Shown: one piece after another, positions 1 to 64,000 of the stretch
Layout of the letters: each line of letters starts with the position of its first letter
How positions within the stretch are numbered: the first letter of the stretch is position 1
Assembly (NCBI GenBank): GCA_024399495.1
Contig: JAKSNY010000001.1
Location: forward strand, 1 to 64,000
DNA length: 64,000 bases
From: Paludibacteraceae bacterium
Lineage (GTDB): Bacteria > Bacteroidota > Bacteroidia > Bacteroidales > Paludibacteraceae
Direction: 5' to 3'
The notes under the pieces: generated by a model
The model's database searches: none
What the model was told of the DNA's origin: nothing
Seen by the model: only the letters and a program-made list of their open reading frames with translations
Made by a program: the position numbers and the translations under genes

Positions 1-403
1 TATGATGTATGGAGCGAAGCGACAGAGAACTTTAGTTCTCCGCGAAGCGTAGGGGACTGTTTGGAGTAGCGAGGGCAGAGCCGCTTGCGAGCTATGCCGA
101 GTCACGACAAACATGTTCTGCGAAGCAGAAAATGGGGATATGCCCCAATAAAGAAGGACAATGTTAAAATATGTATGATGTATGATGTATGATGTATGGA
201 GCGAAGCGACAGAGAACTTTAGTTCTCCGCGAAGCGTAGGGGCCTGGGGATATGCCCCAGTTAAGAAGGAAAGAGAACGTCAGTTCTCATCGTGCGAAGC
301 ACGCAAAGGTTTGGAAATGTGTTCCAATAAAAAAGGAAAACAAACATTAAGGTTTCATTTTCCTTTTTAAAAATTGAGAAAATATAAAACATTAGATAGG
401 AAA
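1..403. repeat. Gene-free repeat region of chained mini-hairpins
   Basis: No gene is visible here. Positions 1-59 recur at 188-246 with one mismatch. The stretch is built of short perfect hairpins: gagaac/gttctc at 25-40 and again at 273-288 with a different loop, gggg/cccc around atatg at 134-146 and 246-258, cgtgc/gcacg at 291-303, and ttggaa/ttccaa at 311-327. Runs of tatgatg occur at 173-198. Modules end in a tail of the form ccaataaaaaagga (about 144-159 and 325-338), close upstream of the glycosyltransferase gene. Related modules lie at 1658-1836 and 26836-26942. The function is unknown. Confidence 0.8.
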
Positions 404-1657
404 ATGAAAGCATTAATGTTTGGGTGGGAGTTCCCACCACATATTTTAGGTGGACTTGGTACCGCAAGCTACGGACTTACACGTGGCATGGCGGCACAAG
501 ATGACTTGGAGATAACGTTTGTTATTCCAAAGCCATACGGTGACGAGGACCAGAGTTTTGCCAAAATAATAGGGGCATGTGCTGTTCCTGTGGTGTGGAA
601 AGAGACATCAAGGGAGAGAGTACAGGAGTGTATAGGGCATATAATGAATCCCGATGAGTTCTTCTACTATAGAGACCACATACGCTATGATTTCAGACGT
701 ATTTGGACTAACGATTTGGGTTGCATAGAGTTTTCTGGCAGGTATCCCGATAATTTGGTTCAGGAGATAGGTAACTATGAGGCGGTGGCAAGTGTGCTTG
801 CTCATAGCCTTGATTTTGACGTAATTCACTCACATGACTGGCTTACTTACCCTGCCGGCATTTTTGCAAAACAGATATCGGGCAAACCGCTTGTAATACA
901 TGTGCATGCCACAGATTTTGACCGCAGCCGAGGCAATGTGAACCCAACAGTATATTCTATTGAACGCAGAGGTATGGACATAGCAGACCACATTATTTGT
1001 GTAAGCAACCTTACGCGTAAGACTGTTATAGAGAAATATGGGCAAGACCCTTCTAAAGTTTCTACTGTACACAATGCTGTGGACCCTATTCCTAATGCAG
1101 AGAGTTACAAGAAGACTCCACGTAAGGAGAAATTGGTTACTTTCTTAGGGCGTATAACCATGCAGAAGGGTCCTGAGTATTTTGTGGAGGCTGCAAGCAG
1201 GGTTCTTGCACGCACTAAGAATGTAAGGTTTGTTATGGCGGGTAACGGCGATATGATGAACGCCATGATAGACTTGGCGGCAAGCCGCGGCATTGCAGAC
1301 AGGTTCCATTTTCCGGGATTCCTTAAAGGGGCTCAGGTTCACCAAATGTTAGCGGACAGCGATGTATATATTATGCCGTCAGTGTCAGAACCTTTTGGAA
1401 TATCGCCATTGGAGGCTATGCAGGTAGGCACACCATCTATAATTTCTAAGCAATCGGGTTGTGCGGAGATTCTTAACAACGCCATAAAGACTGATTACTG
1501 GGATATAGACGCCATGGCAGATGCCATCTACTCTATAGTGGAGTATCCAGCCATATACCAAACTCTAAGTGAGGAGGGGCGTAAGGAGGTTAATGCCATT
1601 ACATGGGATAAGGCAGGACTTAAAGTTAGAGAGATATATGATAGAGTTAAGAGATAA
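404..1657 (+). CDS. GT4 glycosyltransferase, glycogen synthase-like
   Basis: This 417-residue protein is a GT-B fold, family 4 glycosyltransferase. The N-terminus has the GWEFPPHILGGLGTA sugar-acceptor loop typical of glycogen synthases. A central GRITMQKGPEYFVEAA segment and the donor-site motif EPFGISPLEAM, an E-x7-E arrangement, occupy the C-terminal half. I chose the ATG at 404 because the only longer reading starts at a TTG inside AT-rich intergenic DNA, and homologues begin near MKALMFGWEFPP. With the GH57 gene downstream it forms a pair known in Bacteroidota to go with glycogen or alpha-glucan metabolism. The donor (UDP- or ADP-glucose) cannot be read from the sequence. It probably acts in the cytoplasm. 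Confidence 0.88.
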   Translation: MKALMFGWEFPPHILGGLGTASYGLTRGMAAQDDLEITFVIPKPYGDEDQSFAKIIGACAVPVVWKETSRERVQECIGHIMNPDEFFYYRDHIRYDFRRIWTNDLGCIEFSGRYPDNLVQEIGNYEAVASVLAHSLDFDVIHSHDWLTYPAGIFAKQISGKPLVIHVHATDFDRSRGNVNPTVYSIERRGMDIADHIICVSNLTRKTVIEKYGQDPSKVSTVHNAVDPIPNAESYKKTPRKEKLVTFLGRITMQKGPEYFVEAASRVLARTKNVRFVMAGNGDMMNAMIDLAASRGIADRFHFPGFLKGAQVHQMLADSDVYIMPSVSEPFGISPLEAMQVGTPSIISKQSGCAEILNNAIKTDYWDIDAMADAIYSIVEYPAIYQTLSEEGRKEVNAITWDKAGLKVREIYDRVKR

Positions 1658-1858
1658 TGTATGATGTATAATGTATGATATATGAGGAGCCGTAGGCGAC
1701 AAGCGTACAAAGTACGCCGTGCGAAGCACGCAAAGGTTTGGGAATGTGTCCCAATAAAAAAGGATATAAATTTTAACGAGCGTATGCGAGATTAAAATGA
1801 GGAGCCGTAGGCGAGATTAAAATGAATTGTAAAAAACTAAAACATTATATAGAAAAAT
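1658..1858. repeat. Second mini-hairpin module
   Basis: This gap between the glycosyltransferase and GH57 genes repeats elements of the 1-403 region. After atgatgta runs come hairpins gcgtac/gtacgc (1703-1717), cgtgc/gcacg (1718-1730) and ttggga/tcccaa (1738-1754), then the tail ccaataaaaaagga. The last hairpin differs from the copy at 311-327 by one base in each arm, and the two changes compensate so pairing is kept. The phrase gattaaaatga also repeats around ggagccgtaggcga near 1790-1825. Confidence 0.75.
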
Positions 1859-3139
1859 ATGAAAAAAATAAATTTTTATTTTCAGGTACATAGCCCGTAT
1901 GTGCTACGCAGATACAGGTTTTTTGAAATCGGCAATGACCATTACTACTATGATGATTTTGCATCAGAGAACACAATCAGAGAGTTGGTAGACAAATCTT
2001 ACCTGCCGGCTAACGCAATTATTGCCGATTTAATAAAGAACACTAACGGTAAATTCAGATGTGGATTCTCTATATCGGGTCCCACTCTTGAACAATTGGA
2101 GCAGTATGCCCCTGAGGTTATTGACAGTTTCAGGGCACTTGCTGATACCGGTTGCGTGGAGTTTCTGGCTGAACCTTACGCACACTCCCTTAGTGCCATG
2201 TTTAACGATAAGGAGTTTGAACTACAGGTTAAAAAACATAGTGCCAAAATAGTGGAATTATTTGGTAAAAAGCCTACCGCTTTCCGTAATGCAGAGCTTA
2301 TTTATAGCGATGAAATGGCTGAAAAAATAAGCAAACTTGGTTACAACACAATTCTTATAGAGGGGGCTAAACATATACTTGGCTGGAAGAGTCCAAACTA
2401 CGTTTACGGACATCCTTATCTGCCTAAAGTAAGGCTGCTTACCCGTAATTTCACAATGAGTAACCATATTCCGTTCCAGTTCTCTGACACATCGTGGAGT
2501 GAATATCCTTTGACTGCCGATAAGTTTACCCAATGGATTGCTGACGCACCTGCAGAGGAGGAGCTTTTTAATATTTGGTTAGGATATGAGGCTTTTGGCA
2601 TAATACAAAAAGACTATACAGGCATATTTGAGTTTCTAAAAGCACTACCAGAACAGGCTTTCAAACGTGGTATAGGATTTACCACTCCATCTGAGGCCGC
2701 AAAAACCACCCCTATCGACACTCTTACATCCCCTTATCCACTATCGTGGAGCGGTGAGGAGAAGGATTTATCGCCTTGGATGGGAAATCAGTTGCAGGAG
2801 GAGGCTCTTAACAAACTCTATAGTGTGGCAGAGAGGGTTAATCTGTGTAAGGAGAAGGCTCTTAAACGTGATTGGCTCACTATCCAATGTACTGATTATA
2901 TGCGCTATATGAGTTTTAAAAATGCTTGGGGCTCCACTTTTGACTCTCCCTACGATGCTTTTACAAACTATATGAACATTCTTGCTGATTTTCTGTTGCG
3001 TGTAGATGCTGAATATCCTACGTCTATTGAGAATGAGGAACTTAATGAGTTATTAAAGACCATAAACGACCAAGAAAAAACCATTAGCGAGCAAGAGGAG
3101 ATTATTAAGAAATTACGTAAACGTAAAACAAATATCTGA
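1859..3139 (+). CDS. Glycoside hydrolase family 57 protein (alpha-amylase type)
   Basis: A 426-residue cytoplasmic protein without signal peptide. The N-terminal FQVHSPYVLRRYRFFEI matches the first conserved GH57 region. EPYAHSLSAM near residue 105 and FRNAELIYSDEMA near residue 145 match later ones, and the glutamate of RNAEL is the expected nucleophile. The last 40 residues are a charged coiled coil ending in KKLRKRKTNI. GH57 enzymes cleave or transfer alpha-1,4-glucan chains, and this short form is regularly paired with a GT4 enzyme in Bacteroidota. It therefore probably acts on glycogen made or extended by the upstream gene. The exact activity (amylase, branching or transferase) is not determinable. 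The next gene starts 2 nt after its stop. Confidence 0.88.
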   Translation: MKKINFYFQVHSPYVLRRYRFFEIGNDHYYYDDFASENTIRELVDKSYLPANAIIADLIKNTNGKFRCGFSISGPTLEQLEQYAPEVIDSFRALADTGCVEFLAEPYAHSLSAMFNDKEFELQVKKHSAKIVELFGKKPTAFRNAELIYSDEMAEKISKLGYNTILIEGAKHILGWKSPNYVYGHPYLPKVRLLTRNFTMSNHIPFQFSDTSWSEYPLTADKFTQWIADAPAEEELFNIWLGYEAFGIIQKDYTGIFEFLKALPEQAFKRGIGFTTPSEAAKTTPIDTLTSPYPLSWSGEEKDLSPWMGNQLQEEALNKLYSVAERVNLCKEKALKRDWLTIQCTDYMRYMSFKNAWGSTFDSPYDAFTNYMNILADFLLRVDAEYPTSIENEELNELLKTINDQEKTISEQEEIIKKLRKRKTNI

Positions 3140-3141
3140 TT

Positions 3142-4674
3142 ATGTTTGAGCAACTTACGCCAAATGATTTGGAGTTGATAGAGGGTAAAGGAATCTCTGA
3201 AACAAAAATCCGTACCCAACTTGATAATTTTGAAAAGGGTTTCCCGTTTGCTGACATTGACAATGCCGCAACTGTGGGTAACGGAATTATGAGATTCTCT
3301 GATTACGAATTGGAATCGTGTATCAAGATATTCGACACTTTTAAGGATAACCACACATTGCTTAAATTTGTGCCTGCATCGGGTGCCGCATCAAGAATGT
3401 TTAAAGACCTTGTGAAATTTGCATTAGGTGACGGAACTAATCTTGATAAATTCCCCGATATAAAAGAGTGTATGCTTAATATTCGCAAGTTTGCCATGTT
3501 TTCCAAACTGCAAAGCAAGATGAGGAAAGAGGGGGTGAGTCTGGAAGAGTGCATTAAAAGCGGAAATTACAAGACCATAGCGGAGTTTATATTAGATGAC
3601 AAAGGGCTTGGGTATCAGAAAAAACCTAAGGCTATGCTTCTGTTCCATAACTACGATGACGCACCAAGAACCCCGTTTGAGGAGCACTTGGTGGAGGGTG
3701 CCATGTATGCTGCCGATATTAAGAATGTGGTTCACCTGCACTTTACCATCTCTACTGAGCATAGGGCATTGTTTGAAAAGAAAATCTTTGAAGTTGTTCC
3801 CAAATATGAAGAGAAATTCGGGGTTAAATACGATATTACACTATCTGAGCAGAAGCCTAAGACCGATATGCTTGCCATAAATAAGGCTGACGGCAAACTT
3901 GTAAGAAACGCTGACGGCACGCTGCTTTTCCGCCCTGGTGGCCACGGCTCGCTCATTGAAAACCTGAACGATTGCAACGAGGATATCATCTTTATTAAAA
4001 ATATAGATAATGTTACCACAGACTCTCAAAGAGATACTACCTATACTTATAAAAAGGCTCTTGCCGGCTTATTGTTTATGCTTAAAAACCGCATAGATTC
4101 TGCTTTAAAAGCACTTGATAATCTGTCTGTTACAGTCTCTGATGTAGCCAAAATAGAGGCTTTTGCCTGCAATGAACTTAAAATTAAGGTTGGTATGACC
4201 TATTTTGGCTGGACACTGCGTCAGAAGATTGCCTTTTGGCAGCGAAAACTTAACAGGCCTATAAGAGTTTGCGGAATGGTTAAAAATAGCGGAGAGCCTG
4301 GCGGAGGTCCTTATTGGGTAAAAAACTCTAAAGGTGAAAGCAGTTTGCAGATAATAGAGTCTTCTCAAATAGATTTTAATAACAGATTCCAAGTGGAGTT
4401 GGTTCAAAGGTCATCTCACTTTAATCCTGTAGATTTGGTTTGCTCTGTATATAACTATAGAGGGAACAAGTTCAATCTTAAAAACTATATTGACCCTCAA
4501 ACAGGTTTCATATCTGACAAGAGCCAAAACGGCATAGACATGAAAATTCAAGAACGCCCAGGTCTTTGGAATGGTGCTATGGCAGATTGGATTACAATAT
4601 TTGTAGAGGTTCCGCCAGAGACATTCACTCCTGTTAAGACTTTGGTTGATTTGTTACGACCTGAACATAGATAG
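3142..4674 (+). CDS. DUF4301 family protein
   Basis: A 510-residue protein beginning MFEQLTPNDLELIEGKGIS, recognised as the DUF4301 family found mainly in Bacteroidota. It has no signal peptide or membrane segment. A glycine-rich FRPGGHGSLIENLND stretch near residue 265 and RVCGMVKNSGEPGGGPYWV near residue 375 look like nucleotide- or sugar-binding loops, and the family has been likened to sugar nucleotidyltransferases, but I do not assign an activity. Two nt separate it from the GH57 stop, so the genes are cotranscribed and may share a role in glucan or sugar-nucleotide metabolism. Its 3' end converges on asnS with an 8-nt gap. Confidence 0.82.
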   Translation: MFEQLTPNDLELIEGKGISETKIRTQLDNFEKGFPFADIDNAATVGNGIMRFSDYELESCIKIFDTFKDNHTLLKFVPASGAASRMFKDLVKFALGDGTNLDKFPDIKECMLNIRKFAMFSKLQSKMRKEGVSLEECIKSGNYKTIAEFILDDKGLGYQKKPKAMLLFHNYDDAPRTPFEEHLVEGAMYAADIKNVVHLHFTISTEHRALFEKKIFEVVPKYEEKFGVKYDITLSEQKPKTDMLAINKADGKLVRNADGTLLFRPGGHGSLIENLNDCNEDIIFIKNIDNVTTDSQRDTTYTYKKALAGLLFMLKNRIDSALKALDNLSVTVSDVAKIEAFACNELKIKVGMTYFGWTLRQKIAFWQRKLNRPIRVCGMVKNSGEPGGGPYWVKNSKGESSLQIIESSQIDFNNRFQVELVQRSSHFNPVDLVCSVYNYRGNKFNLKNYIDPQTGFISDKSQNGIDMKIQERPGLWNGAMADWITIFVEVPPETFTPVKTLVDLLRPEHR

Positions 4675-4682
4675 GGTCAAGT

Positions 4683-6080
4683 TTAGAACTCTGCGTTGTT
4701 TGGGGTACGTGGGAATGGTATAACATCACGTATGTTCTGCATTCCTGTTACAAACAGCATCAGACGTTCAAATCCCAACCCGAATCCTGCATGTGGGCAT
4801 GAGCCGTACTTACGGGTGTCAAGATACCATGTCATATCCTTCATCGGGATATTAAGTTCTGTAATACGGGCAAGCAGTTTGTCATAGCTCTCCTCACGTA
4901 CACTTCCGCCTATTATCTCCCCTATCTGCGGGAACAGCACGTCTGTACCTTGAACTGTCTTTCCATCGGCGTTCTGTTTCATATAGAATGCCTTTATCTC
5001 TTTAGGGTAGTCTGTCATAATTACAGGGGTCTTGAAATGCTCCTCTACAAGGTAACGCTCATGCTCACTGGCAAGGTCGCAACCCCAATATACAGGGTAT
5101 TCAAACTTTTTGCCGTTCTTTACGGCTTCTTCAAGTATCTTTATGCCATCTGTGTATGGCAGACGCTTGAACGTGGTGTTAGAAACCGCTTTAAGACGCT
5201 CAATAAGCCCTTTATCTATCATATTGTTAAGGAACTCAAGGTCATCGTAGCAATTATCCAATGCCCACTTTACACAGTATTTTACAAACTCCTCCTCCAA
5301 ATCCATAAGCTCTGTCTTATCCATAAAGGCAATCTCTGGCTCTATCATCCAAAACTCTGCCAAATGACGTGGTGTATTGGAGTTCTCTGCACGGAACGTA
5401 GGTCCAAATGTATAGATGGCTCCAAGTGCTGTAGCAGCCAACTCTCCCTCAAGCTGACCCGATACGGTAAGGCTTGTAGGCTTGCCGAAAAAGTCCTTGC
5501 TGTAATCCACCTTACCCTCTTTGGTCTTAGGGATATTATCAAGGTTAAGGGTGGTTACCTGGAACATCTGCCCTGCTCCCTCACAATCAGAGGCTGTAAT
5601 AAGTGGCGTATGAAAATAGTAATAACCCTTATTATGAAAGAATGTATGAATGGCATACGCCATATTGTGGCGTAACCTCAGCACCGCTCCAAATGTATTT
5701 GTACGTGGACGCAGATGGGCTATATCACGCAGATACTCCATAGTGTGTCCTTTTTTCTGCAGGGGATACTCATTTACATCCGCCTTTCCGTAAACCTCTA
5801 TGCTCTCTGCCTGCAACTCCACTGTCTGCCCTGCCCCCTGTGATTGGGCAAGGGTTCCAACTGCACAGATACATGCGCCTGTGGTGACATCCTTGATGTT
5901 ATCCTCACTTATCTTGGCAAAATCAACCACTATTTGCAGGTTTTTTATGGTGGAACCATCGTTAAGAGCGATGAAACCTACATTTTTATTACCTCTTCGG
6001 GTACGAACCCAACCTTTTACGGTTATTTGCTTACCGTACTCACTGCTTTTTAATGCATCAACTACTTTTGTTCTTGACAT
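4683..6080 (-). CDS. asnS: Asparaginyl-tRNA synthetase
   Basis: This 465-residue class IIb aminoacyl-tRNA synthetase charges tRNA-Asn with asparagine in the cytoplasm. An N-terminal OB fold covers roughly residues 15-110 ([20 protein letters not shown]). Class II motif 2 is [21 protein letters not shown]. Motif 3 is [21 protein letters not shown], followed by the usual IPFPRTP ending, and the length is typical. FRAENSN with the HLAEFWM continuation separates it from AspRS. It is the last gene of the long minus-strand operon, 27 nt after the EnvC-like gene, and converges with the DUF4301 gene. Confidence 0.97.
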
Positions 6081-6107
6081 ATCATTTAATTTTTAGATTG
6101 TTATCTT

Positions 6108-7304
6108 TTATTTTGCCAACCAAAATTCAGGGTTCTGAATCTCCCTGTCTTTCCATACCTGGAAATAGAGCACAGTCTTATCACCCTCTTCAGGGTCTGA
6201 AAATATGGTGCCTACCACCTGTTTTGCTGTAACCTTATCGCCCTGCTTTACATTTGATTTGCTTAATCCTGAATAAACGGTTCTATAAAGTCCGTGCTTT
6301 ACTATTACGGTGGTGTTACTGCCTGCAATGGAGAAGCACTGTGTAACCTCTCCGTCAAACACCGCTCTTGCCTTGGTACCTGCCGGGCATTGTATGTAAA
6401 TTCCTTTATTATTGGTGGTTACATGCTCCAATACAGGGTGTGGCTGAATGCCAAACGCACCTACAACCAATCCTTTTTCTACCGGCCACGGCAATCTGCT
6501 CTTGTTCTTCTCAAAATTACCCGATACTAATTTCTCCTCTTTTGTAAGTACATACTCCCCACCCTTGCCTTTACTCTTGCCACTCTTGCGTGCCTCTTCT
6601 GCAATTTTTCTCTCTATCTGTGAGTTAAGTTTATTTGCTATATCCTGTTGTCTCTTCAACTGTTTCTGCAATTCCTTACTCTTACGTTTCAGACTCTTTA
6701 CAAGTTTATCCTGCTTGTTTTTCTCTGACTGCAATTTGGAATTCTCCTTTTGGCGTGCATCAAGAACCGCAACACGTTCCGCCCTTACTTTCTCCACCTC
6801 AGCCATCTTGGAATCAAGGCTTGCCTTAACTTTCTCTATCTCTGCCGCTTTTTGTGTGCAATACTCTGCGTACTGCTTAATATATCTGTATCTGCGTAGG
6901 CTCTGTGCCACATTATCGGCAGATAGTATGAACATCAGGTTATCCCATTTGCCTTTCTTGTAATATTGATGGTACATCAGTGCCGCATACTCCTTTTTTA
7001 AGGCGGCAAGTTGCTTCTGCTGAACGGCAATATCGCCTCTAAGCGATGACAACTGCCTGTTTATCTCATTAACCTCTGCATTAAGGGCGTTAATCACCAC
7101 TTTACGCTCCTTTATCTGTGCCTGCAGAAGATTTATCTTGGTCATGGTCTTGGCGGTGTTCTCCTTATTCTCTGTGATAAGGTTAGAGGTCTGCTCCAAG
7201 TTCTTTAACGCCCTTGCCTTCTTCTTCTGAAGGTCTGCCACACTTTGGGCACTTACGGTAAATGCCAACAAAAGTATGCTCACTATTGATAGTACTCTGT
7301 TCAT
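6108..7304 (-). CDS. EnvC/NlpD-like murein hydrolase activator (degenerate M23)
   Basis: A 398-residue exported protein. A signal peptide (MNRVLSIVSILLLAFTVSAQS) is followed by a long coiled coil to about residue 245 and a C-terminal LytM/M23 fold from about 280 to the end. The peptidase metal ligands are replaced: the usual HxxGID position reads NKGIYI and the HxH position reads LYFQVW. It is therefore unlikely to cut peptidoglycan and more likely acts as EnvC does, activating an amidase during cell division. The start overlaps the stop of the DUF4292 gene by 4 nt. This neighbourhood (TPR, DUF4292, M23) is one I recall from other Bacteroidales. Confidence 0.87.
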   Translation of the reverse strand: MNRVLSIVSILLLAFTVSAQSVADLQKKKARALKNLEQTSNLITENKENTAKTMTKINLLQAQIKERKVVINALNAEVNEINRQLSSLRGDIAVQQKQLAALKKEYAALMYHQYYKKGKWDNLMFILSADNVAQSLRRYRYIKQYAEYCTQKAAEIEKVKASLDSKMAEVEKVRAERVAVLDARQKENSKLQSEKNKQDKLVKSLKRKSKELQKQLKRQQDIANKLNSQIERKIAEEARKSGKSKGKGGEYVLTKEEKLVSGNFEKNKSRLPWPVEKGLVVGAFGIQPHPVLEHVTTNNKGIYIQCPAGTKARAVFDGEVTQCFSIAGSNTTVIVKHGLYRTVYSGLSKSNVKQGDKVTAKQVVGTIFSDPEEGDKTVLYFQVWKDREIQNPEFWLAK

Positions 7305-8104
7305 TTTATATTAAATAGACTTTGAGTCAATGTTTCTAACGATAACTTGTTATACCCAGACGGTAAAGTCTCTGAAATGGTTACATCGGCGTTAAACTCC
7401 ACACTCTCAAACGTAACGTTAAATGACAACGGAAATTTTTCTGAACGCACATTGCATACCGCCGCCGTAGGGAAACTATATCCGTCTTTTATGCTGAATG
7501 AGTTATAGTCTGCCATAACGTACTGTGAGCCGTCATTAGAGGCAAATGTTGTTCTGTATATCAGGTTATTCTGTGTTAAGAACTCTACATAGTAGTTGGG
7601 TGCCTGCTTACGATATATTGTGGTCTCTGCGTCACAGCTTTCTGTAAAATCCTTATAATCCTCTTGCAGAGGGTCACAAAATCTGTTACAAAGCAGTGCC
7701 TCCACCATATCGTAGTTAAGGTTGTGATTCTTGTCTGTAAAGTTCTTGTATGGTTCTGCCATGTATGAATGGGTGAGTTTGTCTATAAATATTATATGCT
7801 CACCGGTGCATACTATGCGGTACATCTCCATTCCAAGCAATGGCTGCAGTGATATCATAATAGATTTGCCCACCTCTACAGAGACTGTTGCCTTAACGTT
7901 CAGTCTGTTAATCATTGGCAGCGACAGGACTGCCTTTGCCTTTAGGGTTCTGTAGTTTTGGTTGTTCGGTGATGCGGTGATGCGGTGATTCGGTGATTCG
8001 GTGGCTGGAAGAGCCGGTAATTCGGTTTTATTCTTACAACCGCTTGCCGCCAATAGCACTGCAATGGTTGTAATAACTATTATAAAATGTTTCTTACTCC
8101 ACAT
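7301..8104 (-). CDS. DUF4292 family lipoprotein
   Basis: A 267-residue outer-envelope lipoprotein. Residues 1-23 form a lipoprotein signal ending in the lipobox AASGC. The body resembles DUF4292, a Bacteroidota family with a LolA/LolB-like concave beta-sheet fold, though any role in lipid or lipoprotein handling is inference. Residues about 37-47 (ESPNHRITASP) are encoded by tandem copies of an 8-bp intergenic-type repeat at 7965-8002, so this linker just behind the lipid anchor seems to have been formed by repeat expansion. The gene overlaps the TPR gene by 11 nt and the EnvC-like gene by 4 nt. Confidence 0.82.
   Translation of the reverse strand: MWSKKHFIIVITTIAVLLAASGCKNKTELPALPATESPNHRITASPNNQNYRTLKAKAVLSLPMINRLNVKATVSVEVGKSIMISLQPLLGMEMYRIVCTGEHIIFIDKLTHSYMAEPYKNFTDKNHNLNYDMVEALLCNRFCDPLQEDYKDFTESCDAETTIYRKQAPNYYVEFLTQNNLIYRTTFASNDGSQYVMADYNSFSIKDGYSFPTAAVCNVRSEKFPLSFNVTFESVEFNADVTISETLPSGYNKLSLETLTQSLFNIK
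7965..8002. repeat. Octamer array inside the DUF4292 gene
   Basis: The sequence shows ttcggt followed by gatgcggt twice and gattcggt twice. It is the same octamer family seen between genes at 26911-26942 and 32145-32208. Its eight-base period is not a multiple of three, yet the array as a whole leaves the lipoprotein frame open. Confidence 0.85.
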
Positions 8105-9836
8105 ATTCCTTGGTCTTTATTTTAATTTCAAGTTTTGGCTTGTCTGAATCCTCCGCTTTCTCCAGTGCCTTTTTCCATTGGGCTACGGCTCCCTCTACAT
8201 CTCCTGACTTAAACAGAATGTCTCCATAGTGTGATAAGAGTACCGACCATTCTTTCTCTGACATTGTTTGGTGCATATACTCTATGGCTTGCTCTGCGTA
8301 AAACTTGGCGTATGTAAGTTTGCCCTGTTTCATTAGAATATAGGCGTATGTGTCAAGATACATACTGTTAAGTGGCTCCTTATCTATGGTGGTCTTGCTC
8401 ATTTTCTCAGCCTTCTCCAAATCTCCTCCGTCTTCTGCCATTATATAGGCGTAATTATTAAGCACTACTAAATCATTTGGAAACTCTGCCACAATTTTAT
8501 CCAAATAATGGTATGTTTTTTCTTTATCGCCGGCATTTCTGTAATAGAGCATAAGGAAATTCCACATCTCCTTTTTATTGGCTTGCGAAAGTTCTCCGTT
8601 CTGCACATTGCTTACTATGCTGTCTGCCTTAAGCATATATAAAAGAGCCTCCTTATCATTGTTCTTGGCAAAACTCCAAATGCCGCTGTAGTAATAAAAA
8701 TCAGCACTCTCCGGTATGGCATCACGAGCGTCACTCAACACTTTTTCAACTTTTACAGAGTCTTTACTCTCTGAAACATAATACAATAGATACTCCCAAC
8801 ATTGCTGACACCGAGAGTTCACATATATGGCTGATTGCAATTCTTCTATGGCATCATCTCTACGTTGCATTTGCAGAAGATAGTCGGCATAGAGCAACCT
8901 GGCTTGTGAATTATCGGGTTCTGTATTTATAATGGTCTTATACACCGTATCTAGTTTGGAATACGGAATGTTCTGCACCTGATAATATTGGATAAGCGAT
9001 TTAAGGTATTCCTTTTTACTGTCAAACTGGACATTCTCTGTTGCAAATATCCTATACATAACTTTTTCTGCCTCTCTCATCTCCCCTATACGGATATAAT
9101 ATACATAGAGATATTCTAGTGCATAGCCGTTTTCCGGCTCTATCTCAAGTGATTTCTCAAAGCATTTGTATGCCTCGTCCATCTCTTTGTTATCCATAAG
9201 TATGCCACCTTTATATACCCACAAGTCAGCATCTAACGGCATGGCTTTTATTATGGCATCTATCTCTTTTAGTGCTTGCTTAATATTGTTTTGGGCAAGA
9301 TACACATTTATTTTAGACATTGACACATAACGGTCAACACCTATCAGCTTCTCTAACTTTTCAAAAGTCTTTATGGCGTTTTTATAATCTCCCGTAGTGT
9401 AATAGAGTTCTGCCAAATTAAATATATCTCCCTCATGATCAGGATATTGTTTTACTATGGACTCGTATGCCTTTATGGCTGCCTGTTTGTCTCTGTTTTT
9501 CAGGTGAGCCTGTATAAGTGTTTTTTGGTAATAGTAATTACCCGATGATAACTCCGCCGCCTTCTGCAAGTATTGGTAGGCTCTTCCAAAATCTGTTTTC
9601 ATAAGTCCCATACCAAGTTCATAACAGATGGCTGAGTTATCAGGGTCTATTGAGTCCGCTTTTTCAAGCATAACAATGGTACTGTCTGAATTATCAAGGT
9701 GTTTATAGCGTAAACCCTCTATGAAAAGGGAATCTCTCAACACTTTTACAGAATCGGGCAAAACCACTTTCTGGGGTGCCGGATATGCCGCAAGCGCTGC
9801 AAAAACTGATAATATGAGTACTATGCGTCTTCTCAT
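8094..9836 (-). CDS. Tetratricopeptide-repeat protein, exported
   Basis: A 580-residue protein with a short signal peptide ([20 protein letters not shown]) followed by about a dozen TPR units filling nearly the whole chain. Examples are [39 protein letters not shown] and [19 protein letters not shown]. It is all helical hairpins with no catalytic domain, so it probably works as a scaffold in the periplasm or at the outer membrane. Its start overlaps the dut stop by 4 nt (ATGA) and its end overlaps the DUF4292 lipoprotein gene by 11 nt. The fixed grouping with DUF4292 and an EnvC-like protein hints at an envelope-assembly role, which is inference. Confidence 0.87.
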
Positions 9837-10267
9837 TTCTTTCCTGTGTGACCAAAGCCTCCAGCGCCACGCTCTGTAGATGACAGTTCCTCAACCTCTA
9901 TAAACTCAGCGGTTTCGTGCCTGGCTATCACCATCTGGCAGATACGCTCCCCGCTCTCTATTACAAACGGCTCTTTGCTTAGGTTAATAAGGATTACCCC
10001 TATCTCTCCCCTATAGTCTGCATCTATGGTACCTGGAGTATTCAATACTGTTATACCCTTCTTTAATGCCAATCCGCTACGTGGGCGTATCTGTGCCTCG
10101 TATCCTTGTGGCAACTCTATAAATAGACCTGTGGGTATCAGTCTGCGTTCCATAGGGTTAAGTGTTACAGGCTCTTCAAGGTCTGCACGCAAATCCATAC
10201 CTGCACTTAGCGGTGTGGCGTATGCTGGAAGCGGATTAGTTGATTTGTTGATTATTTTTACTTTCAT
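9833..10267 (-). CDS. dut: dUTP diphosphatase
   Basis: A 144-residue trimeric-type dUTPase, which hydrolyses dUTP to dUMP and pyrophosphate, keeping uracil out of DNA and supplying dUMP for thymidylate synthesis. All conserved motifs are visible: AGMDLRADL (motif 1), [11 protein letters not shown] (motif 2), [17 protein letters not shown] (motif 3), [10 protein letters not shown] (motif 4) and the glycine-rich tail [14 protein letters not shown] (motif 5). I took the ATG at 10267 rather than an upstream in-frame codon because homologues begin MKVKIINKS. It lies between the RNase R-like gene and the TPR gene. Confidence 0.96.
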
Positions 10268-10302
10268 GATATATATATTTACTCGTTTCACTCGTAAAAG
10301 GG

Positions 10303-11892
10303 TCAAGGGACAAGGGCAAAAGTTAGTTGTTTTTTCTCTAAGTTGGTGGATTCCACCATAACGTTAACCTCGTCTCCAAGTGTGTATTTCTTGTTTGTTC
10401 GTTTTCCCGATATGCAATAGTTTTTCTCATCGTACGTGTAATAATCATCATCTAATGTACGGATGGGAACCATGCCCTCGCACTTGTTTGATATTATCTC
10501 TACATATATGCCCCACTCTGTAACACCAGATATCACTCCTGTAAACACCTGCCCCGTTTTATCTGCCATAAACTCCACCTGCTTGTATTTAATGGAGGCT
10601 CTCTCTGCGTTTGTGGCATTTTGCTCCATATTAGAGCAGTGGTTGCAGTACTCCTCAAACTCTTTTTTATTTGCAGAACCGCCACCGTTAAGATAATTGC
10701 ATAGCAAACGGTGCACCATCATATCGGGATAACGCCTGATAGGAGACGTAAAATGCGTATAGTAATCAAACGCCAATCCGTAATGGCCTATGTTATCTGT
10801 GCTGTATATCGCTTTTGCCATTGAACGCAAGGTTATGGTCTCTATCAAGTTCTGCTCTCTGGTGCCTACTACCTTGCTAAGCAGTCTGTTTATTGATTTT
10901 GAAACCTCCGTACGCTCCCCATCGGGTTTTAGCTTATATCCGAATTTGCTGATGAAATCTGATAAATTGTGCAACTGGAACTTATCTGGTTCATCGTGAA
11001 TTCTATATACAAAGGTTTTTGGATTATCGCCTTTCTTAACTTTGCCTATGGTCTCCGCCACTGTGCGGTTGGCAAGCAGCATAAACTCCTCTACAAGGTT
11101 GTTTGACTCTTTTGCCTCTTTAAACCAAACGTTTATAGGCTTACCCGCCTCATCTATCTCAAACCTTACCTCTACACGCTCAAATGATATGGCTCCATCG
11201 TTGAACCGCTTGTCTCTTAATATCTTAGCCAAATTATTTAGAGCAAGCACCTCTTTGCTGTAATCTCCGTTGCCGCTCTCTATTATCTCCTGAGCATCCT
11301 CGTATGTGAAACGGCGGTTGCTGCGTATTACTGCCTTGGTTATCTTACTACTCTTAACCTCCCCTTTTGGGGTCATCTCAAATATGACAGAATATGTAAG
11401 TTTGTCCTCATCGGGGCGTAATGAGCATACCATATTGCACAGTTTCTCTGGCAGCATAGGTATGGTGCGGTCCACCAGATAGATTGACGTAGCACGTGAG
11501 TATGCCTCCTTGTCTATAACATCGCCTGGCTTTACATAATGGGTTACGTCTGCAATATGTACTCCAACCTCATAGTTTCCACTGGCTAACTCCTTGATTG
11601 ACAGTGCATCATCAAAGTCTTTGGCATCTTTAGGGTCTATGGTGAATGTTACCACATCTCTGTAGTCAAGCCTGCGGGCAATCTCATCGTCTGTAATGGT
11701 TATATCTATCTTAGCCGCCTCTGCCTCCGCCTCTTCAGGATATTTTTCAGGTAGTTTGAACTCTACAGCATCCTCCCCTGACTGACGGCTCTTTTTAGGG
11801 CTGTGGTCTGCACGCACCTTGACATTCTCCTTTTTGAAGAACTTTTTAGACTTTAATTGTTTCTGTTTTTTATGTTTTTTCTTCTTAGTCAT
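10303..11892 (-). CDS. RNase R/RNB-family exoribonuclease lacking N-terminal domains
   Basis: A 529-residue RNB-family 3'-5' exoribonuclease. The RNB catalytic domain runs from about residue 75 to 410 with the metal-binding signature [13 protein letters not shown] and the [18 protein letters not shown] motif. A C-terminal S1 domain ([17 protein letters not shown]) ends the chain. Bacteroidota RNase R is usually near 710-720 residues with an N-terminal helix-turn-helix and two cold-shock domains. Here all of that is replaced by a 45-residue lysine-rich leader ([18 protein letters not shown]) joined directly to the linker before RNB. No frameshifted remnant fits in the 64-nt gap upstream. Whether this is a natural short form or a deletion is open. 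Confidence 0.88.
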
Positions 11893-11956
11893 AAACGCTT
11901 CTTGTCCTTAAAAGGACAAAGGTACGGAATTTTTGTGAAAAAATATCACCTTATGG

Positions 11957-12907
11957 CTATTTATATATCAACCTTACAAGAACATTTCCTACAATGCCTA
12001 ATGTTTTGGCTGAAATGTGGTCTGGAGTATCGTGTGCGGTGTGCCATGTTTCAGGAAACCCGATACCTGGCTTGTAGTCTATAATATCTATGCAGGGTAT
12101 GCCTGCAAGGGCGTTTACGTAGTAGTGGTCATCTGTAATGGCACCGCCCTGCTGATTCTTAAAAATATCTGAATAGCCTGCCTTCTCTGCCTCTTTCCAT
12201 ACCAAATCCACTATATCAGATGCATAGTATTCTGAGACCCGCTCTCTGTAAAAGGCGGCATCTGGGTCACCAACCATATCAAGCAGTATGCCGAATCTGG
12301 GTTTATAGTCTCTCCGATGCAGGTTTTTAGCCCAATATTGAGAACCTAAACAGAAACTGTTTTCTGCTCCGCTTACTCCATAATCTTCTGAGTCAAAGCA
12401 TATTAAATCAACTCCTATTGTCTCTATGGGATTTTTTGAAAGGATACGGGCAAGCTCTATCATCACTGCCACACCGCTGGCTCCGTCATTGGCTCCAAGT
12501 ACAGGATTGGCGGCATCTTCTTTTAACGACTCCTCATCACACCAAGGGCGGCTGTCATAATGTGCGGCAATGAAAAAACGGTTTTTATTATCAGGGTTAA
12601 AAGAGGCGATTATATTGGTGGAATGGAGGATTTTTCCGTCATGAGCCTTTAGCTCTGCATCTTGTTTTATGACCTTTAGACCACACTGTTCAAATTTGCA
12701 AACTATATAGTCTCTGCACCTGTCATGTGCATCTGTGTTTGGGACTCTTGCCCCTAAATCTGTCTGTGACTTCAAATACTTAAGACAACTGTCTGCATTA
12801 AATTCAGGAAACACCTTGGTCTCTGCCTGCTCTGTAGTGGTTGCAGTATTAGTGCATGCCACCATTGATAGCAAAAACAAAGGTATTATTAAGAAACGTT
12901 TTTTCAT
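11957..12907 (-). CDS. M28 family zinc peptidase / glutaminyl cyclase-like lipoprotein
   Basis: A 316-residue lipoprotein with lipobox SMVAC at residues 14-18. M28 metal-site motifs are present: AAHYDSRPWCDEE near residue 115, GANDGASGVAVMIELARIL near 140, and CFDSEDYGVSGAE near 175. Bacterial type II glutaminyl cyclases of Bacteroidota (such as the Porphyromonas enzyme) share this architecture, including the SEDYG/AEDYG motif. N-terminal glutamine cyclisation of exported proteins is therefore as likely as peptidase activity. The start overlaps the GT2 stop by 4 nt. The site of action would be the periplasm or the cell surface. Confidence 0.85.
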   Translation of the reverse strand: MKKRFLIIPLFLLSMVACTNTATTTEQAETKVFPEFNADSCLKYLKSQTDLGARVPNTDAHDRCRDYIVCKFEQCGLKVIKQDAELKAHDGKILHSTNIIASFNPDNKNRFFIAAHYDSRPWCDEESLKEDAANPVLGANDGASGVAVMIELARILSKNPIETIGVDLICFDSEDYGVSGAENSFCLGSQYWAKNLHRRDYKPRFGILLDMVGDPDAAFYRERVSEYYASDIVDLVWKEAEKAGYSDIFKNQQGGAITDDHYYVNALAGIPCIDIIDYKPGIGFPETWHTAHDTPDHISAKTLGIVGNVLVRLIYK

Positions 12908-13869
12908 TTTAACCTGTTTATGATGATGTTAATAAAAACCGCTACTACATAAAACGGATACAATACGCTCACAGGCAATATATACGGTATAAGTTTAGTG
13001 GAGTTCATCTTTACCGCCATATATGACAGCATATCCAAATCCATCAGCACCTTAACCATCCAAAAATACATAATCTTTGGATGAAATGGGGCAAAAAAGA
13101 GGATTATAATTAGAAATACCTGCAATAATAATACCAATACGGCAGTTATGGTTATAGACAGACTTTTATAGTTTAATGCCTTACCTGCCCATCGGGTACG
13201 CTGGGTTAGAAAACTGCATAGCGTATTCTTACCTTTTGTTACAACTATAGCCGCTGCACTTGTTACCGCCACTATGGATTGGTGCGTTTGTTTCATGGCA
13301 TCAAGCAGGTACATGTCCGCACCATTTGGCTTATCGGTAATCATGTACGGCTCGGACAGACGGTAGCCATCTGTGGTAAATGCCAAATTAGCCCCACCGC
13401 ATATAAGAGGATTACCAAGCACTGCACTTGCTCTTGTAACTATTTGTGTGCTTAGAAATTCTGTGGCTTGAAATGGATATGCCTCACTAACCTTAACAGG
13501 ACCTATCAGCATTGAGGCTTTTGTTTTAATGTGTTCCATATACATGGTCTCCACCCACGTATCAGGCTGTAAACAGTCTGCATCTGTCAGCAGTATCAGT
13601 GCGTTCTCTTTTATAGTATCCACTATGCGCCTTACGTTCTCATCCTTGCCTATATGCTCTGACCTAATTAGTGTAAAAGTCTTAAAACTATCGGTGAAAT
13701 GGAGCGTTTTAGTCTTTTGTTCCATTATCTGATAAGTGCTGTCCGTGGAACCGTCATCTACTAATATAAGGTTAAAACCCTTATATGTTTGGGATTGCAA
13801 GGCTTCCAGCATGGACTCTACGTTTTGAGCCTCATTGTAGGCACAAACTATAACATAGATATCCATCAT
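12904..13869 (-). CDS. GT2 family membrane glycosyltransferase
   Basis: A 321-residue processive-type GT2 enzyme. The GT-A domain begins at the N-terminus with IVCAYNEAQNVESMLEAL and LILVDDGSTDSTYQI. The DXD-like motif is LTDADC near residue 98, and the acceptor-side motif is QRTRWAGKAL near residue 220. Two or three hydrophobic segments follow between about 230 and 318, anchoring it in the inner membrane. The sugar and acceptor are unknown. It overlaps the LysE-type gene upstream and the M28 gene downstream by 4 nt each, so translation is probably coupled. Two adjacent ATG codons start the gene; the first gives the ATGA overlap. Confidence 0.87.
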   Translation of the reverse strand: MMDIYVIVCAYNEAQNVESMLEALQSQTYKGFNLILVDDGSTDSTYQIMEQKTKTLHFTDSFKTFTLIRSEHIGKDENVRRIVDTIKENALILLTDADCLQPDTWVETMYMEHIKTKASMLIGPVKVSEAYPFQATEFLSTQIVTRASAVLGNPLICGGANLAFTTDGYRLSEPYMITDKPNGADMYLLDAMKQTHQSIVAVTSAAAIVVTKGKNTLCSFLTQRTRWAGKALNYKSLSITITAVLVLLLQVFLIIILFFAPFHPKIMYFWMVKVLMDLDMLSYMAVKMNSTKLIPYILPVSVLYPFYVVAVFINIIINRLK

Positions 13870-14513
13870 ACTGCGTGTGATAATGAGTTTCCTGTAAGTG
13901 TAAGTATAAGGCTCACCATTGCTATGAGGAATATTAAAGAGCCTGTTATCTTATTTAATATCCAAAGCCCACGGATATTGAATTTATTACGGAATGTGCT
14001 GGCAAGCAATGTTATGGTAAACCACCAGGTGGAAGAACCTATAAGTACGGCTATCATTCCAAAAACATTCTCATACCAACCTGCTGAATCCACTAAGAAC
14101 TCCATTCTGGCAAAAAGTCCCAAAAACAGGAATATCATAAGTGGATTGGTTATGGTTAGTGCAAATGATGTAATATACTCCTGAAAATATGTACTTGAAG
14201 TGGCGGTCTTTCCTTTTTTTATACGTTTGGTGGGGTTCTGAAAGAATATCATAACGCCAAATCCCATAATCACTATACTGCCCACAAGTTGTATCAGGAA
14301 CTCATACTGGTTTATGAAATCCATAACAAACGACAGTCCAAGCATTGCTATAAGTGCATATACAAAATCTGAACTTGCAGCACCCAATCCTGATACAAAC
14401 CCCACTCTCCTGCCTTTCTGCAACGTACGCTGTATGCAAAGAATGGCAATGGGACCCACTGGTGCGGAGGTACACAAACCAATAATGAAACCTTGTGCTA
14501 TTGTATTGAACAT
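13866..14513 (-). CDS. LysE/RhtB family exporter
   Basis: A 215-residue inner-membrane protein with six hydrophobic segments. The N-terminus FIIGLCTSAPVGPIAILCIQ matches the LysE/RhtB signature, in which GPxG-type turns line the transport path. The family exports amino acids or small metabolites, and the substrate cannot be read here. It is the first gene of the long minus-strand operon and shares a 67-nt intergenic region with the divergent lpxH gene. A -7 promoter element (TATCTTTG on the minus strand) lies at 14535-14542. Confidence 0.88.
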   Translation of the reverse strand: MFNTIAQGFIIGLCTSAPVGPIAILCIQRTLQKGRRVGFVSGLGAASSDFVYALIAMLGLSFVMDFINQYEFLIQLVGSIVIMGFGVMIFFQNPTKRIKKGKTATSSTYFQEYITSFALTITNPLMIFLFLGLFARMEFLVDSAGWYENVFGMIAVLIGSSTWWFTITLLASTFRNKFNIRGLWILNKITGSLIFLIAMVSLILTLTGNSLSHAV

Positions 14514-14531
14514 AAGTTATACGCTATCGGG

Positions 14532-14562
14532 TTGCAAAGATAATAAATTTTTCTTATTTTTG
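14532..14562 (+). promoter_or_regulatory. Promoter of lpxH
   Basis: TATTTTTG at 14555-14562 matches TAnnTTTG, and a TTG at 14532-14534 lies 20 nt upstream as a -33 element. The predicted transcript starts a few nt later and leaves a short leader before the ATG at 14581. It overlaps the divergent -7 element at 14535-14542. Confidence 0.7.
14535..14542 (-). promoter_or_regulatory. -7 element for the LysE-asnS operon
   Basis: The minus strand reads TATCTTTG, a full match to the Bacteroidota TAnnTTTG element, 22 nt upstream of the LysE-type start codon. No clear -33 element was seen at the expected distance. Confidence 0.6.
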
Positions 14563-14580
14563 CAGTCATATAACGGCAAT

Positions 14581-15342
14581 ATGGCTACACAAAAAAATAA
14601 AAAGTACTTTATTTCTGACTCTCATTTGGGTAGCAGGGCTTTTGCAGACTCTGACCGTGAACGAGAGCAGAAACTTGTAAGATTCCTGGATTCCATTAAA
14701 GATGAAGCCTCTGACATATACTTTCTGGGTGATATATTTGATTTCTGGTATGAATACAACCATTATGTTCCCAAAGGGTGCGTGCGTCTGCTTGGTAAAA
14801 TGGCTGAACTTAGTGACAGCGGTATAAACTTGCACTTTTTTATTGGGAATCATGATATATGGACTTTCGGCTATTTGGAGAAGGAGATTGGGATGAAAGT
14901 ATATGGTGCCTACGATATTCAGATGCTTGACGGCAAGAAATTCTTTCTTAGCCACGGCGATATGGTGGGATACCGCCCGTTTTCTGTACACCTGATGCAG
15001 AAAATTTTTCACAGCAAGGTAATCCAGCACCTGTATAGTGTGATTCACCCGTCACTATCCATGAAGTTTGGGTATTGGTGGTCTAAAAACAACCGTCTTG
15101 TAAAACACACGCAGGAGAGTGCACAATACTTAGGTGAGGATAAGGAGTTTCTTGTTCAGTTTGCAAAAGAGACCCTTAAAAAAGACCCCTCTATAGATTT
15201 TTTTATATTCGGACACCGCCACGTAGTGCTTGATTTGCTTCTGCGTGATAACAAACGTGTGGTTTATTTGGGTGACTGGATAGACAAATTCTCTTACGGA
15301 GAATGGGATGGCGAGAATTTTGAACTCAAAATATATGAGTAA
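14581..15342 (+). CDS. lpxH: UDP-2,3-diacylglucosamine diphosphatase
   Basis: A 253-residue calcineurin-like phosphoesterase that cleaves UDP-2,3-diacylglucosamine to lipid X and UMP in lipid A synthesis, at the cytoplasmic face of the inner membrane. The metallophosphatase motifs appear in order: FISDSHLG, FLGDIFDFWYEY, GNHDIW, LSHGDMV and IFGHRHV. The insertion between the GNHD and GHRH motifs fits LpxH rather than a generic phosphoesterase. The ATG at 14581 was chosen over an upstream in-frame reading because a promoter lies at 14532-14562 and homology begins at KKYFISDSHLG. It is monocistronic, ended by a strong hairpin that includes its stop codon. Confidence 0.93.
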   Translation: MATQKNKKYFISDSHLGSRAFADSDREREQKLVRFLDSIKDEASDIYFLGDIFDFWYEYNHYVPKGCVRLLGKMAELSDSGINLHFFIGNHDIWTFGYLEKEIGMKVYGAYDIQMLDGKKFFLSHGDMVGYRPFSVHLMQKIFHSKVIQHLYSVIHPSLSMKFGYWWSKNNRLVKHTQESAQYLGEDKEFLVQFAKETLKKDPSIDFFIFGHRHVVLDLLLRDNKRVVYLGDWIDKFSYGEWDGENFELKIYE

Positions 15343-15386
15343 CAAACGGAACCTGCCCATTAAGGGGTGGATTCCGTTTGTTACTC
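15337..15386. terminator. Bidirectional hairpin terminator
   Basis: A perfect 15-bp inverted repeat, gagtaacaaacggaa at 15337-15351 and its complement at 15372-15386, is separated by 20 nt. The left arm contains the lpxH stop codon. It probably ends both lpxH and the convergent gene at 15393-16004. The U-tract is weak, so efficiency is uncertain. Confidence 0.75.
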
Positions 15387-15392
15387 AATATA

Positions 15393-16004
15393 TTATTTTT
15401 GGCAGTTATTATACTCATCTACAAGATGAATGAAATCATTACCCTTTTTAAAACTGTGGCTCTTATCATTCAGATATTTTACCACATCAGGACAATCCTT
15501 AAAATATAATGAACCTGCCTTACGTAGCACAGACTCTCTATTGACCGCATCACTATAATACAAGTCCACACCATATTTGTCTCCCTTACGGCAACATCCG
15601 TAAACAGTTGCCATAATTCCATTACCTCTTGATACCTGATAGTAATACAGAGCCACTTTTTCAGTTTTTGGATTTGTTAGGAAATATATCCAACCTAAAC
15701 TTTTTGAAGGTTTGTAATTGCCTTTAACCGCTTTTGTAACCTTAACAGTAGGCATTCCGGAGATAATCACCGTGTCACCATTTTCCACAAATGTGGCAAA
15801 CAACACCTCTGAAGATTTGACACTAACACTCTTGTCATTAGGATTAAGTTTATACTTAAATGTACCAAAAATGTTACTGTAAGCAGTACATTCTATAGAC
15901 TTTCCGTTTACAAAATCCAACAGACAAGGACTATAATTGTCTGAAGCACACACGCTACCCGCACACACTACGGCAGATAACACAAAAAACACAATTTTTT
16001 TCAT
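15393..16004 (-). CDS. Exported protein of unknown function
   Basis: A 203-residue protein with a signal peptide (MKKIVFFVLSAVVCAGSVCAS). I do not recognise the family. The mature part has paired cysteines, including YGCCRKGDKYG near residue 137, and mixed beta-strand character, with no membrane segment. It lies 30 nt downstream of the trypsin-like protease gene on the same strand, so the two are probably cotranscribed and both exported. It could be a substrate, inhibitor or partner of the protease, but nothing in the sequence shows this directly. Confidence 0.75.
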   Translation of the reverse strand: MKKIVFFVLSAVVCAGSVCASDNYSPCLLDFVNGKSIECTAYSNIFGTFKYKLNPNDKSVSVKSSEVLFATFVENGDTVIISGMPTVKVTKAVKGNYKPSKSLGWIYFLTNPKTEKVALYYYQVSRGNGIMATVYGCCRKGDKYGVDLYYSDAVNRESVLRKAGSLYFKDCPDVVKYLNDKSHSFKKGNDFIHLVDEYNNCQK

Positions 16005-16034
16005 ATATTAAAAATATTAGGATTGTACATAAAT

Positions 16035-17723
16035 TCACCATACGTAAACAACACTGACACTAAAACCGTGATTAGGCATTTTAAAATCCTTTATTGCCAT
16101 TTTTACCGTTGGGGCTATTCTATACACATACTCACACCCAATGGCTATCATGTTGTTACCTTTGAATTGATATCCGAATTTGAATCCACCTTTAGCCACC
16201 CCAAAAATAGACGCTCCATATTTACCGTCCGCCGCCCTCTCCCCAGGCACCATATTGAAACCACAACCAGCCGTAATATAAGGATCAACAACGAAACTAT
16301 TTAAACAAATAGGGAGTTGGCCCCCTATTGAAAACTGTGTGCCAAATCCATACAAAGTATTATTTGACAGCCCTTTATTTTTTTCTTCTTTGTAATGAAA
16401 CCCTTGCACGCCTGCCTCCACATCAAACACACCATAGAAACAAAATATTCTGGAATAATCCAGATAAAAGCCTGGACCTTGAATATCATCTACAGGAACA
16501 GAAAAACTGACCCCTATCATATTATCCCACACAGGCTCAAACAAACCATATTTTTTCTTACCTACTGAAATGTCACCTAATTTCTTCTTTTTCTTTGAAT
16601 TACCTATATTTACGTTGGACAATTTCCAATTTCCTGATTCCATTACCCACTCACACTCAATAACATCCTTTTTAACATTGTAGGTCACTATGCCAGTGTC
16701 ACCGTTTTCGCTAACTGACGAGGATGTAAACTGATCATATTCCTTAAATTTATCACACAAATTTACAGCAATCAACTCCTGCAATCCTAAAATAGGATTT
16801 CCATTACGAATTTCATTACCAATAGACGGAGTCATACCACGCATAAGAGCGGAGGTCTCATCTTTTGAAAGAGAAAGGGCATATTTTGTGGAAATGTACA
16901 TAGCAACACTTTCATATCCTTCTAGAAAAGACTGTTCAAAATGCTTGCTTACACTGTCCAATGACTCTTTGGATTTTCCTTTTTCATAATCATTTATGAA
17001 GGAGTCCAAGTCTAATGTCTTGATTGAAAAATTTGTTCCCTCACGACGTTTTGCCTTCCAAGTGTTTACACCGACAACACTATATAAAGAGTCCGATTCA
17101 CTTACAGACAAAATAAGCAATGGTCCGCCGGAACTTCCCGGATCCACTTGTGCAGTGTGCTGTATGACACTCATAGAATCCTTAACGCTGTATTTACCAA
17201 AATTAACGTTGCAATTTGACACTATACCTTTCCCAAGTTGCCATAAGGGTTCTGAATTAAAACCAGGGAAACCAGCAGTGTACACCTCTTTGCCGTCAGA
17301 AATACCCCCATTATAAGACATCAATGGTTTATAATTAAAGTCTTTAGGACATTCTATAAGACACAAATCCCTGAAATCATCAGAATACAAGACTTTGCAG
17401 TCTGTTCTAAAGGCACTGTTTTCAACATAGAATTCCAGTGTTACATAATCAGCAATATTCACTACATGACTATTTGTAATCACATACTGCTTGCCCGCTT
17501 GGGTTTTATAGACAAACCCTGTGCCAAATGAATTTTTTACATTCATCATTAACCTGCCGGCACTCAAATATCCATTATCCTGAAGATTATCTCCAGTTCG
17601 TGTGTATAGAGAATCCAAAAACTTGTCATTACGCCTTATCACACACACAGAACTCTTTAAGTCAATGGCAAAAACATCAAATGCCATTACAAAAACTACA
17701 ATAAACGTGAAAAACTTTCTCAT
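16035..17723 (-). CDS. Exported trypsin-like serine protease with possible C-terminal beta-barrel
   Basis: A 562-residue protein with signal peptide (MRKFFTFIVVFVMAFDVFA). A trypsin-like domain covers roughly residues 45-245 with the triad in TNSHVVN (His), DFRDLCLI (Asp) and DPGSSGGPLLI (Ser), as in HtrA-type proteases. A linker with KKKKKLGD at about 378 follows. The last 165 residues alternate hydrophobic and polar residues in strand-like blocks (YLDYSRIFCFYGVFDVEAGV, FGTQFSIGGQLP) and end in an aromatic residue (VVYVW), as in outer-membrane barrels. A surface-anchored or autotransporter-like protease is possible. No PDZ domain is seen. The fusion is unusual and the barrel is inferred from pattern only. 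Confidence 0.8.
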   Translation of the reverse strand: MRKFFTFIVVFVMAFDVFAIDLKSSVCVIRRNDKFLDSLYTRTGDNLQDNGYLSAGRLMMNVKNSFGTGFVYKTQAGKQYVITNSHVVNIADYVTLEFYVENSAFRTDCKVLYSDDFRDLCLIECPKDFNYKPLMSYNGGISDGKEVYTAGFPGFNSEPLWQLGKGIVSNCNVNFGKYSVKDSMSVIQHTAQVDPGSSGGPLLILSVSESDSLYSVVGVNTWKAKRREGTNFSIKTLDLDSFINDYEKGKSKESLDSVSKHFEQSFLEGYESVAMYISTKYALSLSKDETSALMRGMTPSIGNEIRNGNPILGLQELIAVNLCDKFKEYDQFTSSSVSENGDTGIVTYNVKKDVIECEWVMESGNWKLSNVNIGNSKKKKKLGDISVGKKKYGLFEPVWDNMIGVSFSVPVDDIQGPGFYLDYSRIFCFYGVFDVEAGVQGFHYKEEKNKGLSNNTLYGFGTQFSIGGQLPICLNSFVVDPYITAGCGFNMVPGERAADGKYGASIFGVAKGGFKFGYQFKGNNMIAIGCEYVYRIAPTVKMAIKDFKMPNHGFSVSVVYVW

Positions 17724-17807
17724 TTTAAAATTTTTTGCAAAATTACGCTTTTTTACACTAAAAGCAAATGATTTTTTCTCTTTTTTATTAAAATTTCTCT
17801 AAAAAAT

Positions 17808-17838
17808 TTTGCGGAATAAAAAAAAAAATATACCTTTG
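17808..17838 (+). promoter_or_regulatory. Promoter of tRNA-Phe
   Basis: A TTTG at 17808-17811 and TACCTTTG at 17831-17838 are separated by 19 nt. This is an exact match to the Bacteroidota -33/-7 pair, set about 26 nt before the tRNA. Confidence 0.85.
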
Positions 17839-17864
17839 CAGTCCCAAAACCCAAAGTGGTGATT

Positions 17865-17937
17865 GGTGCCATAGCTCAGTTGGTAGAGCAAAGGACTGAA
17901 AATCCTTGTGTCCCCGGTTCGATTCCTGGTGGCACCA
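17865..17937 (+). tRNA. tRNA-Phe (GAA)
   Basis: The 73-nt cloverleaf has acceptor arms ggtgcca (17865-17871) and tggcacc (17930-17936) with discriminator A. The D-loop is agctcagttggtagagc, the anticodon stem is aagga/tcctt around loop ctgaaaa with anticodon GAA, and the T-arm is ccggttcgattcctgg. The CCA end is not encoded. It reads phenylalanine codons. It is the only tRNA in the window and borders DNA that looks acquired. Confidence 0.96.
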
Positions 17938-17940
17938 CAA

Positions 17941-17974
17941 AAACAAGGCTTGCAGATATCTGTAAGTCTTGTTT
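17941..17974 (+). terminator. Hairpin after tRNA-Phe
   Basis: The arms at 17941-17956 and 17959-17974 (aaacaag...cttgttt outermost) pair over 16 positions with G-U wobbles. It follows the tRNA by 3 nt and probably sets the 3' end of its transcript. No long T run follows. Confidence 0.55.
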
Positions 17975-18056
17975 GTTAAAAGTTACCCCAAAAGTTGCCC
18001 CGTTTTCAACGCAAAAACTCACAAAAATTCAGGATTTTTGATGTTAGAGTAGGGGT

Positions 18057-18176
18057 GTGATGCTCAGTTAGGCGACAAAGTGGGCTTGTGTAGTAAACAG
18101 ACAAGACCGACCTTGTCGCTTGTTTTAGCCTTGACTGTTTACTACACAAGTGCTAACTTGCCTAACTGAACATCAC
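18057..18176. repeat. 120-bp fold-back element
   Basis: The left arm 18057-18100 and right arm 18135-18176 are near-complementary. The outer 17 bp (gtgatgctcagttaggc) carry one mismatch, a divergent middle follows, and the inner 16 bp (cttgtgtagtaaacag) match exactly. The loop contains a further gacaag/cttgtc hairpin at 18100-18117. Size and shape recall a miniature inverted-repeat element or a strong structured RNA. No clear target-site duplication was seen. Confidence 0.8.
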
Positions 18177-18235
18177 AACAAAATATAAAGTCTAAAAAAT
18201 TTATCTATAGTGACTTAAAATTTATATATTTTTTG

Positions 18236-18264
18236 TATTTTTGTGCGTAGATGTTATGTAACAT
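18236..18264 (+). promoter_or_regulatory. Promoter -7 and palindromic operator of the AlbA_2 gene
   Basis: TATTTTTG at 18236-18243 matches TAnnTTTG. Just downstream, at 18251-18264, atgtta and taacat flank two bases as an inverted repeat, placed where a bound repressor would block the transcription start. The start codon is at 18273. The regulator, possibly the gene product itself, is unknown. Confidence 0.55.
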
Positions 18265-18272
18265 AAGAAGCA

Positions 18273-19847
18273 ATGAATATTGTTGATATTTTAAAAATTA
18301 TTGACCATAGAGAGAATGACAGAATAGAATTTAAATCTGCCAAAGGAGGATTTCCTCAATCTTTTTGGTCAACATTCTCTGCTTTTGCTAATACTAATGG
18401 TGGTGTTATAGTATTGGGCGTTAAGGAGAAAGGCAATCATATTCCTATTATTGATAATTTAAGTAACGATGAAGTTGAAAAATTAAAAAATGAGTTTTGG
18501 AATCAGGCTCATAATAAGCAAAAAATAAGTGAATCCTTACTACAAGAAAAGGACGTGAAAACATACAATATAGGAGAATCTTGGATTTTGGTTTTTGAAA
18601 TACCTAGAGCTCACTATACTATAAAACCAATTTTTTTGAATGGTTCTCCATTTGGCAATACGTACAAGAGGAGAAACGAAGGAGACTACCGTTGTACTGA
18701 TGATGAAGTAAGGATAATGTTTTCTGATTCAAACATTAACAAGGACACATTAGATGCAAAAATCCTATCTGGTTATACCATTGATGATATTGATGAGTCA
18801 ACACTTGAAAAATACAGGAAAGAATATAATTGGCGTCACGAAGGGCATCCGTGGACGGAATTGCCAAATAAAGAGTTTTTGACAAAAATAGGTGCATATT
18901 CTAAGGGAAAAGGTATAGAGGGTATAACAGTTGCCGGTATGCTTATGTTTGGTAAGTATGAAAACATATCATCGGGAGATTGCCTGCCTCAATTTTTTGT
19001 TGATTATAAAGAACATTTGGGAGATGATCCTAATGAGCGTTGGTCGGATAGAATTTATCCAGATGGAAGATGGGAATCTAATTTGTGCCAATTCTTTTTC
19101 AAGGTATTAAATAAATTATATGATGCTTTACCAACCCCTTTTAAATTAAACAATGATGGCATTACAAGGCTTGAATACTCTTCCGCACATATTGCTGTAA
19201 GAGAAGCTTTTGCAAATGCTATCATACATGCTAATTATAATAGCCTAGCCAGTATAAAAATTGACAGATGGAAAGACCATATAGAAATAAGTAACCCTGG
19301 TAGTATGCTAGTTTCTGTAGAGCAATTCTATCAAGGACAGCAAAGTGTTTGCCGTAATCCATTGCTTCAAAAAATGTTTGTTTTTATGGGTATTGGAGAG
19401 AAAGCAGGTAGCGGTGCTGATGTAATAATAAAAGGGTGGAAAGATAATCAGTGGATTATACCTGAAATTTCTGAATGTGCAGATCCTGATAGAGTGGTGA
19501 TAAAAATGCAGCTGTCAGGGACTAAGTCAGGGACTAAGTTAGGGACTAAGTTAGGGACTAAGTCTAGTTTAAGTTGGGATTCACTTGAAATTAAGACAGG
19601 ATTGAATTGGAACCAGGTGTCAACCGTTTTTGAAATGCTGAAAGAACCTAATGCATTAAAAGGCATTCAAGAAAAATACGGTATGTCTAATACTTCAAAA
19701 TTTAAGAATAGGTATATAAATCCATTGATAGAAGAGGGATTGGTGTCTATGACTATTCCAGATAAACCGACTAGTTCTAATCAAAAATACGTTTTGTCAA
19801 AAAAAGGTCTAGCAGTGTTGACATATGAGAAATCAAAAAGAGGGTGA
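18273..19847 (+). CDS. AlbA_2 (Schlafen-like) ATP-binding protein
   Basis: A 524-residue protein. The N-terminal AlbA_2 putative DNA-binding domain (residues about 10-135) shows ENDRIEFKSAKG and FANTNGGVIVLGVKEKG. A GHKL-type ATPase-like region follows near residues 305-385 (HIAVREAFANAIIHANY, EISNPGSM, GIGEKAGSGADVI), then a winged-helix-like C-terminus. Residues about 415-431 are a four-fold GTK repeat (GTKSGTKLGTKLGTKS) encoded by 12-bp tandem units. The family is common on mobile and defence-associated DNA, and its role as a regulator is only inferred. The gene is AT-rich, isolated, next to tRNA-Phe, and has its own promoter and terminator, all consistent with acquisition. Confidence 0.85.
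   Translation: MNIVDILKIIDHRENDRIEFKSAKGGFPQSFWSTFSAFANTNGGVIVLGVKEKGNHIPIIDNLSNDEVEKLKNEFWNQAHNKQKISESLLQEKDVKTYNIGESWILVFEIPRAHYTIKPIFLNGSPFGNTYKRRNEGDYRCTDDEVRIMFSDSNINKDTLDAKILSGYTIDDIDESTLEKYRKEYNWRHEGHPWTELPNKEFLTKIGAYSKGKGIEGITVAGMLMFGKYENISSGDCLPQFFVDYKEHLGDDPNERWSDRIYPDGRWESNLCQFFFKVLNKLYDALPTPFKLNNDGITRLEYSSAHIAVREAFANAIIHANYNSLASIKIDRWKDHIEISNPGSMLVSVEQFYQGQQSVCRNPLLQKMFVFMGIGEKAGSGADVIIKGWKDNQWIIPEISECADPDRVVIKMQLSGTKSGTKLGTKLGTKSSLSWDSLEIKTGLNWNQVSTVFEMLKEPNALKGIQEKYGMSNTSKFKNRYINPLIEEGLVSMTIPDKPTSSNQKYVLSKKGLAVLTYEKSKRG
19517..19562. repeat. 12-bp tandem coding repeat
   Basis: Four units of the form gggactaagt(c/t)a lie in frame in the AlbA_2 gene and encode Gly-Thr-Lys-Ser/Leu repeats. 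In-frame slippage at this array would change the linker length without breaking the gene. Confidence 0.85.
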
Positions 19848-19881
19848 CCAAAATAATACCATTTTAGTCACCCTTTTTTTT
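19841..19881 (+). terminator. Intrinsic terminator of the AlbA_2 gene
   Basis: The arms agggtgaccaaaat (19841-19854) and attttagtcaccct (19861-19874) pair at 13 of 14 positions and run into a T tract (19874-19881). The stop codon TGA at 19845-19847 is inside the left arm. Confidence 0.85.
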
Positions 19882-19906
19882 CATTTTGTGGTGCCGGTTC
19901 CCTTGT

Positions 19907-20593
19907 TTACGAAATCAATGTCTCCACAAGTTCAGGAACACCCTCTGCGGCTCGTTTCTTTATAAAGGTGAATGGCTCTCCCACTCCCACTAAATCGGGA
20001 TTCCCTGGGTCAACAAGATAAACAGGTACGCCTTGCCGTACATACTGTAATAGCGATGCGGCAGGATAGACTTTCAGTGATGTACCTACAACTATAAATA
20101 TATCCGCTTTTTGAGTAATCTCTATTGCCTTAACAAGATTAGGCACGCTCTCACCAAAAAACACAATATAAGGTCTCAGCAGTGAGCCATCGGAGTGGCG
20201 GGCATCGTACTCCTGTTTCCAACCGTCTATTGGCACAGTGGCAGTCTCATCATCGCTGCTACGGAGTTTCATAAGTTCTCCGTGCAGGTGGGTTATATCT
20301 GTACTGCCTGCACGCTCATGCAGATTATCCACGTTCTGAGTGATTACCTTAACAGGAAAATACTTTTCCAGCTTGGCTATGGCATAGTGGGCTGCATTAG
20401 GCTCCTTGGTAAGCAACTCCTTACGGCGCTCATTATAGAAATCAATCACGCCTTTACGGTTCCATATCATAGCCTCAGCAGTACATACCTCTTCTACGCT
20501 ATGGTTACACCACAAGCCGTCACTGTCTCTGAAAGTTGCAATTCCGCTGTCAGCAGAGACTCCTGCACCCGTAAATACTACAATGTTTTTCAT
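19907..20593 (-). CDS. cobB: Sirtuin, NAD-dependent protein deacylase
   Basis: A 228-residue SIR2-family enzyme that removes acyl groups from lysines using NAD in the cytoplasm. Visible motifs are VFTGAGVSADSGIATFRD (NAD site), TQNVDNLHERAG (catalytic region), the catalytic histidine in THLHGEL, and VGTSLKVYPAA. The four zinc-binding cysteines found in many sirtuins are absent from the small domain, which I recall as usual for Bacteroidota homologues. The start at 20593 (MKNIVVFTGAG) overlaps the stop of the transporter gene by 4 nt, which fixes it against a longer in-frame reading. Its target may be linked to metabolism of the transported acid, by inference only. Confidence 0.92.
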   Translation of the reverse strand: MKNIVVFTGAGVSADSGIATFRDSDGLWCNHSVEEVCTAEAMIWNRKGVIDFYNERRKELLTKEPNAAHYAIAKLEKYFPVKVITQNVDNLHERAGSTDITHLHGELMKLRSSDDETATVPIDGWKQEYDARHSDGSLLRPYIVFFGESVPNLVKAIEITQKADIFIVVGTSLKVYPAASLLQYVRQGVPVYLVDPGNPDLVGVGEPFTFIKKRAAEGVPELVETLIS

Positions 20594-22029
20594 GCTAGAA
20601 CAATATATTGCCAAATAGTGAACATACAAACAATTGCAAGTGTAAGGGCAAATAACCCGATGATAACACCTGCGGTAGCCATCTGTTTTGTTGAAACCAA
20701 TCCTGTAGAGTAGGCTATACCGTTAGATGGCGTTGATATAGGAAGCACTACAGCGTAAGATGCGGCAAGTGCCACAATTACAAGCAGGGCGGTAATACCT
20801 CCAAACGGAGTAAGAGCCGAACCCATACCAAGACCTATAGCAAGCATCATAGGCATCATCATAGCGGCAGTGGCAGTATTGCTGATAAATACGGAGAGAC
20901 CCCAGCATAGCAGACCTGCAAATATAATTACAAGTGCAGGAGACATCGTGTCAAATGGAATAGAGACTACTATATTCTTAGCCAATCCCGTCTCCTCCAT
21001 ACCTGCACCAAGAGCAAAACCTCCTGCCACCATCCACAGTACGCTCCACTCTAATTTCTGAATATCAGCTGCCTTAAATATTCCTGTAATGGAGAATACC
21101 ACAATAGGAATAAGGGCTACAATACTTATGTTAAGTCCTGTTAAAGTATCTGTCATCCATAGTATGATTGTGAGAATGGTGGTGCAGATTATGGTCCAGA
21201 ATTTCCATCTGTCGCAAGGCTTTACATCGCCCTTCTCTATCTTTAGGTTAATTTCCTCACTCTTAAATGGGAAAAGCTTTAATAGAATAAACCAAGCCAC
21301 AAAAATAATCACAAGCATACAAGGGACTATGGTAACTACCCAATCCCCAAATCCCAAACCTAAATTCAGCCCGTTAGGGTCATTCAGATATTTAAGTGCA
21401 ATAGCGTTAGGAGGGGTCCCTATCGGGGTACCGGTACCACCTACAACGGCACTTATAGGAATACCTGTAACAAGAGCGGCACTTCCCTTCTCATCGGCAG
21501 GCAGGTTCTTAAATACCGGAGCCAGCATTGCAAACATCATTGCAGATGTGGCACTGTCACTTACAAACATTGAGATAATTGCCGTAGTGAGCATTATTCC
21601 TAAAAGAATGTATTTGGATTTGTGTCCAAAAGGCTTTAGAATAATGTAAGCCATTTGTTTATCAAGTCCCGATGAAGAAGCAACCTCTGCAATTACAAAG
21701 CCACCTAAAAACAATATGATTATGGGGTCTGCAAATGATGCCAGGATTTTTTCATAATCGATAAGGTGTTCAGGGGCTATCCCTTCCCTCATAAAATTAA
21801 GACCTCCGTCAGAGACCGTAAATGTAATTATGAGCATACATATAATACTTGTCACCCAAGCAGATACAGGCTCAAATACCCACATCAATGCGGTAAAGAC
21901 AAACACAGCAAGCATTCTCTGCTGTGCAATATCCATATTGGCAAGTGGAATCCACTCAATAGGCATAAACCCTAACACCAGACCAATTACTGATATGACA
22001 ACTAATTTAATGATGTTGTTTTTTGACAT
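20590..22029 (-). CDS. SLC13/DASS family sodium-coupled dicarboxylate transporter
   Basis: A 479-residue inner-membrane carrier with about 11 hydrophobic segments. Family marks include the paired helical-hairpin motifs SDSATSAMMFAMLAPVF and ISNTATAAMMMPMMLAIG, which contain the SNT-type substrate-binding loops, and PIGTPPNAIAL. DASS proteins import succinate, malate, citrate or sulfate with sodium, and the substrate here is not certain. The sirtuin gene follows with a 4-nt overlap. A -7 element on the minus strand lies at 22051-22058. Confidence 0.9.
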   Translation of the reverse strand: MSKNNIIKLVVISVIGLVLGFMPIEWIPLANMDIAQQRMLAVFVFTALMWVFEPVSAWVTSIICMLIITFTVSDGGLNFMREGIAPEHLIDYEKILASFADPIIILFLGGFVIAEVASSSGLDKQMAYIILKPFGHKSKYILLGIMLTTAIISMFVSDSATSAMMFAMLAPVFKNLPADEKGSAALVTGIPISAVVGGTGTPIGTPPNAIALKYLNDPNGLNLGLGFGDWVVTIVPCMLVIIFVAWFILLKLFPFKSEEINLKIEKGDVKPCDRWKFWTIICTTILTIILWMTDTLTGLNISIVALIPIVVFSITGIFKAADIQKLEWSVLWMVAGGFALGAGMEETGLAKNIVVSIPFDTMSPALVIIFAGLLCWGLSVFISNTATAAMMMPMMLAIGLGMGSALTPFGGITALLVIVALAASYAVVLPISTPSNGIAYSTGLVSTKQMATAGVIIGLFALTLAIVCMFTIWQYIVLA

Positions 22030-22050
22030 AGGATAAAAGATTTAGAATAA

Positions 22051-22058
22051 CAAAAGTA
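22051..22058 (-). promoter_or_regulatory. -7 element for the SLC13-sirtuin operon
   Basis: The minus strand reads TACTTTTG, an exact TAnnTTTG match, 21 nt upstream of the transporter start. It is divergent from the argD promoter 22 nt away. Confidence 0.6.
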
Positions 22059-22079
22059 CAAAAAATAAAATAAAATGAG

Positions 22080-22087
22080 TAATTTTG
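22080..22087 (+). promoter_or_regulatory. -7 element for argD
   Basis: TAATTTTG matches TAnnTTTG. Transcription would start near 22095, after the upstream in-frame ATG at 22075. This supports the ATG at 22111 as the real start. Confidence 0.65.
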
Positions 22088-22110
22088 CAGATAATTTAGA
22101 AAAAATTATT

Positions 22111-23232
22111 ATGAAACTATTTGATGTTTATCCTCTGTTCCCCATTGAGATAGTTAGAGGCAATGGTTGCCATGTATATGACAACAATGGTGTGGAATAC
22201 CTTGATTTGTATGGCGGTCATGCCGTAATATCAGTAGGTCACGCCCATCCTGACTATGTAAAAGCCATTAGTGAACAAGTGGCTAAATTAGGGTTCTATT
22301 CCAATTCAGTAATAAACGGTCTGCAACGTAAACTTGCCGATAAAATGGGCAAAATTTGCGGATATGACGACTACTCGCTATTCCTTGTCAATTCAGGTGC
22401 GGAGGCTAATGAGAACGCTCTTAAACTTGCCTCTTTCTATAATAACAGACGTAAGGTTTTAGCGTTCAAGAAATCGTTTCATGGCAGGACATCTGCAGCG
22501 GTAAGAGTTACTGATATTCCTAAATACATAGCCCCTGTAAATGAGGGTCTTGAAGTTCATTTTGTGCAACTCAACGATATTGAGGCAGTAAAAGAGAAAT
22601 TGCAGACCAAGGAGTTCTCTTCAGTGATTATAGAGGGTATTCAAGGCATAGGTGGTATTCAAGTACCCGATGACTGCTTTATGCGTCAACTTCGTGATAT
22701 ATGCACAGAAACAGATACGGTTCTTATCCTTGATGAGATACAGTCAGGATACGGACGTAGCGGAAAATTCTTTGCTCACCAATATTCAGGCATCAAGGCA
22801 GACCTTATAACAGTGGCAAAAGGCATTTGCAACGGATTCCCTATGAGTGGTATGCTTATAAGTCCTAAATTCACTCCTGTATATGGTCAACTTGGAACCA
22901 CATTTGGCGGCAATCATCTTGGTTGTGCAGGTGCGATAGCGGTTTTGGATATAATGGAGAAAGAAAACCTGATACAGAACGCATCGGAAGTAGGTGCGTT
23001 TTTGCTTGATGAATTGGGTAAAATTGAGGGCATAAAAGAAGTTCGCGGACGTGGACTTATGATAGGGCTTGAGTTTGAACAGCCTATTAAGGAGATTAGG
23101 TCAAAGCTTCTGTTTGAGCAACACGTATTTACTGGTGTGGCAGGGACAAACACTATCCGTCTTCTTCCACCACTGTGCCTTACTATGGCAGATGCACGTG
23201 AGTTCCTCACCCGATTCAAGAAGTGCCTTTAA
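22111..23232 (+). CDS. argD: Acetylornithine/succinylornithine aminotransferase
   Basis: A 373-residue fold-type I PLP enzyme catalysing transamination between N-acyl-glutamate semialdehyde and glutamate in arginine synthesis. Marks are SGAEANENALKLA, KKSFHGRTSAA, LILDEIQSGYGRSGKF and the PLP lysine in TVAKGICNGFPM. The start at 22111 (MKLFDVYPLF) agrees with homologues and the promoter position. Bacteroidota arginine synthesis is reported to use succinylated intermediates, so the substrate may be the N-succinyl form. It stands opposite the other arg genes, and its 3' end overlaps the MATE gene by 4 nt in convergent orientation. Confidence 0.92.
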   Translation: MKLFDVYPLFPIEIVRGNGCHVYDNNGVEYLDLYGGHAVISVGHAHPDYVKAISEQVAKLGFYSNSVINGLQRKLADKMGKICGYDDYSLFLVNSGAEANENALKLASFYNNRRKVLAFKKSFHGRTSAAVRVTDIPKYIAPVNEGLEVHFVQLNDIEAVKEKLQTKEFSSVIIEGIQGIGGIQVPDDCFMRQLRDICTETDTVLILDEIQSGYGRSGKFFAHQYSGIKADLITVAKGICNGFPMSGMLISPKFTPVYGQLGTTFGGNHLGCAGAIAVLDIMEKENLIQNASEVGAFLLDELGKIEGIKEVRGRGLMIGLEFEQPIKEIRSKLLFEQHVFTGVAGTNTIRLLPPLCLTMADAREFLTRFKKCL

Positions 23233-24560
23233 TATCCGTATCTTTTTCTGTAACCTAAAAGCAGACCTATTGATAATATCAAAGCAAATAGGTCTGCAAA
23301 GTCAACTGCCACCCATATACCGTCAACTCCAAACAGTTCAGGGAGAATAAAAACACACCCAAGTTCAAACAAAAGGGTGCGTGAGAATGCCGCCACCGCT
23401 GATACAATACCGTTATTAAGTCCTGTAAACCACGTTGATACAAACATATTTATACCGCATATCATAAAGCTTATCATATATAGCCGTATGGCATGCGTTG
23501 TAAGTGCGGTAAGTTCTGCATCGTAACCTACAAAAATACGGGCACAGAGACTACTGGTACATTCAGAGAGAATAGTAAGCCCTGTTCCTATTACTCCAGT
23601 AATAATAAGGCTGTGACGGAGCAAACTACGCAGTTCAACCTTGTCATCAGCACCGTAGTTGTAACCTATTATCGGGTTTACTGTAAGGTTATAGCCAATG
23701 AATATGGCGGCAAAAATAAATCCGATGTATAGCAAAATTCCGTATGCCGCCACACCATCAGGTCCTATAAGGCGTATCAATTGATAGTTGTAACATATAC
23801 TCACAACAGATAAAGATACATTGCCTACATACTCAGACAATCCGTTAGTACAAGCCTTAAGAATATATCCGTAACTTATATTGGAATGAGTAAGCTGTAG
23901 TGCGGAGTTATTTCTGTCCGATGAAAAATAAATGAGAGGGAACAGCATTGCGGCTAAATGAGATGTAACAGTTGCTATGGCGGCTCCCTCAACACCCCAT
24001 CCAAAACCAATGATAAACAGAGCGTCAAGCCCCACATTCATTATTCCGCTTATTGCAGTAACCATAGTTCCCAAAGTAGGTTTCTCTGCGGTCATGTAGA
24101 GAGATTGGAACGCTATTGTAATAATAAATGCAGGAATGCCAAGCAAACATATTCTGCCGTATGATACTGTAAGCCTTGCAAATTCTCCTTTAGCACCGCA
24201 ACTGTCAATTATTGTAGGGAAAAGGATAAACATCAGAACGGAAAATAGAATACCCGATATTGCCGCCTCACGTATTATCTTGCTGAAAATCTCATTTGCA
24301 CGCTTCCTATGCCCCCTACCCATAGCCTTTGAGACAAGAGCACTGCCTCCGCTGCCAAACATCATTCCAAGAGACCCTATAAGCATAAGGAACGGCGATG
24401 CCATATTTATTGCCGAAAATGCTGTTGCTCCGACAAAATTAGATACAAAAAAACCGTCAACTATGCTGTATATTGATGCAAACAACATAGTGACTATTGA
24501 CGGAACCGCCGTCCTCAACAATCTTTTGTATCCGTAGTGTCCGCTAAGAGAAACCTGCAT
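23229..24560 (-). CDS. MATE family efflux transporter
   Basis: A 443-residue inner-membrane protein with 12 predicted hydrophobic helices in two similar halves, typical of MATE multidrug/sodium or proton antiporters. The N-terminal half contains FFVSNFVGATAFSAINMASP and FGSGGSALVSKAMGRG, which resemble the conserved entrance motifs. The substrate is unknown. It lies 10 nt downstream of argC on the same strand, so it is probably cotranscribed with the arginine genes, an uncommon partner for that pathway. It might export an intermediate or simply be inserted. Confidence 0.9.
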   Translation of the reverse strand: MQVSLSGHYGYKRLLRTAVPSIVTMLFASIYSIVDGFFVSNFVGATAFSAINMASPFLMLIGSLGMMFGSGGSALVSKAMGRGHRKRANEIFSKIIREAAISGILFSVLMFILFPTIIDSCGAKGEFARLTVSYGRICLLGIPAFIITIAFQSLYMTAEKPTLGTMVTAISGIMNVGLDALFIIGFGWGVEGAAIATVTSHLAAMLFPLIYFSSDRNNSALQLTHSNISYGYILKACTNGLSEYVGNVSLSVVSICYNYQLIRLIGPDGVAAYGILLYIGFIFAAIFIGYNLTVNPIIGYNYGADDKVELRSLLRHSLIITGVIGTGLTILSECTSSLCARIFVGYDAELTALTTHAIRLYMISFMICGINMFVSTWFTGLNNGIVSAVAAFSRTLLFELGCVFILPELFGVDGIWVAVDFADLFALILSIGLLLGYRKRYGY

Positions 24561-24569
24561 TTAATGTAT

Positions 24570-25532
24570 TTAAAATGCCGAACTCTTGAGTTTTAGCCCC
24601 GCAGTTTCATCCAGTCCGAACATTAGGTTCATATTCTGAACCGCCTGCCCCGATGCACCCTTAAGCAAATTGTCTATCATGGAGAGGACTAACAATTTGT
24701 CTCCATGTTTTTCTACATGTACAATGGCTTTGTTTGTATTCACCACTTGTTTCATATCAGGATTTTCATCCATAACAAATGTGAATGCGGCATCCTTGTA
24801 GAAATCCTTATAGAGTTTTACAGCCTCTTCTGCACTAAGTTTGCAATCAAGGTGGGAAGCAATGAAAATGCCTCTTGCAAAATCACCTCTGAACGGAATA
24901 AAATTGATGTTCTTGTCAAAACTTGGCTGAAGTTTGTGCATTGTTTGGTTTATCTCTATAAGATGCTGATGCTCAAATGCTTTATAAACAGACAAATTAT
25001 TGTTTCTCCAACTGAAATGGGTGGTTGCTCCTGGTTTTACTCCTGCCCCTGTGGAACCTGTAATACCTGAGGTCTGAACTTCTGAATTAAGCAGACCGTT
25101 AGCGGCAAGTGGAATAAGTCCAAGTTGTATTGCTGTGGCAAAGCACCCCGGATTTGCAAGCAAAGAGCACTCTTTTATGCGTTCTCTGTTTATCTCTGGC
25201 AGTCCATAGACATAGCCATTGCTCTCATCACGATAGTCTTGAGCCAAGTCTATAACTTTAAGTGACTCCGGTTTTTTATGTTCCGCCCAAAACTCTGTGC
25301 TTTTGCCGTGACCTGAACACATAAATACCACATCTATGGAATTTAAGTCCATTTCATCGGTAAAATCCATATCTGTTTCACCAAACAGACCCTCGTGTAC
25401 GGAGTACAGTTTGTTACCTGCATTACTGCTGCTGTTTACAAACTTAATTTCCACATTAGGGTGGTTAAGGAGTATTCTTAATAACTCCCCTGCGGTATAA
25501 CCAGCACCTCCTATAATTCCAGCTTTTATCAT
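24570..25532 (-). CDS. argC: N-acetyl/succinyl-gamma-glutamyl-phosphate reductase
   Basis: A 320-residue NADPH-dependent reductase making N-acyl-glutamate semialdehyde, the third step towards ornithine. The Rossmann motif IIGGAGYTAGELLRIL opens the protein. The catalytic cysteine is in LANPGCFATAIQLGL, and TGSTGAGVKPGATTH and AFEHQHLIEI belong to the substrate site. The start at 25532 (MIKAGIIGGAG) was chosen over an upstream in-frame ATG that would lie inside argG. A single nt separates it from the argG stop, so the two are translationally linked. Confidence 0.94.
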   Translation of the reverse strand: MIKAGIIGGAGYTAGELLRILLNHPNVEIKFVNSSSNAGNKLYSVHEGLFGETDMDFTDEMDLNSIDVVFMCSGHGKSTEFWAEHKKPESLKVIDLAQDYRDESNGYVYGLPEINRERIKECSLLANPGCFATAIQLGLIPLAANGLLNSEVQTSGITGSTGAGVKPGATTHFSWRNNNLSVYKAFEHQHLIEINQTMHKLQPSFDKNINFIPFRGDFARGIFIASHLDCKLSAEEAVKLYKDFYKDAAFTFVMDENPDMKQVVNTNKAIVHVEKHGDKLLVLSMIDNLLKGASGQAVQNMNLMFGLDETAGLKLKSSAF

Positions 25533-25533
25533 T

Positions 25534-26730
25534 TTATTTTCTCTCGTTTGGGTGAGCAAGATAGTATGCACGTAATGCTGTGGATGTTACTTTTATAAAG
25601 CCTTTGGCATCCTCAGAACTCCATGCCTTGGCAGTCTCACCATACTCACCTAATTTATTCTTAACCAAATCATTAGGAGAATCAACCCCTACTGTTTGGA
25701 ATCCTAACGGACGTAATTCCAATGTAACCTCTCCTGTTACGTTACGCTGACTGCTTTGAAGCATTGCCTCTATATCAGGCATTACAGGCTCCAGATACTG
25801 ACTCTCATGAAGGAACATTCCATACCAATTGGAAACCTGGTCTTTCCAATATTGCTGCCATTTGCTAAGTGTGTATTTCTCAAGGAAACGGTGTGCTCCT
25901 ATTATAAGCATTGGGGCGGCGGCTTCAAATCCAACTCTACCCTTGATACCTATTATAGTATCACCTACATGGCAATCCCTGCCTATTCCGTATGCGGCAC
26001 CTATCTCCTCCACTGCCTGAATGGCTTTAATCTTATCTGTAAATTTCTTGCCGTTTACACTGCAAAGTTCTCCCTTGTCAAACCCTAATTTTAGTATTTC
26101 AGGACCCTCTTTTGTGGGGTGCTTAAGATAAGCGGACTCTGGCAAACCTTGTTTGGAATCAAGAATTTCTCCTCCACAAATAGATGTTCCCCAAATGCCT
26201 ACGTTATAAGAGTACTTTAACTTGGTGAAATCGGCAAAAAATCCGTTTTTATTAAGATAATCAACCTCCTCTTGGCGGCTTAGGTTGCCGTCTCTTGTAA
26301 GGGTTATTATCTCTACTCCAGGTGCCATTACAAGGAATGTCATATCAAAACGGATTTGGTCGTTGCCGGCACCTGTAGAGCCATGTGCTATGGCAGAAGC
26401 ACCTATCTCATTTGCATATCGGGCTATGGCTATGGCTTGGAATATACGTTCAGAGCTTACTGAAATAGGGTAACAGTTGTTACGTAGTACATTGCCAAAA
26501 ACCATATATTTTAGGCTCTTCTCATAGTACTCTTGTGTAACATCAAGTGTTACATATTTTTTTGCACCTAATTTGTAGGCGTTCTCCTCATTCTTTTTTA
26601 GCTGCTCCGCACTGAAACCTCCTGTGTTTGCACAGGCTGCATAAACTTCATAACCTTTCTCTTTTGCAAGATACATAACGGTGTAAGATGTGTCCAAACC
26701 ACCGCTAAAAGCTACAACTACTTTTTTCAT
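25534..26730 (-). CDS. argG: Argininosuccinate synthase
   Basis: A 398-residue cytoplasmic enzyme joining citrulline and aspartate with ATP. The PP-loop VVAFSGGLDTSYTVMYLA opens the chain, and HGSTGAGNDQIRFDMT and GRVGFEAAAPMLIIGAH are the substrate-site motifs. Length is normal. The 213-nt gap upstream, towards the GNAT gene, holds a reverse-oriented mini-hairpin module and an octamer array, whereas argC follows at once. Confidence 0.96.
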   Translation of the reverse strand: MKKVVVAFSGGLDTSYTVMYLAKEKGYEVYAACANTGGFSAEQLKKNEENAYKLGAKKYVTLDVTQEYYEKSLKYMVFGNVLRNNCYPISVSSERIFQAIAIARYANEIGASAIAHGSTGAGNDQIRFDMTFLVMAPGVEIITLTRDGNLSRQEEVDYLNKNGFFADFTKLKYSYNVGIWGTSICGGEILDSKQGLPESAYLKHPTKEGPEILKLGFDKGELCSVNGKKFTDKIKAIQAVEEIGAAYGIGRDCHVGDTIIGIKGRVGFEAAAPMLIIGAHRFLEKYTLSKWQQYWKDQVSNWYGMFLHESQYLEPVMPDIEAMLQSSQRNVTGEVTLELRPLGFQTVGVDSPNDLVKNKLGEYGETAKAWSSEDAKGFIKVTSTALRAYYLAHPNERK

Positions 26731-26835
26731 ATTTTTCTTACTGTTTATTAAAATAAAACTCTCTTTTGAACATCTTTACTACTTTAACATACACTCTTTT
26801 ATTCAGAGAAAAATATGAAAAAAGCAGTTTATTCC

Positions 26836-26942
26836 TTTATTTATTGGGGCATATCCCCAAACCCCTACGTGCTCCGCACGACTGACTATCGTCAGTTGTC
26901 GCTTCGCTCCGAATCACCGAATCACCGAATCACCGAATCACC
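26836..26942. repeat. Mini-hairpin module and octamer array upstream of argG
   Basis: Read on the minus strand this is the same module as at 1-350: gggg/cccc around atatg (26846-26858), cgtgc/gcacg (26868-26880) and actgac/gtcagt (26881-26896), with the aataaa-aagga tail towards argG. Four exact gaatcacc octamers occupy 26911-26942 and reach the stop codon of the GNAT gene. As at the other two sites, the module faces the downstream gene in the same orientation. Confidence 0.8.
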
Positions 26943-26943
26943 A

Positions 26944-27576
26944 TCAATTTGGGAATCCGTTGGGAAATCTTCTCTTTATTATTTCTATCACCTCAGGGTC
27001 TTTCTCAAGTTCCTCATTGGCATCACGTACACTACGTTCACGCTTTGGGTCATACAGCATACCTGTACATACGCAATAACGCCTATCAGTACGCTTAAGC
27101 ACATCGTGGTTTATGCAACCCTCACATCCTTTCCAAAACGTTTCATCGTCTGTAAGTTGGGCAAATGTAACAGGTATATAGCCATGCTCCGTGTTAAGTT
27201 TCATAACAGCCGCTCCAGACGTTAAGCTAAATATCTTAGCCTCCGGCCAACGCATACGGGCAAGGGTGAATGTTACATGCTTGATTCTCTTGGCTACTCC
27301 CAATCCTCTGAATTTTTCAGGCACTATAAGACCCGATGTGGTGACGTAGTGCTTGCCTCCCCATGTCTCTATATAACTGAACCCTGCAAACTCATCTCCG
27401 TAAAGTGCAATGACGGCTTTCCCCTCAAGCATTTTCTGTTTTACATATTCTGGATTACGTTTTGCAATTCCTGTTCCTCTGACGGCGGCTGCTGAGGCTA
27501 TTGTTGTAAGTATGGTATCCACATACTTTATGTGACTCTCGTCTGCCACAACAATTTTAATATCTGACGCTTTCAT
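26944..27576 (-). CDS. GNAT acyltransferase, probable N-acylglutamate synthase of arginine synthesis
   Basis: A 210-residue GNAT enzyme. The acetyl-CoA-type loop is seen at VPEKFRGLGVAKRIKHVTFT, followed by FSLTSGAAVMKLNTEHGYIPV. A cysteine-rich stretch (GCEGCINHDVL...YCVCTGM) near residues 150-175 is unusual for GNATs. A homologue at the same place in Bacteroides arginine clusters has, as I recall, been implicated genetically as the first enzyme of the succinylated route, N-succinylglutamate synthase. Position between argR and argG supports this. Acceptor and acyl donor are inference. Confidence 0.82.
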   Translation of the reverse strand: MKASDIKIVVADESHIKYVDTILTTIASAAAVRGTGIAKRNPEYVKQKMLEGKAVIALYGDEFAGFSYIETWGGKHYVTTSGLIVPEKFRGLGVAKRIKHVTFTLARMRWPEAKIFSLTSGAAVMKLNTEHGYIPVTFAQLTDDETFWKGCEGCINHDVLKRTDRRYCVCTGMLYDPKRERSVRDANEELEKDPEVIEIIKRRFPNGFPN

Positions 27577-27588
27577 CTCTACTAAGAA

Positions 27589-28050
27589 CTAATGTTCGCT
27601 TTCTTCTAATATTTTAGTAAGAGCTTTTGTGATCTCCTCTCTTGAAAATCCTTCACGAGGAACTATGATTATTGTATCATCGCCGGCAACCGTACCAAGA
27701 ATAGCACTATTTGCACTACTGTCTATCTCTGATGCAATTCCACCTGCATAACCGGATTTAGTCTTGATAACAGCCAAGTGACCTGAAAACTCCAGTGATC
27801 CCACTCCCATTTTTCTAACCTCAGGGGTATGAGAAACAGGGAATGTGCTTAATGGAACCACATAGCGGTACAAGCCTTGCGGTGTCAAAGTTTTAGAGAT
27901 TTTAAGACGTTTTAGGTCTCTTGACAATGTGGCTTGCGTAAGATTGAATCCGTTATCCTTTAATATGGATAATAACTCCTCCTGACTTGATACATTATTT
28001 TCAAGGCAGACTTGCCTAATAAACTTGATTCTGTCTGTCTTATTCTTCAT
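27589..28050 (-). CDS. argR: Arginine repressor
   Basis: A 153-residue ArgR-family regulator. The N-terminal winged helix (KFIRQVCLENNVSSQEELLSI, FNLTQATLSRDLKRLKI) binds ARG boxes. The C-terminal domain with VAGDDTIIIVPREG and the hexamer/arginine-binding region senses arginine. The start at 28050 (MKNKTDRIKF) is used instead of a longer in-frame reading because a promoter (28087-28118) and an ARG-box-like palindrome (28054-28065) lie between the two. It heads the argR-GNAT-argG-argC run and is probably autoregulated. Confidence 0.93.
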   Translation of the reverse strand: MKNKTDRIKFIRQVCLENNVSSQEELLSILKDNGFNLTQATLSRDLKRLKISKTLTPQGLYRYVVPLSTFPVSHTPEVRKMGVGSLEFSGHLAVIKTKSGYAGGIASEIDSSANSAILGTVAGDDTIIIVPREGFSREEITKALTKILEESEH

Positions 28051-28053
28051 AAT

Positions 28054-28065
28054 GAATAAATATTC
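28054..28065. promoter_or_regulatory. ARG-box-like palindrome
   Basis: The sequence gaataaatattc is a perfect 5-bp inverted repeat around two bases, similar to half an ARG box (TGNATWWWWATNCA type). It sits 4 nt from the argR start codon, downstream of the promoter, where ArgR binding would block its own cluster. Confidence 0.5.
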
Positions 28066-28086
28066 GATTTTTCTGCAAATTTTCTG

Positions 28087-28118
28087 CAAATTTATACAAA
28101 AAAAATAGAACAACCAAA
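28087..28118 (-). promoter_or_regulatory. Promoter of argR
   Basis: On the minus strand a TTTG (28115-28118) and TAAATTTG (28087-28094) lie 20 nt apart, an exact Bacteroidota -33/-7 pair. Confidence 0.75.
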
Positions 28119-28155
28119 AGTTGTCCTACTTTTTTATACATTTTAATTAATTTGA

Positions 28156-28722
28156 TTATTTGCTCAAAGTACCAATCAAAGAAGACAGTGCTGAAACTGC
28201 TGCTGTGGTTGTTTCTGCTGATGCAGAAGAACCACTGCCTATAGCGGACGAAATAGCTGATGTGGCTGCTGAAGAAGCAGCAGAAGTCAGTGTACTAAAA
28301 TCAATGTTTGTTAAAGCAGATATTGTATTATCTACATTTGAGTTTGTAACCAAACCGGTGGAACTTGAAACCATTCCCAAAGCAAAATCCTTGTAGAATG
28401 TTTTGTCTTTGTAATTATCCTTAATAGTGGCTACGCTTGTGGCAAGTGACGCAATGTTCAAGATATTATCTACATTCTTCATATCAAGTTTGCCGTCAGC
28501 CTTGTAGTTTTTGTAAATGTTAAGAATTGACGACCCCGCTGTAGAACCTGACTGTGCTGCAGGTGTTGAAGGAATTACACCCAACATAGATGCAACCGTA
28601 CCTGCAATGTTTGCAGAATTTGCAATTGTAGAAGATGTAGTTGCTGATTTACTTGATTTGCAACTTGTCATTGCCAATGCAAACACGGTGCAAAGGGCAA
28701 TAGAGATAAATTTTGTTTTCAT
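28156..28722 (-). CDS. Ser/Ala-rich lipoprotein of unknown function
   Basis: A 188-residue lipoprotein with lipobox MTSC (residues 17-20). The mature protein is rich in serine, alanine and threonine and ends in a long low-complexity helix-prone segment from about residue 135. The middle (YKADGKLDMKNVDNILNIAS) resembles a short helical motif. Similar lipoproteins are known in Bacteroidales but I know of no function. It has its own -7 element (TACCTTTG on the minus strand, 28764-28771). Confidence 0.78.
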   Translation of the reverse strand: MKTKFISIALCTVFALAMTSCKSSKSATTSSTIANSANIAGTVASMLGVIPSTPAAQSGSTAGSSILNIYKNYKADGKLDMKNVDNILNIASLATSVATIKDNYKDKTFYKDFALGMVSSSTGLVTNSNVDNTISALTNIDFSTLTSAASSAATSAISSAIGSGSSASAETTTAAVSALSSLIGTLSK

Positions 28723-28763
28723 ACTTTTAATTATTTAAATGTTAATAATGCCGTCAAACGGTG

Positions 28764-28771
28764 CAAAGGTA
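28764..28771 (-). promoter_or_regulatory. -7 element for the 28156-28722 lipoprotein gene
   Basis: The minus strand reads TACCTTTG, matching TAnnTTTG, 41 nt before the start codon. Confidence 0.55.
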
Positions 28772-28788
28772 ATGAAAAATATAACACG

Positions 28789-30876
28789 TTATATAATTTT
28801 TGTGTTAGTATTTTGTATTCTGTCTATCTCACCCTCTTTAAACTGCTCTGGGAATAACACTATAAAATTTTTATTTTTAAGATTACTAAGCAAATATGAT
28901 AGAACGTTCTCTAAAGCAGGGGTATATGACAAACTATGTCTGCGAGCAAGTACCGCTATAAGCAAATCGTTTTCTTCAATTGATTGCACGGTATCTTGTA
29001 TTGAGAAACCAAACGACTCAATAAAATCAGGGGTGATATTACCTTTGCTCTTACGAAAATTCTTTTTGATAGCATCAAATGTATCTTTTGAGCTGCGGAT
29101 TTCCAACCCCGCTCCCGATTGGGACGCTATGGTTAAAACACCATGACACCATTTCGCAAATCCGCTCTCTTTTTCCGCTCCGTTTGGTGCAACCACCACT
29201 ATTTTATGAACAGTACCCAAAGGTTGAGATGACGATAATATGTAAATCATACGGTTTACCTCGTCTAAAACCTTGTCTGTAAGTGAGCCAAATACAGTAT
29301 CAGCTAATGTGGCTTTGGTACTGACCCCCATAACAACCTCTGATATGTTTTTCTCCCTTACTACATTGGTTATTCCGCTTGCCACATTTAAATCGTACCT
29401 CTTTATTTTCTTAACCTTATTATCTGATGCAGACCCTATGTAGGCTGCTCTCTCAAGCAATTTATCGCTATCACCCGATGATTTGTCATCTATACTATTG
29501 TAGTCCACCACATTAAGAGCATACATAGGCTGCTTGTACTTACTATCATTTAGTATGACCGCCAACGCCATAAGACTCTCAAGGGTATCTGGATTGGATA
29601 TCGGGATAAGTATTCGTCGTTCAGGTCTGTAACCTGCGGTTTTATCATTAGAAACGTTTGATGCAGCAAGCCTTTTAGAGGCTCGCTCCGTTACCAAAGA
29701 GCTTACTATGCATGTACAAAGTATCATTATTACCGTACCATTAAGCACCTCCTCTGTGAGCAATCTTATAGGGTTACCCGCTTCCGTGAATCCTGTTATG
29801 GTATTGTATGCCAAAACAACTGCGGCAAGTGAATATGCCGCCTTTGCGTTGCTAAGTCCAAACATCATCTCTCCCTCCGCCTCGTTCATTCTGTAAGTAA
29901 ATCTTGTGGCTTGAGCGGCTATATATTTGGAAATGGTTGCCATAATTGTCATTACCAACGCCATGAATATGGTGACATATCCACTGAATATCATTTTAAT
30001 ATCAACTATCATTCCAACACTTATAAGGAAAAACGGGATAAATATGGCATTGCCCACAAAATTTATTCTGTTCATCAGCGGCGAACGCTTTGGTATAAGC
30101 CTGTTTAGTGATATGCCGGCAAGAAAAGCACCTATTATATACTCCATTCCCGCCACTTTTGCAAGGAATGATGACAACAACACTATCGCCATCACAAATA
30201 TGTATTGCAGTATGTTATCAGCGTAATGTTTGAAAAACCATCGGGTAATGGCTGGGAATACAAACATTACTATCAGCCCATAGACTGTGAGCGAAGCAAT
30301 AAACTTTAGCCAAAAGAAATACGAAATGTCTCCATTAACCACCTGCAATACCACAGCCAATGTAAGAAGCGACAGCAACATTGAAACCATTGTGCCACCT
30401 ACGGTTATGGGAACAGAGCGATTATCGCTGACACCATATCTGGTAACAATTGGATAGGCTAACAAGGTGTTTGAGGCAAACATACTTGCAAGCACTATAG
30501 ACGAAGGTACAGAAAAATTAAGCAGAAACAGACCTGTGATAATACCTAATGTCATAGGTATAAGGAATGTATATAACCCAAAAACTATACTCTTGTTGCG
30601 GTTATGGTTGAAGTCATTCATATCCATATCCACACCGGCTATAAACATTATATATAGTATGCCTACTTGTCCAAACAGGCGGAAACTGCTATCATTATCA
30701 AGCAATCCCAACCCATTAGGTCCAAATAATATACCTGCTATAATAAGACCTACAATATGTGGAATATGAAGACGGTCAAATATCAGGGGAGAGAACAGAA
30801 TAAGGAGCAGTACTAATGCGAATATTAGCACCGGGTCTGTCAACGGCAAGCTGAATAAATTGCTGAATTGCTCCAT
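28789..30876 (-). CDS. CPA2 family cation:proton antiporter with C-terminal USP-like domain
   Basis: A 695-residue inner-membrane protein. About 12 hydrophobic helices fill residues 12-400 and match the Na+/H+ exchanger fold of the CPA2 family (VGLIIAGILFGPNGLGLL, IGAFLAGISLNRLIP). The remaining 280 residues are cytoplasmic and resemble two universal-stress-type nucleotide-binding domains (RRILIPISNPDTLESLMALA). It probably exchanges Na+ or K+ for protons, gated by the cytoplasmic part. The gap to proA upstream is 20 nt, so cotranscription is possible. Confidence 0.88.
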   Translation of the reverse strand: MEQFSNLFSLPLTDPVLIFALVLLLILFSPLIFDRLHIPHIVGLIIAGILFGPNGLGLLDNDSSFRLFGQVGILYIMFIAGVDMDMNDFNHNRNKSIVFGLYTFLIPMTLGIITGLFLLNFSVPSSIVLASMFASNTLLAYPIVTRYGVSDNRSVPITVGGTMVSMLLSLLTLAVVLQVVNGDISYFFWLKFIASLTVYGLIVMFVFPAITRWFFKHYADNILQYIFVMAIVLLSSFLAKVAGMEYIIGAFLAGISLNRLIPKRSPLMNRINFVGNAIFIPFFLISVGMIVDIKMIFSGYVTIFMALVMTIMATISKYIAAQATRFTYRMNEAEGEMMFGLSNAKAAYSLAAVVLAYNTITGFTEAGNPIRLLTEEVLNGTVIMILCTCIVSSLVTERASKRLAASNVSNDKTAGYRPERRILIPISNPDTLESLMALAVILNDSKYKQPMYALNVVDYNSIDDKSSGDSDKLLERAAYIGSASDNKVKKIKRYDLNVASGITNVVREKNISEVVMGVSTKATLADTVFGSLTDKVLDEVNRMIYILSSSQPLGTVHKIVVVAPNGAEKESGFAKWCHGVLTIASQSGAGLEIRSSKDTFDAIKKNFRKSKGNITPDFIESFGFSIQDTVQSIEENDLLIAVLARRHSLSYTPALENVLSYLLSNLKNKNFIVLFPEQFKEGEIDRIQNTNTKII

Positions 30877-30896
30877 TTGACCGATAGATTTTAGTA

Positions 30897-32135
30897 TTAT
30901 CCCCTAATTTGTCCGTTCCCGTTAATAAGCCATTTATATGTGGTAAGTTCAGGAAGTGCCATAGGTCCACGTGCATGCAGTTTCTGCGTACTTATACCTA
31001 TCTCCGCTCCCATACCGAATTGGGCTCCGTCTGTAAAACTTGTAGGAGCGTTTACATAGACACAAGCCGCATCCACCTCTTTTTGGAATCTGGCTGCCAC
31101 CTCTGCATTTTCCGTCATTATACACTCACTGTGTTTGGAACTGAATTGTGCTATATGCTTTAACGCACCGTCTAAGGAATCTACGGTCTTCAATCCCATA
31201 CGATAATCCATAAACTCTTTACCAAAAGTGCCGTCTGTTGCTTTCTCAAGCAGATTATCAGGATATTTGCCTGCAAGGAACGTGAATGATTTGGAATCTG
31301 CCTCTATAACAACATTCTTCTCTGCAAGCGGTTTGCAGATTGCAGGCAAGTCTTGAAGACGCTTAGTGTTAATTATTAGTGTATCCAAAGCGTTACATAC
31401 GCTTACTCTACGGGTTTTGGCATTGGCTATTATGGCTGTCCCCTTTTGTAAATCCGCATCTGCATCAAAATAGGCATGTACTACACCTGCCCCTGTCTCT
31501 ATTACAGGAACTTTTGCATTCTCTCTTACAAATTTAATAAGCCCTGCTCCGCCCCTTGGTATAATTAAATCAACATAACCTACTGCATCCATAAGTTCCG
31601 CTGTAGCCTCTCTACCAGCTGGCATAAGGTGTACCGTATTTTCATCAAGATTATGTTTTTTCAGAACACCCTTAATTAACGATACAATGGCAAAATTGGA
31701 ATTGTAGGCATCTGTACCTCCCTTTAGCACACATACATTTCCGCTTTTAAGGCAAAGCGAGAAAACATCAAAACTGACATTAGGACGTGCCTCATATATT
31801 ATGCCAATCACTCCAAACGGAACTGAGCGTTTGGTAAGGTGAAGCCCATTAGGCAGTGTACGCTCCTCTATAACTTTATCAAGCGGAGATTCAAGTGTAG
31901 CCACCTTACGCATATCTGCCGCTATATCAGAGATTCTTTTCTCTGTAAGTTGGAGACGGTCATATAGAGGATTATTTCTGTCCATCTTATCCAAATCCTT
32001 CTGATTTGCCTCTAATAGTTCCGCCGTGTGAGACTCTGCAGCATCTGCTACATCAAGCAATACGCTGTTTATTACATTACCCGATACCAAATTCAGCTTC
32101 CTTGAAGCCTCTAATGCCTGTTCTTTCCAATTCAT
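30897..32135 (-). CDS. proA: Glutamate-5-semialdehyde dehydrogenase (gamma-glutamyl phosphate reductase)
   Basis: A 412-residue enzyme of proline synthesis reducing gamma-glutamyl phosphate with NADPH. It has the aldehyde dehydrogenase fold with catalytic cysteine in [12 protein letters not shown]. Further marks are [31 protein letters not shown] and the C-terminal [19 protein letters not shown]. It lies downstream of proB on the same strand, separated by 75 nt that contain the octamer inverted array (32145-32208). The two enzymes act in sequence and are expected to channel the labile phosphate. Confidence 0.95.
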
Positions 32136-32144
32136 AATTTATTA

Positions 32145-32208
32145 GGTGATGCGGCGATGCGGTGATGCGGTGATACGAATAACCGATTCACCGAATAACC
32201 GACTCTCC
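32145..32208. repeat. Octamer inverted array between proB and proA
   Basis: Eight contiguous octamers are seen: ggtgatgc, ggcgatgc, ggtgatgc, ggtgatac, then gaataacc, gattcacc, gaataacc and gactctcc. The second four are imperfect reverse complements of the first four, so the array can fold into a long hairpin between the two genes. Confidence 0.8.
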
Positions 32209-32210
32209 AT

Positions 32211-33290
32211 TTAATTTATCCACAAATAGTCATACAGCACTGCAGGACGTAATCCCCTTTTCCCGATGGATTGGGTCATTTTTACATTATCATACTGTGC
32301 CTTACCCACTGCTACAACTTTCCCTGCAATATCCTTTATCTTAATGATATCGCCTTTTAGAAACTCTCCCTCGACCTTAGTTATGCCCACAAACAGTATT
32401 GAAGATGCTTTTTCTGAAAGCAATGCCTTGCATGCATTCTCATTTATAGTGATTGAACCCTTTGAGAATCCATCACTATGGGCAATCCATTTTTTTATAC
32501 TTGACACCTCTTTCTCGCTTGGAAGGAATGTGGTACATACGATTTTTGAATCTTTTTCAAGTAAATCAGGCAGAATATTCTCTTTTTTACCGTTTGCAAT
32601 TATTACTGTAATGCCCTCTGCCGCAACCTTGCGTGCAATGTTTGTTTTAGTCATCATCCCTCCACGCCCAAACGAGGATTTAGATGTTTGAATATATTTT
32701 GTAATATTTTGACCTTCCGCCACTTCGGTAATAACCTTGGCATCGGGGTCTGATGGGTTAGAGTTGTAAATGCCATCTATATTGCTAAGTATTATCAATG
32801 CCTCAACATCCATCATTGTAGCCACAAGTCCGCTAAGTTCATCGTTATCGGTAAACATGAGCTCGGTAAGTGATATGGTGTCGTTCTCATTAAGGATAGG
32901 TATCACCTTGTTTTGCAACAATCCTGTTATGCAGTTTTTCTGATTAAGGTAATGGCTTCGCGTTGAAAGCGACTCCTTGGTGGTAAGCACCTGCCCGCAA
33001 CATATTCCGTGTTTGGCAAAAAGTTCATAATAAATATTGATTAGTCTGGCCTGCCCAATAGCAGAGAAAATCTGCCTTGCCGACACAGGGTCAGGCTCCT
33101 TTTCAAGTTTCAGAGTAGTTCTGCCCGATGCCACTGCTCCCGATGAAATGAGCACAATTTCAACTCCTTTTGAGTGCAGAAGAGACAATTGTTCAACAAG
33201 TCCCGACATACGCTCTGTGTCAAGAGTGCCATCACTGTGTGTAAGTACATTACTACCTATCTTAACTGCTATACGAGTAAAACGATACAT
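32211..33290 (-). CDS. proB: Glutamate 5-kinase
   Basis: A 359-residue amino-acid kinase that phosphorylates glutamate as the first step of proline synthesis. The N-terminal kinase domain shows VKIGSNVLTHSDGTLD, LISSGAVASGR, and the segment LNENDTISLTEL with FTDNDELSGLVATM. A PUA domain occupies the last 80 residues (GSITINENACKALLSEKASS). Length is normal for the PUA-bearing form. Proline feedback inhibition is expected from the family. The start codon overlaps the stop of the acyl-CoA synthetase gene by 1 nt (TAATG), so it is probably cotranscribed with it. Confidence 0.95.
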   Translation of the reverse strand: MYRFTRIAVKIGSNVLTHSDGTLDTERMSGLVEQLSLLHSKGVEIVLISSGAVASGRTTLKLEKEPDPVSARQIFSAIGQARLINIYYELFAKHGICCGQVLTTKESLSTRSHYLNQKNCITGLLQNKVIPILNENDTISLTELMFTDNDELSGLVATMMDVEALIILSNIDGIYNSNPSDPDAKVITEVAEGQNITKYIQTSKSSFGRGGMMTKTNIARKVAAEGITVIIANGKKENILPDLLEKDSKIVCTTFLPSEKEVSSIKKWIAHSDGFSKGSITINENACKALLSEKASSILFVGITKVEGEFLKGDIIKIKDIAGKVVAVGKAQYDNVKMTQSIGKRGLRPAVLYDYLWIN

Positions 33291-34948
33291 TATCTATTCT
33301 CCTTATCTCTTATTTCTCCACGCTTGATTTTTCCGCTTATTGTTTTTGGAAGTTCATCTACAAACTCCATTACACGAGGATACTTATACGGTGCTGTAAC
33401 TTGTTTTACATAATCCTGCAACTCTTTTATAAGAGCATCGCCAGCCTTTGTCTTGTAATTCTCCGCTAGCACAACCGTAGCTTTTACCACCTGACCTCTT
33501 ATAGGATCAGGAACCGCTGTAATAGCACACTCCACTACCGCCGGGTGGGATATAAGGGCACTCTCAACCTCAAATGGCCCTATGCGGTAGCCCGAAGACT
33601 TTATTACATCATCGTTTCTGCCTACAAACCAAAAATAACCGTCTTCATCACGCCAAGCCTCATCGCCTGTATGATAAAGCCCGTTATTCCAAGCGGCTTC
33701 TGTCTTTTTATCATCTTTAAGATATCCAGCAAACAATCCGCATGGCTTGGCATCACGTGTGGCACGTATCACTATCTCTCCACGTTCTCCCACCTCTGCA
33801 TAAGTCCCGTCAGCTTTTATAATATTCACATCATAACCTGGATTAGGCCTACCCATAGAGCCTGGTTTAGGTTCCATCCAAGGGGTAGTAAGAACTGTGC
33901 AAGTTGTTTCTGTCTGCCCGAATCCCTCTCTTAACTTGACACCTGTAAGTTTGTAGAACTCTTCGTAAACGCTTGGATTCAACGGCTCTCCCGCAATGCA
34001 ACACCATTTCAGTGATGATAAATCATATTTACGCAAATCCTCCTGAATCATAAAACGGAAAATTGTAGGAGGTGCACAGAATGATGTGATTTTATAATCC
34101 TGAATCATCTTCAACATATCTGACGGGGTGAATTTTTCATGGTCATAAATAAAGATGGTGGCTCCTGCTATCATCTGTCCGTAAAGTTTTCCCCATACTG
34201 CCTTACCCCATCCGGTATCTGCCACTGTAAGGTGTAGGCTATCCTCTTTTAAGTTATGCCAATAACAACCTGTAACTATATGCCCAAGGGGATACAGAAA
34301 ATCATGTGCCACCATCTTAGGCTCTCCTGTTGTACCCGATGTAAAGAACATGAGCATTACATCTGAATTTTCATTCACATGCTCTGGTTTTACAAATGGT
34401 TTAGCATTATTTATTCCTTTAGTAAAATCTTCAAATCCTTCAGGCACGTAAGGTCCTACAGAAATTATGTGCTTAAGCGTGGGGCAATCGGGTTTTGCGT
34501 CTGTTATATGATTAAGTACAACCTGTTCCCCCACACAAACTATTGCCTTAATGTCTGCCTCATGACAACGATAAACAATATCCTTCCCCGTAAGCAAGTG
34601 CGTCGCAGGTATAACTATAGCCCCTATCTTGTGCAGTGCCAGTATTGAGAACCAAAACTCATAACGGCGTTTCAGTATAAGCAGAACCTTATCTCCCTTA
34701 TCTATCCCAAGTGATTGGAAATAGGATGCAGTGCTGTCTGTCTTCTCTTTCAGCATCTTATAGGTGAAATCTATATGCTCTCTCTTATCATTAGTCCAGC
34801 ACAAGGCTACCTTATCAGGTGCCTCAGCCGCCCATGCGTCCAACACATCGTATGCAAAATTAAAGTTTTCAGGAACTTTTATCCTGAAATTCTTTTCAAA
34901 GTCCTCTTGAGAGGCAAACTCTGTTTGGGATACAAATCTTTCTAACAT
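33290..34948 (-). CDS. AMP-forming acyl-CoA synthetase
   Basis: A 552-residue ANL-superfamily ligase activating a carboxylic acid with ATP and CoA. Core motifs are [19 protein letters not shown] (phosphate loop), [33 protein letters not shown], and the C-terminal lysine in [11 protein letters not shown]. It resembles the medium-chain/acetyl-CoA synthetase-like proteins of Bacteroidales that are paired with an XRE-cupin regulator, as here (6-nt gap upstream). The substrate is uncertain; short- or medium-chain fatty acids or aromatic acids are possible. Confidence 0.9.
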
Positions 34949-34953
34949 CTGAA

Positions 34954-35505
34954 CTACAATATTATGGCAAGAAAATGTGCTCTCCTGCCGTCCAACGCTT
35001 TCATACCATGAGGTTTGGTAGCGTCAAAATATACGCTGTCGCCCTCTTCCAAAATTATCTCTTTACCATCTATTTTCAATAGCATTCTACCCGATTCAAC
35101 TAAATTGAACTCCTGCCCAGGGTGGGAGTTAAGTGTTATATCTCCCTCTTTTGGTTCTACTGATACAAGAAATGGTGTGGCATTGGCATTGCGGAATCCG
35201 CCAGCCAAATTTCTATATTTATATGCCTTTGTACGCTCTACTATAACGCCCCCGCCTTTCCTTGTTACAAAAAAAGTTTGTGCGTGGGTCTCATCTCCGT
35301 TAATCAACACCGCAGTGTCCATATTAAAAACATCCGCCACACTGCATAGATAATTCATGGGAATGTCCACATTGCCACTCTCATATTCCAAATACAAATC
35401 TGTAGCAATACCTGTTTTTTTAGCCATTTCATCGGCGGAATAATCAACGGCTTCTCTTAATCCGCGTAGTCTTTGGGCTATTTCTGAAATCTGGTTGTTT
35501 ATCAT
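34954..35505 (-). CDS. XRE-family transcriptional regulator with cupin domain
   Basis: A 183-residue cytoplasmic regulator. A helix-turn-helix of the XRE type lies at residues 8-62 ([20 protein letters not shown]). A cupin_2 barrel lies at about 110-180 ([37 protein letters not shown]), which should bind a small effector. It is the first gene of the pair with the acyl-CoA synthetase, separated by 6 nt, so it most likely controls that enzyme in response to an acid or CoA-linked ligand. The minus-strand -7 element is at 35547-35554. Confidence 0.9.
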
Positions 35506-35546
35506 ATTTTTGTTAACTGAAATGTTAAACTTTTGTATATTTGGGG

Positions 35547-35584
35547 CAAAGTTAGTAAAAAGTTAAAACTTTTTCATACCTTTG
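35547..35584. promoter_or_regulatory. Divergent promoter pair
   Basis: The minus strand reads TAACTTTG at 35547-35554 (for the XRE-cupin gene) and the plus strand reads TACCTTTG at 35577-35584 (for the PCMD gene). Both match TAnnTTTG and lie 22 nt apart. A regulator binding between them could control both sides. Confidence 0.65.
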
Positions 35585-35616
35585 TATTCGTTTTTTATCA
35601 TATATTTATAGTTATT

Positions 35617-36570
35617 GTGTATAACCGCTCTTTATTATCATTAATTTTGCCCTTTTTAACTGTATGTGCAACCGCCAAAACAGAGCCTATAAAGTATGCT
35701 GATTTTGAAAGTTGGACAACTCGCGAGGTAAAGGAATCGGGACTAATAGGGGGTAAAACAAAGACTATTTATGTTATAGGGCCAAAGGCACACTTTACTG
35801 TGGAGCAACTTGCACCCTATAATTATAAGGCTTGCACCCCTTGGACCTCATCAAACATATACGCCAAAGTGGCGGGTATAATAAAGGCAAGTAACTCCGT
35901 AATGCCGGAGAAAAGGGAAGATGGAGGCGTATGTTGCCGTTTAGACACTAAATTTGACGGGGTTAAGGTATTGGGAATGATAAATATAAATGTACTGGTA
36001 ACAGGCAGTATATTTACAGGACAGACTGTTGAACCTATCAAGAGTGCTAACGACCCTTATTGCAATTTGGATTTTGGAATCCCTTTTAATCGCAAGCCAA
36101 AGGCACTTGTGCTTGATTACAAGTGTAGGATTTCTAAAAGGAATTATGTGGAAAAATGGCCTGGTATCGGGCATAAAACTATAAAGGGAATACAAGATAA
36201 GGCTGAATTCTGGGTCTATTTACAGAAAAGATGGGAAGATAAGGACGGCAATATTCACGCTTTACGTATAGGTACTGCTCGTGAACAGTTAGACCACGAC
36301 GTTACTGAATGGCAAAACGGGCATCGGGTTGAAATTCACTACGGTGATATAACAAAAGCCCCCTATTATAAGGATTTTATGGGTTTGGATACACCTTGCA
36401 GGACTTTGAACAGCAAAGGTGAGATGGTGCCCATTATTGAAGAGGGTTGGGGAAATGAGTTGGATACACCCACACATGTAATTGTAATGATTACTGCTGG
36501 CAATCAAGGGGCGTTTGTAGGTACAATAGGTAACTCTTTGTGGGTGGATAACATAAAATGGGAATTTTGA
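35617..36570 (+). CDS. PCMD domain protein, exported
   Basis: A 317-residue exported protein resembling the PCMD family (putative carbohydrate metabolism domain), a beta-sandwich found mostly in Bacteroidota: YADFESWTTREV opens the domain and GTIGNSLWVDNIKWEF ends it. I place the start at a GTG (35617) because the promoter at 35577-35584 rules out upstream codons, and this start yields a clean signal peptide (MYNRSLLSLILPFLTVCATA). No ATG is available. It stands 21 nt upstream of the 5-alpha-reductase gene, probably in one transcript. Function is unknown; surface binding of a glycan or other ligand is possible. Confidence 0.8.
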   Translation: MYNRSLLSLILPFLTVCATAKTEPIKYADFESWTTREVKESGLIGGKTKTIYVIGPKAHFTVEQLAPYNYKACTPWTSSNIYAKVAGIIKASNSVMPEKREDGGVCCRLDTKFDGVKVLGMININVLVTGSIFTGQTVEPIKSANDPYCNLDFGIPFNRKPKALVLDYKCRISKRNYVEKWPGIGHKTIKGIQDKAEFWVYLQKRWEDKDGNIHALRIGTAREQLDHDVTEWQNGHRVEIHYGDITKAPYYKDFMGLDTPCRTLNSKGEMVPIIEEGWGNELDTPTHVIVMITAGNQGAFVGTIGNSLWVDNIKWEF

Positions 36571-36591
36571 TAACTTAAAATACTTGAAAAC

Positions 36592-37365
36592 ATGCAACTA
36601 TCTTTAGAAAACTTTAATTTCTTGCTCTTTATTGTAAGCATCATCGGTTTTGTTGTATTTGTATGTCTCTATTTTGTGGAGGCTGGATACGGCAAAATGA
36701 TTAGCGACAAATGGGGTCCTGCCATAAATAACAAAGCGGCTTGGGTTGTTATGGAATGCCCTGTTTTCTTTGTTATGCTTTATTTATGGGCAAATTCAGA
36801 CAGAACATTTGAGATTACCCCTTTGGTGATGTTTCTGATTTTTGAGTTACATTACTTCCAACGTTCTTTTGTTTTTCCTCTACTTCTTAAGGGTAAAAGC
36901 AAGATGCCTATCGCCATAATGCTTATGGGAGTTATGTTTAATATTATGAACGGGTATATTCAGGGTTATTGGATTTTCTATCTTGCACCCGAAGACCTTT
37001 ATACAATAGATTGGATTACCACCCCACAATTTATCATTGGCACATGCATATTTATTGTCGGTATATGCATAAACTGGGATTCCGACAGGGTGATTAGAAA
37101 TTTACGTAAACCCGGAGACACCAAACATTATCTACCTAAAGACGGTATGTATAAATATGTATGTTCCGCCAATTATTTTGGAGAGATATTGGAGTGGCTT
37201 GGTTGGGCAGTGCTTACATGGTCTTGGGCAGGTCTGATATTCCTGTGGTGGACTTGTGCAAACTTAGTGCCTAGAGCCAATGCCATTTATGAAAAATACA
37301 AGGTTGAATTTGCTGATGAATTCGACGAGAAGAAATTAAAGAGAGTTTTTCCTTTTATATACTAA
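36592..37365 (+). CDS. Steroid 5-alpha-reductase family membrane enzyme
   Basis: A 257-residue integral membrane protein with about six hydrophobic helices. The C-terminal half carries the steroid 5-alpha-reductase domain: NWDSDRVIRNLRKPGDT, HYLPKDGMYKYVCSANYFGE and the ending PRANAIYEKYKVEFADE, expected to bind NADPH and the 3-oxo-4-ene substrate. The closest functional precedent I recall is the 5AR enzyme of gut Bacteroidales that acts on 3-oxo-4-ene bile acids. An Old Yellow Enzyme gene follows after 52 nt, matching the reported 5AR/5BR pairing. Activity on steroids rather than another enone lipid is inference. Confidence 0.87.
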   Translation: MQLSLENFNFLLFIVSIIGFVVFVCLYFVEAGYGKMISDKWGPAINNKAAWVVMECPVFFVMLYLWANSDRTFEITPLVMFLIFELHYFQRSFVFPLLLKGKSKMPIAIMLMGVMFNIMNGYIQGYWIFYLAPEDLYTIDWITTPQFIIGTCIFIVGICINWDSDRVIRNLRKPGDTKHYLPKDGMYKYVCSANYFGEILEWLGWAVLTWSWAGLIFLWWTCANLVPRANAIYEKYKVEFADEFDEKKLKRVFPFIY

Positions 37366-37370
37366 TGGTA

Positions 37371-37410
37371 AATCGTTTAACCGATTCAACGATTCTCCGA
37401 TTAAACAATT
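37371..37410. repeat. Degenerate octamer array between reductase genes
   Basis: Octamers aaccgatt, caacgatt, ctccgatt and aaacaatt follow one another from 37379 to 37410. They share the pattern nnncgatt with the octamer family elsewhere in the window. The array fills most of the gap before the OYE start. Confidence 0.6.
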
Positions 37411-37417
37411 AATCACT

Positions 37418-38644
37418 ATGAGTGAACTTTTTACACCATTCAAACTTGGTCCCATTACCCTCAGAAACCGTACAATAAGAAGTGCGGCTTTTGAAAACAT
37501 GTGTTATGATAACAAACCTTCTCAGGATTTGTTCAATTACCACACAAGTGTGGCACGCGGCGGTATAGGTATGACAACCATTGCCTACTGTGCTGTAAAC
37601 AAGAGCGGTGTCTCCTTTAAAGGTCAACTGTGGATGCGTCCTGAAATTATACCTGACCTTAAGAAACTTACTGATGCCATTCATGCAGAAGGGGCAAAAG
37701 CAAGTATCCAGCTCGGTCACTGCGGCAATATGACACACTTCTATACCTGTGGATGCCTACCTGTAGGTGCCTCATCGGGGTTCAATATGTATTCACCAAC
37801 ATTTGTCAGAGGGCTTAAAATATCAGAAATAAAATCCTTGATAAAGGATTTTGGCAAGGCGGTGGATATGTGTCGTGAGGCTGGTTTTGACTGTGTAGAG
37901 ATTCATGCAGGACATGGTTATCTTATTTCACAATTCATATCTCCATATACAAATCACCGCCACGATGAGTACGGCGGTAGCCTTGAAAACCGTATGCGCT
38001 TTATGAAAGAGGTGCTGGCAGAGGTTATGGAGCATGCTAAAGATGATATGGCTGTGGTTGTAAAAACCAATATGTTTGACGGATTCAAGGGTGGTATGGA
38101 ATTGCCTGACTGTATTACTGTAGCCAAAGAGATAGAGAAGGCAGGAGTTCACGGCATAGTACTCAGTGCCGGTTTTGTAAGCAAAGCCCCAATGCACGTT
38201 ATGCGTGGAGCAATGCCACTAAAAACACTCTCATATTATATGAATCCATGGCGTTTTTGGTGGCTGAAACTTGGTCTGAAGATGGCTGGCAGACTTTTGA
38301 TACCTACTGTTCCTTTTAAAGAGACATACTTCCTTGAGGACTCTCTAAAATTCCGCAAAGAGATTAAGTGTCCACTTATATACGTAGGTGGCGTAGTAAG
38401 CCGTGCAAACTGCGAGACTGTACTTAATAGCGGTTTTGAACTTATACAGATGGCACGTGTTCTTGTAAATGACCCTGAATTTGTAAACCACATGAAAAAT
38501 TCAGACGACAGTTACCACAGCACATGCAAGCACTCCAACTACTGCATTGGCCGTATGTACACACTTGAAATGAAATGCCACCACTGCGTAGAGAATTTGC
38601 CTAAGAAACTTCAAAAAGAGGTGGAAGAGGCAGAAAAGCATTAA
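37418..38644 (+). CDS. NADH:flavin oxidoreductase (Old Yellow Enzyme), BaiCD-like 5-beta-reductase candidate
   Basis: A 408-residue FMN-dependent TIM-barrel ene-reductase. [20 protein letters not shown] opens the barrel. [19 protein letters not shown] and [12 protein letters not shown] are the hallmark motifs of the 2,4-dienoyl-CoA reductase/BaiCD branch. Near the end CKHSNYC and KCHHC supply four cysteines as in the iron-sulfur site of that branch, and the C-terminal FAD/NAD(P) domain of BaiCD is missing. Next to a 5-alpha-reductase-type gene it resembles the 5BR enzymes reported in Bacteroidales bile-acid clusters. No hydroxysteroid dehydrogenase gene is adjacent. Its stop overlaps rnhB by 4 nt in convergent orientation. 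Confidence 0.88.
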
Positions 38645-39228
38645 GCATCTTTACCTAACAGAGTAAAAGACATTCTATGATAAGGCGATACCCCGTATCG
38701 CCTTATTGCTTCTCTGTGAGCCTTAGTAGGATATCCCTTATTTATGTCCCAACCATACTGTGGACACTCCTCGGCAAGAGTTTTCATATAATCATCACGA
38801 TAAGTCTTGGCAAGCACGGATGCAGCCGCTATTGACATATATTTGCCATCTCCCTTAACTATGGTGTTATAGGGAATACCTGTAGTATTATAAAACCTGT
38901 TACCATCTATTATCAGATATTCAGGCTTATCATTAAGAGCATTTATGGCTCTGTTCATAGCCACTATAGATGCCTTCAGTATATTTATCCTGTCTATCTC
39001 CTCCGCCGTAACCACTCCTATTGCCCATGAAACCGCCTCTTTTTCTATTATTGGTCTAAGTGCATAACGTTGCTTTTCTGTAAGTTGCTTGGAGTCATTA
39101 AGCAGTTCATTTTTGAAATCAGGCGGCAGAATTACTGCTGCGGCATATACAGGGCCTGCAAGGCAACCCCTGCCTGCCTCATCGCAACCGCACTCAATAA
39201 CACCCTCTTTGTAGTATGGAAGTAACAT
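38641..39228 (-). CDS. rnhB: Ribonuclease HII
   Basis: A 195-residue enzyme cutting RNA in RNA-DNA hybrids and excising single ribonucleotides. The active-site signature [21 protein letters not shown] contains the first acidic pair (DE). [14 protein letters not shown] and LIIDGNRF supply further catalytic residues, and the [15 protein letters not shown] region is typical. Length is normal. A -7 element on the minus strand is at 39250-39257, with a 7-bp hairpin (ggagatg/catctcc, 39230-39250) at the start of the leader. Confidence 0.96.
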
Positions 39229-39229
39229 T

Positions 39230-39257
39230 GGAGATGAATTTTACATCTCCAAAGTTA
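39230..39257 (-). promoter_or_regulatory. rnhB -7 element with leader hairpin
   Basis: TAACTTTG on the minus strand at 39250-39257 matches TAnnTTTG. The leader then contains ggagatg and catctcc as a 7-bp hairpin that ends just before the start codon and could affect translation, or may end the upstream tra-like transcript. Confidence 0.5.
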
Positions 39258-39268
39258 CGGTTTTTTTC

Positions 39269-40060
39269 TTAAATATCAATAGTAAGCCTGCTCCATTTAC
39301 TCCACAAACCCAAAGAGTCTTTAGCCCTTACATAAATAACATGAGTACCCGATGTCTGGAATGCGTGCTTTACGACATTGAGAGGAGTTGCTATTATATA
39401 TGTACCCTTGATCCCTGCCATGCCCGGATTCAGCACATATTTAGGATTCTCACTATCCTCATAGCCATATTTATCGGTGGTAGTTTCTCCGTCAATAAGA
39501 TACTCGTAAGCCACAACCTCATCTGAATCCGGATCTATAGTTTCTACGGCACTGATAGAATATTCCATTTGTTGGATTAATTCTGTTTTTATAACAGGTA
39601 CAGGAGGATTGTTATCGTAATCTATAACATTTATAACCGCTTCGCCTTTATCTCCATAGTAATCACTTACCACAATTTTAACCATAAATTTAACTACTTT
39701 ATCATTTAGTGTATGTTGTGGCAATATATCTTCTATAACCAATTTTCTTGAATCGTGGTCGAGCGTACATTTAATATATTCGGGTATAGACTGTTCACTA
39801 TACACTTGATATGATACATCTAACCCTGTTTGAATGTAATCATCTGTATAATCAAAATAGATTATTTTTTGTTCTCCATGTCTCAAGATAATTTGAGCAA
39901 CAGATTTTTTAGTGTCAAATTTTCTGCTTTGTGTATTTACATAAACATTTGGAACATCATTGAATTTATGAAATAAATCGTTACGCGTTTCACAAGAAAC
40001 AAGTGTTGCCAATGATATAAAGAACAAATTTGCTCTAAAAATAATATTTGAAACCTTCAT
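39269..40060 (-). CDS. Lipoprotein with PKD/Ig-like C-terminus, last gene of tra-like operon
   Basis: A 263-residue lipoprotein with lipobox LVSC at residues 20-23. The N-terminal half is predicted beta, and the C-terminal half (DPDSDEVVAYEYLIDGE, SGTHVIYVRAKDSLGLWSKW) looks like a PKD or Ig-like fold of the kind used in surface adhesion. I do not recognise a named family. It starts 4 nt after the 1325-residue protein gene and closes the operon. A role in holding or presenting that protein at the cell surface is plausible but unproven. Confidence 0.75.
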   Translation of the reverse strand: MKVSNIIFRANLFFISLATLVSCETRNDLFHKFNDVPNVYVNTQSRKFDTKKSVAQIILRHGEQKIIYFDYTDDYIQTGLDVSYQVYSEQSIPEYIKCTLDHDSRKLVIEDILPQHTLNDKVVKFMVKIVVSDYYGDKGEAVINVIDYDNNPPVPVIKTELIQQMEYSISAVETIDPDSDEVVAYEYLIDGETTTDKYGYEDSENPKYVLNPGMAGIKGTYIIATPLNVVKHAFQTSGTHVIYVRAKDSLGLWSKWSRLTIDI

Positions 40061-40064
40061 ATTC

Positions 40065-43000
40065 CTATTGTTTTATAAGTCTAACCGTTTTACTAATCAT
40101 ATTACCATTATCTTCGGCTTCCAATACCAAAGAAGATACTCCGTCAGGGATATTCTCATAACTTATTATATCAAAATTATCAGATGTATTCATCATCATA
40201 ACTTGTCCTATTGAATTAACAATGGCATAATGGAACATCCCTTTTGAATAATAAATGTTTACGTCCTCCCCCTTTGTTATAGTGGGATAAACCTCAAAAC
40301 CAACTGCAAAACCATCTGAAACCTGAGGTATGAAATCTCTGTCTTCAAAGTGAGAACTCATTGTCGCACTCTTGACTGAAGATGACTGAATATAGATATT
40401 CTCCGCCGTTACCTGAGATTCACACCCAAGTAAGTTTTTAGCAGTAAGTCTTATCTTGTTTTGCCCTGGATTGTAAAGATAACACACCGGATTCTCAATA
40501 TATGATGTTAAACCCTCTACCTCAGAACCTGTAAAATACTGCAATTCCAAATTCCACAGATAATTATCTGCATTCTCACTATTATTGTTCAAAACAAACC
40601 TGGTTCCGCTTTGAAAAGAGAAATTCTCATTAGGATAATCCAATATATTTCTTGTAATTCCATCGGCTGTAATAGAGAAATATGGTTTTACATTTATCAC
40701 CTCTATAGGAATAACCACCGTCTTGGTTTTTGCTCCTGTTATAGTATCCTCTCTATAAACATGTACATCAAAACTTGCACGAGTGTTATATAAACTGCAA
40801 TATTTTTCCATTTCATCGTAAGAAATAACCTTAACCGCAGTATCAGTGGCAGTCCATATAAAACGTGTTGCGTCTTTTATATTTTTAGCAGGGTCATACT
40901 TTGGGACACCTAATGTAACAACAGTGCCTGCACAAGAACCATTGTTATAAACCTCTACATCATCGACCTTTAATTCCTCTATCACATTGATAGTTAAAAT
41001 ATTGCTTGTATCTGACACCTGCGTTGAAATATCATTGCCCACTCTGGAATATACAATTCTTGCCACTTGATATAGACGATCCATTTTCAATGATCCAGCC
41101 TTTAACGATACGTTCTTATTATCATTGCCCGATACCTCCACGTCTGATGTTAATTGTTGCCAAACACCTCCCGCCTCTCTATAAATGTAGTGATATATAT
41201 ATTTATAGTCATTGCTTAGTGACGGAATCCCATATCCGCCTTTTATTACATAACCTTTAATGGATGGGGAATTGGCATTCTCCATAACGTAAACCTCACT
41301 TTTTGAAGCATCTGCAGCCGCTGAAAATGCAATTTTATTATCTTCTATTCCGTCAAAAAAAACAATTTCTATCTTAACGCTATCGCTAAAACATTTTGTT
41401 TTAGTGTTTTGCTTCATTATATAAAAATTCAAGTTAGACGCATCTGAATTTGAGTAAGGCAAAACTGTTGTATTACTATCAGAAAAACCATACCATGCAT
41501 TCTCACTTATATATTTGTTTTTAGCATTGGAGACAATTTGAGCGTTGACGGCATCCTCTTTTACACGGCACCATGCCCTTAAAGCATCTATTCCCGCATT
41601 ATCAACATCTGTACCTGTTTCTGCCGCATAGTCCCAGTTGGCATTTTTCATAAATGATATTATTTTTGTTCTTGACATTGACGAAAAATCTGTTACCGAT
41701 ACGCTTGGCTGTTGATAAGAAACCACACTACGATATAGATAATCAAATACTTTATTCCCTTTCTCAATCAATGAAATGGTAGGTGCTACACCTCGTTGAC
41801 ATAGTAACTTAACTTTATTTTCAGTCTCACTTCTTTCCGCAATCACCACATTTGACGTAACATCATTTAATTCAATAACCTCATCTTCATTTGCAATTAC
41901 ACTCACATCTTTGTAAATGGAATCAGTACACCACGATATCACACACCTGTAGCCTATTGTTTTCCCAGAAAAACTCATTGTGTAAGAATTCGTGTTTGAG
42001 ACTAATTTTCCAACAGTGTCTCCGTGTAATTCATATATTTTATACTCTGCTATCTCCGATAATTGCTCAATGTTGTCAGAACTTACATTAGTGGAGTTTT
42101 TCAATTTAAAAGATATTTTATTCTTTGTAAGTTCATCTCCTTTACACAACCTCTGTTCCAATGGGAACGTCGATGGAGAAAATACCAGATTCTCCTTGTC
42201 TAATATGGGAGTTGGGATATACGTATAATAGTCCTTAGCAATAATTGAAATATAGTATTTATCATCAATCTTGTAGTTATATAATGAACTAAACTCATCA
42301 GAGGCAAAAGACCTTAGTATCACCTTTTGTCTGAATTGTGCCTGAGTCCTGTTTCTTAAAATCGTTGATTTAAGTAAAACATCCTTATCCGGGTCAATCA
42401 CTACAGCAAATTTTAAACGATTCCTATCTATTATATAATTGGAAAAGGTTTTCTTGTCAAGCGGTTCCCAATCTGTGCCGTTAAATGAAACCTCCCACAT
42501 GTAATCCGGATTATACAGGGTTTCTGAATAATTTCCACATTTTATTGCCGCACCTTTTAAATGTATAAAATCCCCCTCTTTGACAAGAGTATCTGTTACG
42601 CAAGTCATTTTAGGTAATTTTTCTGACGCACTGATTGAAGGCAATGTCGCCGCATTTACAACCTCAAATTCAAGAATATTACTTACAACTCCAGCTCCAC
42701 TTGCTATGTCCATATCATAAGTTGGTCCGTAATATATGTATCCTAATGCATAAAAATCTGCATACGTAGAATAATTTTCACTAGAAAAATAACTACTGTA
42801 GATGACCGAATTTTGTATTTTTATTATTGATCCTGCACCATAACCTTTTTTTGCATAAACATCTACATTAGACAAATCTCTTAAATGAAATATTCTACTC
42901 ATTCTATAGTCTTTTGCCTTTGAAACAGAAAAATTTTCTATTGTATTTTCATCATAATTGGTCATATCTGAATCTATTGACCGCTGCAATACATTAGTTC

Positions 43001-44042
43001 TGCGTCTGTAACAATACTCCTTTTTAAGGTAACCCCTTCTTTTTAGAAAGGATTTTTGTTTGGCATTATCATTCACAAATTCAATGGTTGGTTCTGTAAC
43101 GCCATTACACACCTTAGAACACTGTTTATCTATTAGTCCACAACCTGTCCATTGAGAAATTGAACCAATATTAGTGGGAAAATTTGACGCACCGATGGAA
43201 GCCAGATATGCTCCGACACCATAGTTATAGATCAATTTTGTCCCATTTACAATACATTTTTTTTCGGGTAAGTTTATCGTATCCGCTATTACAGAAATCA
43301 CCGCATCCGGATTATTATATATTAAATATACATCACCCGAACCTGTGTTATACATAGGGTTAAATGACCCATTGACATTTATTAAAGAATTAGTGGACGA
43401 GGGAAAAATTTTAAATTTAGCCTGTGCTCCTGTGTTTGCATTCTCAATGGAAACCCGTTGCTCCTTAACATATTTTTTTGTTTCCGTAGGATCATAACCG
43501 GAACCACAAATATCCACTACCGGCTCCACAAGAAAAGAATACTCCACTTTTAATTTGTACTCATTATTGGAAGACAGCTTACTTATGTCCGCCGCAATGG
43601 AATCATTGAACTCAATTGAACATGCCTGATACGTACCACCCACTACGGTATAACTTGAAGGAGTGGAAACGCTTCTCACATCAATATAGCCACTTTTTTT
43701 AAGTGACGAAAACTCATAATAAGTGTTGTTTGAGACAAGTGAATAATACACTTTTCTTTCATATTTTATTTCATTTACAGTCCAATATCCACATACTTCA
43801 TTTGGAATCATTGCAGATCGAACAAAAAAATTATACCACGATAATTCTGTTGATACTGTACAATCTAATTTCCCATTAGTAATCAATTGTTTTTCTATAG
43901 TAATACATGAGTTGGAAACAACAGGCATTTTTTCCATATATGAACTCATATCAAATAGTGCGTTACCCCACCAGTAATTAAAAGCAAAAGAAACATTTGA
44001 TACTATTAATAATGTGCTTATTACAGATAAAATTTTTTTCAT
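40065..44042 (-). CDS. Large secreted protein with type IX-like sorting domain
   Basis: A 1325-residue exported protein with signal peptide (MKKILSVISTLLIVSNVSFAF). The chain is mostly beta. A PKD-like unit lies near residues 1150-1240 (NPVCYLYNPGQNKIRLTAKN). The last 75 residues, from VYPTITKGEDVNIYYSKGM through IVNSIGQVMMMNT to KTVRLIKQ, have the layout of a type A C-terminal domain recognised by the type IX secretion system. Cysteine pairs near 300-345 (CGLIDKQCSKVC) suggest disulfides. No enzyme domain was recognised. It lies 8 nt downstream of the barrel gene in the tra-like operon. A giant adhesin or appendage component is the best guess. Confidence 0.78.
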   Translation of the reverse strand: MKKILSVISTLLIVSNVSFAFNYWWGNALFDMSSYMEKMPVVSNSCITIEKQLITNGKLDCTVSTELSWYNFFVRSAMIPNEVCGYWTVNEIKYERKVYYSLVSNNTYYEFSSLKKSGYIDVRSVSTPSSYTVVGGTYQACSIEFNDSIAADISKLSSNNEYKLKVEYSFLVEPVVDICGSGYDPTETKKYVKEQRVSIENANTGAQAKFKIFPSSTNSLINVNGSFNPMYNTGSGDVYLIYNNPDAVISVIADTINLPEKKCIVNGTKLIYNYGVGAYLASIGASNFPTNIGSISQWTGCGLIDKQCSKVCNGVTEPTIEFVNDNAKQKSFLKRRGYLKKEYCYRRRTNVLQRSIDSDMTNYDENTIENFSVSKAKDYRMSRIFHLRDLSNVDVYAKKGYGAGSIIKIQNSVIYSSYFSSENYSTYADFYALGYIYYGPTYDMDIASGAGVVSNILEFEVVNAATLPSISASEKLPKMTCVTDTLVKEGDFIHLKGAAIKCGNYSETLYNPDYMWEVSFNGTDWEPLDKKTFSNYIIDRNRLKFAVVIDPDKDVLLKSTILRNRTQAQFRQKVILRSFASDEFSSLYNYKIDDKYYISIIAKDYYTYIPTPILDKENLVFSPSTFPLEQRLCKGDELTKNKISFKLKNSTNVSSDNIEQLSEIAEYKIYELHGDTVGKLVSNTNSYTMSFSGKTIGYRCVISWCTDSIYKDVSVIANEDEVIELNDVTSNVVIAERSETENKVKLLCQRGVAPTISLIEKGNKVFDYLYRSVVSYQQPSVSVTDFSSMSRTKIISFMKNANWDYAAETGTDVDNAGIDALRAWCRVKEDAVNAQIVSNAKNKYISENAWYGFSDSNTTVLPYSNSDASNLNFYIMKQNTKTKCFSDSVKIEIVFFDGIEDNKIAFSAAADASKSEVYVMENANSPSIKGYVIKGGYGIPSLSNDYKYIYHYIYREAGGVWQQLTSDVEVSGNDNKNVSLKAGSLKMDRLYQVARIVYSRVGNDISTQVSDTSNILTINVIEELKVDDVEVYNNGSCAGTVVTLGVPKYDPAKNIKDATRFIWTATDTAVKVISYDEMEKYCSLYNTRASFDVHVYREDTITGAKTKTVVIPIEVINVKPYFSITADGITRNILDYPNENFSFQSGTRFVLNNNSENADNYLWNLELQYFTGSEVEGLTSYIENPVCYLYNPGQNKIRLTAKNLLGCESQVTAENIYIQSSSVKSATMSSHFEDRDFIPQVSDGFAVGFEVYPTITKGEDVNIYYSKGMFHYAIVNSIGQVMMMNTSDNFDIISYENIPDGVSSLVLEAEDNGNMISKTVRLIKQ

Positions 44043-44050
44043 AATCCATA

Positions 44051-44596
44051 TTATTTAATGTTATACTTGATACCTAAAGAGAACAGAGGATGAAAATAGT
44101 TGTATCCCCCACTCCTATAAAAACCCCAATCCCAGCCTTGCTGTGCCTGTAGTACAAATGAAAGTTGCGGGATTGCGTAAAATTCAAAATTCACGCCCAA
44201 GTCAAGTCCCATTACAAATCCCGATGTGGTTTTGTCAATATCCTTGTTTCTCCAATCATCATAACCTAAATTCATATCTCCTGACAGATGAAGATAAAAC
44301 CACGAAACCGGATGCCAGACACTGCACTCAACACCAGGATAAACCTTTATTCCCCAAAAATCTGCATTTTTGAATTTACCTTTTTCAAAATCCACATTTA
44401 CAAGGAATGACCATCTTTTAGAAAAATGGTATTGATACAGCACCCCCACATCAAATGTCTGACCTAAGCCTGTTCCTGCTCTAAACCCTATGGCATTCAT
44501 ACCTTTGATATGCGATATCGCTGATTCAGCGTATGCAGGAGATACACAGGAAACCATAATCGTCGCCAATACAGAATAAAATAAAACCTTTCTCAT
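44051..44596 (-). CDS. Small outer-membrane beta-barrel protein, possible TraO
   Basis: A 181-residue protein with signal peptide (residues 1-23, ending PAYA) and eight to ten amphipathic strands to the C-terminus (IGFRAGTGLGQTFDVGVLYQ, VMGLDLGVNFEFYAIPQLSF), ending in YNIK. The size, position after traN and barrel pattern fit TraO, the outer-membrane protein of Bacteroides conjugative transposons. Similarity at residue level is too weak for me to be sure. The gap to the traN-like gene is 15 nt. Confidence 0.65.
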   Translation of the reverse strand: MRKVLFYSVLATIMVSCVSPAYAESAISHIKGMNAIGFRAGTGLGQTFDVGVLYQYHFSKRWSFLVNVDFEKGKFKNADFWGIKVYPGVECSVWHPVSWFYLHLSGDMNLGYDDWRNKDIDKTTSGFVMGLDLGVNFEFYAIPQLSFVLQAQQGWDWGFYRSGGYNYFHPLFSLGIKYNIK

Positions 44597-44611
44597 ATAA
44601 AATAATATTAG

Positions 44612-45709
44612 TTAATATAATGCTTTTGCCTTCAGCAACTCTTTGTCCGAAACAGGAAACGAAAGATGCCTACCCCCGTTTTTCTCGAACATTTCAAAGT
44701 AGAGAATTCTGCTGGGAGGTATGGTGAATCTTGAAAAAAACATTACAATAGATTCCGCCTCTCCTCCTTTAAGAATAGCAGGAGACACACTTTTAGAGAA
44801 ATAAACATAAACAGGATTTAACTCCTCCTCTTGAATTGCCGTAGTTTTAGTCTCTTTTTTATCTTTAATATAACCCTTTAGAAAATCCATTTCATACTCA
44901 ATTTTACCATAATTCTGAATATCAAATCTAAATGCAAGCATATCATTGTAGGCATATATTCCAGACATCGCAAAAACCATTTTAGACCTGATTACTCCGA
45001 TATCGTTCAGCGACGGTTTTTCACCAACAAGTTTTTTGGCAAAAGAGTTCATCTGCTTATCATTTACGGAATTGTTTCTAAAAATGGCTTGCGACGACTG
45101 TTCTTCATCCTCATCTGACGACAGTCGCACAGACAGTCTGTCAGGAAGAGAATCAGGTTTTACAATGAAGGTATAGATATATCCGGTCTCTGTAATAAAG
45201 TGAATGTTTGTTTCTGCAAAATCTGTTTCAATCGCTTTTGCCTTAATAATGTTGTCTATTTTATCAGCGTATGCCGCTATTACGGAATTACTTCCCAATA
45301 CAATGTCAGTAATTTTTTCTCCACATATAAAATGTGTTGTTTTTTCAGAAGAAAACCCGATGGAATCGGTAGAAAATGATTCTCCCTCCTGTTGCCATAC
45401 ATATTTTTCCAAATTCTGCGAATAGACGACATTAAATTGATGATACCCACCGTCTGATGTTACTATAGAAATGGTTGATTCGGAAAAATCCGGCTTGGAA
45501 CTCTGCAATTTTAACATTTTATCCGACGACAGCCTTTCCCCTATAATGGCACTGCTGCCAAAATCAACATATTTTATATCACTTGAGAATTTGAGTACTA
45601 CACAATGAGTGTCGTTCAATTGTAATTTTTCTGATTCATCTGCATATACGTGATTCATTGACACTATAATAGCAGAAATAGCAAACATATAAAATTTAAG
45701 ATTCTTCAT
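44612..45709 (-). CDS. traN: TraN/DUF4138-like conjugation protein with duplicated N-terminal module
   Basis: A 365-residue exported protein (signal peptide MKNLKFYMFAISAIIVSMNHVYA). TraN is the VirB9-like outer-membrane-complex protein of Bacteroides conjugation systems. Its beta module appears twice here: YVDFGSSAIIGER ... TISIVTSDGGYHQFNVVYS at about residues 46-108, and DIVLGSNSVIAAY ... NIHFITETGYIYTFIVKPD at about 135-195. The C-terminal half (MNSFAKKLVGEKPSLNDIGV onward) matches the DUF4138 region. Family members usually show the first module once, as far as I know. The start overlaps the traM-like stop by 4 nt. Confidence 0.82.
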   Translation of the reverse strand: MKNLKFYMFAISAIIVSMNHVYADESEKLQLNDTHCVVLKFSSDIKYVDFGSSAIIGERLSSDKMLKLQSSKPDFSESTISIVTSDGGYHQFNVVYSQNLEKYVWQQEGESFSTDSIGFSSEKTTHFICGEKITDIVLGSNSVIAAYADKIDNIIKAKAIETDFAETNIHFITETGYIYTFIVKPDSLPDRLSVRLSSDEDEEQSSQAIFRNNSVNDKQMNSFAKKLVGEKPSLNDIGVIRSKMVFAMSGIYAYNDMLAFRFDIQNYGKIEYEMDFLKGYIKDKKETKTTAIQEEELNPVYVYFSKSVSPAILKGGEAESIVMFFSRFTIPPSRILYFEMFEKNGGRHLSFPVSDKELLKAKALY

Positions 45710-46773
45710 TTTATTCGTTTTATTGTTACTAAATAGTTTGATGAAATGGATATTTTTGATTCTTTTATCGATCCTTGCACCGCATTTTTAATTACATCGC
45801 CTATAGAAGAAATGGTGGAATTTATCACCTTGCTTTTAGAGCCTGTCTTAATATCTACACCCCCTAACGCCGCCGATGCGGCTTTAGATTTTGTGTCACT
45901 GACAATATTATCCGGGACATATATCCCCTCAAATCCATCACTATCGTAAACAGTCCCCTTAAACAGAAGAATTTTATTTCTATAGTTTATGTTCTGTATT
46001 TTAATTATTCCTCTTCCGTTTCCAAAAGTCAGTTTCCCGTAAACAAATGTGTTTTTGGGAACATTAACGCCATCTATTTCAAGAGTTTCAATTAGTCTTA
46101 ATTTTATTATAGCACCTGATTTAAGGTTTTTTTGATCCCCATGGACAACCGCTTTTACATCACCTTCAAAATTATCGGTATTCGACTCTAACCCATAAAA
46201 TCCTCCAACCCCTGACCTGCTATTGCTTGTGACATTATCACTAGAAGCCATCTCCACTTTTTGATCCTTCACCATTACATCATCTTCGTTAGGAGTCTCA
46301 TATTTAGTATATCCGTAATCAGAAAGGTTGATTCCCAATTCTTTTTCCAATTGAGCCCGCTTTTTTTTCATAATCTCCCTTTTTCTTTCGTATTTATTCT
46401 CCGTTTTACGCTTTTTTTCGTCCATACTGATGCTGGATGACATACAAGTTTTGTAGTTTGGACTTTGAGATGTTTTGCGGGCTCCATCGGATTCAGGTAT
46501 TGTATCGTGTTGTAAAATGCTAAATGAGTGCTTTTGCATCATATCTCTGTGATTTTGTTCTTGATTGCGTATCTCCTCCCTTTTTTCAGCGGCAAATCTG
46601 TCTGCCGCCAAATCCTCCTCTTTAGAATCTGGTATATCCATATTTATATCATACGATTTCCCCATTGCATTGATATCTGACTGCGTTCCGCCACCCAATA
46701 CATAATATGTAACTATTACCAGTATCAATGCAAATACCGAATAGATATGAAGGGATTTCTGTTTTCTGCCCAT
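45706..46773 (-). CDS. traM: TraM conjugation protein (VirB10-like)
   Basis: A 355-residue bitopic protein: one hydrophobic segment at residues 8-26, a long charged periplasmic linker rich in K and E (residues 45-170), and a C-terminal beta domain starting near 205 (AVVHGDQKNLKSGAIIKLRL, VNVPKNTFVYGKLTFGNGRG, DSDGFEGIYVPDNIV). These segments match TraM of Bacteroides conjugative transposons, which corresponds to VirB10 and links the inner and outer membranes. It lies 1 nt from traL and overlaps traN by 4 nt. Confidence 0.9.
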   Translation of the reverse strand: MGRKQKSLHIYSVFALILVIVTYYVLGGGTQSDINAMGKSYDINMDIPDSKEEDLAADRFAAEKREEIRNQEQNHRDMMQKHSFSILQHDTIPESDGARKTSQSPNYKTCMSSSISMDEKKRKTENKYERKREIMKKKRAQLEKELGINLSDYGYTKYETPNEDDVMVKDQKVEMASSDNVTSNSRSGVGGFYGLESNTDNFEGDVKAVVHGDQKNLKSGAIIKLRLIETLEIDGVNVPKNTFVYGKLTFGNGRGIIKIQNINYRNKILLFKGTVYDSDGFEGIYVPDNIVSDTKSKAASAALGGVDIKTGSKSKVINSTISSIGDVIKNAVQGSIKESKISISSNYLVTIKRIK

Positions 46774-46774
46774 A

Positions 46775-46969
46775 TTAAATTTTATCTATAAGTTTAAAAT
46801 ACGCCATCATTGTTTGCGTTATAAGTACTGTCAAGCAAACAACAAATGTCACTATTAATGCACGCTTCCTTTTTGAGGTATTCATTTCATTCAAGTAAAA
46901 ACTGAATCTGTCACTTATGCTCTTGATTATAAGAGCAATGCGTTTTCTATAATACTCCGTTTTGTTCAT
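46775..46969 (-). CDS. traL: TraL-like small membrane protein
   Basis: A 64-residue protein with a basic N-terminus (YYRKRIALIIKSISDRF) and one hydrophobic segment at about residues 39-58. Size and position between traK and traM match TraL (DUF3989) of Bacteroides conjugation clusters, an inner-membrane component of unclear role. The start codon overlaps the traK stop by 1 nt. Confidence 0.75.
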   Translation of the reverse strand: MNKTEYYRKRIALIIKSISDRFSFYLNEMNTSKRKRALIVTFVVCLTVLITQTMMAYFKLIDKI

Positions 46970-47589
46970 TACTTATTAACTACAGATAAATCGCTATTAT
47001 CCAATATTTTCCATTTTTCTATAACAAATCCATGTGGATTATTGTCAGACCTTGCACACGATATTAACTCGCACTGTGTTTCCAAGTTCCTATAAGTTAT
47101 GTTTGAACTTCTTACTATTGCAGTTTTACCATAATAGTAAGCCATAAATGGGTAAACATTTGTATCCACAATAACACTGTCGGTTTGTATTTCACAATTG
47201 ATTCCCGCAGCAATAACCCTATCATAAAATCCGTCTTCTTTTAAATTCTTATACTGCTCGTATGCCTCATTGCCCGCTAACGCCAATGCTTGTATAAGCC
47301 TCTGCTCTATAGCACTTTTATCAGGTGATATGGTAAAAAAATACTCGTGAAACAATTTTACATGTGCTCTTGCCTCCGCTGGTCTGTTCTGATTCACATC
47401 TTGTTGTAATGCCATAAGCAATGATGCCCCTCCATCTAATACATATATTTTTTCTCTCTGTTTTTCTGCAAACTGGAATGATTTCCATACTGCATACCCG
47501 GATACAGCAACAGTTATAACAGTCACAAGTACCATATATATTCTCACAAGAGAAAATGCCGACTGAATATTTTGTAAACTTCTAATCAT
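46969..47589 (-). CDS. traK: TraK conjugation protein (VirB8-like)
   Basis: A 206-residue inner-membrane protein with one transmembrane segment at residues 16-36 and a periplasmic domain. The segment AEARAHVKLFHEYFFTISPD and the conserved FMAYYYGKTAIVRSSNITYRN ending match TraK of Bacteroides conjugative transposons, the counterpart of VirB8 that nucleates the channel. Overlaps of 4 nt with traJ and 1 nt with traL show tight translational coupling. Confidence 0.92.
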   Translation of the reverse strand: MIRSLQNIQSAFSLVRIYMVLVTVITVAVSGYAVWKSFQFAEKQREKIYVLDGGASLLMALQQDVNQNRPAEARAHVKLFHEYFFTISPDKSAIEQRLIQALALAGNEAYEQYKNLKEDGFYDRVIAAGINCEIQTDSVIVDTNVYPFMAYYYGKTAIVRSSNITYRNLETQCELISCARSDNNPHGFVIEKWKILDNSDLSVVNK

Positions 47590-48698
47590 ATCTGCTTATC
47601 AGTTGAATTTTGTTGTACATGCGACTGTGATTGTTGATTATTCCCAAATCCAAATTTTGAAGCAATCTGATTCACTCCCTCTGCATCACCTATTTTGGTT
47701 GCCACCAATCCGCCTCCTACACTAAATGCCGCCGCAAGCCCTCCTGAACCGTCTCCACGCAATATCCAATTTGCAAAAGCAGGCACATGAGAATACAACA
47801 TAATTGATATTATACCTAATAACATTCCGCAAATCTGTACCATAATTGTGTTACTGTCTATGGAAACCAATGTGGATTCCGCCGTGGATTGATCTATTAT
47901 AGCCTGCATTGATGATGTTCCCGGAGCATACAGACACTCGCTTACTATCATTGTTTGTACAAACCCTATAATGTTACAAATAGGAATATACAGGCTGATA
48001 TTTATGTATTGGGCAACCCAAGCCTTAAAGTTCTTTTCAAAACCAGGTATCACAGAAAGCGCTAAAGCAAACGGACCTATCAATACCAAAACTATTTTGG
48101 CTGTCACCACATATACTTTATAAAAATAAACAGTCGCCATAGTAAATATATCTACAGTCATACTGCCTAAATCCACTAAGAATTTAAAGATTGTATCAGA
48201 CAAACTACCTACAGAATTAACAATATTATCCTTTATCTCACCAATATTCTTGCTGATAGTACGCCAAACACTCAATTTCTCTTCAGAAGCTTTTGATTTG
48301 GCTTGTGCCTGTGCCTGCAACTCTCTCATCTTTTTCTGCGTCTCAAAATATTCTGCATACGAGGATTCCATTTTATCAGAAGCGGACTCTTTTACAAATT
48401 CCGTAGCTACTTCTATTGGTTTTACAAGAGCGTCTAAAACCTTGGTGAAACCTGTAAAAAATATAATTACCAACCCTATGGCAAAAGGTCTTAACATGCT
48501 GTAAAAATCTATTGATTCTCCTTTTGCCCAAGATTTCCAAAGCTTTGACCCTATATATAGCAAAGCGGCAATACCACATATCAATTGTGCGGTGGAAGAA
48601 AGCATATCGGCATACTTAACAGCAGTTGAATATACTTTATCCAGCCCCTGCGTAACCAATTCTCCAAGATTTTGCACTATTTCTAATGAATAATTCAT
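47586..48698 (-). CDS. traJ: TraJ conjugation protein (VirB6/TrbL-like)
   Basis: A 370-residue polytopic inner-membrane protein with five to seven hydrophobic segments (AQLICGIAALLYIGSKLW, FAIGLVIIFFTGFTKVLDAL, VVTAKIVLVLIGPFALALSV). This TrbL/VirB6-like protein forms part of the inner-membrane channel. A charged helix with SSYAEYFETQKKMRELQAQA near residue 105-135 is typical of the family. It lies 11 nt after the TraI-like gene. Confidence 0.9.
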   Translation of the reverse strand: MNYSLEIVQNLGELVTQGLDKVYSTAVKYADMLSSTAQLICGIAALLYIGSKLWKSWAKGESIDFYSMLRPFAIGLVIIFFTGFTKVLDALVKPIEVATEFVKESASDKMESSYAEYFETQKKMRELQAQAQAKSKASEEKLSVWRTISKNIGEIKDNIVNSVGSLSDTIFKFLVDLGSMTVDIFTMATVYFYKVYVVTAKIVLVLIGPFALALSVIPGFEKNFKAWVAQYINISLYIPICNIIGFVQTMIVSECLYAPGTSSMQAIIDQSTAESTLVSIDSNTIMVQICGMLLGIISIMLYSHVPAFANWILRGDGSGGLAAAFSVGGGLVATKIGDAEGVNQIASKFGFGNNQQSQSHVQQNSTDKQI

Positions 48699-48709
48699 AA
48701 ATTATTGAT

Positions 48710-49333
48710 TTAAAATGAGAATGTCATCGCTTGAATCTTCAAGTTCTCCATACCGTTTTTAATTCCGTCAGAAGCCACTTTAGATAAACTAAGCTCGTAC
48801 GTCTTATCTATTGCATCCTCCAATGCCAACACTTCATCTTCAATTTTTGTTAAAATCTCTATTCTCTCATAATCAGACAAATCTGCGTCATTTTCACCGT
48901 TTTTTGCCATTTCCACTCCATTTTTTATACGTTCAGCGGCAGCGGTTCCCAAATTCATAATTGAGGCTATTATATTTAGTTTCTCTGTCATTGACAACTC
49001 ATCAATTTGGTTGATTCTGTTGATATATTTGTCCATTTTATCGGCAATTCTTATCTCTGCTTCCGTAATCTCCACCACCTGTCGTGAAGCCTTTACAAAT
49101 TCACTTACCTTTCTTAATTTTTCTGCAGATGCTTTTGTAAGTTCGAACAACTTACTCATATTTTCTGCATTATCCGCAATGTCCATACTTTGAGATATCG
49201 CCTCTTCCATTTCTTCAAAAAACAAAGCTATCCTTTGTGCCATTGAGGTGGGGTCTGTTACCACCGCCTGCGGAACAGCCGTGTTCCAAAAGGCAAGCAA
49301 TAAAAGTGATATGTAAAACTTTTTCATACTCAT
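48710..49333 (-). CDS. TraI/DUF4141-like conjugation protein (VirB5-like)
   Basis: A 207-residue exported protein with signal peptide (SMKKFYISLLLLAFWNTAVP) and an all-helical body, consistent with DUF4141 (TraI of Bacteroides conjugative transposons), similar in layout to VirB5, which lies at the pilus tip. ADKMDKYINRINQIDELSMTE in the middle is the family-like stretch. The name TraI here refers to the Bacteroides scheme and not to an F-type relaxase. The start overlaps the TraG stop by 4 nt. Confidence 0.85.
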   Translation of the reverse strand: MSMKKFYISLLLLAFWNTAVPQAVVTDPTSMAQRIALFFEEMEEAISQSMDIADNAENMSKLFELTKASAEKLRKVSEFVKASRQVVEITEAEIRIADKMDKYINRINQIDELSMTEKLNIIASIMNLGTAAAERIKNGVEMAKNGENDADLSDYERIEILTKIEDEVLALEDAIDKTYELSLSKVASDGIKNGMENLKIQAMTFSF

Positions 49334-51816
49334 TGATTTGTTAAACTTTTAATCGCCTCTATGTAACTGCCAACCTCTCTCTCTTTTTGAAGGACAGTCT
49401 CCTTCTCTTTTTTCTCTGTAGTATAAGTCAAATATTCCTCTTTAGAGACCTCCACGCCATACACAGATGTCAGATTCCCATTTAGTGTTATAAAAACTTC
49501 TTTATATGGTGCTCTACCATCAGTTTTTATATCCTTGTTTATTGACAGTGCTATTGCTGTCTCTTTTTCACTCAACGCAAGAATCTGTTTTATTTCATCA
49601 AATCTGTTGGCATATTTGCGTTGGTCAAGCAATATCTTGCAATCTGCGTTTGAGATAATAGTGTTCTTTATAATTTCATTCCCAACAATGTCATCAACCT
49701 CCTGCGTAACTACAATCGCCTCTCCAAAATGTTTCCTGACAGTTTTATATAAATATTTTATGAACTGTGCCGTACCACTCTTTGATATAGCCTTCCATGC
49801 CTCTTCTATCAATATCATTTTTCTCTCCATTGCAAGTGAGGGATGCCTCATCTTGGATATAAAGGTATCCATCAACATCAGCGTAACCACTGGAAACAGA
49901 GTTTTATGGTCTTTGATACTATCTATTTCAAACACTATGAAACGTTTGTCCAATAAATCGGCATTTTCTGTTGCATTAAGTAAAAAATGGTACATTCCAC
50001 CGATGTAATAAGGGCTCAGCACCTGAAGCAGATTGTCTAAATCAAAACTATATTTATCAACCCCTTTTAATGTCAGATACTCTCTATATTGTTTATCCAA
50101 ATAGGCAAAAAATGTATCAAAGCAAGGGAACTCTCCACTTGGCAAAATATAGTCTATATAATTACTTATCGCCACAGAAATATGGGTTTCTTCCGCCTTT
50201 GTTATACACTCGCTCTCGTTTTTCCAAAGACAAAATATCAAAGATGCCAACTGTTCTCGTTTTTCTACCGTATAATTGCCGTCCGCTACGTAAAAAGGAT
50301 TGAACGATATAGGATTCTCTTCTGAATACTGGAGATAAACACCATCTTTGCTATTAGTTGTTTCCTGTATCATTTTTGTCAAACCTTGGTAACTGTCGCC
50401 AACATCGACAATTACCACATGAGAACCTTGTTCGTAGTACTGCCTGACCATGTGATTTGTAAAAAATGACTTCCCTGTTCCTGAGGGACCAAGTATAAAT
50501 TTGTTCCTATTATCAGTCCAACCCTTTTGTCTTGGATAATCTGATATGTCTATATTAAGCGGTTTGCCAAATATTCTGTCGCATAAACGTATGCCAAAAT
50601 CCTTTCCTATTGATTCAATATTGCTCTCGTTATAGATAAAACAGCACGCCTGCTCTAAAAATGTGAGAAATGTCATCTCTGATGGGAATTGTGATGCCGC
50701 ACCAGGTATTCCGCCCCAGAATATCTGTGGCACTATACCTTGTGTTTTTGATACGGTACAGTCCATATTTGCAAGCACAGAACCTGTTTTGGTGTTCTTT
50801 TTTAGTAACCGCTGATAGTTGGTATCCCATATAAGTATGTTTGCCGCCACTTTTACGCACCTTCTGGCATTGATTACACTCTCATTAAGATACATATCAT
50901 TGAACTCCTTATTTATAGCATTCTCCCTTGAAATTTTTGATAGCGACTGTTGTTCCCTTCCTCTGCGTTCTATCGCTTTTATCGTGTCTTTATGCGACAC
51001 TAAAAAAAAATACTGATTGTATATATGGTTAAATGGCAAATCAAAACCCAAGGAGTGTGTATAGCCTATTGGAAAACTTGTACTTTCTGACGACAATTTA
51101 TCGTGAATTTTGTGTGTGAAAACTTCGGAGGGTAGTTGGTCCAAATCTGAAATTGAGAAACAGCTCAAATAATTATCGCCTACCTTTGTGTCCATCTCAT
51201 TGCAAGTTATATCACATAATGCATAACCCGATAATTTACCCAATGACAACGTAAGGTACTGCTCAATTACTCCATACTCAGCCGCAGTTCCCAACATCTC
51301 CTTTTCACTAACCCTCCTTATGCCTATTCCGTTCTCTTCCAACACACCGCAAAAACGACTTACACAATCAGAAAATGATTTAATTATAGCGGGATTTAAA
51401 ACGTCCTCACAGATTAAATTACCAGCACAGAGTGCCGAAAATTGGCTGGTAGTTGAAATATTTTTTGCAGATGATTTGGTAAGATATAGGAAACAGCAAT
51501 GCCTGATGGATTTTCTTCCACTAAAATGATTGTCAGAAGCAGTACTGAGAAATGTTTTTTCACTAGATAAGTCAGCCTTAAACTCATCTGTGAAAAACCA
51601 ATCCTGTTTGTGAACAATAGAATTGTCTGGCAAACATTTAAGTGCCCTTACCCAAGTTTGATGCAATTGTTCAAAATTCTCTTTCCCTAAAGAATATACC
51701 TGCGGCATGCTTAAACAAAATGGCACCGTTATGTCCGCTGTCTTGCTGATAAGGCAGCCATCCTCCCAACATAACAGAGGCAGACACTTCTCAATATCTT
51801 TGGACTTTATTTTCAT
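49330..51816 (-). CDS. traG: TraG conjugation ATPase (VirB4-like)
   Basis: An 828-residue cytoplasmic motor ATPase of the VirB4 class (called TraG in Bacteroides elements; it is not the coupling protein). Walker A is ILGPSGTGKSFFTNHM near residue 455. Walker B is KMILIEEAWKAI near 670, with VVTQEVDDIVGNEIIKNTII following. The N-terminal half carries the DUF3875-type region (LPLLCWEDGCLISKTADITV). It powers assembly of the channel. The length is normal and the reading frame intact, so it is probably functional. It overlaps traF and the TraI-like gene by 4 nt each. Confidence 0.95.
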   Translation of the reverse strand: MKIKSKDIEKCLPLLCWEDGCLISKTADITVPFCLSMPQVYSLGKENFEQLHQTWVRALKCLPDNSIVHKQDWFFTDEFKADLSSEKTFLSTASDNHFSGRKSIRHCCFLYLTKSSAKNISTTSQFSALCAGNLICEDVLNPAIIKSFSDCVSRFCGVLEENGIGIRRVSEKEMLGTAAEYGVIEQYLTLSLGKLSGYALCDITCNEMDTKVGDNYLSCFSISDLDQLPSEVFTHKIHDKLSSESTSFPIGYTHSLGFDLPFNHIYNQYFFLVSHKDTIKAIERRGREQQSLSKISRENAINKEFNDMYLNESVINARRCVKVAANILIWDTNYQRLLKKNTKTGSVLANMDCTVSKTQGIVPQIFWGGIPGAASQFPSEMTFLTFLEQACCFIYNESNIESIGKDFGIRLCDRIFGKPLNIDISDYPRQKGWTDNRNKFILGPSGTGKSFFTNHMVRQYYEQGSHVVIVDVGDSYQGLTKMIQETTNSKDGVYLQYSEENPISFNPFYVADGNYTVEKREQLASLIFCLWKNESECITKAEETHISVAISNYIDYILPSGEFPCFDTFFAYLDKQYREYLTLKGVDKYSFDLDNLLQVLSPYYIGGMYHFLLNATENADLLDKRFIVFEIDSIKDHKTLFPVVTLMLMDTFISKMRHPSLAMERKMILIEEAWKAISKSGTAQFIKYLYKTVRKHFGEAIVVTQEVDDIVGNEIIKNTIISNADCKILLDQRKYANRFDEIKQILALSEKETAIALSINKDIKTDGRAPYKEVFITLNGNLTSVYGVEVSKEEYLTYTTEKKEKETVLQKEREVGSYIEAIKSLTNQ

Positions 51817-52124
51817 TTAGTTCCAATTATTCTGTGTATTCTTCTATGGATTGCAATCCTTTTTGGCAAGGCCCTGGAGGCATATAATTGGACCAACCCT
51901 TTTTCTCCGAATTTATTATTTAAATAAAAGCACACTGACACGTTTATGACAAGGCAGAAAACCGCCACAATTACAGATGGCACTTGACCTACGATAAACG
52001 ATAGTATGAAAAACACCACAAACGCAGCCACTATGCCTATCACGGCATATATAAAGTACTGAGCCCTGAGACCTTTCACCTCTACCGATTTCCCTACCCC
52101 CTTATTTACCTGATACCTTGCCAT
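51813..52124 (-). CDS. traF: TraF/DUF4133 conjugation protein (VirB3-like)
   Basis: A 103-residue inner-membrane protein with two hydrophobic segments. The start at 52124 (MARYQVNKGVGKSVEVKG) matches homologues; a longer in-frame reading would overlap traE by far and is rejected. VNKGVGKSVEVKGLRAQYF is the hallmark N-terminus of TraF. Family counterpart is VirB3. It follows the traE stop by 11 nt and overlaps traG by 4 nt. Confidence 0.92.
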   Translation of the reverse strand: MARYQVNKGVGKSVEVKGLRAQYFIYAVIGIVAAFVVFFILSFIVGQVPSVIVAVFCLVINVSVCFYLNNKFGEKGLVQLYASRALPKRIAIHRRIHRIIGTK

Positions 52125-52135
52125 ATTAAATATGC

Positions 52136-52438
52136 TTATGAGCCTAAGAAAAACGCACGGATAGCGGTTACCGCTATAACTGCAAATACGCAACTTCCAA
52201 ACCAAGACGCGGCGGTACGGGTTGTGTCAGGACTGCCCGATGACCACTTGCCATACACCTTTACGGCACCTATAAACCCTACAACCGCACATATTACATA
52301 AAACAGTGTGGTAATAGGTTCAATGTAGGATTGAATCTCAGAATTTGCCTTTTCTATAGCGGCAACTCCATTCCCTTGAGCCAGTGCCACAATAGATGAA
52401 AATGTGGCTGACAATAAGAAAACTAATCTCTTTTTCAT
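52136..52438 (-). CDS. traE: TraE/DUF4134 conjugation protein (VirB2-like pilin)
   Basis: A 100-residue protein with a signal peptide ending ALAQG and two hydrophobic helices (TTLFYVICAVVGFIGAVKVY, SWFGSCVFAVIAVTAIRAFF). The segment KVYGKWSSGSPDTTRTAASWF between them is the family hallmark. TraE is the pilin-like subunit. It lies 11 nt after the 62-residue gene and 11 nt before traF. Confidence 0.93.
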   Translation of the reverse strand: MKKRLVFLLSATFSSIVALAQGNGVAAIEKANSEIQSYIEPITTLFYVICAVVGFIGAVKVYGKWSSGSPDTTRTAASWFGSCVFAVIAVTAIRAFFLGS

Positions 52439-52449
52439 ATCTGATATTT

Positions 52450-52638
52450 TTAAAATGGTATATCATCTGAAATGTCATCATCTTCGAATTCGGACTGACG
52501 TCTTAACTCCTCTTCTCTCTCCTTATCGGAATTTGAAAAATAACGGAACCATACATATACCGAAATGTTAAAAAATGTAAATATAATAAGTACTACACAT
52601 AAGAATAAATGTATATTAATATATTGCAATCCGAACAT
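52450..52638 (-). CDS. Small membrane protein at the head of the tra-like operon
   Basis: A 62-residue protein with one hydrophobic segment (residues 8-30) and an acidic cytoplasmic tail (EREEELRRQSEFEDDDISDD). I do not recognise it from the known tra gene sets. Its start is next to a palindromic promoter region and traE follows after 11 nt, so it is the first gene of the operon. It could tune assembly or act as a regulator of the motor. Confidence 0.7.
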   Translation of the reverse strand: MFGLQYINIHLFLCVVLIIFTFFNISVYVWFRYFSNSDKEREEELRRQSEFEDDDISDDIPF

Positions 52639-52645
52639 AAAAAAA

Positions 52646-52681
52646 CGTTACTTTGTATTTGTATGACACTGCAAAGTAACG
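52646..52681 (-). promoter_or_regulatory. Palindrome over the probable tra-like operon promoter
   Basis: A perfect 10-bp inverted repeat, cgttactttg (52646-52655) and its complement caaagtaacg (52672-52681), flanks 16 bases. Read on the minus strand the right arm gives TTACTTTG, a 7 of 8 match to TAnnTTTG. The repeat would place an operator on the promoter of the tra-like operon. Confidence 0.5.
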
Positions 52682-52741
52682 GTAAATTTTTGATATAAAA
52701 AACACTAAATCAAAACTTTAACTTTTTTTATATTCTTCAAA

Positions 52742-52786
52742 AAAATCACTGTAATCATCAGTTACAAAATTATAACTGATGATTAC
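52742..52786 (-). terminator. Terminator after spmAB
   Basis: A perfect 13-bp inverted repeat, gtaatcatcagtt (52751-52763) and aactgatgattac (52774-52786), is followed on the minus strand by a T-rich run. It lies 30 nt after the spmAB stop and separates that transcript from the tra-like operon. Confidence 0.8.
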
Positions 52787-52815
52787 AAAAAGGTTTAATC
52801 AAATGTTAAAAAATG

Positions 52816-54048
52816 TTAAAAAAAGAAGAGGTAAGCAACAAAAATTGCGGCAATTACACCCATTAAATCTGCAAAAAGTCCGGCACCGATGGCGTATCTT
52901 GTCTTTTTTACGCCCACAGAACCAAAATACAGGGCTATAATATAGAAGGTGGTATCGGCTGCTCCCTGGAACAGACAGCTAAGTCTGCCGGCAAAGGAAT
53001 CGGGTCCGAAGGTTTTCATACACTCAACCATCATAGCCTTGGCACCGCTACCACTTAGTGGCTTCATAAAGGCTGTTGGCATAGCATCAACCCACTCTGT
53101 ACGCTCTGTAAAGAGACCGCAAACCCAAGCAAGTCCGTCTGTAATGAATCCTAATGCACCAGACGCTCTGAAAACGGCTATGCCCACAAGTGTGCCCACC
53201 ATATATGGTATTATCTTTACCGATGTTTCAAAACCGCCTTTGGCACCCTCAATAAAGGCTTCAAACACATTGACTTTCTTTACTAAGGCTCCGGCTATAA
53301 AGCCTACCATTATAATAAGAAGTATTCCGTTACTTATTATATTGGTTGCAAGTGTCATGCCCTCACGGCTAAGGGTTGAGAGCCACCAGCACATTCCGCC
53401 TATCAAGGCTGAAAGTCCGAGAAGCCACCCCATCACCGTCCAGTTAAGCAAATTAAGACGTTGCTTTATTCCTACAAAAATAATAGCTGAAAGTGTGGAG
53501 ACGTATGTTGATATTAGAAGTGGAACAAACACATCAGTAGGGTTTGCCGCACCCAAGATGGCTCTTTGGGCAAGTATGGCAACGGGTATTATTGTAAGCC
53601 CCGATGTATTGAGAGCAAGGAACATTATCTGTGCGTTTGAAGCCGTATCCTTTTTAGGATTCAAATCCTGCAGACTCTGCATTGCCTTTAGTCCAAGCGG
53701 AGTGGCGGCATTGTCAAGACCAAGCAGATTTGCACTGAAGTTCATAACCAACTGACCGCTTGCAGGGTGACCTTTGGGAATTTCAGGGAACAGTTTTGAG
53801 AAAAACGGACCCACAACCCTTGACATCACGTTTATGGCTCCTGCCTTCTCACCTATATTCATAAGACCTAACCATAATGTCATTACACCACATAGCGGAA
53901 GTGCTATGCTCATAACAGAAAACTCCGCCATCTCAAATGTTGAGTTAACCATATCGCCAAGTATGGCGGTATTACCCATAAAAATGGCTTGTGCGGCACC
54001 CACTATAAGTGCCACAATAAAAAACCCCGCCCAAATGTAGTTAAACAT
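52816..54048 (-). CDS. Fused SpmA-SpmB nucleoside-recognition membrane protein
   Basis: A 410-residue inner-membrane protein with about eleven hydrophobic segments. The N-terminal half (FSVMSIALPLCGVMTLWLGL, FSANLLGLDNAATPLG) is SpmA-like. The C-terminal half (IPYMVGTLVGIAVFRASGAL, LSGSGAKAMMVECM) is SpmB-like. Both halves carry the gate domain of nucleoside-transport-related proteins. In spore formers they are separate and act in maturation. The fused form is usual in non-sporulating Bacteroidota, where its role is unknown. It lies 4 nt from ybeY. Confidence 0.9.
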   Translation of the reverse strand: MFNYIWAGFFIVALIVGAAQAIFMGNTAILGDMVNSTFEMAEFSVMSIALPLCGVMTLWLGLMNIGEKAGAINVMSRVVGPFFSKLFPEIPKGHPASGQLVMNFSANLLGLDNAATPLGLKAMQSLQDLNPKKDTASNAQIMFLALNTSGLTIIPVAILAQRAILGAANPTDVFVPLLISTYVSTLSAIIFVGIKQRLNLLNWTVMGWLLGLSALIGGMCWWLSTLSREGMTLATNIISNGILLIIMVGFIAGALVKKVNVFEAFIEGAKGGFETSVKIIPYMVGTLVGIAVFRASGALGFITDGLAWVCGLFTERTEWVDAMPTAFMKPLSGSGAKAMMVECMKTFGPDSFAGRLSCLFQGAADTTFYIIALYFGSVGVKKTRYAIGAGLFADLMGVIAAIFVAYLFFF

Positions 54049-54052
54049 ATCT

Positions 54053-54472
54053 TTAATTTATTGTTAATTTCTCAAGTGCTGCATCCTCCTGACGTGTCAT
54101 TTCCGCCTTGTCAACAGGGTTTTTATCCTTGAATCCGCAAAGATGCAGGATTCCGTGAATAAGTATGCGGTGAAGTTCCGTGTCAAACGGTATGCCAAGC
54201 TCATCTGCGTTACTTTTTACCGTTTCCACCGATATAAATATATCTCCGCCTATAACATCGCCGTCTGTATAGTCAAATGTTATAATATCTGTATAATAGT
54301 TATGACCTAAGTATTGGTTGTTGACCTCAAGAATCTTGGCATCGGAGCAGAAAATATAGGCAATATCGCCTACCTTTTTACCATGCCCTACGGCAACCTC
54401 CTTAATCCAAGCGTTGCACTCCCTAACCTTTATGGATGGGCGCTTTACGTCTATTGTCTGGTACGTTATCAT
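54053..54472 (-). CDS. ybeY: Endoribonuclease YbeY (rRNA maturation)
   Basis: A 139-residue zinc metalloprotein acting in 16S rRNA 3'-end maturation and ribosome quality control. The metal-binding motif is HRILIHGILHLCGFKDKNP, the usual HGxLHLxGyxH form with the last histidine replaced as in Bacteroidota. DIITFDYTDGDVIGGDIFIS precedes it, and the length is typical. The minus-strand -7 element TATTTTTG is at 54527-54534, and a 6-bp palindrome (acactg/cagtgt) lies at 54509-54524 near the transcription start. Confidence 0.93.
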   Translation of the reverse strand: MITYQTIDVKRPSIKVRECNAWIKEVAVGHGKKVGDIAYIFCSDAKILEVNNQYLGHNYYTDIITFDYTDGDVIGGDIFISVETVKSNADELGIPFDTELHRILIHGILHLCGFKDKNPVDKAEMTRQEDAALEKLTIN

Positions 54473-54526
54473 TTTAAAAACACATGTTTGGTTTCACGCT
54501 CATAAACGACACTGCAATCAGTGTTG

Positions 54527-54603
54527 CAAAAATACAGATTTTTATTGGAAATAAAAAGTCAAAACGACAGATTTGCCACATTTATAAAAATTGAGTATTT
54601 TTG
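54527..54603. promoter_or_regulatory. Divergent promoters of ybeY and mnmG
   Basis: The minus strand has TATTTTTG at 54527-54534 for ybeY. The plus strand has TTTG at 54572-54575 and TATTTTTG at 54596-54603, a 20-nt spacing, for mnmG, leaving a short leader. Both -7 elements match TAnnTTTG. Confidence 0.8.
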
Positions 54604-54618
54604 CAGTAAATTTATTGT

Positions 54619-56493
54619 ATGAAATTTAATTACGATGTGATAGTGGTGGGAGCGGGGCACGCCGGATGTGAGGCGGCTCATATTGCAGCAATGGCTGGGT
54701 CTGAAACCTTGCTCATAACTATGGATATGAATAAGATAGCACAGATGAGCTGTAACCCTGCCATCGGCGGTATTGCAAAGGGACAGATTGTACGTGAGAT
54801 TGATGCAATGGGTGGTGGAATGGCATACGTAACAGACCATACATCACTGCAATTCAGGATGTTAAACGTGTCAAAAGGTCCTGCCATGTGGAGTCCGAGA
54901 AGCCAATGCGATAGGGCTAAATTTATAACCACCTGGCGAGGCGTGTTGGAGAATACACCACATTTATATATGTGGCAAGATACTGTAAACCAACTAAGTA
55001 TAGAAAACGGGGCGGTTTGTGGCGTTAAAACAATGCTGGGTGCGGAGTTTCACTGCAAAAGTGTAGTACTGACTAACGGAACATTCCTAAACGGACTTCT
55101 ACATATTGGCAGAACACAGATTAAAGGCGGTAGAATTTCAGAACCTGCAAGTTATGGACTTACAGAACAGATAAAGGAGTTGGGATTTAAGGCAGACCGA
55201 ATGAAAACAGGTACTCCCGTAAGAATTGACATACGCAGCGTTGATTTAAGCAGTTGCCGTATTCAGGATGGAGATTACGACTTTCATAAGTTCTCTTTTT
55301 TGGACTATGAGCCTAAAACTCTTAAACAGAAACCCTGCTACATACTTGCTACAAACAAGAGAGTACACGATGTGCTGAGAAGCGGACTAAAGGACTCCCC
55401 TCTTTATAATGGTCAGATTAAAAGTATTGGACCAAGATACTGCCCAAGCGTAGAGACCAAAATAGTGACTTTTGCCGATAAGGATTCTCACCCACTTTTC
55501 TTAGAGCCGGAAGGAGAATCCACTACGGAATACTATCTTAACGGTTTCTCTTCTTCACTGCCTATGGATATCCAATTAAAGGCTTTACAAGAGATTGAGG
55601 CATTTAAGAATATTCATATTTTCCGCCCAGGTTATGCTATAGAGTACGACTTTTTTGACCCTACTCAGCTAAAACATACATTGGAGACAAAACCTATAAA
55701 AAACTTGTTTTTTGCAGGTCAAATAAACGGAACTACAGGCTACGAGGAAGCGGGTGGACAAGGATTGATTGCAGGTATAAATGCTCATATAAAATGCCAC
55801 GGCGGTTCAGATTTCACACTTGCAAGAGATGAGGCATACATTGGTGTCTTAATTGATGACTTGGTTACAAAAGGAGTTGATGAACCTTACAGAATGTTTA
55901 CATCAAGAGCGGAATATCGCATTCTATTACGACAAGATAACGCCGATGAACGTCTTACTGCCAAGGCTGATGCTGTAGGTGCAATAACTGAGGAGAGGCT
56001 AAATTTGCTTAATTCAAAGTTGGAATGGAAAAACAATCTAAAGAGTTTTCTTAATCAACACGCCGTAACACCAGCAGAAGCAAACGGATACCTGCAAAGT
56101 ATAGGCTCTTCTGAAATAGAGGGACGCACAAAATTGAGCGACTTGCTTCACAGACCAGGAGTAACCATAGAAGGATTAGGAGATGTGGATGCGGAATTAA
56201 AAACAGAACTTAATAAAATTAAAAACAGACGTGAAGAGATAACAGAAAGTGTGGAGATAGAGATAAAATACGCAGGCTATATTGACAGGGAAAACCTTAT
56301 TGCAGAGAAACTGCATCGTCTTGAGAACATAAAGATAAAGGGGCGTTTTGATTATAGTACAATAAATGCAATAAGCACTGAAGCAAGGCAAAAACTTGCC
56401 AAGGCAGACCCTGAAACCATTGCACAGGCGGCACGCATTCCAGGAATTTCACCATCAGACATAAATATTCTGTTGGTTATGATGGGTAGATAA
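54619..56493 (+). CDS. mnmG: tRNA uridine-5-carboxymethylaminomethyl modification enzyme MnmG
   Basis: A 624-residue FAD enzyme that with MnmE modifies the wobble uridine of several tRNAs. The FAD-binding motif VVGAGHAGCEAAHIAAMAG opens the protein. GGIAKGQIVREIDAMGG, GTFLNGLLHIGRTQIKGGR and GTTGYEEAGGQGLIAGINAH are family signatures, and the C-terminus has the helical GidA tail. The length is normal. It is often near the chromosome origin, in agreement with the parS-like sites that begin 4 nt after its stop codon. Confidence 0.97.
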   Translation: MKFNYDVIVVGAGHAGCEAAHIAAMAGSETLLITMDMNKIAQMSCNPAIGGIAKGQIVREIDAMGGGMAYVTDHTSLQFRMLNVSKGPAMWSPRSQCDRAKFITTWRGVLENTPHLYMWQDTVNQLSIENGAVCGVKTMLGAEFHCKSVVLTNGTFLNGLLHIGRTQIKGGRISEPASYGLTEQIKELGFKADRMKTGTPVRIDIRSVDLSSCRIQDGDYDFHKFSFLDYEPKTLKQKPCYILATNKRVHDVLRSGLKDSPLYNGQIKSIGPRYCPSVETKIVTFADKDSHPLFLEPEGESTTEYYLNGFSSSLPMDIQLKALQEIEAFKNIHIFRPGYAIEYDFFDPTQLKHTLETKPIKNLFFAGQINGTTGYEEAGGQGLIAGINAHIKCHGGSDFTLARDEAYIGVLIDDLVTKGVDEPYRMFTSRAEYRILLRQDNADERLTAKADAVGAITEERLNLLNSKLEWKNNLKSFLNQHAVTPAEANGYLQSIGSSEIEGRTKLSDLLHRPGVTIEGLGDVDAELKTELNKIKNRREEITESVEIEIKYAGYIDRENLIAEKLHRLENIKIKGRFDYSTINAISTEARQKLAKADPETIAQAARIPGISPSDINILLVMMGR

Positions 56494-56495
56494 TA

Positions 56496-56538
56496 ATGTT
56501 CCACGTGAAACATTTGTTAAATGTTTCACGTGGAACAT
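56496..56538. promoter_or_regulatory. Two opposed parS-like sites
   Basis: TGTTCCACGTGAAACA at 56497-56512 matches the 16-bp consensus TGTTNCACGTGAAACA bound by ParB/Spo0J. The same site in the reverse direction, TGTTTCACGTGGAACA, lies at 56522-56537. Together they form a perfect 18-bp inverted repeat with a 7-bp loop, which could also end the mnmG transcript. No parA or parB gene is in the window. Confidence 0.8.
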
Positions 56539-56554
56539 ATAAAACACATAATAT

Positions 56555-57079
56555 ATGACACTACAACAAGCAAGGGATTTATTCCGTATAATTCAGGATT
56601 TTCCAAAAAAAGGAATCGGGTTTATTGACATAACTACGGTTATGAAAAAACCACAAGCAACAACAGCAATAAGTGATGCCATTTGCGATTATTATAAAGA
56701 TAAAGGAATCACAAAAGTTGTAGCAATGGAATCAAGAGGTTTCTTTTTTGGTTCAATCATAAGCGAGAAACTTGGGGCAGGATTTATTCCTGCACGTAAA
56801 CCAGGAAAACTTCCAGGAGAAACCTATAAGGCAACATTTGACAAAGAGTATGGGCAAGATACTATTGAAATACATAAAGATGGCATTTCAACAGAAGATG
56901 TAGTGCTAATACATGATGATATTCTTGCAACAGGAGGTACAGCAGCAGCCGCTATTGACCTTGTGAAAAAGGCAGGTGTAAAGAAAATATATTTTAACAC
57001 AATAGGAGAAATAGATTTCCTGAAAGGAAGAGAAAAAATTGCAAGTGACGTGGAATACTACAATCTGTTCCACTTCTAA
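56555..57079 (+). CDS. apt: Adenine phosphoribosyltransferase
   Basis: A 174-residue purine-salvage enzyme converting adenine and PRPP to AMP. The PRPP-binding motif is VVLIHDDILATGGTAAAAID. GIGFIDITTVMKKPQ, VVAMESRGFFFGSII and PARKPGKLPGETYKATFDKE are further conserved stretches. Length is normal. It lies 61 nt after mnmG beyond the parS-like pair. Confidence 0.96.
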   Translation: MTLQQARDLFRIIQDFPKKGIGFIDITTVMKKPQATTAISDAICDYYKDKGITKVVAMESRGFFFGSIISEKLGAGFIPARKPGKLPGETYKATFDKEYGQDTIEIHKDGISTEDVVLIHDDILATGGTAAAAIDLVKKAGVKKIYFNTIGEIDFLKGREKIASDVEYYNLFHF

Positions 57080-57091
57080 CTAAGAATTAAT

Positions 57092-57126
57092 TTTTCACTT
57101 TCAACTTTCAACTTTCAACTATTAAC
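57092..57126. repeat. Heptamer array abutting uvrC
   Basis: After ttttcac come three exact tttcaac units and a tattaac unit, all in seven-base phase, ending one base before the uvrC start codon at 57127. The array fills the gap between apt and uvrC. Its sequence is unrelated to the octamer family. Confidence 0.85.
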
Positions 57127-58941
57127 ATGCCCTATACTGAACATATAAAGACTATTGTCTCAGCATTACCTGAGAAGCCTGGGGTGTATCAGTATTTTGA
57201 CAATGAAGGCAAAATAATATATGTGGGCAAGGCAAAAAACCTTAAAAGGAGAGTATCATCATATTTTATCGGGAATGACCACTCAGTTAAAGTTCAAGCA
57301 TTGGTGAAACGTATTTATGACCTTAAATACATAGTTGTAGATACTGAAACAGATGCACTATTGCTTGAAAACAATCTTATAAAGCAACATCAACCTCACT
57401 ATAATATTCTACTAAAAGACGGGAAAACATACCCATGGCTCTGTATAACAAAAGAGCCGTTCCCAAGAGTGTTTAAGACACGTAATATAATTAAAGGAGC
57501 CTATTATTTTGGTCCGTATAGCAATGCTTGGGTTCTTGATACACTTCTGGACCTTATAAAACATATATATCCAATTAGAACCTGTAGAGAATATTTGACA
57601 GAAGAAAGTATTAAGGCAGGTAAACATAAGGTTTGTCTAAAGTATCACATACATAACTGTGCCGGATGCTGTGAAGGATTTCAGAGTATGAAAGATTATA
57701 GGAAAATGACCGATGAAATTGCTGAAATTGCAAAAGGGAACAGTAGTACTGTAACAGATTATCTGTTAAAGGAAATAAACCAAGCGGCAAAGGATTTGAG
57801 ATTTGAAGAGGCTAATGAACTTAAATTAAAACTTGATGCCATAAACTCATATCGGGAAAAGGCCGTAGTTACTACCACAAGTAACGGTAAAATGGACGTT
57901 TTTGGCTATGAAGAGGAGAACAACGTGGCATACGTAAATATCCTGCACATAACAAACGGCTCCATTACTCAAGGTTACACTTTGGAATTTCATAAAAGGC
58001 TGGACGAGACCAAAGAGGAACTGCTATCTATTGCCATTATTGAGCTAAGAAGCAGGATAAACAGTAGCAGCGCTGAGTGCATAGTGCCATTTATGCCTGA
58101 TAATGAAATAAATGGAATTACATTTACAATACCTCAGCGTGGAGATAAAAAGAAACTGTTAAGCCTCAGCATGCAAAATGTAAAGCAATATAGACTGGAT
58201 AAAATAAAACAAGGTGAGAAGCTTAATACACAGCAAAAAGGCACCGCTATTCTAAAAGCACTCCAACAAGCATTAAAATTGGAGACATTACCACAGAGAA
58301 TAGAGTGTTTTGACAACTCCAATATAAGTGGAGACTGTGCTGTGGCTGCTTGTGTGGTATATGATTATGCCAAGCCTCTGAAAAGTGAATACCGTAAATA
58401 CAATATAAAAACGGTGGTGGGACCCGATGATTATGCCTCTATGCGTGAGGTTGTATATAGAAGATACTCCAGAATTATGGATGAAGGAGGCAGACTGCCA
58501 GACCTTATTATTGCAGACGGTGGTATAGGGCAGATGAACTGTATTAGAGAGGTTGTTGAGGATGAACTGCATCTTAATATCCCTATTGCCGGACTTGCAA
58601 AAGACGGCAGGCATAAGACAAGTGAGCTTTTATTTGGCAATCCGCCTAAGTGTGTAGGAATAAAACCTACTGACCAACTCTTTAAATTCCTTGCCTGCAT
58701 ACAAGATGAAGTTCATAGATTTGCCATAACTTTTCATCGGGATAAGAGAAGTAAGAAACTTACAACAAGTGAACTTGATGAGATTAGCGGAATAGGAGGA
58801 AAAACAAAAAGTCTGCTTCTTACTCACTATAAGAGCATAACAAGACTTAGATTGGCAAAAAAGGAAGATATAGCTAAACTTATTGGAAATGCAAGAGCCA
58901 CAATAGTTTACAACTATTTTAACAACCCAATAAGCCAGTGA
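57127..58941 (+). CDS. uvrC: Excinuclease ABC subunit C
   Basis: A 604-residue nucleotide-excision-repair nuclease. The N-terminal GIY-YIG domain (GVYQYFDNEGKIIYVGKAKN) makes the 3' incision. A UvrB-binding UVR motif is near residue 215 (AAKDLRFEEANELKLKLDA). The RNase H-like domain for the 5' incision follows (IECFDNSNISGDCAVAACVV), and tandem helix-hairpin-helix motifs end the chain (SGIGGKTKSLLLTHYKS). The length is normal. Its start follows a heptamer array. Confidence 0.97.
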   Translation: MPYTEHIKTIVSALPEKPGVYQYFDNEGKIIYVGKAKNLKRRVSSYFIGNDHSVKVQALVKRIYDLKYIVVDTETDALLLENNLIKQHQPHYNILLKDGKTYPWLCITKEPFPRVFKTRNIIKGAYYFGPYSNAWVLDTLLDLIKHIYPIRTCREYLTEESIKAGKHKVCLKYHIHNCAGCCEGFQSMKDYRKMTDEIAEIAKGNSSTVTDYLLKEINQAAKDLRFEEANELKLKLDAINSYREKAVVTTTSNGKMDVFGYEEENNVAYVNILHITNGSITQGYTLEFHKRLDETKEELLSIAIIELRSRINSSSAECIVPFMPDNEINGITFTIPQRGDKKKLLSLSMQNVKQYRLDKIKQGEKLNTQQKGTAILKALQQALKLETLPQRIECFDNSNISGDCAVAACVVYDYAKPLKSEYRKYNIKTVVGPDDYASMREVVYRRYSRIMDEGGRLPDLIIADGGIGQMNCIREVVEDELHLNIPIAGLAKDGRHKTSELLFGNPPKCVGIKPTDQLFKFLACIQDEVHRFAITFHRDKRSKKLTTSELDEISGIGGKTKSLLLTHYKSITRLRLAKKEDIAKLIGNARATIVYNYFNNPISQ

Positions 58942-58989
58942 GAATTAAAAATTAGAACAAACACGTGTAGAATATTGCAAAATTTTGCT

Positions 58990-58997
58990 TAATTTTG
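58990..58997 (+). promoter_or_regulatory. -7 element for deoC
   Basis: TAATTTTG matches TAnnTTTG and lies 28 nt before the start codon. No exact -33 element was found at 19-20 nt. Confidence 0.6.
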
Positions 58998-59025
58998 TGG
59001 ATATTTATACAAAAAATATACAACA

Positions 59026-59880
59026 ATGGATTTTTCATCATTTTTTAAGGCTTACCCTTATACTCTCTCAGAAGAGGAAATAAAGTTAGACGTTAAACAT
59101 ATCATAGACCATCACTATGAAAACACCGATAATTTTAAAAGCCGTAAATTCATTTACTCCGCTCTTGAAATTACATCATTAAATCCTACTGACGGAGAGA
59201 AAAACATTACAACCTTAGTAGAGGGGATAAACAAAACGGATGAGGAAAATCCGGAACTGCCAATGCCCGCCGCAATATGCGTGTATCCGGCACTTGTGGA
59301 GATTGTCAGAAATTCTCTGACGGAGGATGTAAACATTACAACGGTAATAGGATTCCCCCATTCACAAACATTCCCTGAGATTAAAATAGCCGAAGCGTCA
59401 TTAGCCATAATGAACGGAGCCACAGAGGTGGATATGGTTCTAAACGTAGGTAAATTCTTAAATGGAGAATATACTGAACTCTACGATGAGATTAGTGAGG
59501 TTAAGGCGGCATGCAAGGATAAAGTGCTTAAAGTCATTCTTGAAACAGGACTTCTTAAAACCCCTGACAACATTTTCAAAGCCTCATTACTTGCAATGGA
59601 GGCGGGTGCTGACTTTATAAAAAGCACTACCGGAAAGACAGAACCGACAAACCTTAATGCCGTATATACCATGTGCCGAGCAATAAGGGCCTATTATGAA
59701 AAGACTAAAATACAAAAAGGCATTAAGATAGCCGGTGGCGTAAAAACAACACAGGATGCACTTATGTATCTGACAATAGTCAAGGAGATTTTAGGCGAGG
59801 AGTTTATGTCAACAGACTATTTCCGTATAGGTTCATCCTCACTAGGGGAACTGCTGAAACAAGAGATAGCCAAACTATAA
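59026..59880 (+). CDS. deoC: Deoxyribose-phosphate aldolase
   Basis: A 284-residue class I aldolase cleaving 2-deoxyribose 5-phosphate to acetaldehyde and glyceraldehyde 3-phosphate in deoxynucleoside breakdown. The Schiff-base lysine is in GADFIKSTTGKT near residue 200. GATEVDMVLNVG, KVLKVILETGLLK and GIKIAGGVKTTQDA are the other conserved segments. The size, somewhat longer than the shortest DeoC forms, is usual in Bacteroidota. It converges on ychF with a 6-nt gap. Confidence 0.95.
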   Translation: MDFSSFFKAYPYTLSEEEIKLDVKHIIDHHYENTDNFKSRKFIYSALEITSLNPTDGEKNITTLVEGINKTDEENPELPMPAAICVYPALVEIVRNSLTEDVNITTVIGFPHSQTFPEIKIAEASLAIMNGATEVDMVLNVGKFLNGEYTELYDEISEVKAACKDKVLKVILETGLLKTPDNIFKASLLAMEAGADFIKSTTGKTEPTNLNAVYTMCRAIRAYYEKTKIQKGIKIAGGVKTTQDALMYLTIVKEILGEEFMSTDYFRIGSSSLGELLKQEIAKL

Positions 59881-59886
59881 TTTTAA

Positions 59887-60984
59887 TCAGACGTTGAATC
59901 GGAAATAGACTACGTCCCCATCTTGCATAACATAATCCTTCCCCTCAATGCTAAGCTTTCCAGCCTCCTTACAGGCCGCTTCCGAGCCTAAGGCTACGTA
60001 ATCTTCAAATTTGATTACCTCTGCACGTATAAATCCTTTTTCAAAATCTGTGTGAATTACACCTGCACATTGTGGTGCTTTCCAACCTTTACGGAATGTC
60101 CATGCACGCACTTCCGGCTCACCTGCGGTCAAAAAAGTCTGTAAGTCAAGCAGTGCGTACGCTGCCTTTATCAAACGGTTTACTCCACTCTCTTTAAGTC
60201 CTATCTCCTCAAGGAACATCTGTCGCTCCTCGTATGTCTCCAATTCCGCTATATCCGCTTCTGTAGCGGCGGCAACAACAAGAATTGATGCATTCTCACC
60301 TTTTACCGCTTCACGCACCTCTTCTACATAATGATTACCATTAACAGCGGATGCCTCATCTACATTACATACGTAAAGAACAGGCTTGTCTGTTAAAAGA
60401 AACAACTCTTTTGCAAGTTTCTTCTGCTCCTTATCAAGTTCCACGCTACGAGCATTAAGTCCCTTATCAAGTGCGGCTTTATATAGCAATAGTATTTCAA
60501 GCATGGCCTTAGCCGCCTTATCGCCAGCAGAGGCTTGCTTCTGGACCTTAGTGATGCGGCTCTCTACCGTCTCCAAATCCTTTAACTGAAGCTCTGTATC
60601 AATTACCTCTTTATCCCTAACAGGGTTTACCGAACCATCAACGTGGGTTACATTGTCGTTGTCAAAACATCTTAGTACATGAATAATGGCATCTGTCTCC
60701 CTAATGTTTGCCAAAAACTTGTTTCCTAACCCTTCTCCCTTGCTTGCACCCTTAACAAGACCTGCAATATCCACAATTTCAACTGTGGTAGGCACTATCT
60801 TCTGAGGATGACAAATCGCTGCAAGAGCGTTCAACCTTTCATCGGGTACTGTGATAACCCCCACATTTGGTTCAATAGTACAAAATGGGAAATTGGCAGC
60901 TTGTGCCTTTGCGTTTGACAAACAATTAAAAAGGGTTGATTTTCCAACATTTGGAAGCCCCACTATACCGCATTGTAATGACAT
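59887..60984 (-). CDS. ychF: Ribosome-binding GTPase/ATPase YchF
   Basis: A 365-residue OBG-family P-loop NTPase (OLA1-type) that prefers ATP. The P-loop is [33 protein letters not shown] and [20 protein letters not shown] are the switch regions. NVDEASA stands in the base-recognition position. A coiled coil and C-terminal TGS domain ([21 protein letters not shown]) follow. It is implicated in stress responses and translation. It has a minus-strand -7 element at 61013-61020. Confidence 0.96.
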
Positions 60985-61012
60985 AAGGTAAATATTTTAT
61001 GATAATAAGGTG

Positions 61013-61040
61013 CAAAAGTAATAAAAAATGACTATTTTTG
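61013..61040. promoter_or_regulatory. Divergent -7 elements of ychF and the coiled-coil gene
   Basis: The minus strand reads TACTTTTG at 61013-61020 and the plus strand reads TATTTTTG at 61033-61040, both TAnnTTTG matches 12 nt apart. Confidence 0.65.
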
Positions 61041-61059
61041 TGGCGTTTTTATCGTCAGA

Positions 61060-61959
61060 ATGCAAAAAAAGAGTAAAATTTATATTATTATATGTTTCTG
61101 CCTGCTTTCTATAGCACTGCTTGTATCTGCTTTTATGCTCTTTATGCAACATAATACCATAAAAGAACAAGAAACAGAGATTCAAGAGGTTAGTGCCGCT
61201 ATGGAATTTGAAAAGCAGCAAAGCATCGATGAGTTTGAAAATATGAAAAAGCAGTATGAGGACTATTATATTAACACCGATAATGACTCTCTGCTCAAAC
61301 TTATAGATGAAGAGAAACAGAAGGTTGACCAATTGCTTCAGGAACTTAAAACTGTTAAGGCAACCAACAGACGGCGTATTGCGGAACTTACAAAAGAACT
61401 TACCACTGTTAGAGGCGTGTTAAAAACATACGTGGAAAAAGTGGATTCCCTTAATGCATTGAACAATACATTAAGAACGGAGAATCAACAGGTTAAACTC
61501 AAATACGAGGAGAGTAACAAGAAACTTGAGGAAAAGACCGCAGAAGCAGCCGCTCTTGACAAAAAGGTTTCCATGGCATCAATTCTTGAAGCAGACAACA
61601 TTGAAGTTATCACTCTTAATGAAAGGAGTAAAGTTACAAGGAGTCTGAAAAAAACCTCTAAACTACAGATTAATTTTAGAATACTGCGTAATATAACTAC
61701 TGAAAGGGGTAAAAAGACCATTTATCTTCGCATTACAGACTCTAATGAAAAAACTCTTAAAGCTGTAGGGGAAAACTATTTTATGTTTGAGGGAATGAAC
61801 ATTGAGTACAGTGCCCAAAAAAACTTCGACTTTGGCGGAGAATCCCAAAATGTCTCTATTTATTATCCTGTTCAGGAGAGACTGGAGAAAGGCAACTACA
61901 GTTTGACTTTGTTTGTTGACGGAAACATTATAGGTGAAAGCATCTTCACTCTTGAGTAG
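61060..61959 (+). CDS. Coiled-coil inner-membrane protein of unknown function
   Basis: A 299-residue protein. Residues 8-28 form a single hydrophobic segment (IIICFCLLSIALLVSAFMLF), then a coiled coil extends to about residue 180. A C-terminal beta domain follows from about 205 (LQINFRILRNITTERGKKTI, NYSLTLFVDGNIIG). It looks like a signal-anchored periplasmic scaffold. Similar proteins occur in Bacteroidota, but I know of no function. The 3' end overlaps the hemW reading frame. Its -7 element lies 20 nt upstream. Confidence 0.8.
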   Translation: MQKKSKIYIIICFCLLSIALLVSAFMLFMQHNTIKEQETEIQEVSAAMEFEKQQSIDEFENMKKQYEDYYINTDNDSLLKLIDEEKQKVDQLLQELKTVKATNRRRIAELTKELTTVRGVLKTYVEKVDSLNALNNTLRTENQQVKLKYEESNKKLEEKTAEAAALDKKVSMASILEADNIEVITLNERSKVTRSLKKTSKLQINFRILRNITTERGKKTIYLRITDSNEKTLKAVGENYFMFEGMNIEYSAQKNFDFGGESQNVSIYYPVQERLEKGNYSLTLFVDGNIIGESIFTLE

Positions 61960-63043
61960 TATATATATTCACATACCATTCTGTAAAAAAAGATGTTCTT
62001 ATTGTAACTTTTACTCAACAGTAAAATTTGAACATCTAAATAATTATGTAGAGACTCTGTGTGGTGAGATAATTGAGCGTCAAAATTTTCTTTCCAATAA
62101 AAATATCCGCACATTATATTTTGGCGGTGGCACTCCATCTCAATTGAGTGCCTTACAAATAAACATTATATATGATACCGTATCATCCGTTTACAATATG
62201 GAGAATCTGGAGGAGTTCACCATTGAGTGTAACCCTGATGATATAAGTCCGGAATACATTGAATCTCTTCACACAACAAATGTCAATAGAATAAGCATTG
62301 GAGTCCAAAGTCTTGATGATAATATTCTGCAATTCATTAACCGCCGGCACAATGCAGATGCAGCAAGAACAGGCGTAAGGAATCTTCTGACATCGGGTTA
62401 TGAAAATATAAGTATTGATCTTATTTACGGCATTCCAGGACAAAGCTTTGAAAGTTGGAAACAAACTGTAGATGAGGCTGTTACCTTGGGTGTGAAACAT
62501 ATATCCGCTTATAATCTCTCTTTTGAAGAGGGAACGGAAATGTACAAATATATAGATAAGGCACCCGATGAGGAGATTTGCATATCTATGTACAATTATC
62601 TGTGTAAAACCCTTAAAGATTACGGATTTGAACATTATGAAATCTCAAATTTCGCTAAAGAGGGATATAGGTCAAAACATAACTCCGTATATTGGCAAGG
62701 CGGTGAATACTTAGGAATCGGGGCTGGAGCACACTCATATAACGGTAAACAAAGATTTGAAAACGGCGGCTATAAAGTTCAAGGTGACGGAAATCTGCAT
62801 TGGGATGTAAAAATAGAGACACTGACGGAACAGGATAAATACAACGAACTGATAATTACCGCATTACGCACAAAAGAAGGTGTCAATTCCAATAAGATTC
62901 CCAATAAATACCTAAAACACTTCATAGAACAGTCAGAACCTTATCTGGAAAAAGGAGAATTGGTAAAAAACGGCAATTTTACGGCTATATCTGAAAAAGG
63001 TGTGTTAATAAGTGACTATATAATGAGAAACCTTATTTTATGA
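61934..63043 (+). CDS. hemW: HemW radical SAM heme chaperone
   Basis: A protein of at most 369 residues resembling HemW, a heme-trafficking radical SAM protein related to HemN. The 4Fe-4S motif is CKKRCSYCNF (C-x3-C-x2-C), with the FGGGTPSQLS motif after it and a C-terminal winged-helix region. The start is uncertain. The GTG at 61934 overlaps the preceding gene by 26 nt; a TTG at 61952 would give MSSIYIHIPF, which aligns better with homologues. HemW lacks the coproporphyrinogen oxidase activity of HemN. The stop overlaps the VanZ-like gene by 4 nt. Confidence 0.9.
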   Translation: MKASSLLSSIYIHIPFCKKRCSYCNFYSTVKFEHLNNYVETLCGEIIERQNFLSNKNIRTLYFGGGTPSQLSALQINIIYDTVSSVYNMENLEEFTIECNPDDISPEYIESLHTTNVNRISIGVQSLDDNILQFINRRHNADAARTGVRNLLTSGYENISIDLIYGIPGQSFESWKQTVDEAVTLGVKHISAYNLSFEEGTEMYKYIDKAPDEEICISMYNYLCKTLKDYGFEHYEISNFAKEGYRSKHNSVYWQGGEYLGIGAGAHSYNGKQRFENGGYKVQGDGNLHWDVKIETLTEQDKYNELIITALRTKEGVNSNKIPNKYLKHFIEQSEPYLEKGELVKNGNFTAISEKGVLISDYIMRNLIL

Positions 63044-63417
63044 AATACAAATATTCCATATTGATAGCGGCGGCCATTATCTATCTAAGTCTTATGAAAC
63101 CGCCAAAAATGGACTCTGACCTATTTAAAATTGAAAATATGGACAAGGTGATTCATGCCATTATGTACGCCACCCTTGCAATATCCATTTTTTTTGAAAA
63201 CAAAAAAGAAAATAAATTCCTTAAATATTTTATTATATTCATAATTTCCACTATCTTTGGAGGTGTAATGGAGATATTACAATCTTTTTTTCCGCCTCGA
63301 ACAGCCACATGGGGCGATTTATTGGCAGATGCAATAGGAGCAGCCTTACCTCTTGTCATCTTATTTATTCTATTTTATCATGACAGGAAAAAACGCAGTA
63401 AGGCAAATTGCCCTTAA
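63040..63417 (+). CDS. VanZ family protein
   Basis: A 125-residue membrane protein with four hydrophobic segments (residues 5-20, 39-52, 60-80 and 95-115). MDKVIHAIMYATLAI and EILQSFFPPRTATWGDLLAD match the VanZ-like fold, whose charged helical hairpin holds the ER/RxDxxA-type motif. VanZ homologues are known for low-level teicoplanin resistance, but this housekeeping form is of unknown function. Its start overlaps the hemW stop by 4 nt and its end overlaps dprA by 38 nt. Confidence 0.85.
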   Translation: MKYKYSILIAAAIIYLSLMKPPKMDSDLFKIENMDKVIHAIMYATLAISIFFENKKENKFLKYFIIFIISTIFGGVMEILQSFFPPRTATWGDLLADAIGAALPLVILFILFYHDRKKRSKANCP

Positions 63418-64000
63418 TTCAATCACCGGTTTGTCTAACGTAAAAATTGAGAGACTTCTTAATGTGGTTGAAACCGAAGAGAATATTTTTAAACTATCAA
63501 ATATTGATTTAAAAAAAATTCTTTTTGTAACAGATGACGAAGCTCAAAGTATAGTTTCACAGTTTAGAACTTCCCTTGAATCTGCTGAAGATGAACTTGA
63601 GTATGTATTAAAAAACAATATCTCAGTACTATATTTCAAAGATGATGATTATCCGTCGTCTCTTCTTGAGTGTAATGATTTCCCTATTCTGTTATATGTT
63701 AAGGGTAATATTGATTTCAACTCTAAAAAATTTATCTCTATAGTTGGCACCAGACGTGCAACTGAACGAGGCAAAAGACTATGCACAAAATTTGTATCTG
63801 ATTTGGCAGAAACTGAAAATAATATAGTTTTTGTAAGTGGTCTTGCTTTTGGAATAGATGTTACCGCTCATAAAAGCGCATTAAATAACAATATACCTAC
63901 AGTAGGAGTTATAGCGGGTGGGCTTAATAAATTTTACCCTAAAGAACACAAATATATTGCAGATAAAATGATTGAAAATGGTGGAGCAGTAGTGACCGAA
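63380..64000 (+). CDS. dprA: DNA processing protein DprA, 5' part
   Basis: The first 207 codons of DprA, running off the window end. DprA binds incoming single-stranded DNA and loads RecA during natural transformation. The protein opens MTGKNAVRQIALNSITGLSN. The Rossmann-fold core starts at FISIVGTRRATERGK, with VVSGLAFGIDVTAHKSAL-type loops (here VFVSGLAFGIDVTAHKSAL) and GGLNKFYPKEH. The ATG at 63380 overlaps the VanZ-like gene by 38 nt. I see no frameshift in the visible part. Confidence 0.92.
   Translation, partial: MTGKNAVRQIALNSITGLSNVKIERLLNVVETEENIFKLSNIDLKKILFVTDDEAQSIVSQFRTSLESAEDELEYVLKNNISVLYFKDDDYPSSLLECNDFPILLYVKGNIDFNSKKFISIVGTRRATERGKRLCTKFVSDLAETENNIVFVSGLAFGIDVTAHKSALNNNIPTVGVIAGGLNKFYPKEHKYIADKMIENGGAVVTE

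Follow-up and report, generated by a model that had tools for sequence, protein, structure and literature searches.

Bacteroides-type conjugative transposons carry a mating channel of the MPF-B type together with mobB and mobC, and their TraE to TraO proteins have homologues, in identical order, in the gene cluster described here. Type IV secretion systems (T4SS) with a set of VirB proteins but without the coupling protein VirD4 include Trw of Bartonella, ComB of Helicobacter pylori and Ptl of Bordetella, as presented in the passages of a 2025 review that bear on them (PMC12857230). Among diderm MPF types, only I and T are given as known to include protein-secreting T4SS in the relevant part of a 2016 survey (PMC4793230), and the main text of the 2025 review contains no word beginning with 'Bacteroid' (PMC12857230).

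The window analysed here, a stretch of 64,000 nucleotides, belongs to a genus of uncultured gut Paludibacteraceae, the one that holds 'Candidatus Enterocola intestinipullorum', as identified by a match of contig coordinates. Positions 39269-52638 contain 13 minus-strand genes, all with open frames in the ORF list and translations. They encode an MPF-B (Bacteroidota-type) type IV secretion channel and, in addition, a secreted protein of 1,325 aa and a lipoprotein. Pfam and NCBIfam matches confirm the initial annotation, which had described 13 co-oriented tra-type genes with intact frames, and gene names assigned by eye agree with its placing of rnhB and spmAB directly on either side. The features are listed below.

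52749..52788, minus strand, terminator-like hairpin behind spmAB (18 pairs and a T tail)
52671..52680, minus strand, box GTTACTTTGC upstream of the operon, which we take to be promoter-like by the Bacteroidota -7 consensus
52450..52638, minus strand, small protein of 62 aa, first gene of the operon, one transmembrane segment predicted by eye, C-terminus DDIPF
52136..52438, minus strand, traE, VirB2-like (PF13572, DUF4134)
51813..52124, minus strand, traF, VirB3-like (PF13571, DUF4133; the scan began at an upstream start)
49330..51816, minus strand, traG, VirB4-like ATPase of 828 aa (TIGR03783, 931 bits)
48710..49333, minus strand, traI, VirB5-like, rapidly evolving (PF13605, weak, E 0.002)
47586..48698, minus strand, traJ, VirB6-like membrane protein (TIGR03782, E 2e-31, under its cut-off)
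46969..47589, minus strand, traK, VirB8-like (TIGR03781, E 3e-79)
46775..46969, minus strand, traL-like small protein of 64 aa, assigned by size and position only
45706..46773, minus strand, traM, VirB10-like (PF12508, E 1e-30)
44612..45709, minus strand, traN, VirB9-like (TIGR03780, E 4e-68)
44051..44596, minus strand, traO, putative outer-membrane beta-barrel (PF10626, E 4e-5, just under its cut-off; PF13505 also under its cut-off)
40065..44042, minus strand, large surface protein of 1,325 aa, signal peptide by eye, C-terminal type IX secretion system (T9SS) type-A sorting domain assigned via orthologues
39269..40060, minus strand, lipoprotein of 263 aa, lipobox at C23

TraG, TraK and TraN scored above their NCBIfam cut-offs and TraJ and TraM below them, TraM being above its Pfam cut-off, and the TIGR03783 TraG with TraJ, K, M and N as ordered neighbours identifies the channel as MPF-B. 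Both GPSGTGKS (Walker A) and ILIEEAW are intact in TraG. In having a VirB set and no VirD4, the cluster also falls with the chromosomal T4SS of the Trw, ComB and Ptl kind. Within the promoter-like box, GTTACTTTG is invariant across the 6 aligned species, and a 10-bp inverted repeat around the window's box is not kept in the 5 others; both arms of the hairpin seem to covary among six species, in an alignment judged by eye and uncounted. An Rfam scan at gathering scores returned tRNA only.

Searches of the window's assembly with PF03432 (relaxase), PF02534 (coupling protein) and PF00589 (integrase) bear out the initial annotation, which had seen no such gene there and no replication gene either; replication genes, like serine recombinases, were judged by eye, and none of the former appeared in the ORF lists. 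In the window's own assembly (82.5% complete) TraG is single-copy, and neither a PF03432 relaxase nor a PF02534 coupling protein was found; no PF00589 integrase lies on the window's contig C1, the two recombinases of the assembly being on contigs C24 and C25. Across 16 draft assemblies of the genus, 78-100% complete, PF02534 was found in none and PF03432 in one (G082), as a frame truncated by the edge of a 5.9-kb contig that yielded no tra gene. A 200-genome sample of the family includes 34 further genomes with TraG, and among these the same searches recovered PF02534 in 29 and PF03432 in 23. Across the genus, neither prospect that the initial annotation had raised against its own reading was seen, be it relaxase and coupling genes on the same element or frequent gain and loss of the locus, with two reservations: the relaxase fragment in G082, and G157, in which TraG was not found.

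The comparison across related genomes, dN/dS included, that had been proposed at the outset was made within this genus. TraG is present in 15 of the 16 genomes, one gene each (in two pieces on two contigs in G064, and cut at a contig end in G131), and was not found in G157, which is 85% complete. The location is largely conserved, spmAB adjoining the operon upstream at 12/16 loci. Between the window and G137, dN/dS is 0.025-0.111 for those cluster genes that have a finite dS, 10 of 11, and, by these ratios, the cluster genes are under purifying selection; TraE is 74-90% identical to its orthologues in the genus. TraG of the genus forms one side of a tree branch with an SH-aLRT of 97, and the tra tree is similar to that of the neighbouring core genes, with some differences. 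Since dS between the window and G137 is higher in the cluster (1.1-2.4) than in three flanking genes (0.46-0.87), core and tra trees place different genomes closest to the window, and the trees of channel and module disagree on G145, on G115/G082 and within clade B, exchange by recombination is likely. The location, the retention in 15/16 genomes, the purifying selection and the lack of a linked relaxase or coupling protein lend good support to the T4SS domesticated by the chromosome that the initial annotation had proposed, and we read the system as non-conjugative.

TraO, the lipoprotein and the large protein form a surface module that is inherited with the channel. The large-protein gene occurs in 14 of the 16 genus genomes. 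Nine of these have it adjacent to the channel, one at a distance of about 6 kb and four elsewhere, and in these last four TraO and the lipoprotein still accompany it. In clade B the operon is divided over two sites with both halves retained, and traO heads the separate surface module. The large gene is split in two of the 14 genomes (G040 and G153). Beyond the genus, a channel-adjacent lipoprotein and a protein of 3.4 kaa related to the large one are present in G005, G120 and G151, from two sister genera, and TraO lies near the channel in G120 and G151, that is, in 2 of the 3 sister-genus genomes with the module; at g27 loci, no module match was found near the channel in 10 of the 13 genomes read. 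The large-protein profile was run against a database with apparently a single genome of the genus and few others of the family; the absence of matches to the body of the protein elsewhere was therefore uninformative on sister genera, in which later searches did find relatives.

Neither the large protein nor the lipoprotein has a Pfam match of its own. TIGR04183, for the T9SS tail, matches 6 of 10 tails at E up to 1, above the cut-off in 3, and the window's own tail has no NCBIfam match at E up to 1; PF18962 is found in 2/12 members, and the tail matches PDB 7pzj. The T9SS translocon SprA is encoded in 16/16 genus genomes. A signal peptide (by eye), a type-A sorting tail (via orthologues) and a T9SS host thus mark the large protein as predicted T9SS cargo. 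In the lipoprotein, C23 is invariant in all 14 aligned sequences and PKD matches were obtained in 7 of them; its profile gave only weak matches against PDB (best E 0.01). The initial annotation had suggested that the large protein is either cargo of the T4SS or its surface partner. We reject the first, since a T9SS sorting tail on the orthologues implies that another machine should export the protein; the second is supported by co-inheritance and is the likelier role.

By sequence, then, the locus is a channel set with one predicted ATPase (TraG/VirB4), no coupling protein detected, no linked relaxase and a co-inherited module. With about even confidence, we interpret it as a domesticated MPF-B T4SS, inherited with the chromosome and fitted with a surface module, which most likely serves in contact or adhesion. 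That job appears the most likely given that no coupling ATPase was found that would feed substrates from the cytoplasm into the channel; the assignment draws on the parts present and on analogy with Trw. The channel would span the envelope, and TraE and TraI would build a pilus or pseudopilus. The T9SS would place the large protein on the cell surface, where it may, with the lipoprotein and TraO, cap or surround the T4SS exit, and the surface assembly would bind other cells or surfaces. A TraG-driven pilus could in this manner mediate contact or adhesion, as proposed for Bartonella Trw, and a substrate met in the periplasm might possibly pass through the channel.

A doubtful alternative is DNA uptake of the ComB kind, in which a retracting pseudopilus would bring DNA into the periplasm and ComEC would carry it across the inner membrane. 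The cluster has equivalents of VirB2, 3, 4, 6, 8, 9 and 10 and no VirD4, as does the ComB set in the passages describing it (PMC12857230), and no VirB11 was seen by eye in the ORF list; it does however contain TraI, a weak assignment to the VirB5-like proteins, and ComB has no VirB5. ComEC (PF03772) is found in 12 of the 16 genus genomes, but was not found in 4 of the 15 TraG-bearing ones, among them G096 (96% complete), is present in G157, where TraG was not found, and is not specific, since it also occurs in 10 of 14 control genomes. The SSB tail is a docking site for DNA-processing proteins, and the first small protein ends in a similar [acidic][acidic][IL]PF in 6 close species; among the 15 genus loci counted (L073 left out), however, 3 of clade B end in SLPF, without acidic residues, and 6 have neither ending. 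The window also holds dprA (by eye), about 11 kb from the cluster, a proximity that the initial annotation had noted as perhaps due to chance. In clade B it is the surface module, and not the channel, that has dprA at a distance of about 5 kb, which fits a shared old gene order; we therefore regard the proximity as uninformative and reject a functional meaning for it.

The same doubt applies to a two-step exporter like Ptl, through whose channel Sec-exported periplasmic proteins would leave the cell, perhaps into contacted cells. VirD4-less T4SS are capable of export from the periplasm, according to the relevant passages of PMC12857230 and PMC4793230, and chromosomal T4SS without a relaxase are argued to be often protein exporters in the corresponding part of PMC3158045. 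Yet no conserved substrate candidate was seen beside the operon, whose two extra genes bear a T9SS tail and a lipobox, and TraI is retained, whereas Ptl is described without VirB5 in the section concerned (PMC12857230).

The cluster is homologous to conjugation genes of Bacteroidota, and T4SS can serve elements in trans. A remnant of an integrative element, or a channel serving mobilisable elements, is nevertheless very unlikely: TraG is kept with intact Walker motifs and low dN/dS, no integrase lies on the contig, relaxases and coupling proteins are as rare in the genus as given above, and each of the 3,916 plasmid records that match TraG does so below 60% identity, the best among those listed reaching 45-46%. 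On these counts we also reject the cluster as a mobile element. The search for DNA-transfer genes covered PF03432 and PF02534 together with a single coupling protein from a sister genus (the last without a positive control), so a working conjugative system with a relaxase and coupling protein of other families is conceivable, but it is the least probable reading, given that the same models succeed in most other TraG-bearing genomes and that the flanking genes are core by eye.

If domestication with a surface partner is correct, a vertically inherited MPF-B channel with a T9SS-dependent partner would add a lineage to the domesticated T4SS, and two secretion systems would be joined in one apparatus. 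More speculatively, and with low confidence, the two may form a composite T4SS-T9SS machine in three genera of Paludibacteraceae, a permanent envelope apparatus with a T9SS-delivered tip or receptor that acts as an organelle of DNA uptake or contact; we know of no gene in Bacteroidota for such an outer-membrane organelle. The cluster would offer concrete genes on which roles in contact, in adhesion or in the uptake of DNA could be tested among gut Bacteroidota. In g27, of the same family, the coupling protein is retained in many genomes and the relaxase in few, a different state that makes stages of domestication comparable.

Compared with Bacteroides-type conjugative transposons, the present cluster lacks any detected MobB relaxase, MobC coupling protein or integrase on its contig, and it has a largely fixed chromosomal site and an added T9SS-tailed protein and PKD-type lipoprotein. 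Bartonella Trw, in the sections of PMC12857230 that treat it, is likewise a VirB set without VirD4 and is proposed to act via adhesive pili. Its VirB2 and VirB5 are each encoded by several genes of variable sequence, whereas the cluster has a single traE, which is one of the best conserved of its genes. Section 20 of that review mentions no T9SS partner of Trw, in contrast to the T9SS-tailed protein here. ComB shares with the cluster the lack of VirD4 and a single VirB4 ATPase, in the same source; the cluster has TraI and the surface module in addition. Ptl also lacks VirD4 (PMC12857230, in the part concerned); the cluster differs in having TraI and in showing no linked Sec-exported substrate. 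Finally, the MOBless T4SS described by Guglielmini et al. (2011) are likewise chromosomal with no relaxase nearby, and their function was inferred in bulk in the portion of that study concerned (PMC3158045), whereas here one MPF-B lineage is followed throughout a genus together with its partner module.

The best explanation of the tra cluster is a domesticated, non-conjugative type IV secretion system (T4SS) with a surface module, in keeping with the initial annotation, which had read it as a system domesticated by the chromosome. The thirteen co-oriented, intact genes described there were all confirmed, with open frames.

39269-52638, minus strand: tra cluster, with the channel (MPF-B genes traE-traN) and the surface module (TraO, a large protein of 1,325 aa and a PKD-type lipoprotein)
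52450-52638, minus strand: small protein with C-terminal DDIPF
52816-54048: spmAB

Family models gave good matches for TraE (PF13572), TraF (PF13571), TraG (the VirB4-like ATPase; TIGR03783, 931 bits), TraK, TraM and TraN, and weaker ones for TraI, TraJ and TraO; the TraL-like gene takes its name from position alone, and the flanking genes (rnhB, spmAB, dprA, clpP, envC and others) were named by eye. All 16 TraG sequences carry Walker A, and EEAW is found in all 14 that extend to it. In six close species the small protein has an ending of the DDIPF kind, similar to that of single-stranded DNA-binding protein; the orthologues end in SLPF in three loci of clade B, a sub-clade with a split operon, and have neither ending in six others. 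A terminator-like hairpin downstream of spmAB and a GTTACTTTG box unchanged across six aligned species suggest that the tra cluster is a transcription unit of its own, the box being promoter-like by the Bacteroidota consensus.

The relaxase, coupling ATPase and integrase that were missing from the window were sought in the whole assembly (2.08 Mb, 26 contigs, 82.5% complete, a single TraG), where neither a PF03432 relaxase nor a PF02534 coupling protein was found and neither of the two PF00589 recombinases is on the window's contig. Since genes can be missing from an incomplete assembly, absence was assessed over the whole genus (16 genomes within a 200-genome family sample). TraG is present in 15 of the 16 and PF02534 in none, nor did a sister-genus coupling protein used as query, in a search without an internal positive control, find one in any of them. 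The relaxase search, which covers the PF03432 class alone, matched one genome, G082, in a 251-aa frame truncated where its 5.9-kb contig stops; tblastn detected no tra genes on that contig. At a completeness of at least 90% (n=5), the counts are 5/5 for TraG, 0/5 for the coupling protein and 1/5 for the relaxase. As a control, 34 TraG-bearing genomes outside the genus in the same sample were cross-read: PF03432 occurs in 23 and PF02534 in 29, the exceptions for the latter being G005, G054, G103, G120 and G147.

The surroundings of the cluster were compared in 16 loci, 15 from the genus genomes that have TraG and one from the MAG ADurb.Bin234, whose membership rests on the TraG tree. spmAB adjoins the operon start in 12, in the orientation of the tra genes in six and opposite in six. 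In clade B the channel is flanked by clpP-clpX-recQ and envC-dut at three of four loci (L013, L014, and L073 with L074), and L012, the fourth, is on a contig too short to show its neighbours; homologues of the window's rnr, dut, TPR and envC are among the genes 3' of the lipoprotein in four clade-A genomes (G040, G123, G082, G145), so that clade B seems to retain part of the ancestral neighbourhood. In a quick, midpoint-drawn tree, a branch with SH-aLRT 97 sets genus TraG apart, next to TraG from other family genomes. Ten-genome trees of core genes (mnmG, ybeY, uvrC, apt) and of eight tra proteins share G040+G123, G082+ADurb, G145+G096 and the set of window, G141, G040 and G123; they differ in the window's nearest relative, which is G141 in the core tree (100/100), whereas the tra tree puts G141 with G040+G123 (91/94), and, with weak support, in the placement of G115 and G131. 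Channel and module trees of 13 genomes agree on window+G137, G007+G141 and G040+G123 and both keep clade B together, and they disagree on G115, G082, the interior of clade B and G145, which is well supported with G096 in one and with clade B in the other. These agreements and conflicts point to descent that is mainly shared, with recombination. The window's spmAB is 99% identical to that of G137, G007 and G141 (L002, L003, L006) despite 69-88% identity in TraG, which suggests local recombination. The dN/dS comparison proposed in the initial annotation, run between the window and G137, gave 0.025-0.111 in the 10 cluster genes (of 11) that have finite dS, with dS near saturation throughout and saturated in traN; dS is 1.1-2.4 in the cluster, above the 0.46-0.87 of rdxA, rnhB and spmAB. 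None of the 3,916 plasmid records matched by TraG reaches 60% identity, and the best among the matches listed are at 45-46%.

The large-protein gene is present in 14/16 genus genomes, and was not found in G157, without TraG, or G131, whose TraG is truncated by the contig end. TraO, large protein and lipoprotein lie directly 3' of traN in nine of the 14 and about 6 kb from the channel in G096; in G107, G064, G153 and G149 they remain together at a different site. This retention of both halves after the split is the best evidence that channel and module work together. The large protein is predicted to have a C-terminal type IX secretion (T9SS) type-A sorting domain: at E up to 1, TIGR04183 matches six of ten tails scanned (three above cut-off) and not the window's own, PF18962 matches 2/12 members, and the top PDB match is a lipase tail (7pzj). 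Its profile matched 200 of 393 order genomes; among the matches listed, every one except the window's starts at column 1,120 (of 1,334) or later, and almost all are confined to the final 80 to 140 columns, the generic tail. SprA of the T9SS is in 16/16 genus genomes; the lipobox cysteine is invariant in 14/14 lipoproteins, seven of which have PKD matches. The large-protein gene lies in two frames in G040 and G153 (L099 5106-9015; L086 1785-5825), through either assembly error or phase variation.

Lipoprotein and large-protein profiles run over the fetched loci detected both genes next to the channel in three genomes, which belong to two further genera. In G005 (genus g6) traN is followed by the lipoprotein and a 3,424-aa protein, with no TraO seen; in genus g27, G120 has TraO, lipoprotein, a 3,455-aa protein and then traE onward, and G151 has TraO, lipoprotein, a 3,433-aa protein, a few other genes and traE. 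These large proteins are co-linear, with 27-34% identity across ~3,400 aa; BLAST aligns them to the window's protein in one block (140-210 residues) and in a C-terminal segment (110-230 residues). A large-protein gene 5' of traE in G147 (g27) extends past the fetched stretch. PF02534 and PF03432 are both without match in G005, G120 and G147; G151 matches PF02534 and not PF03432. No module match occurs in the fetched stretches of g27 genomes G027, G054, G074, G091, G103, G113, G128, G139, G159 and G162, of G037 (genus g5), or of 18 control TraG loci reaching about 10 kb or less per side (L015-L025, L027, L028, L065, L071, L075, L076, L078). In G291, of another Bacteroidales family, a PKD protein with a T9SS tail and a lipoprotein of weak similarity (E 1.5e-14) are close to genes for a PF02534 coupling protein and a TraJ-like protein, a hint that pairs of this kind may have started as mating-pair adhesins; that stretch (L120 1-20000) also has, by eye, a DNA methyltransferase-like gene.

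Other T4SS types occur in the family. A second lineage in g27 (L059-L064, L066, L067, L093-L095) has a duplicated traK, few species with a relaxase, and a MobC-like coupling ATPase of ~890 aa, beside hutH/fabG-like genes in L095 and directly after traN in L093; this lineage may be a domesticated T4SS that depends on a coupling protein. Another in g27 (L109, L110, L111, L069, L077) has a second TraG type; G054, G103, G120 and G147 lack PF02534 and PF03432 matches, and G159 has both. The conjugative-transposon-like locus of G121 (L078 10556-16484) has four genes between traG and traI, several with lipoprotein-like starts. G005 traG (L068 9903-12479) has an in-frame stop and G054 traJ (L069 8114-9218) is split; barring assembly errors, these breaks may mark decay of the channel in some of the sister species.

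Titles and abstract openings listed by literature searches, subscription papers and preprints aside, yielded no account of such a system. The parts supported by sequence are the channel genes, the single ATPase, the co-inherited surface module and the T9SS, with no coupling protein found. TraG would move a pilus or pseudopilus built from TraE and TraI, and TraM, TraN, TraO and the lipoprotein would make up the outer-membrane part; the large protein would be carried to the surface by the T9SS and there contact other cells or surfaces. Contact and adhesion are the favoured job of this T4SS because its sole conserved addition is the surface module; DNA uptake in the manner of ComB and two-step protein export in the manner of Ptl are less likely, to an equal degree. 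Published models for a T4SS that lacks VirD4, as given in PMC12857230, are Ptl for two-step protein export, ComB for DNA uptake and Trw for adhesive pili.
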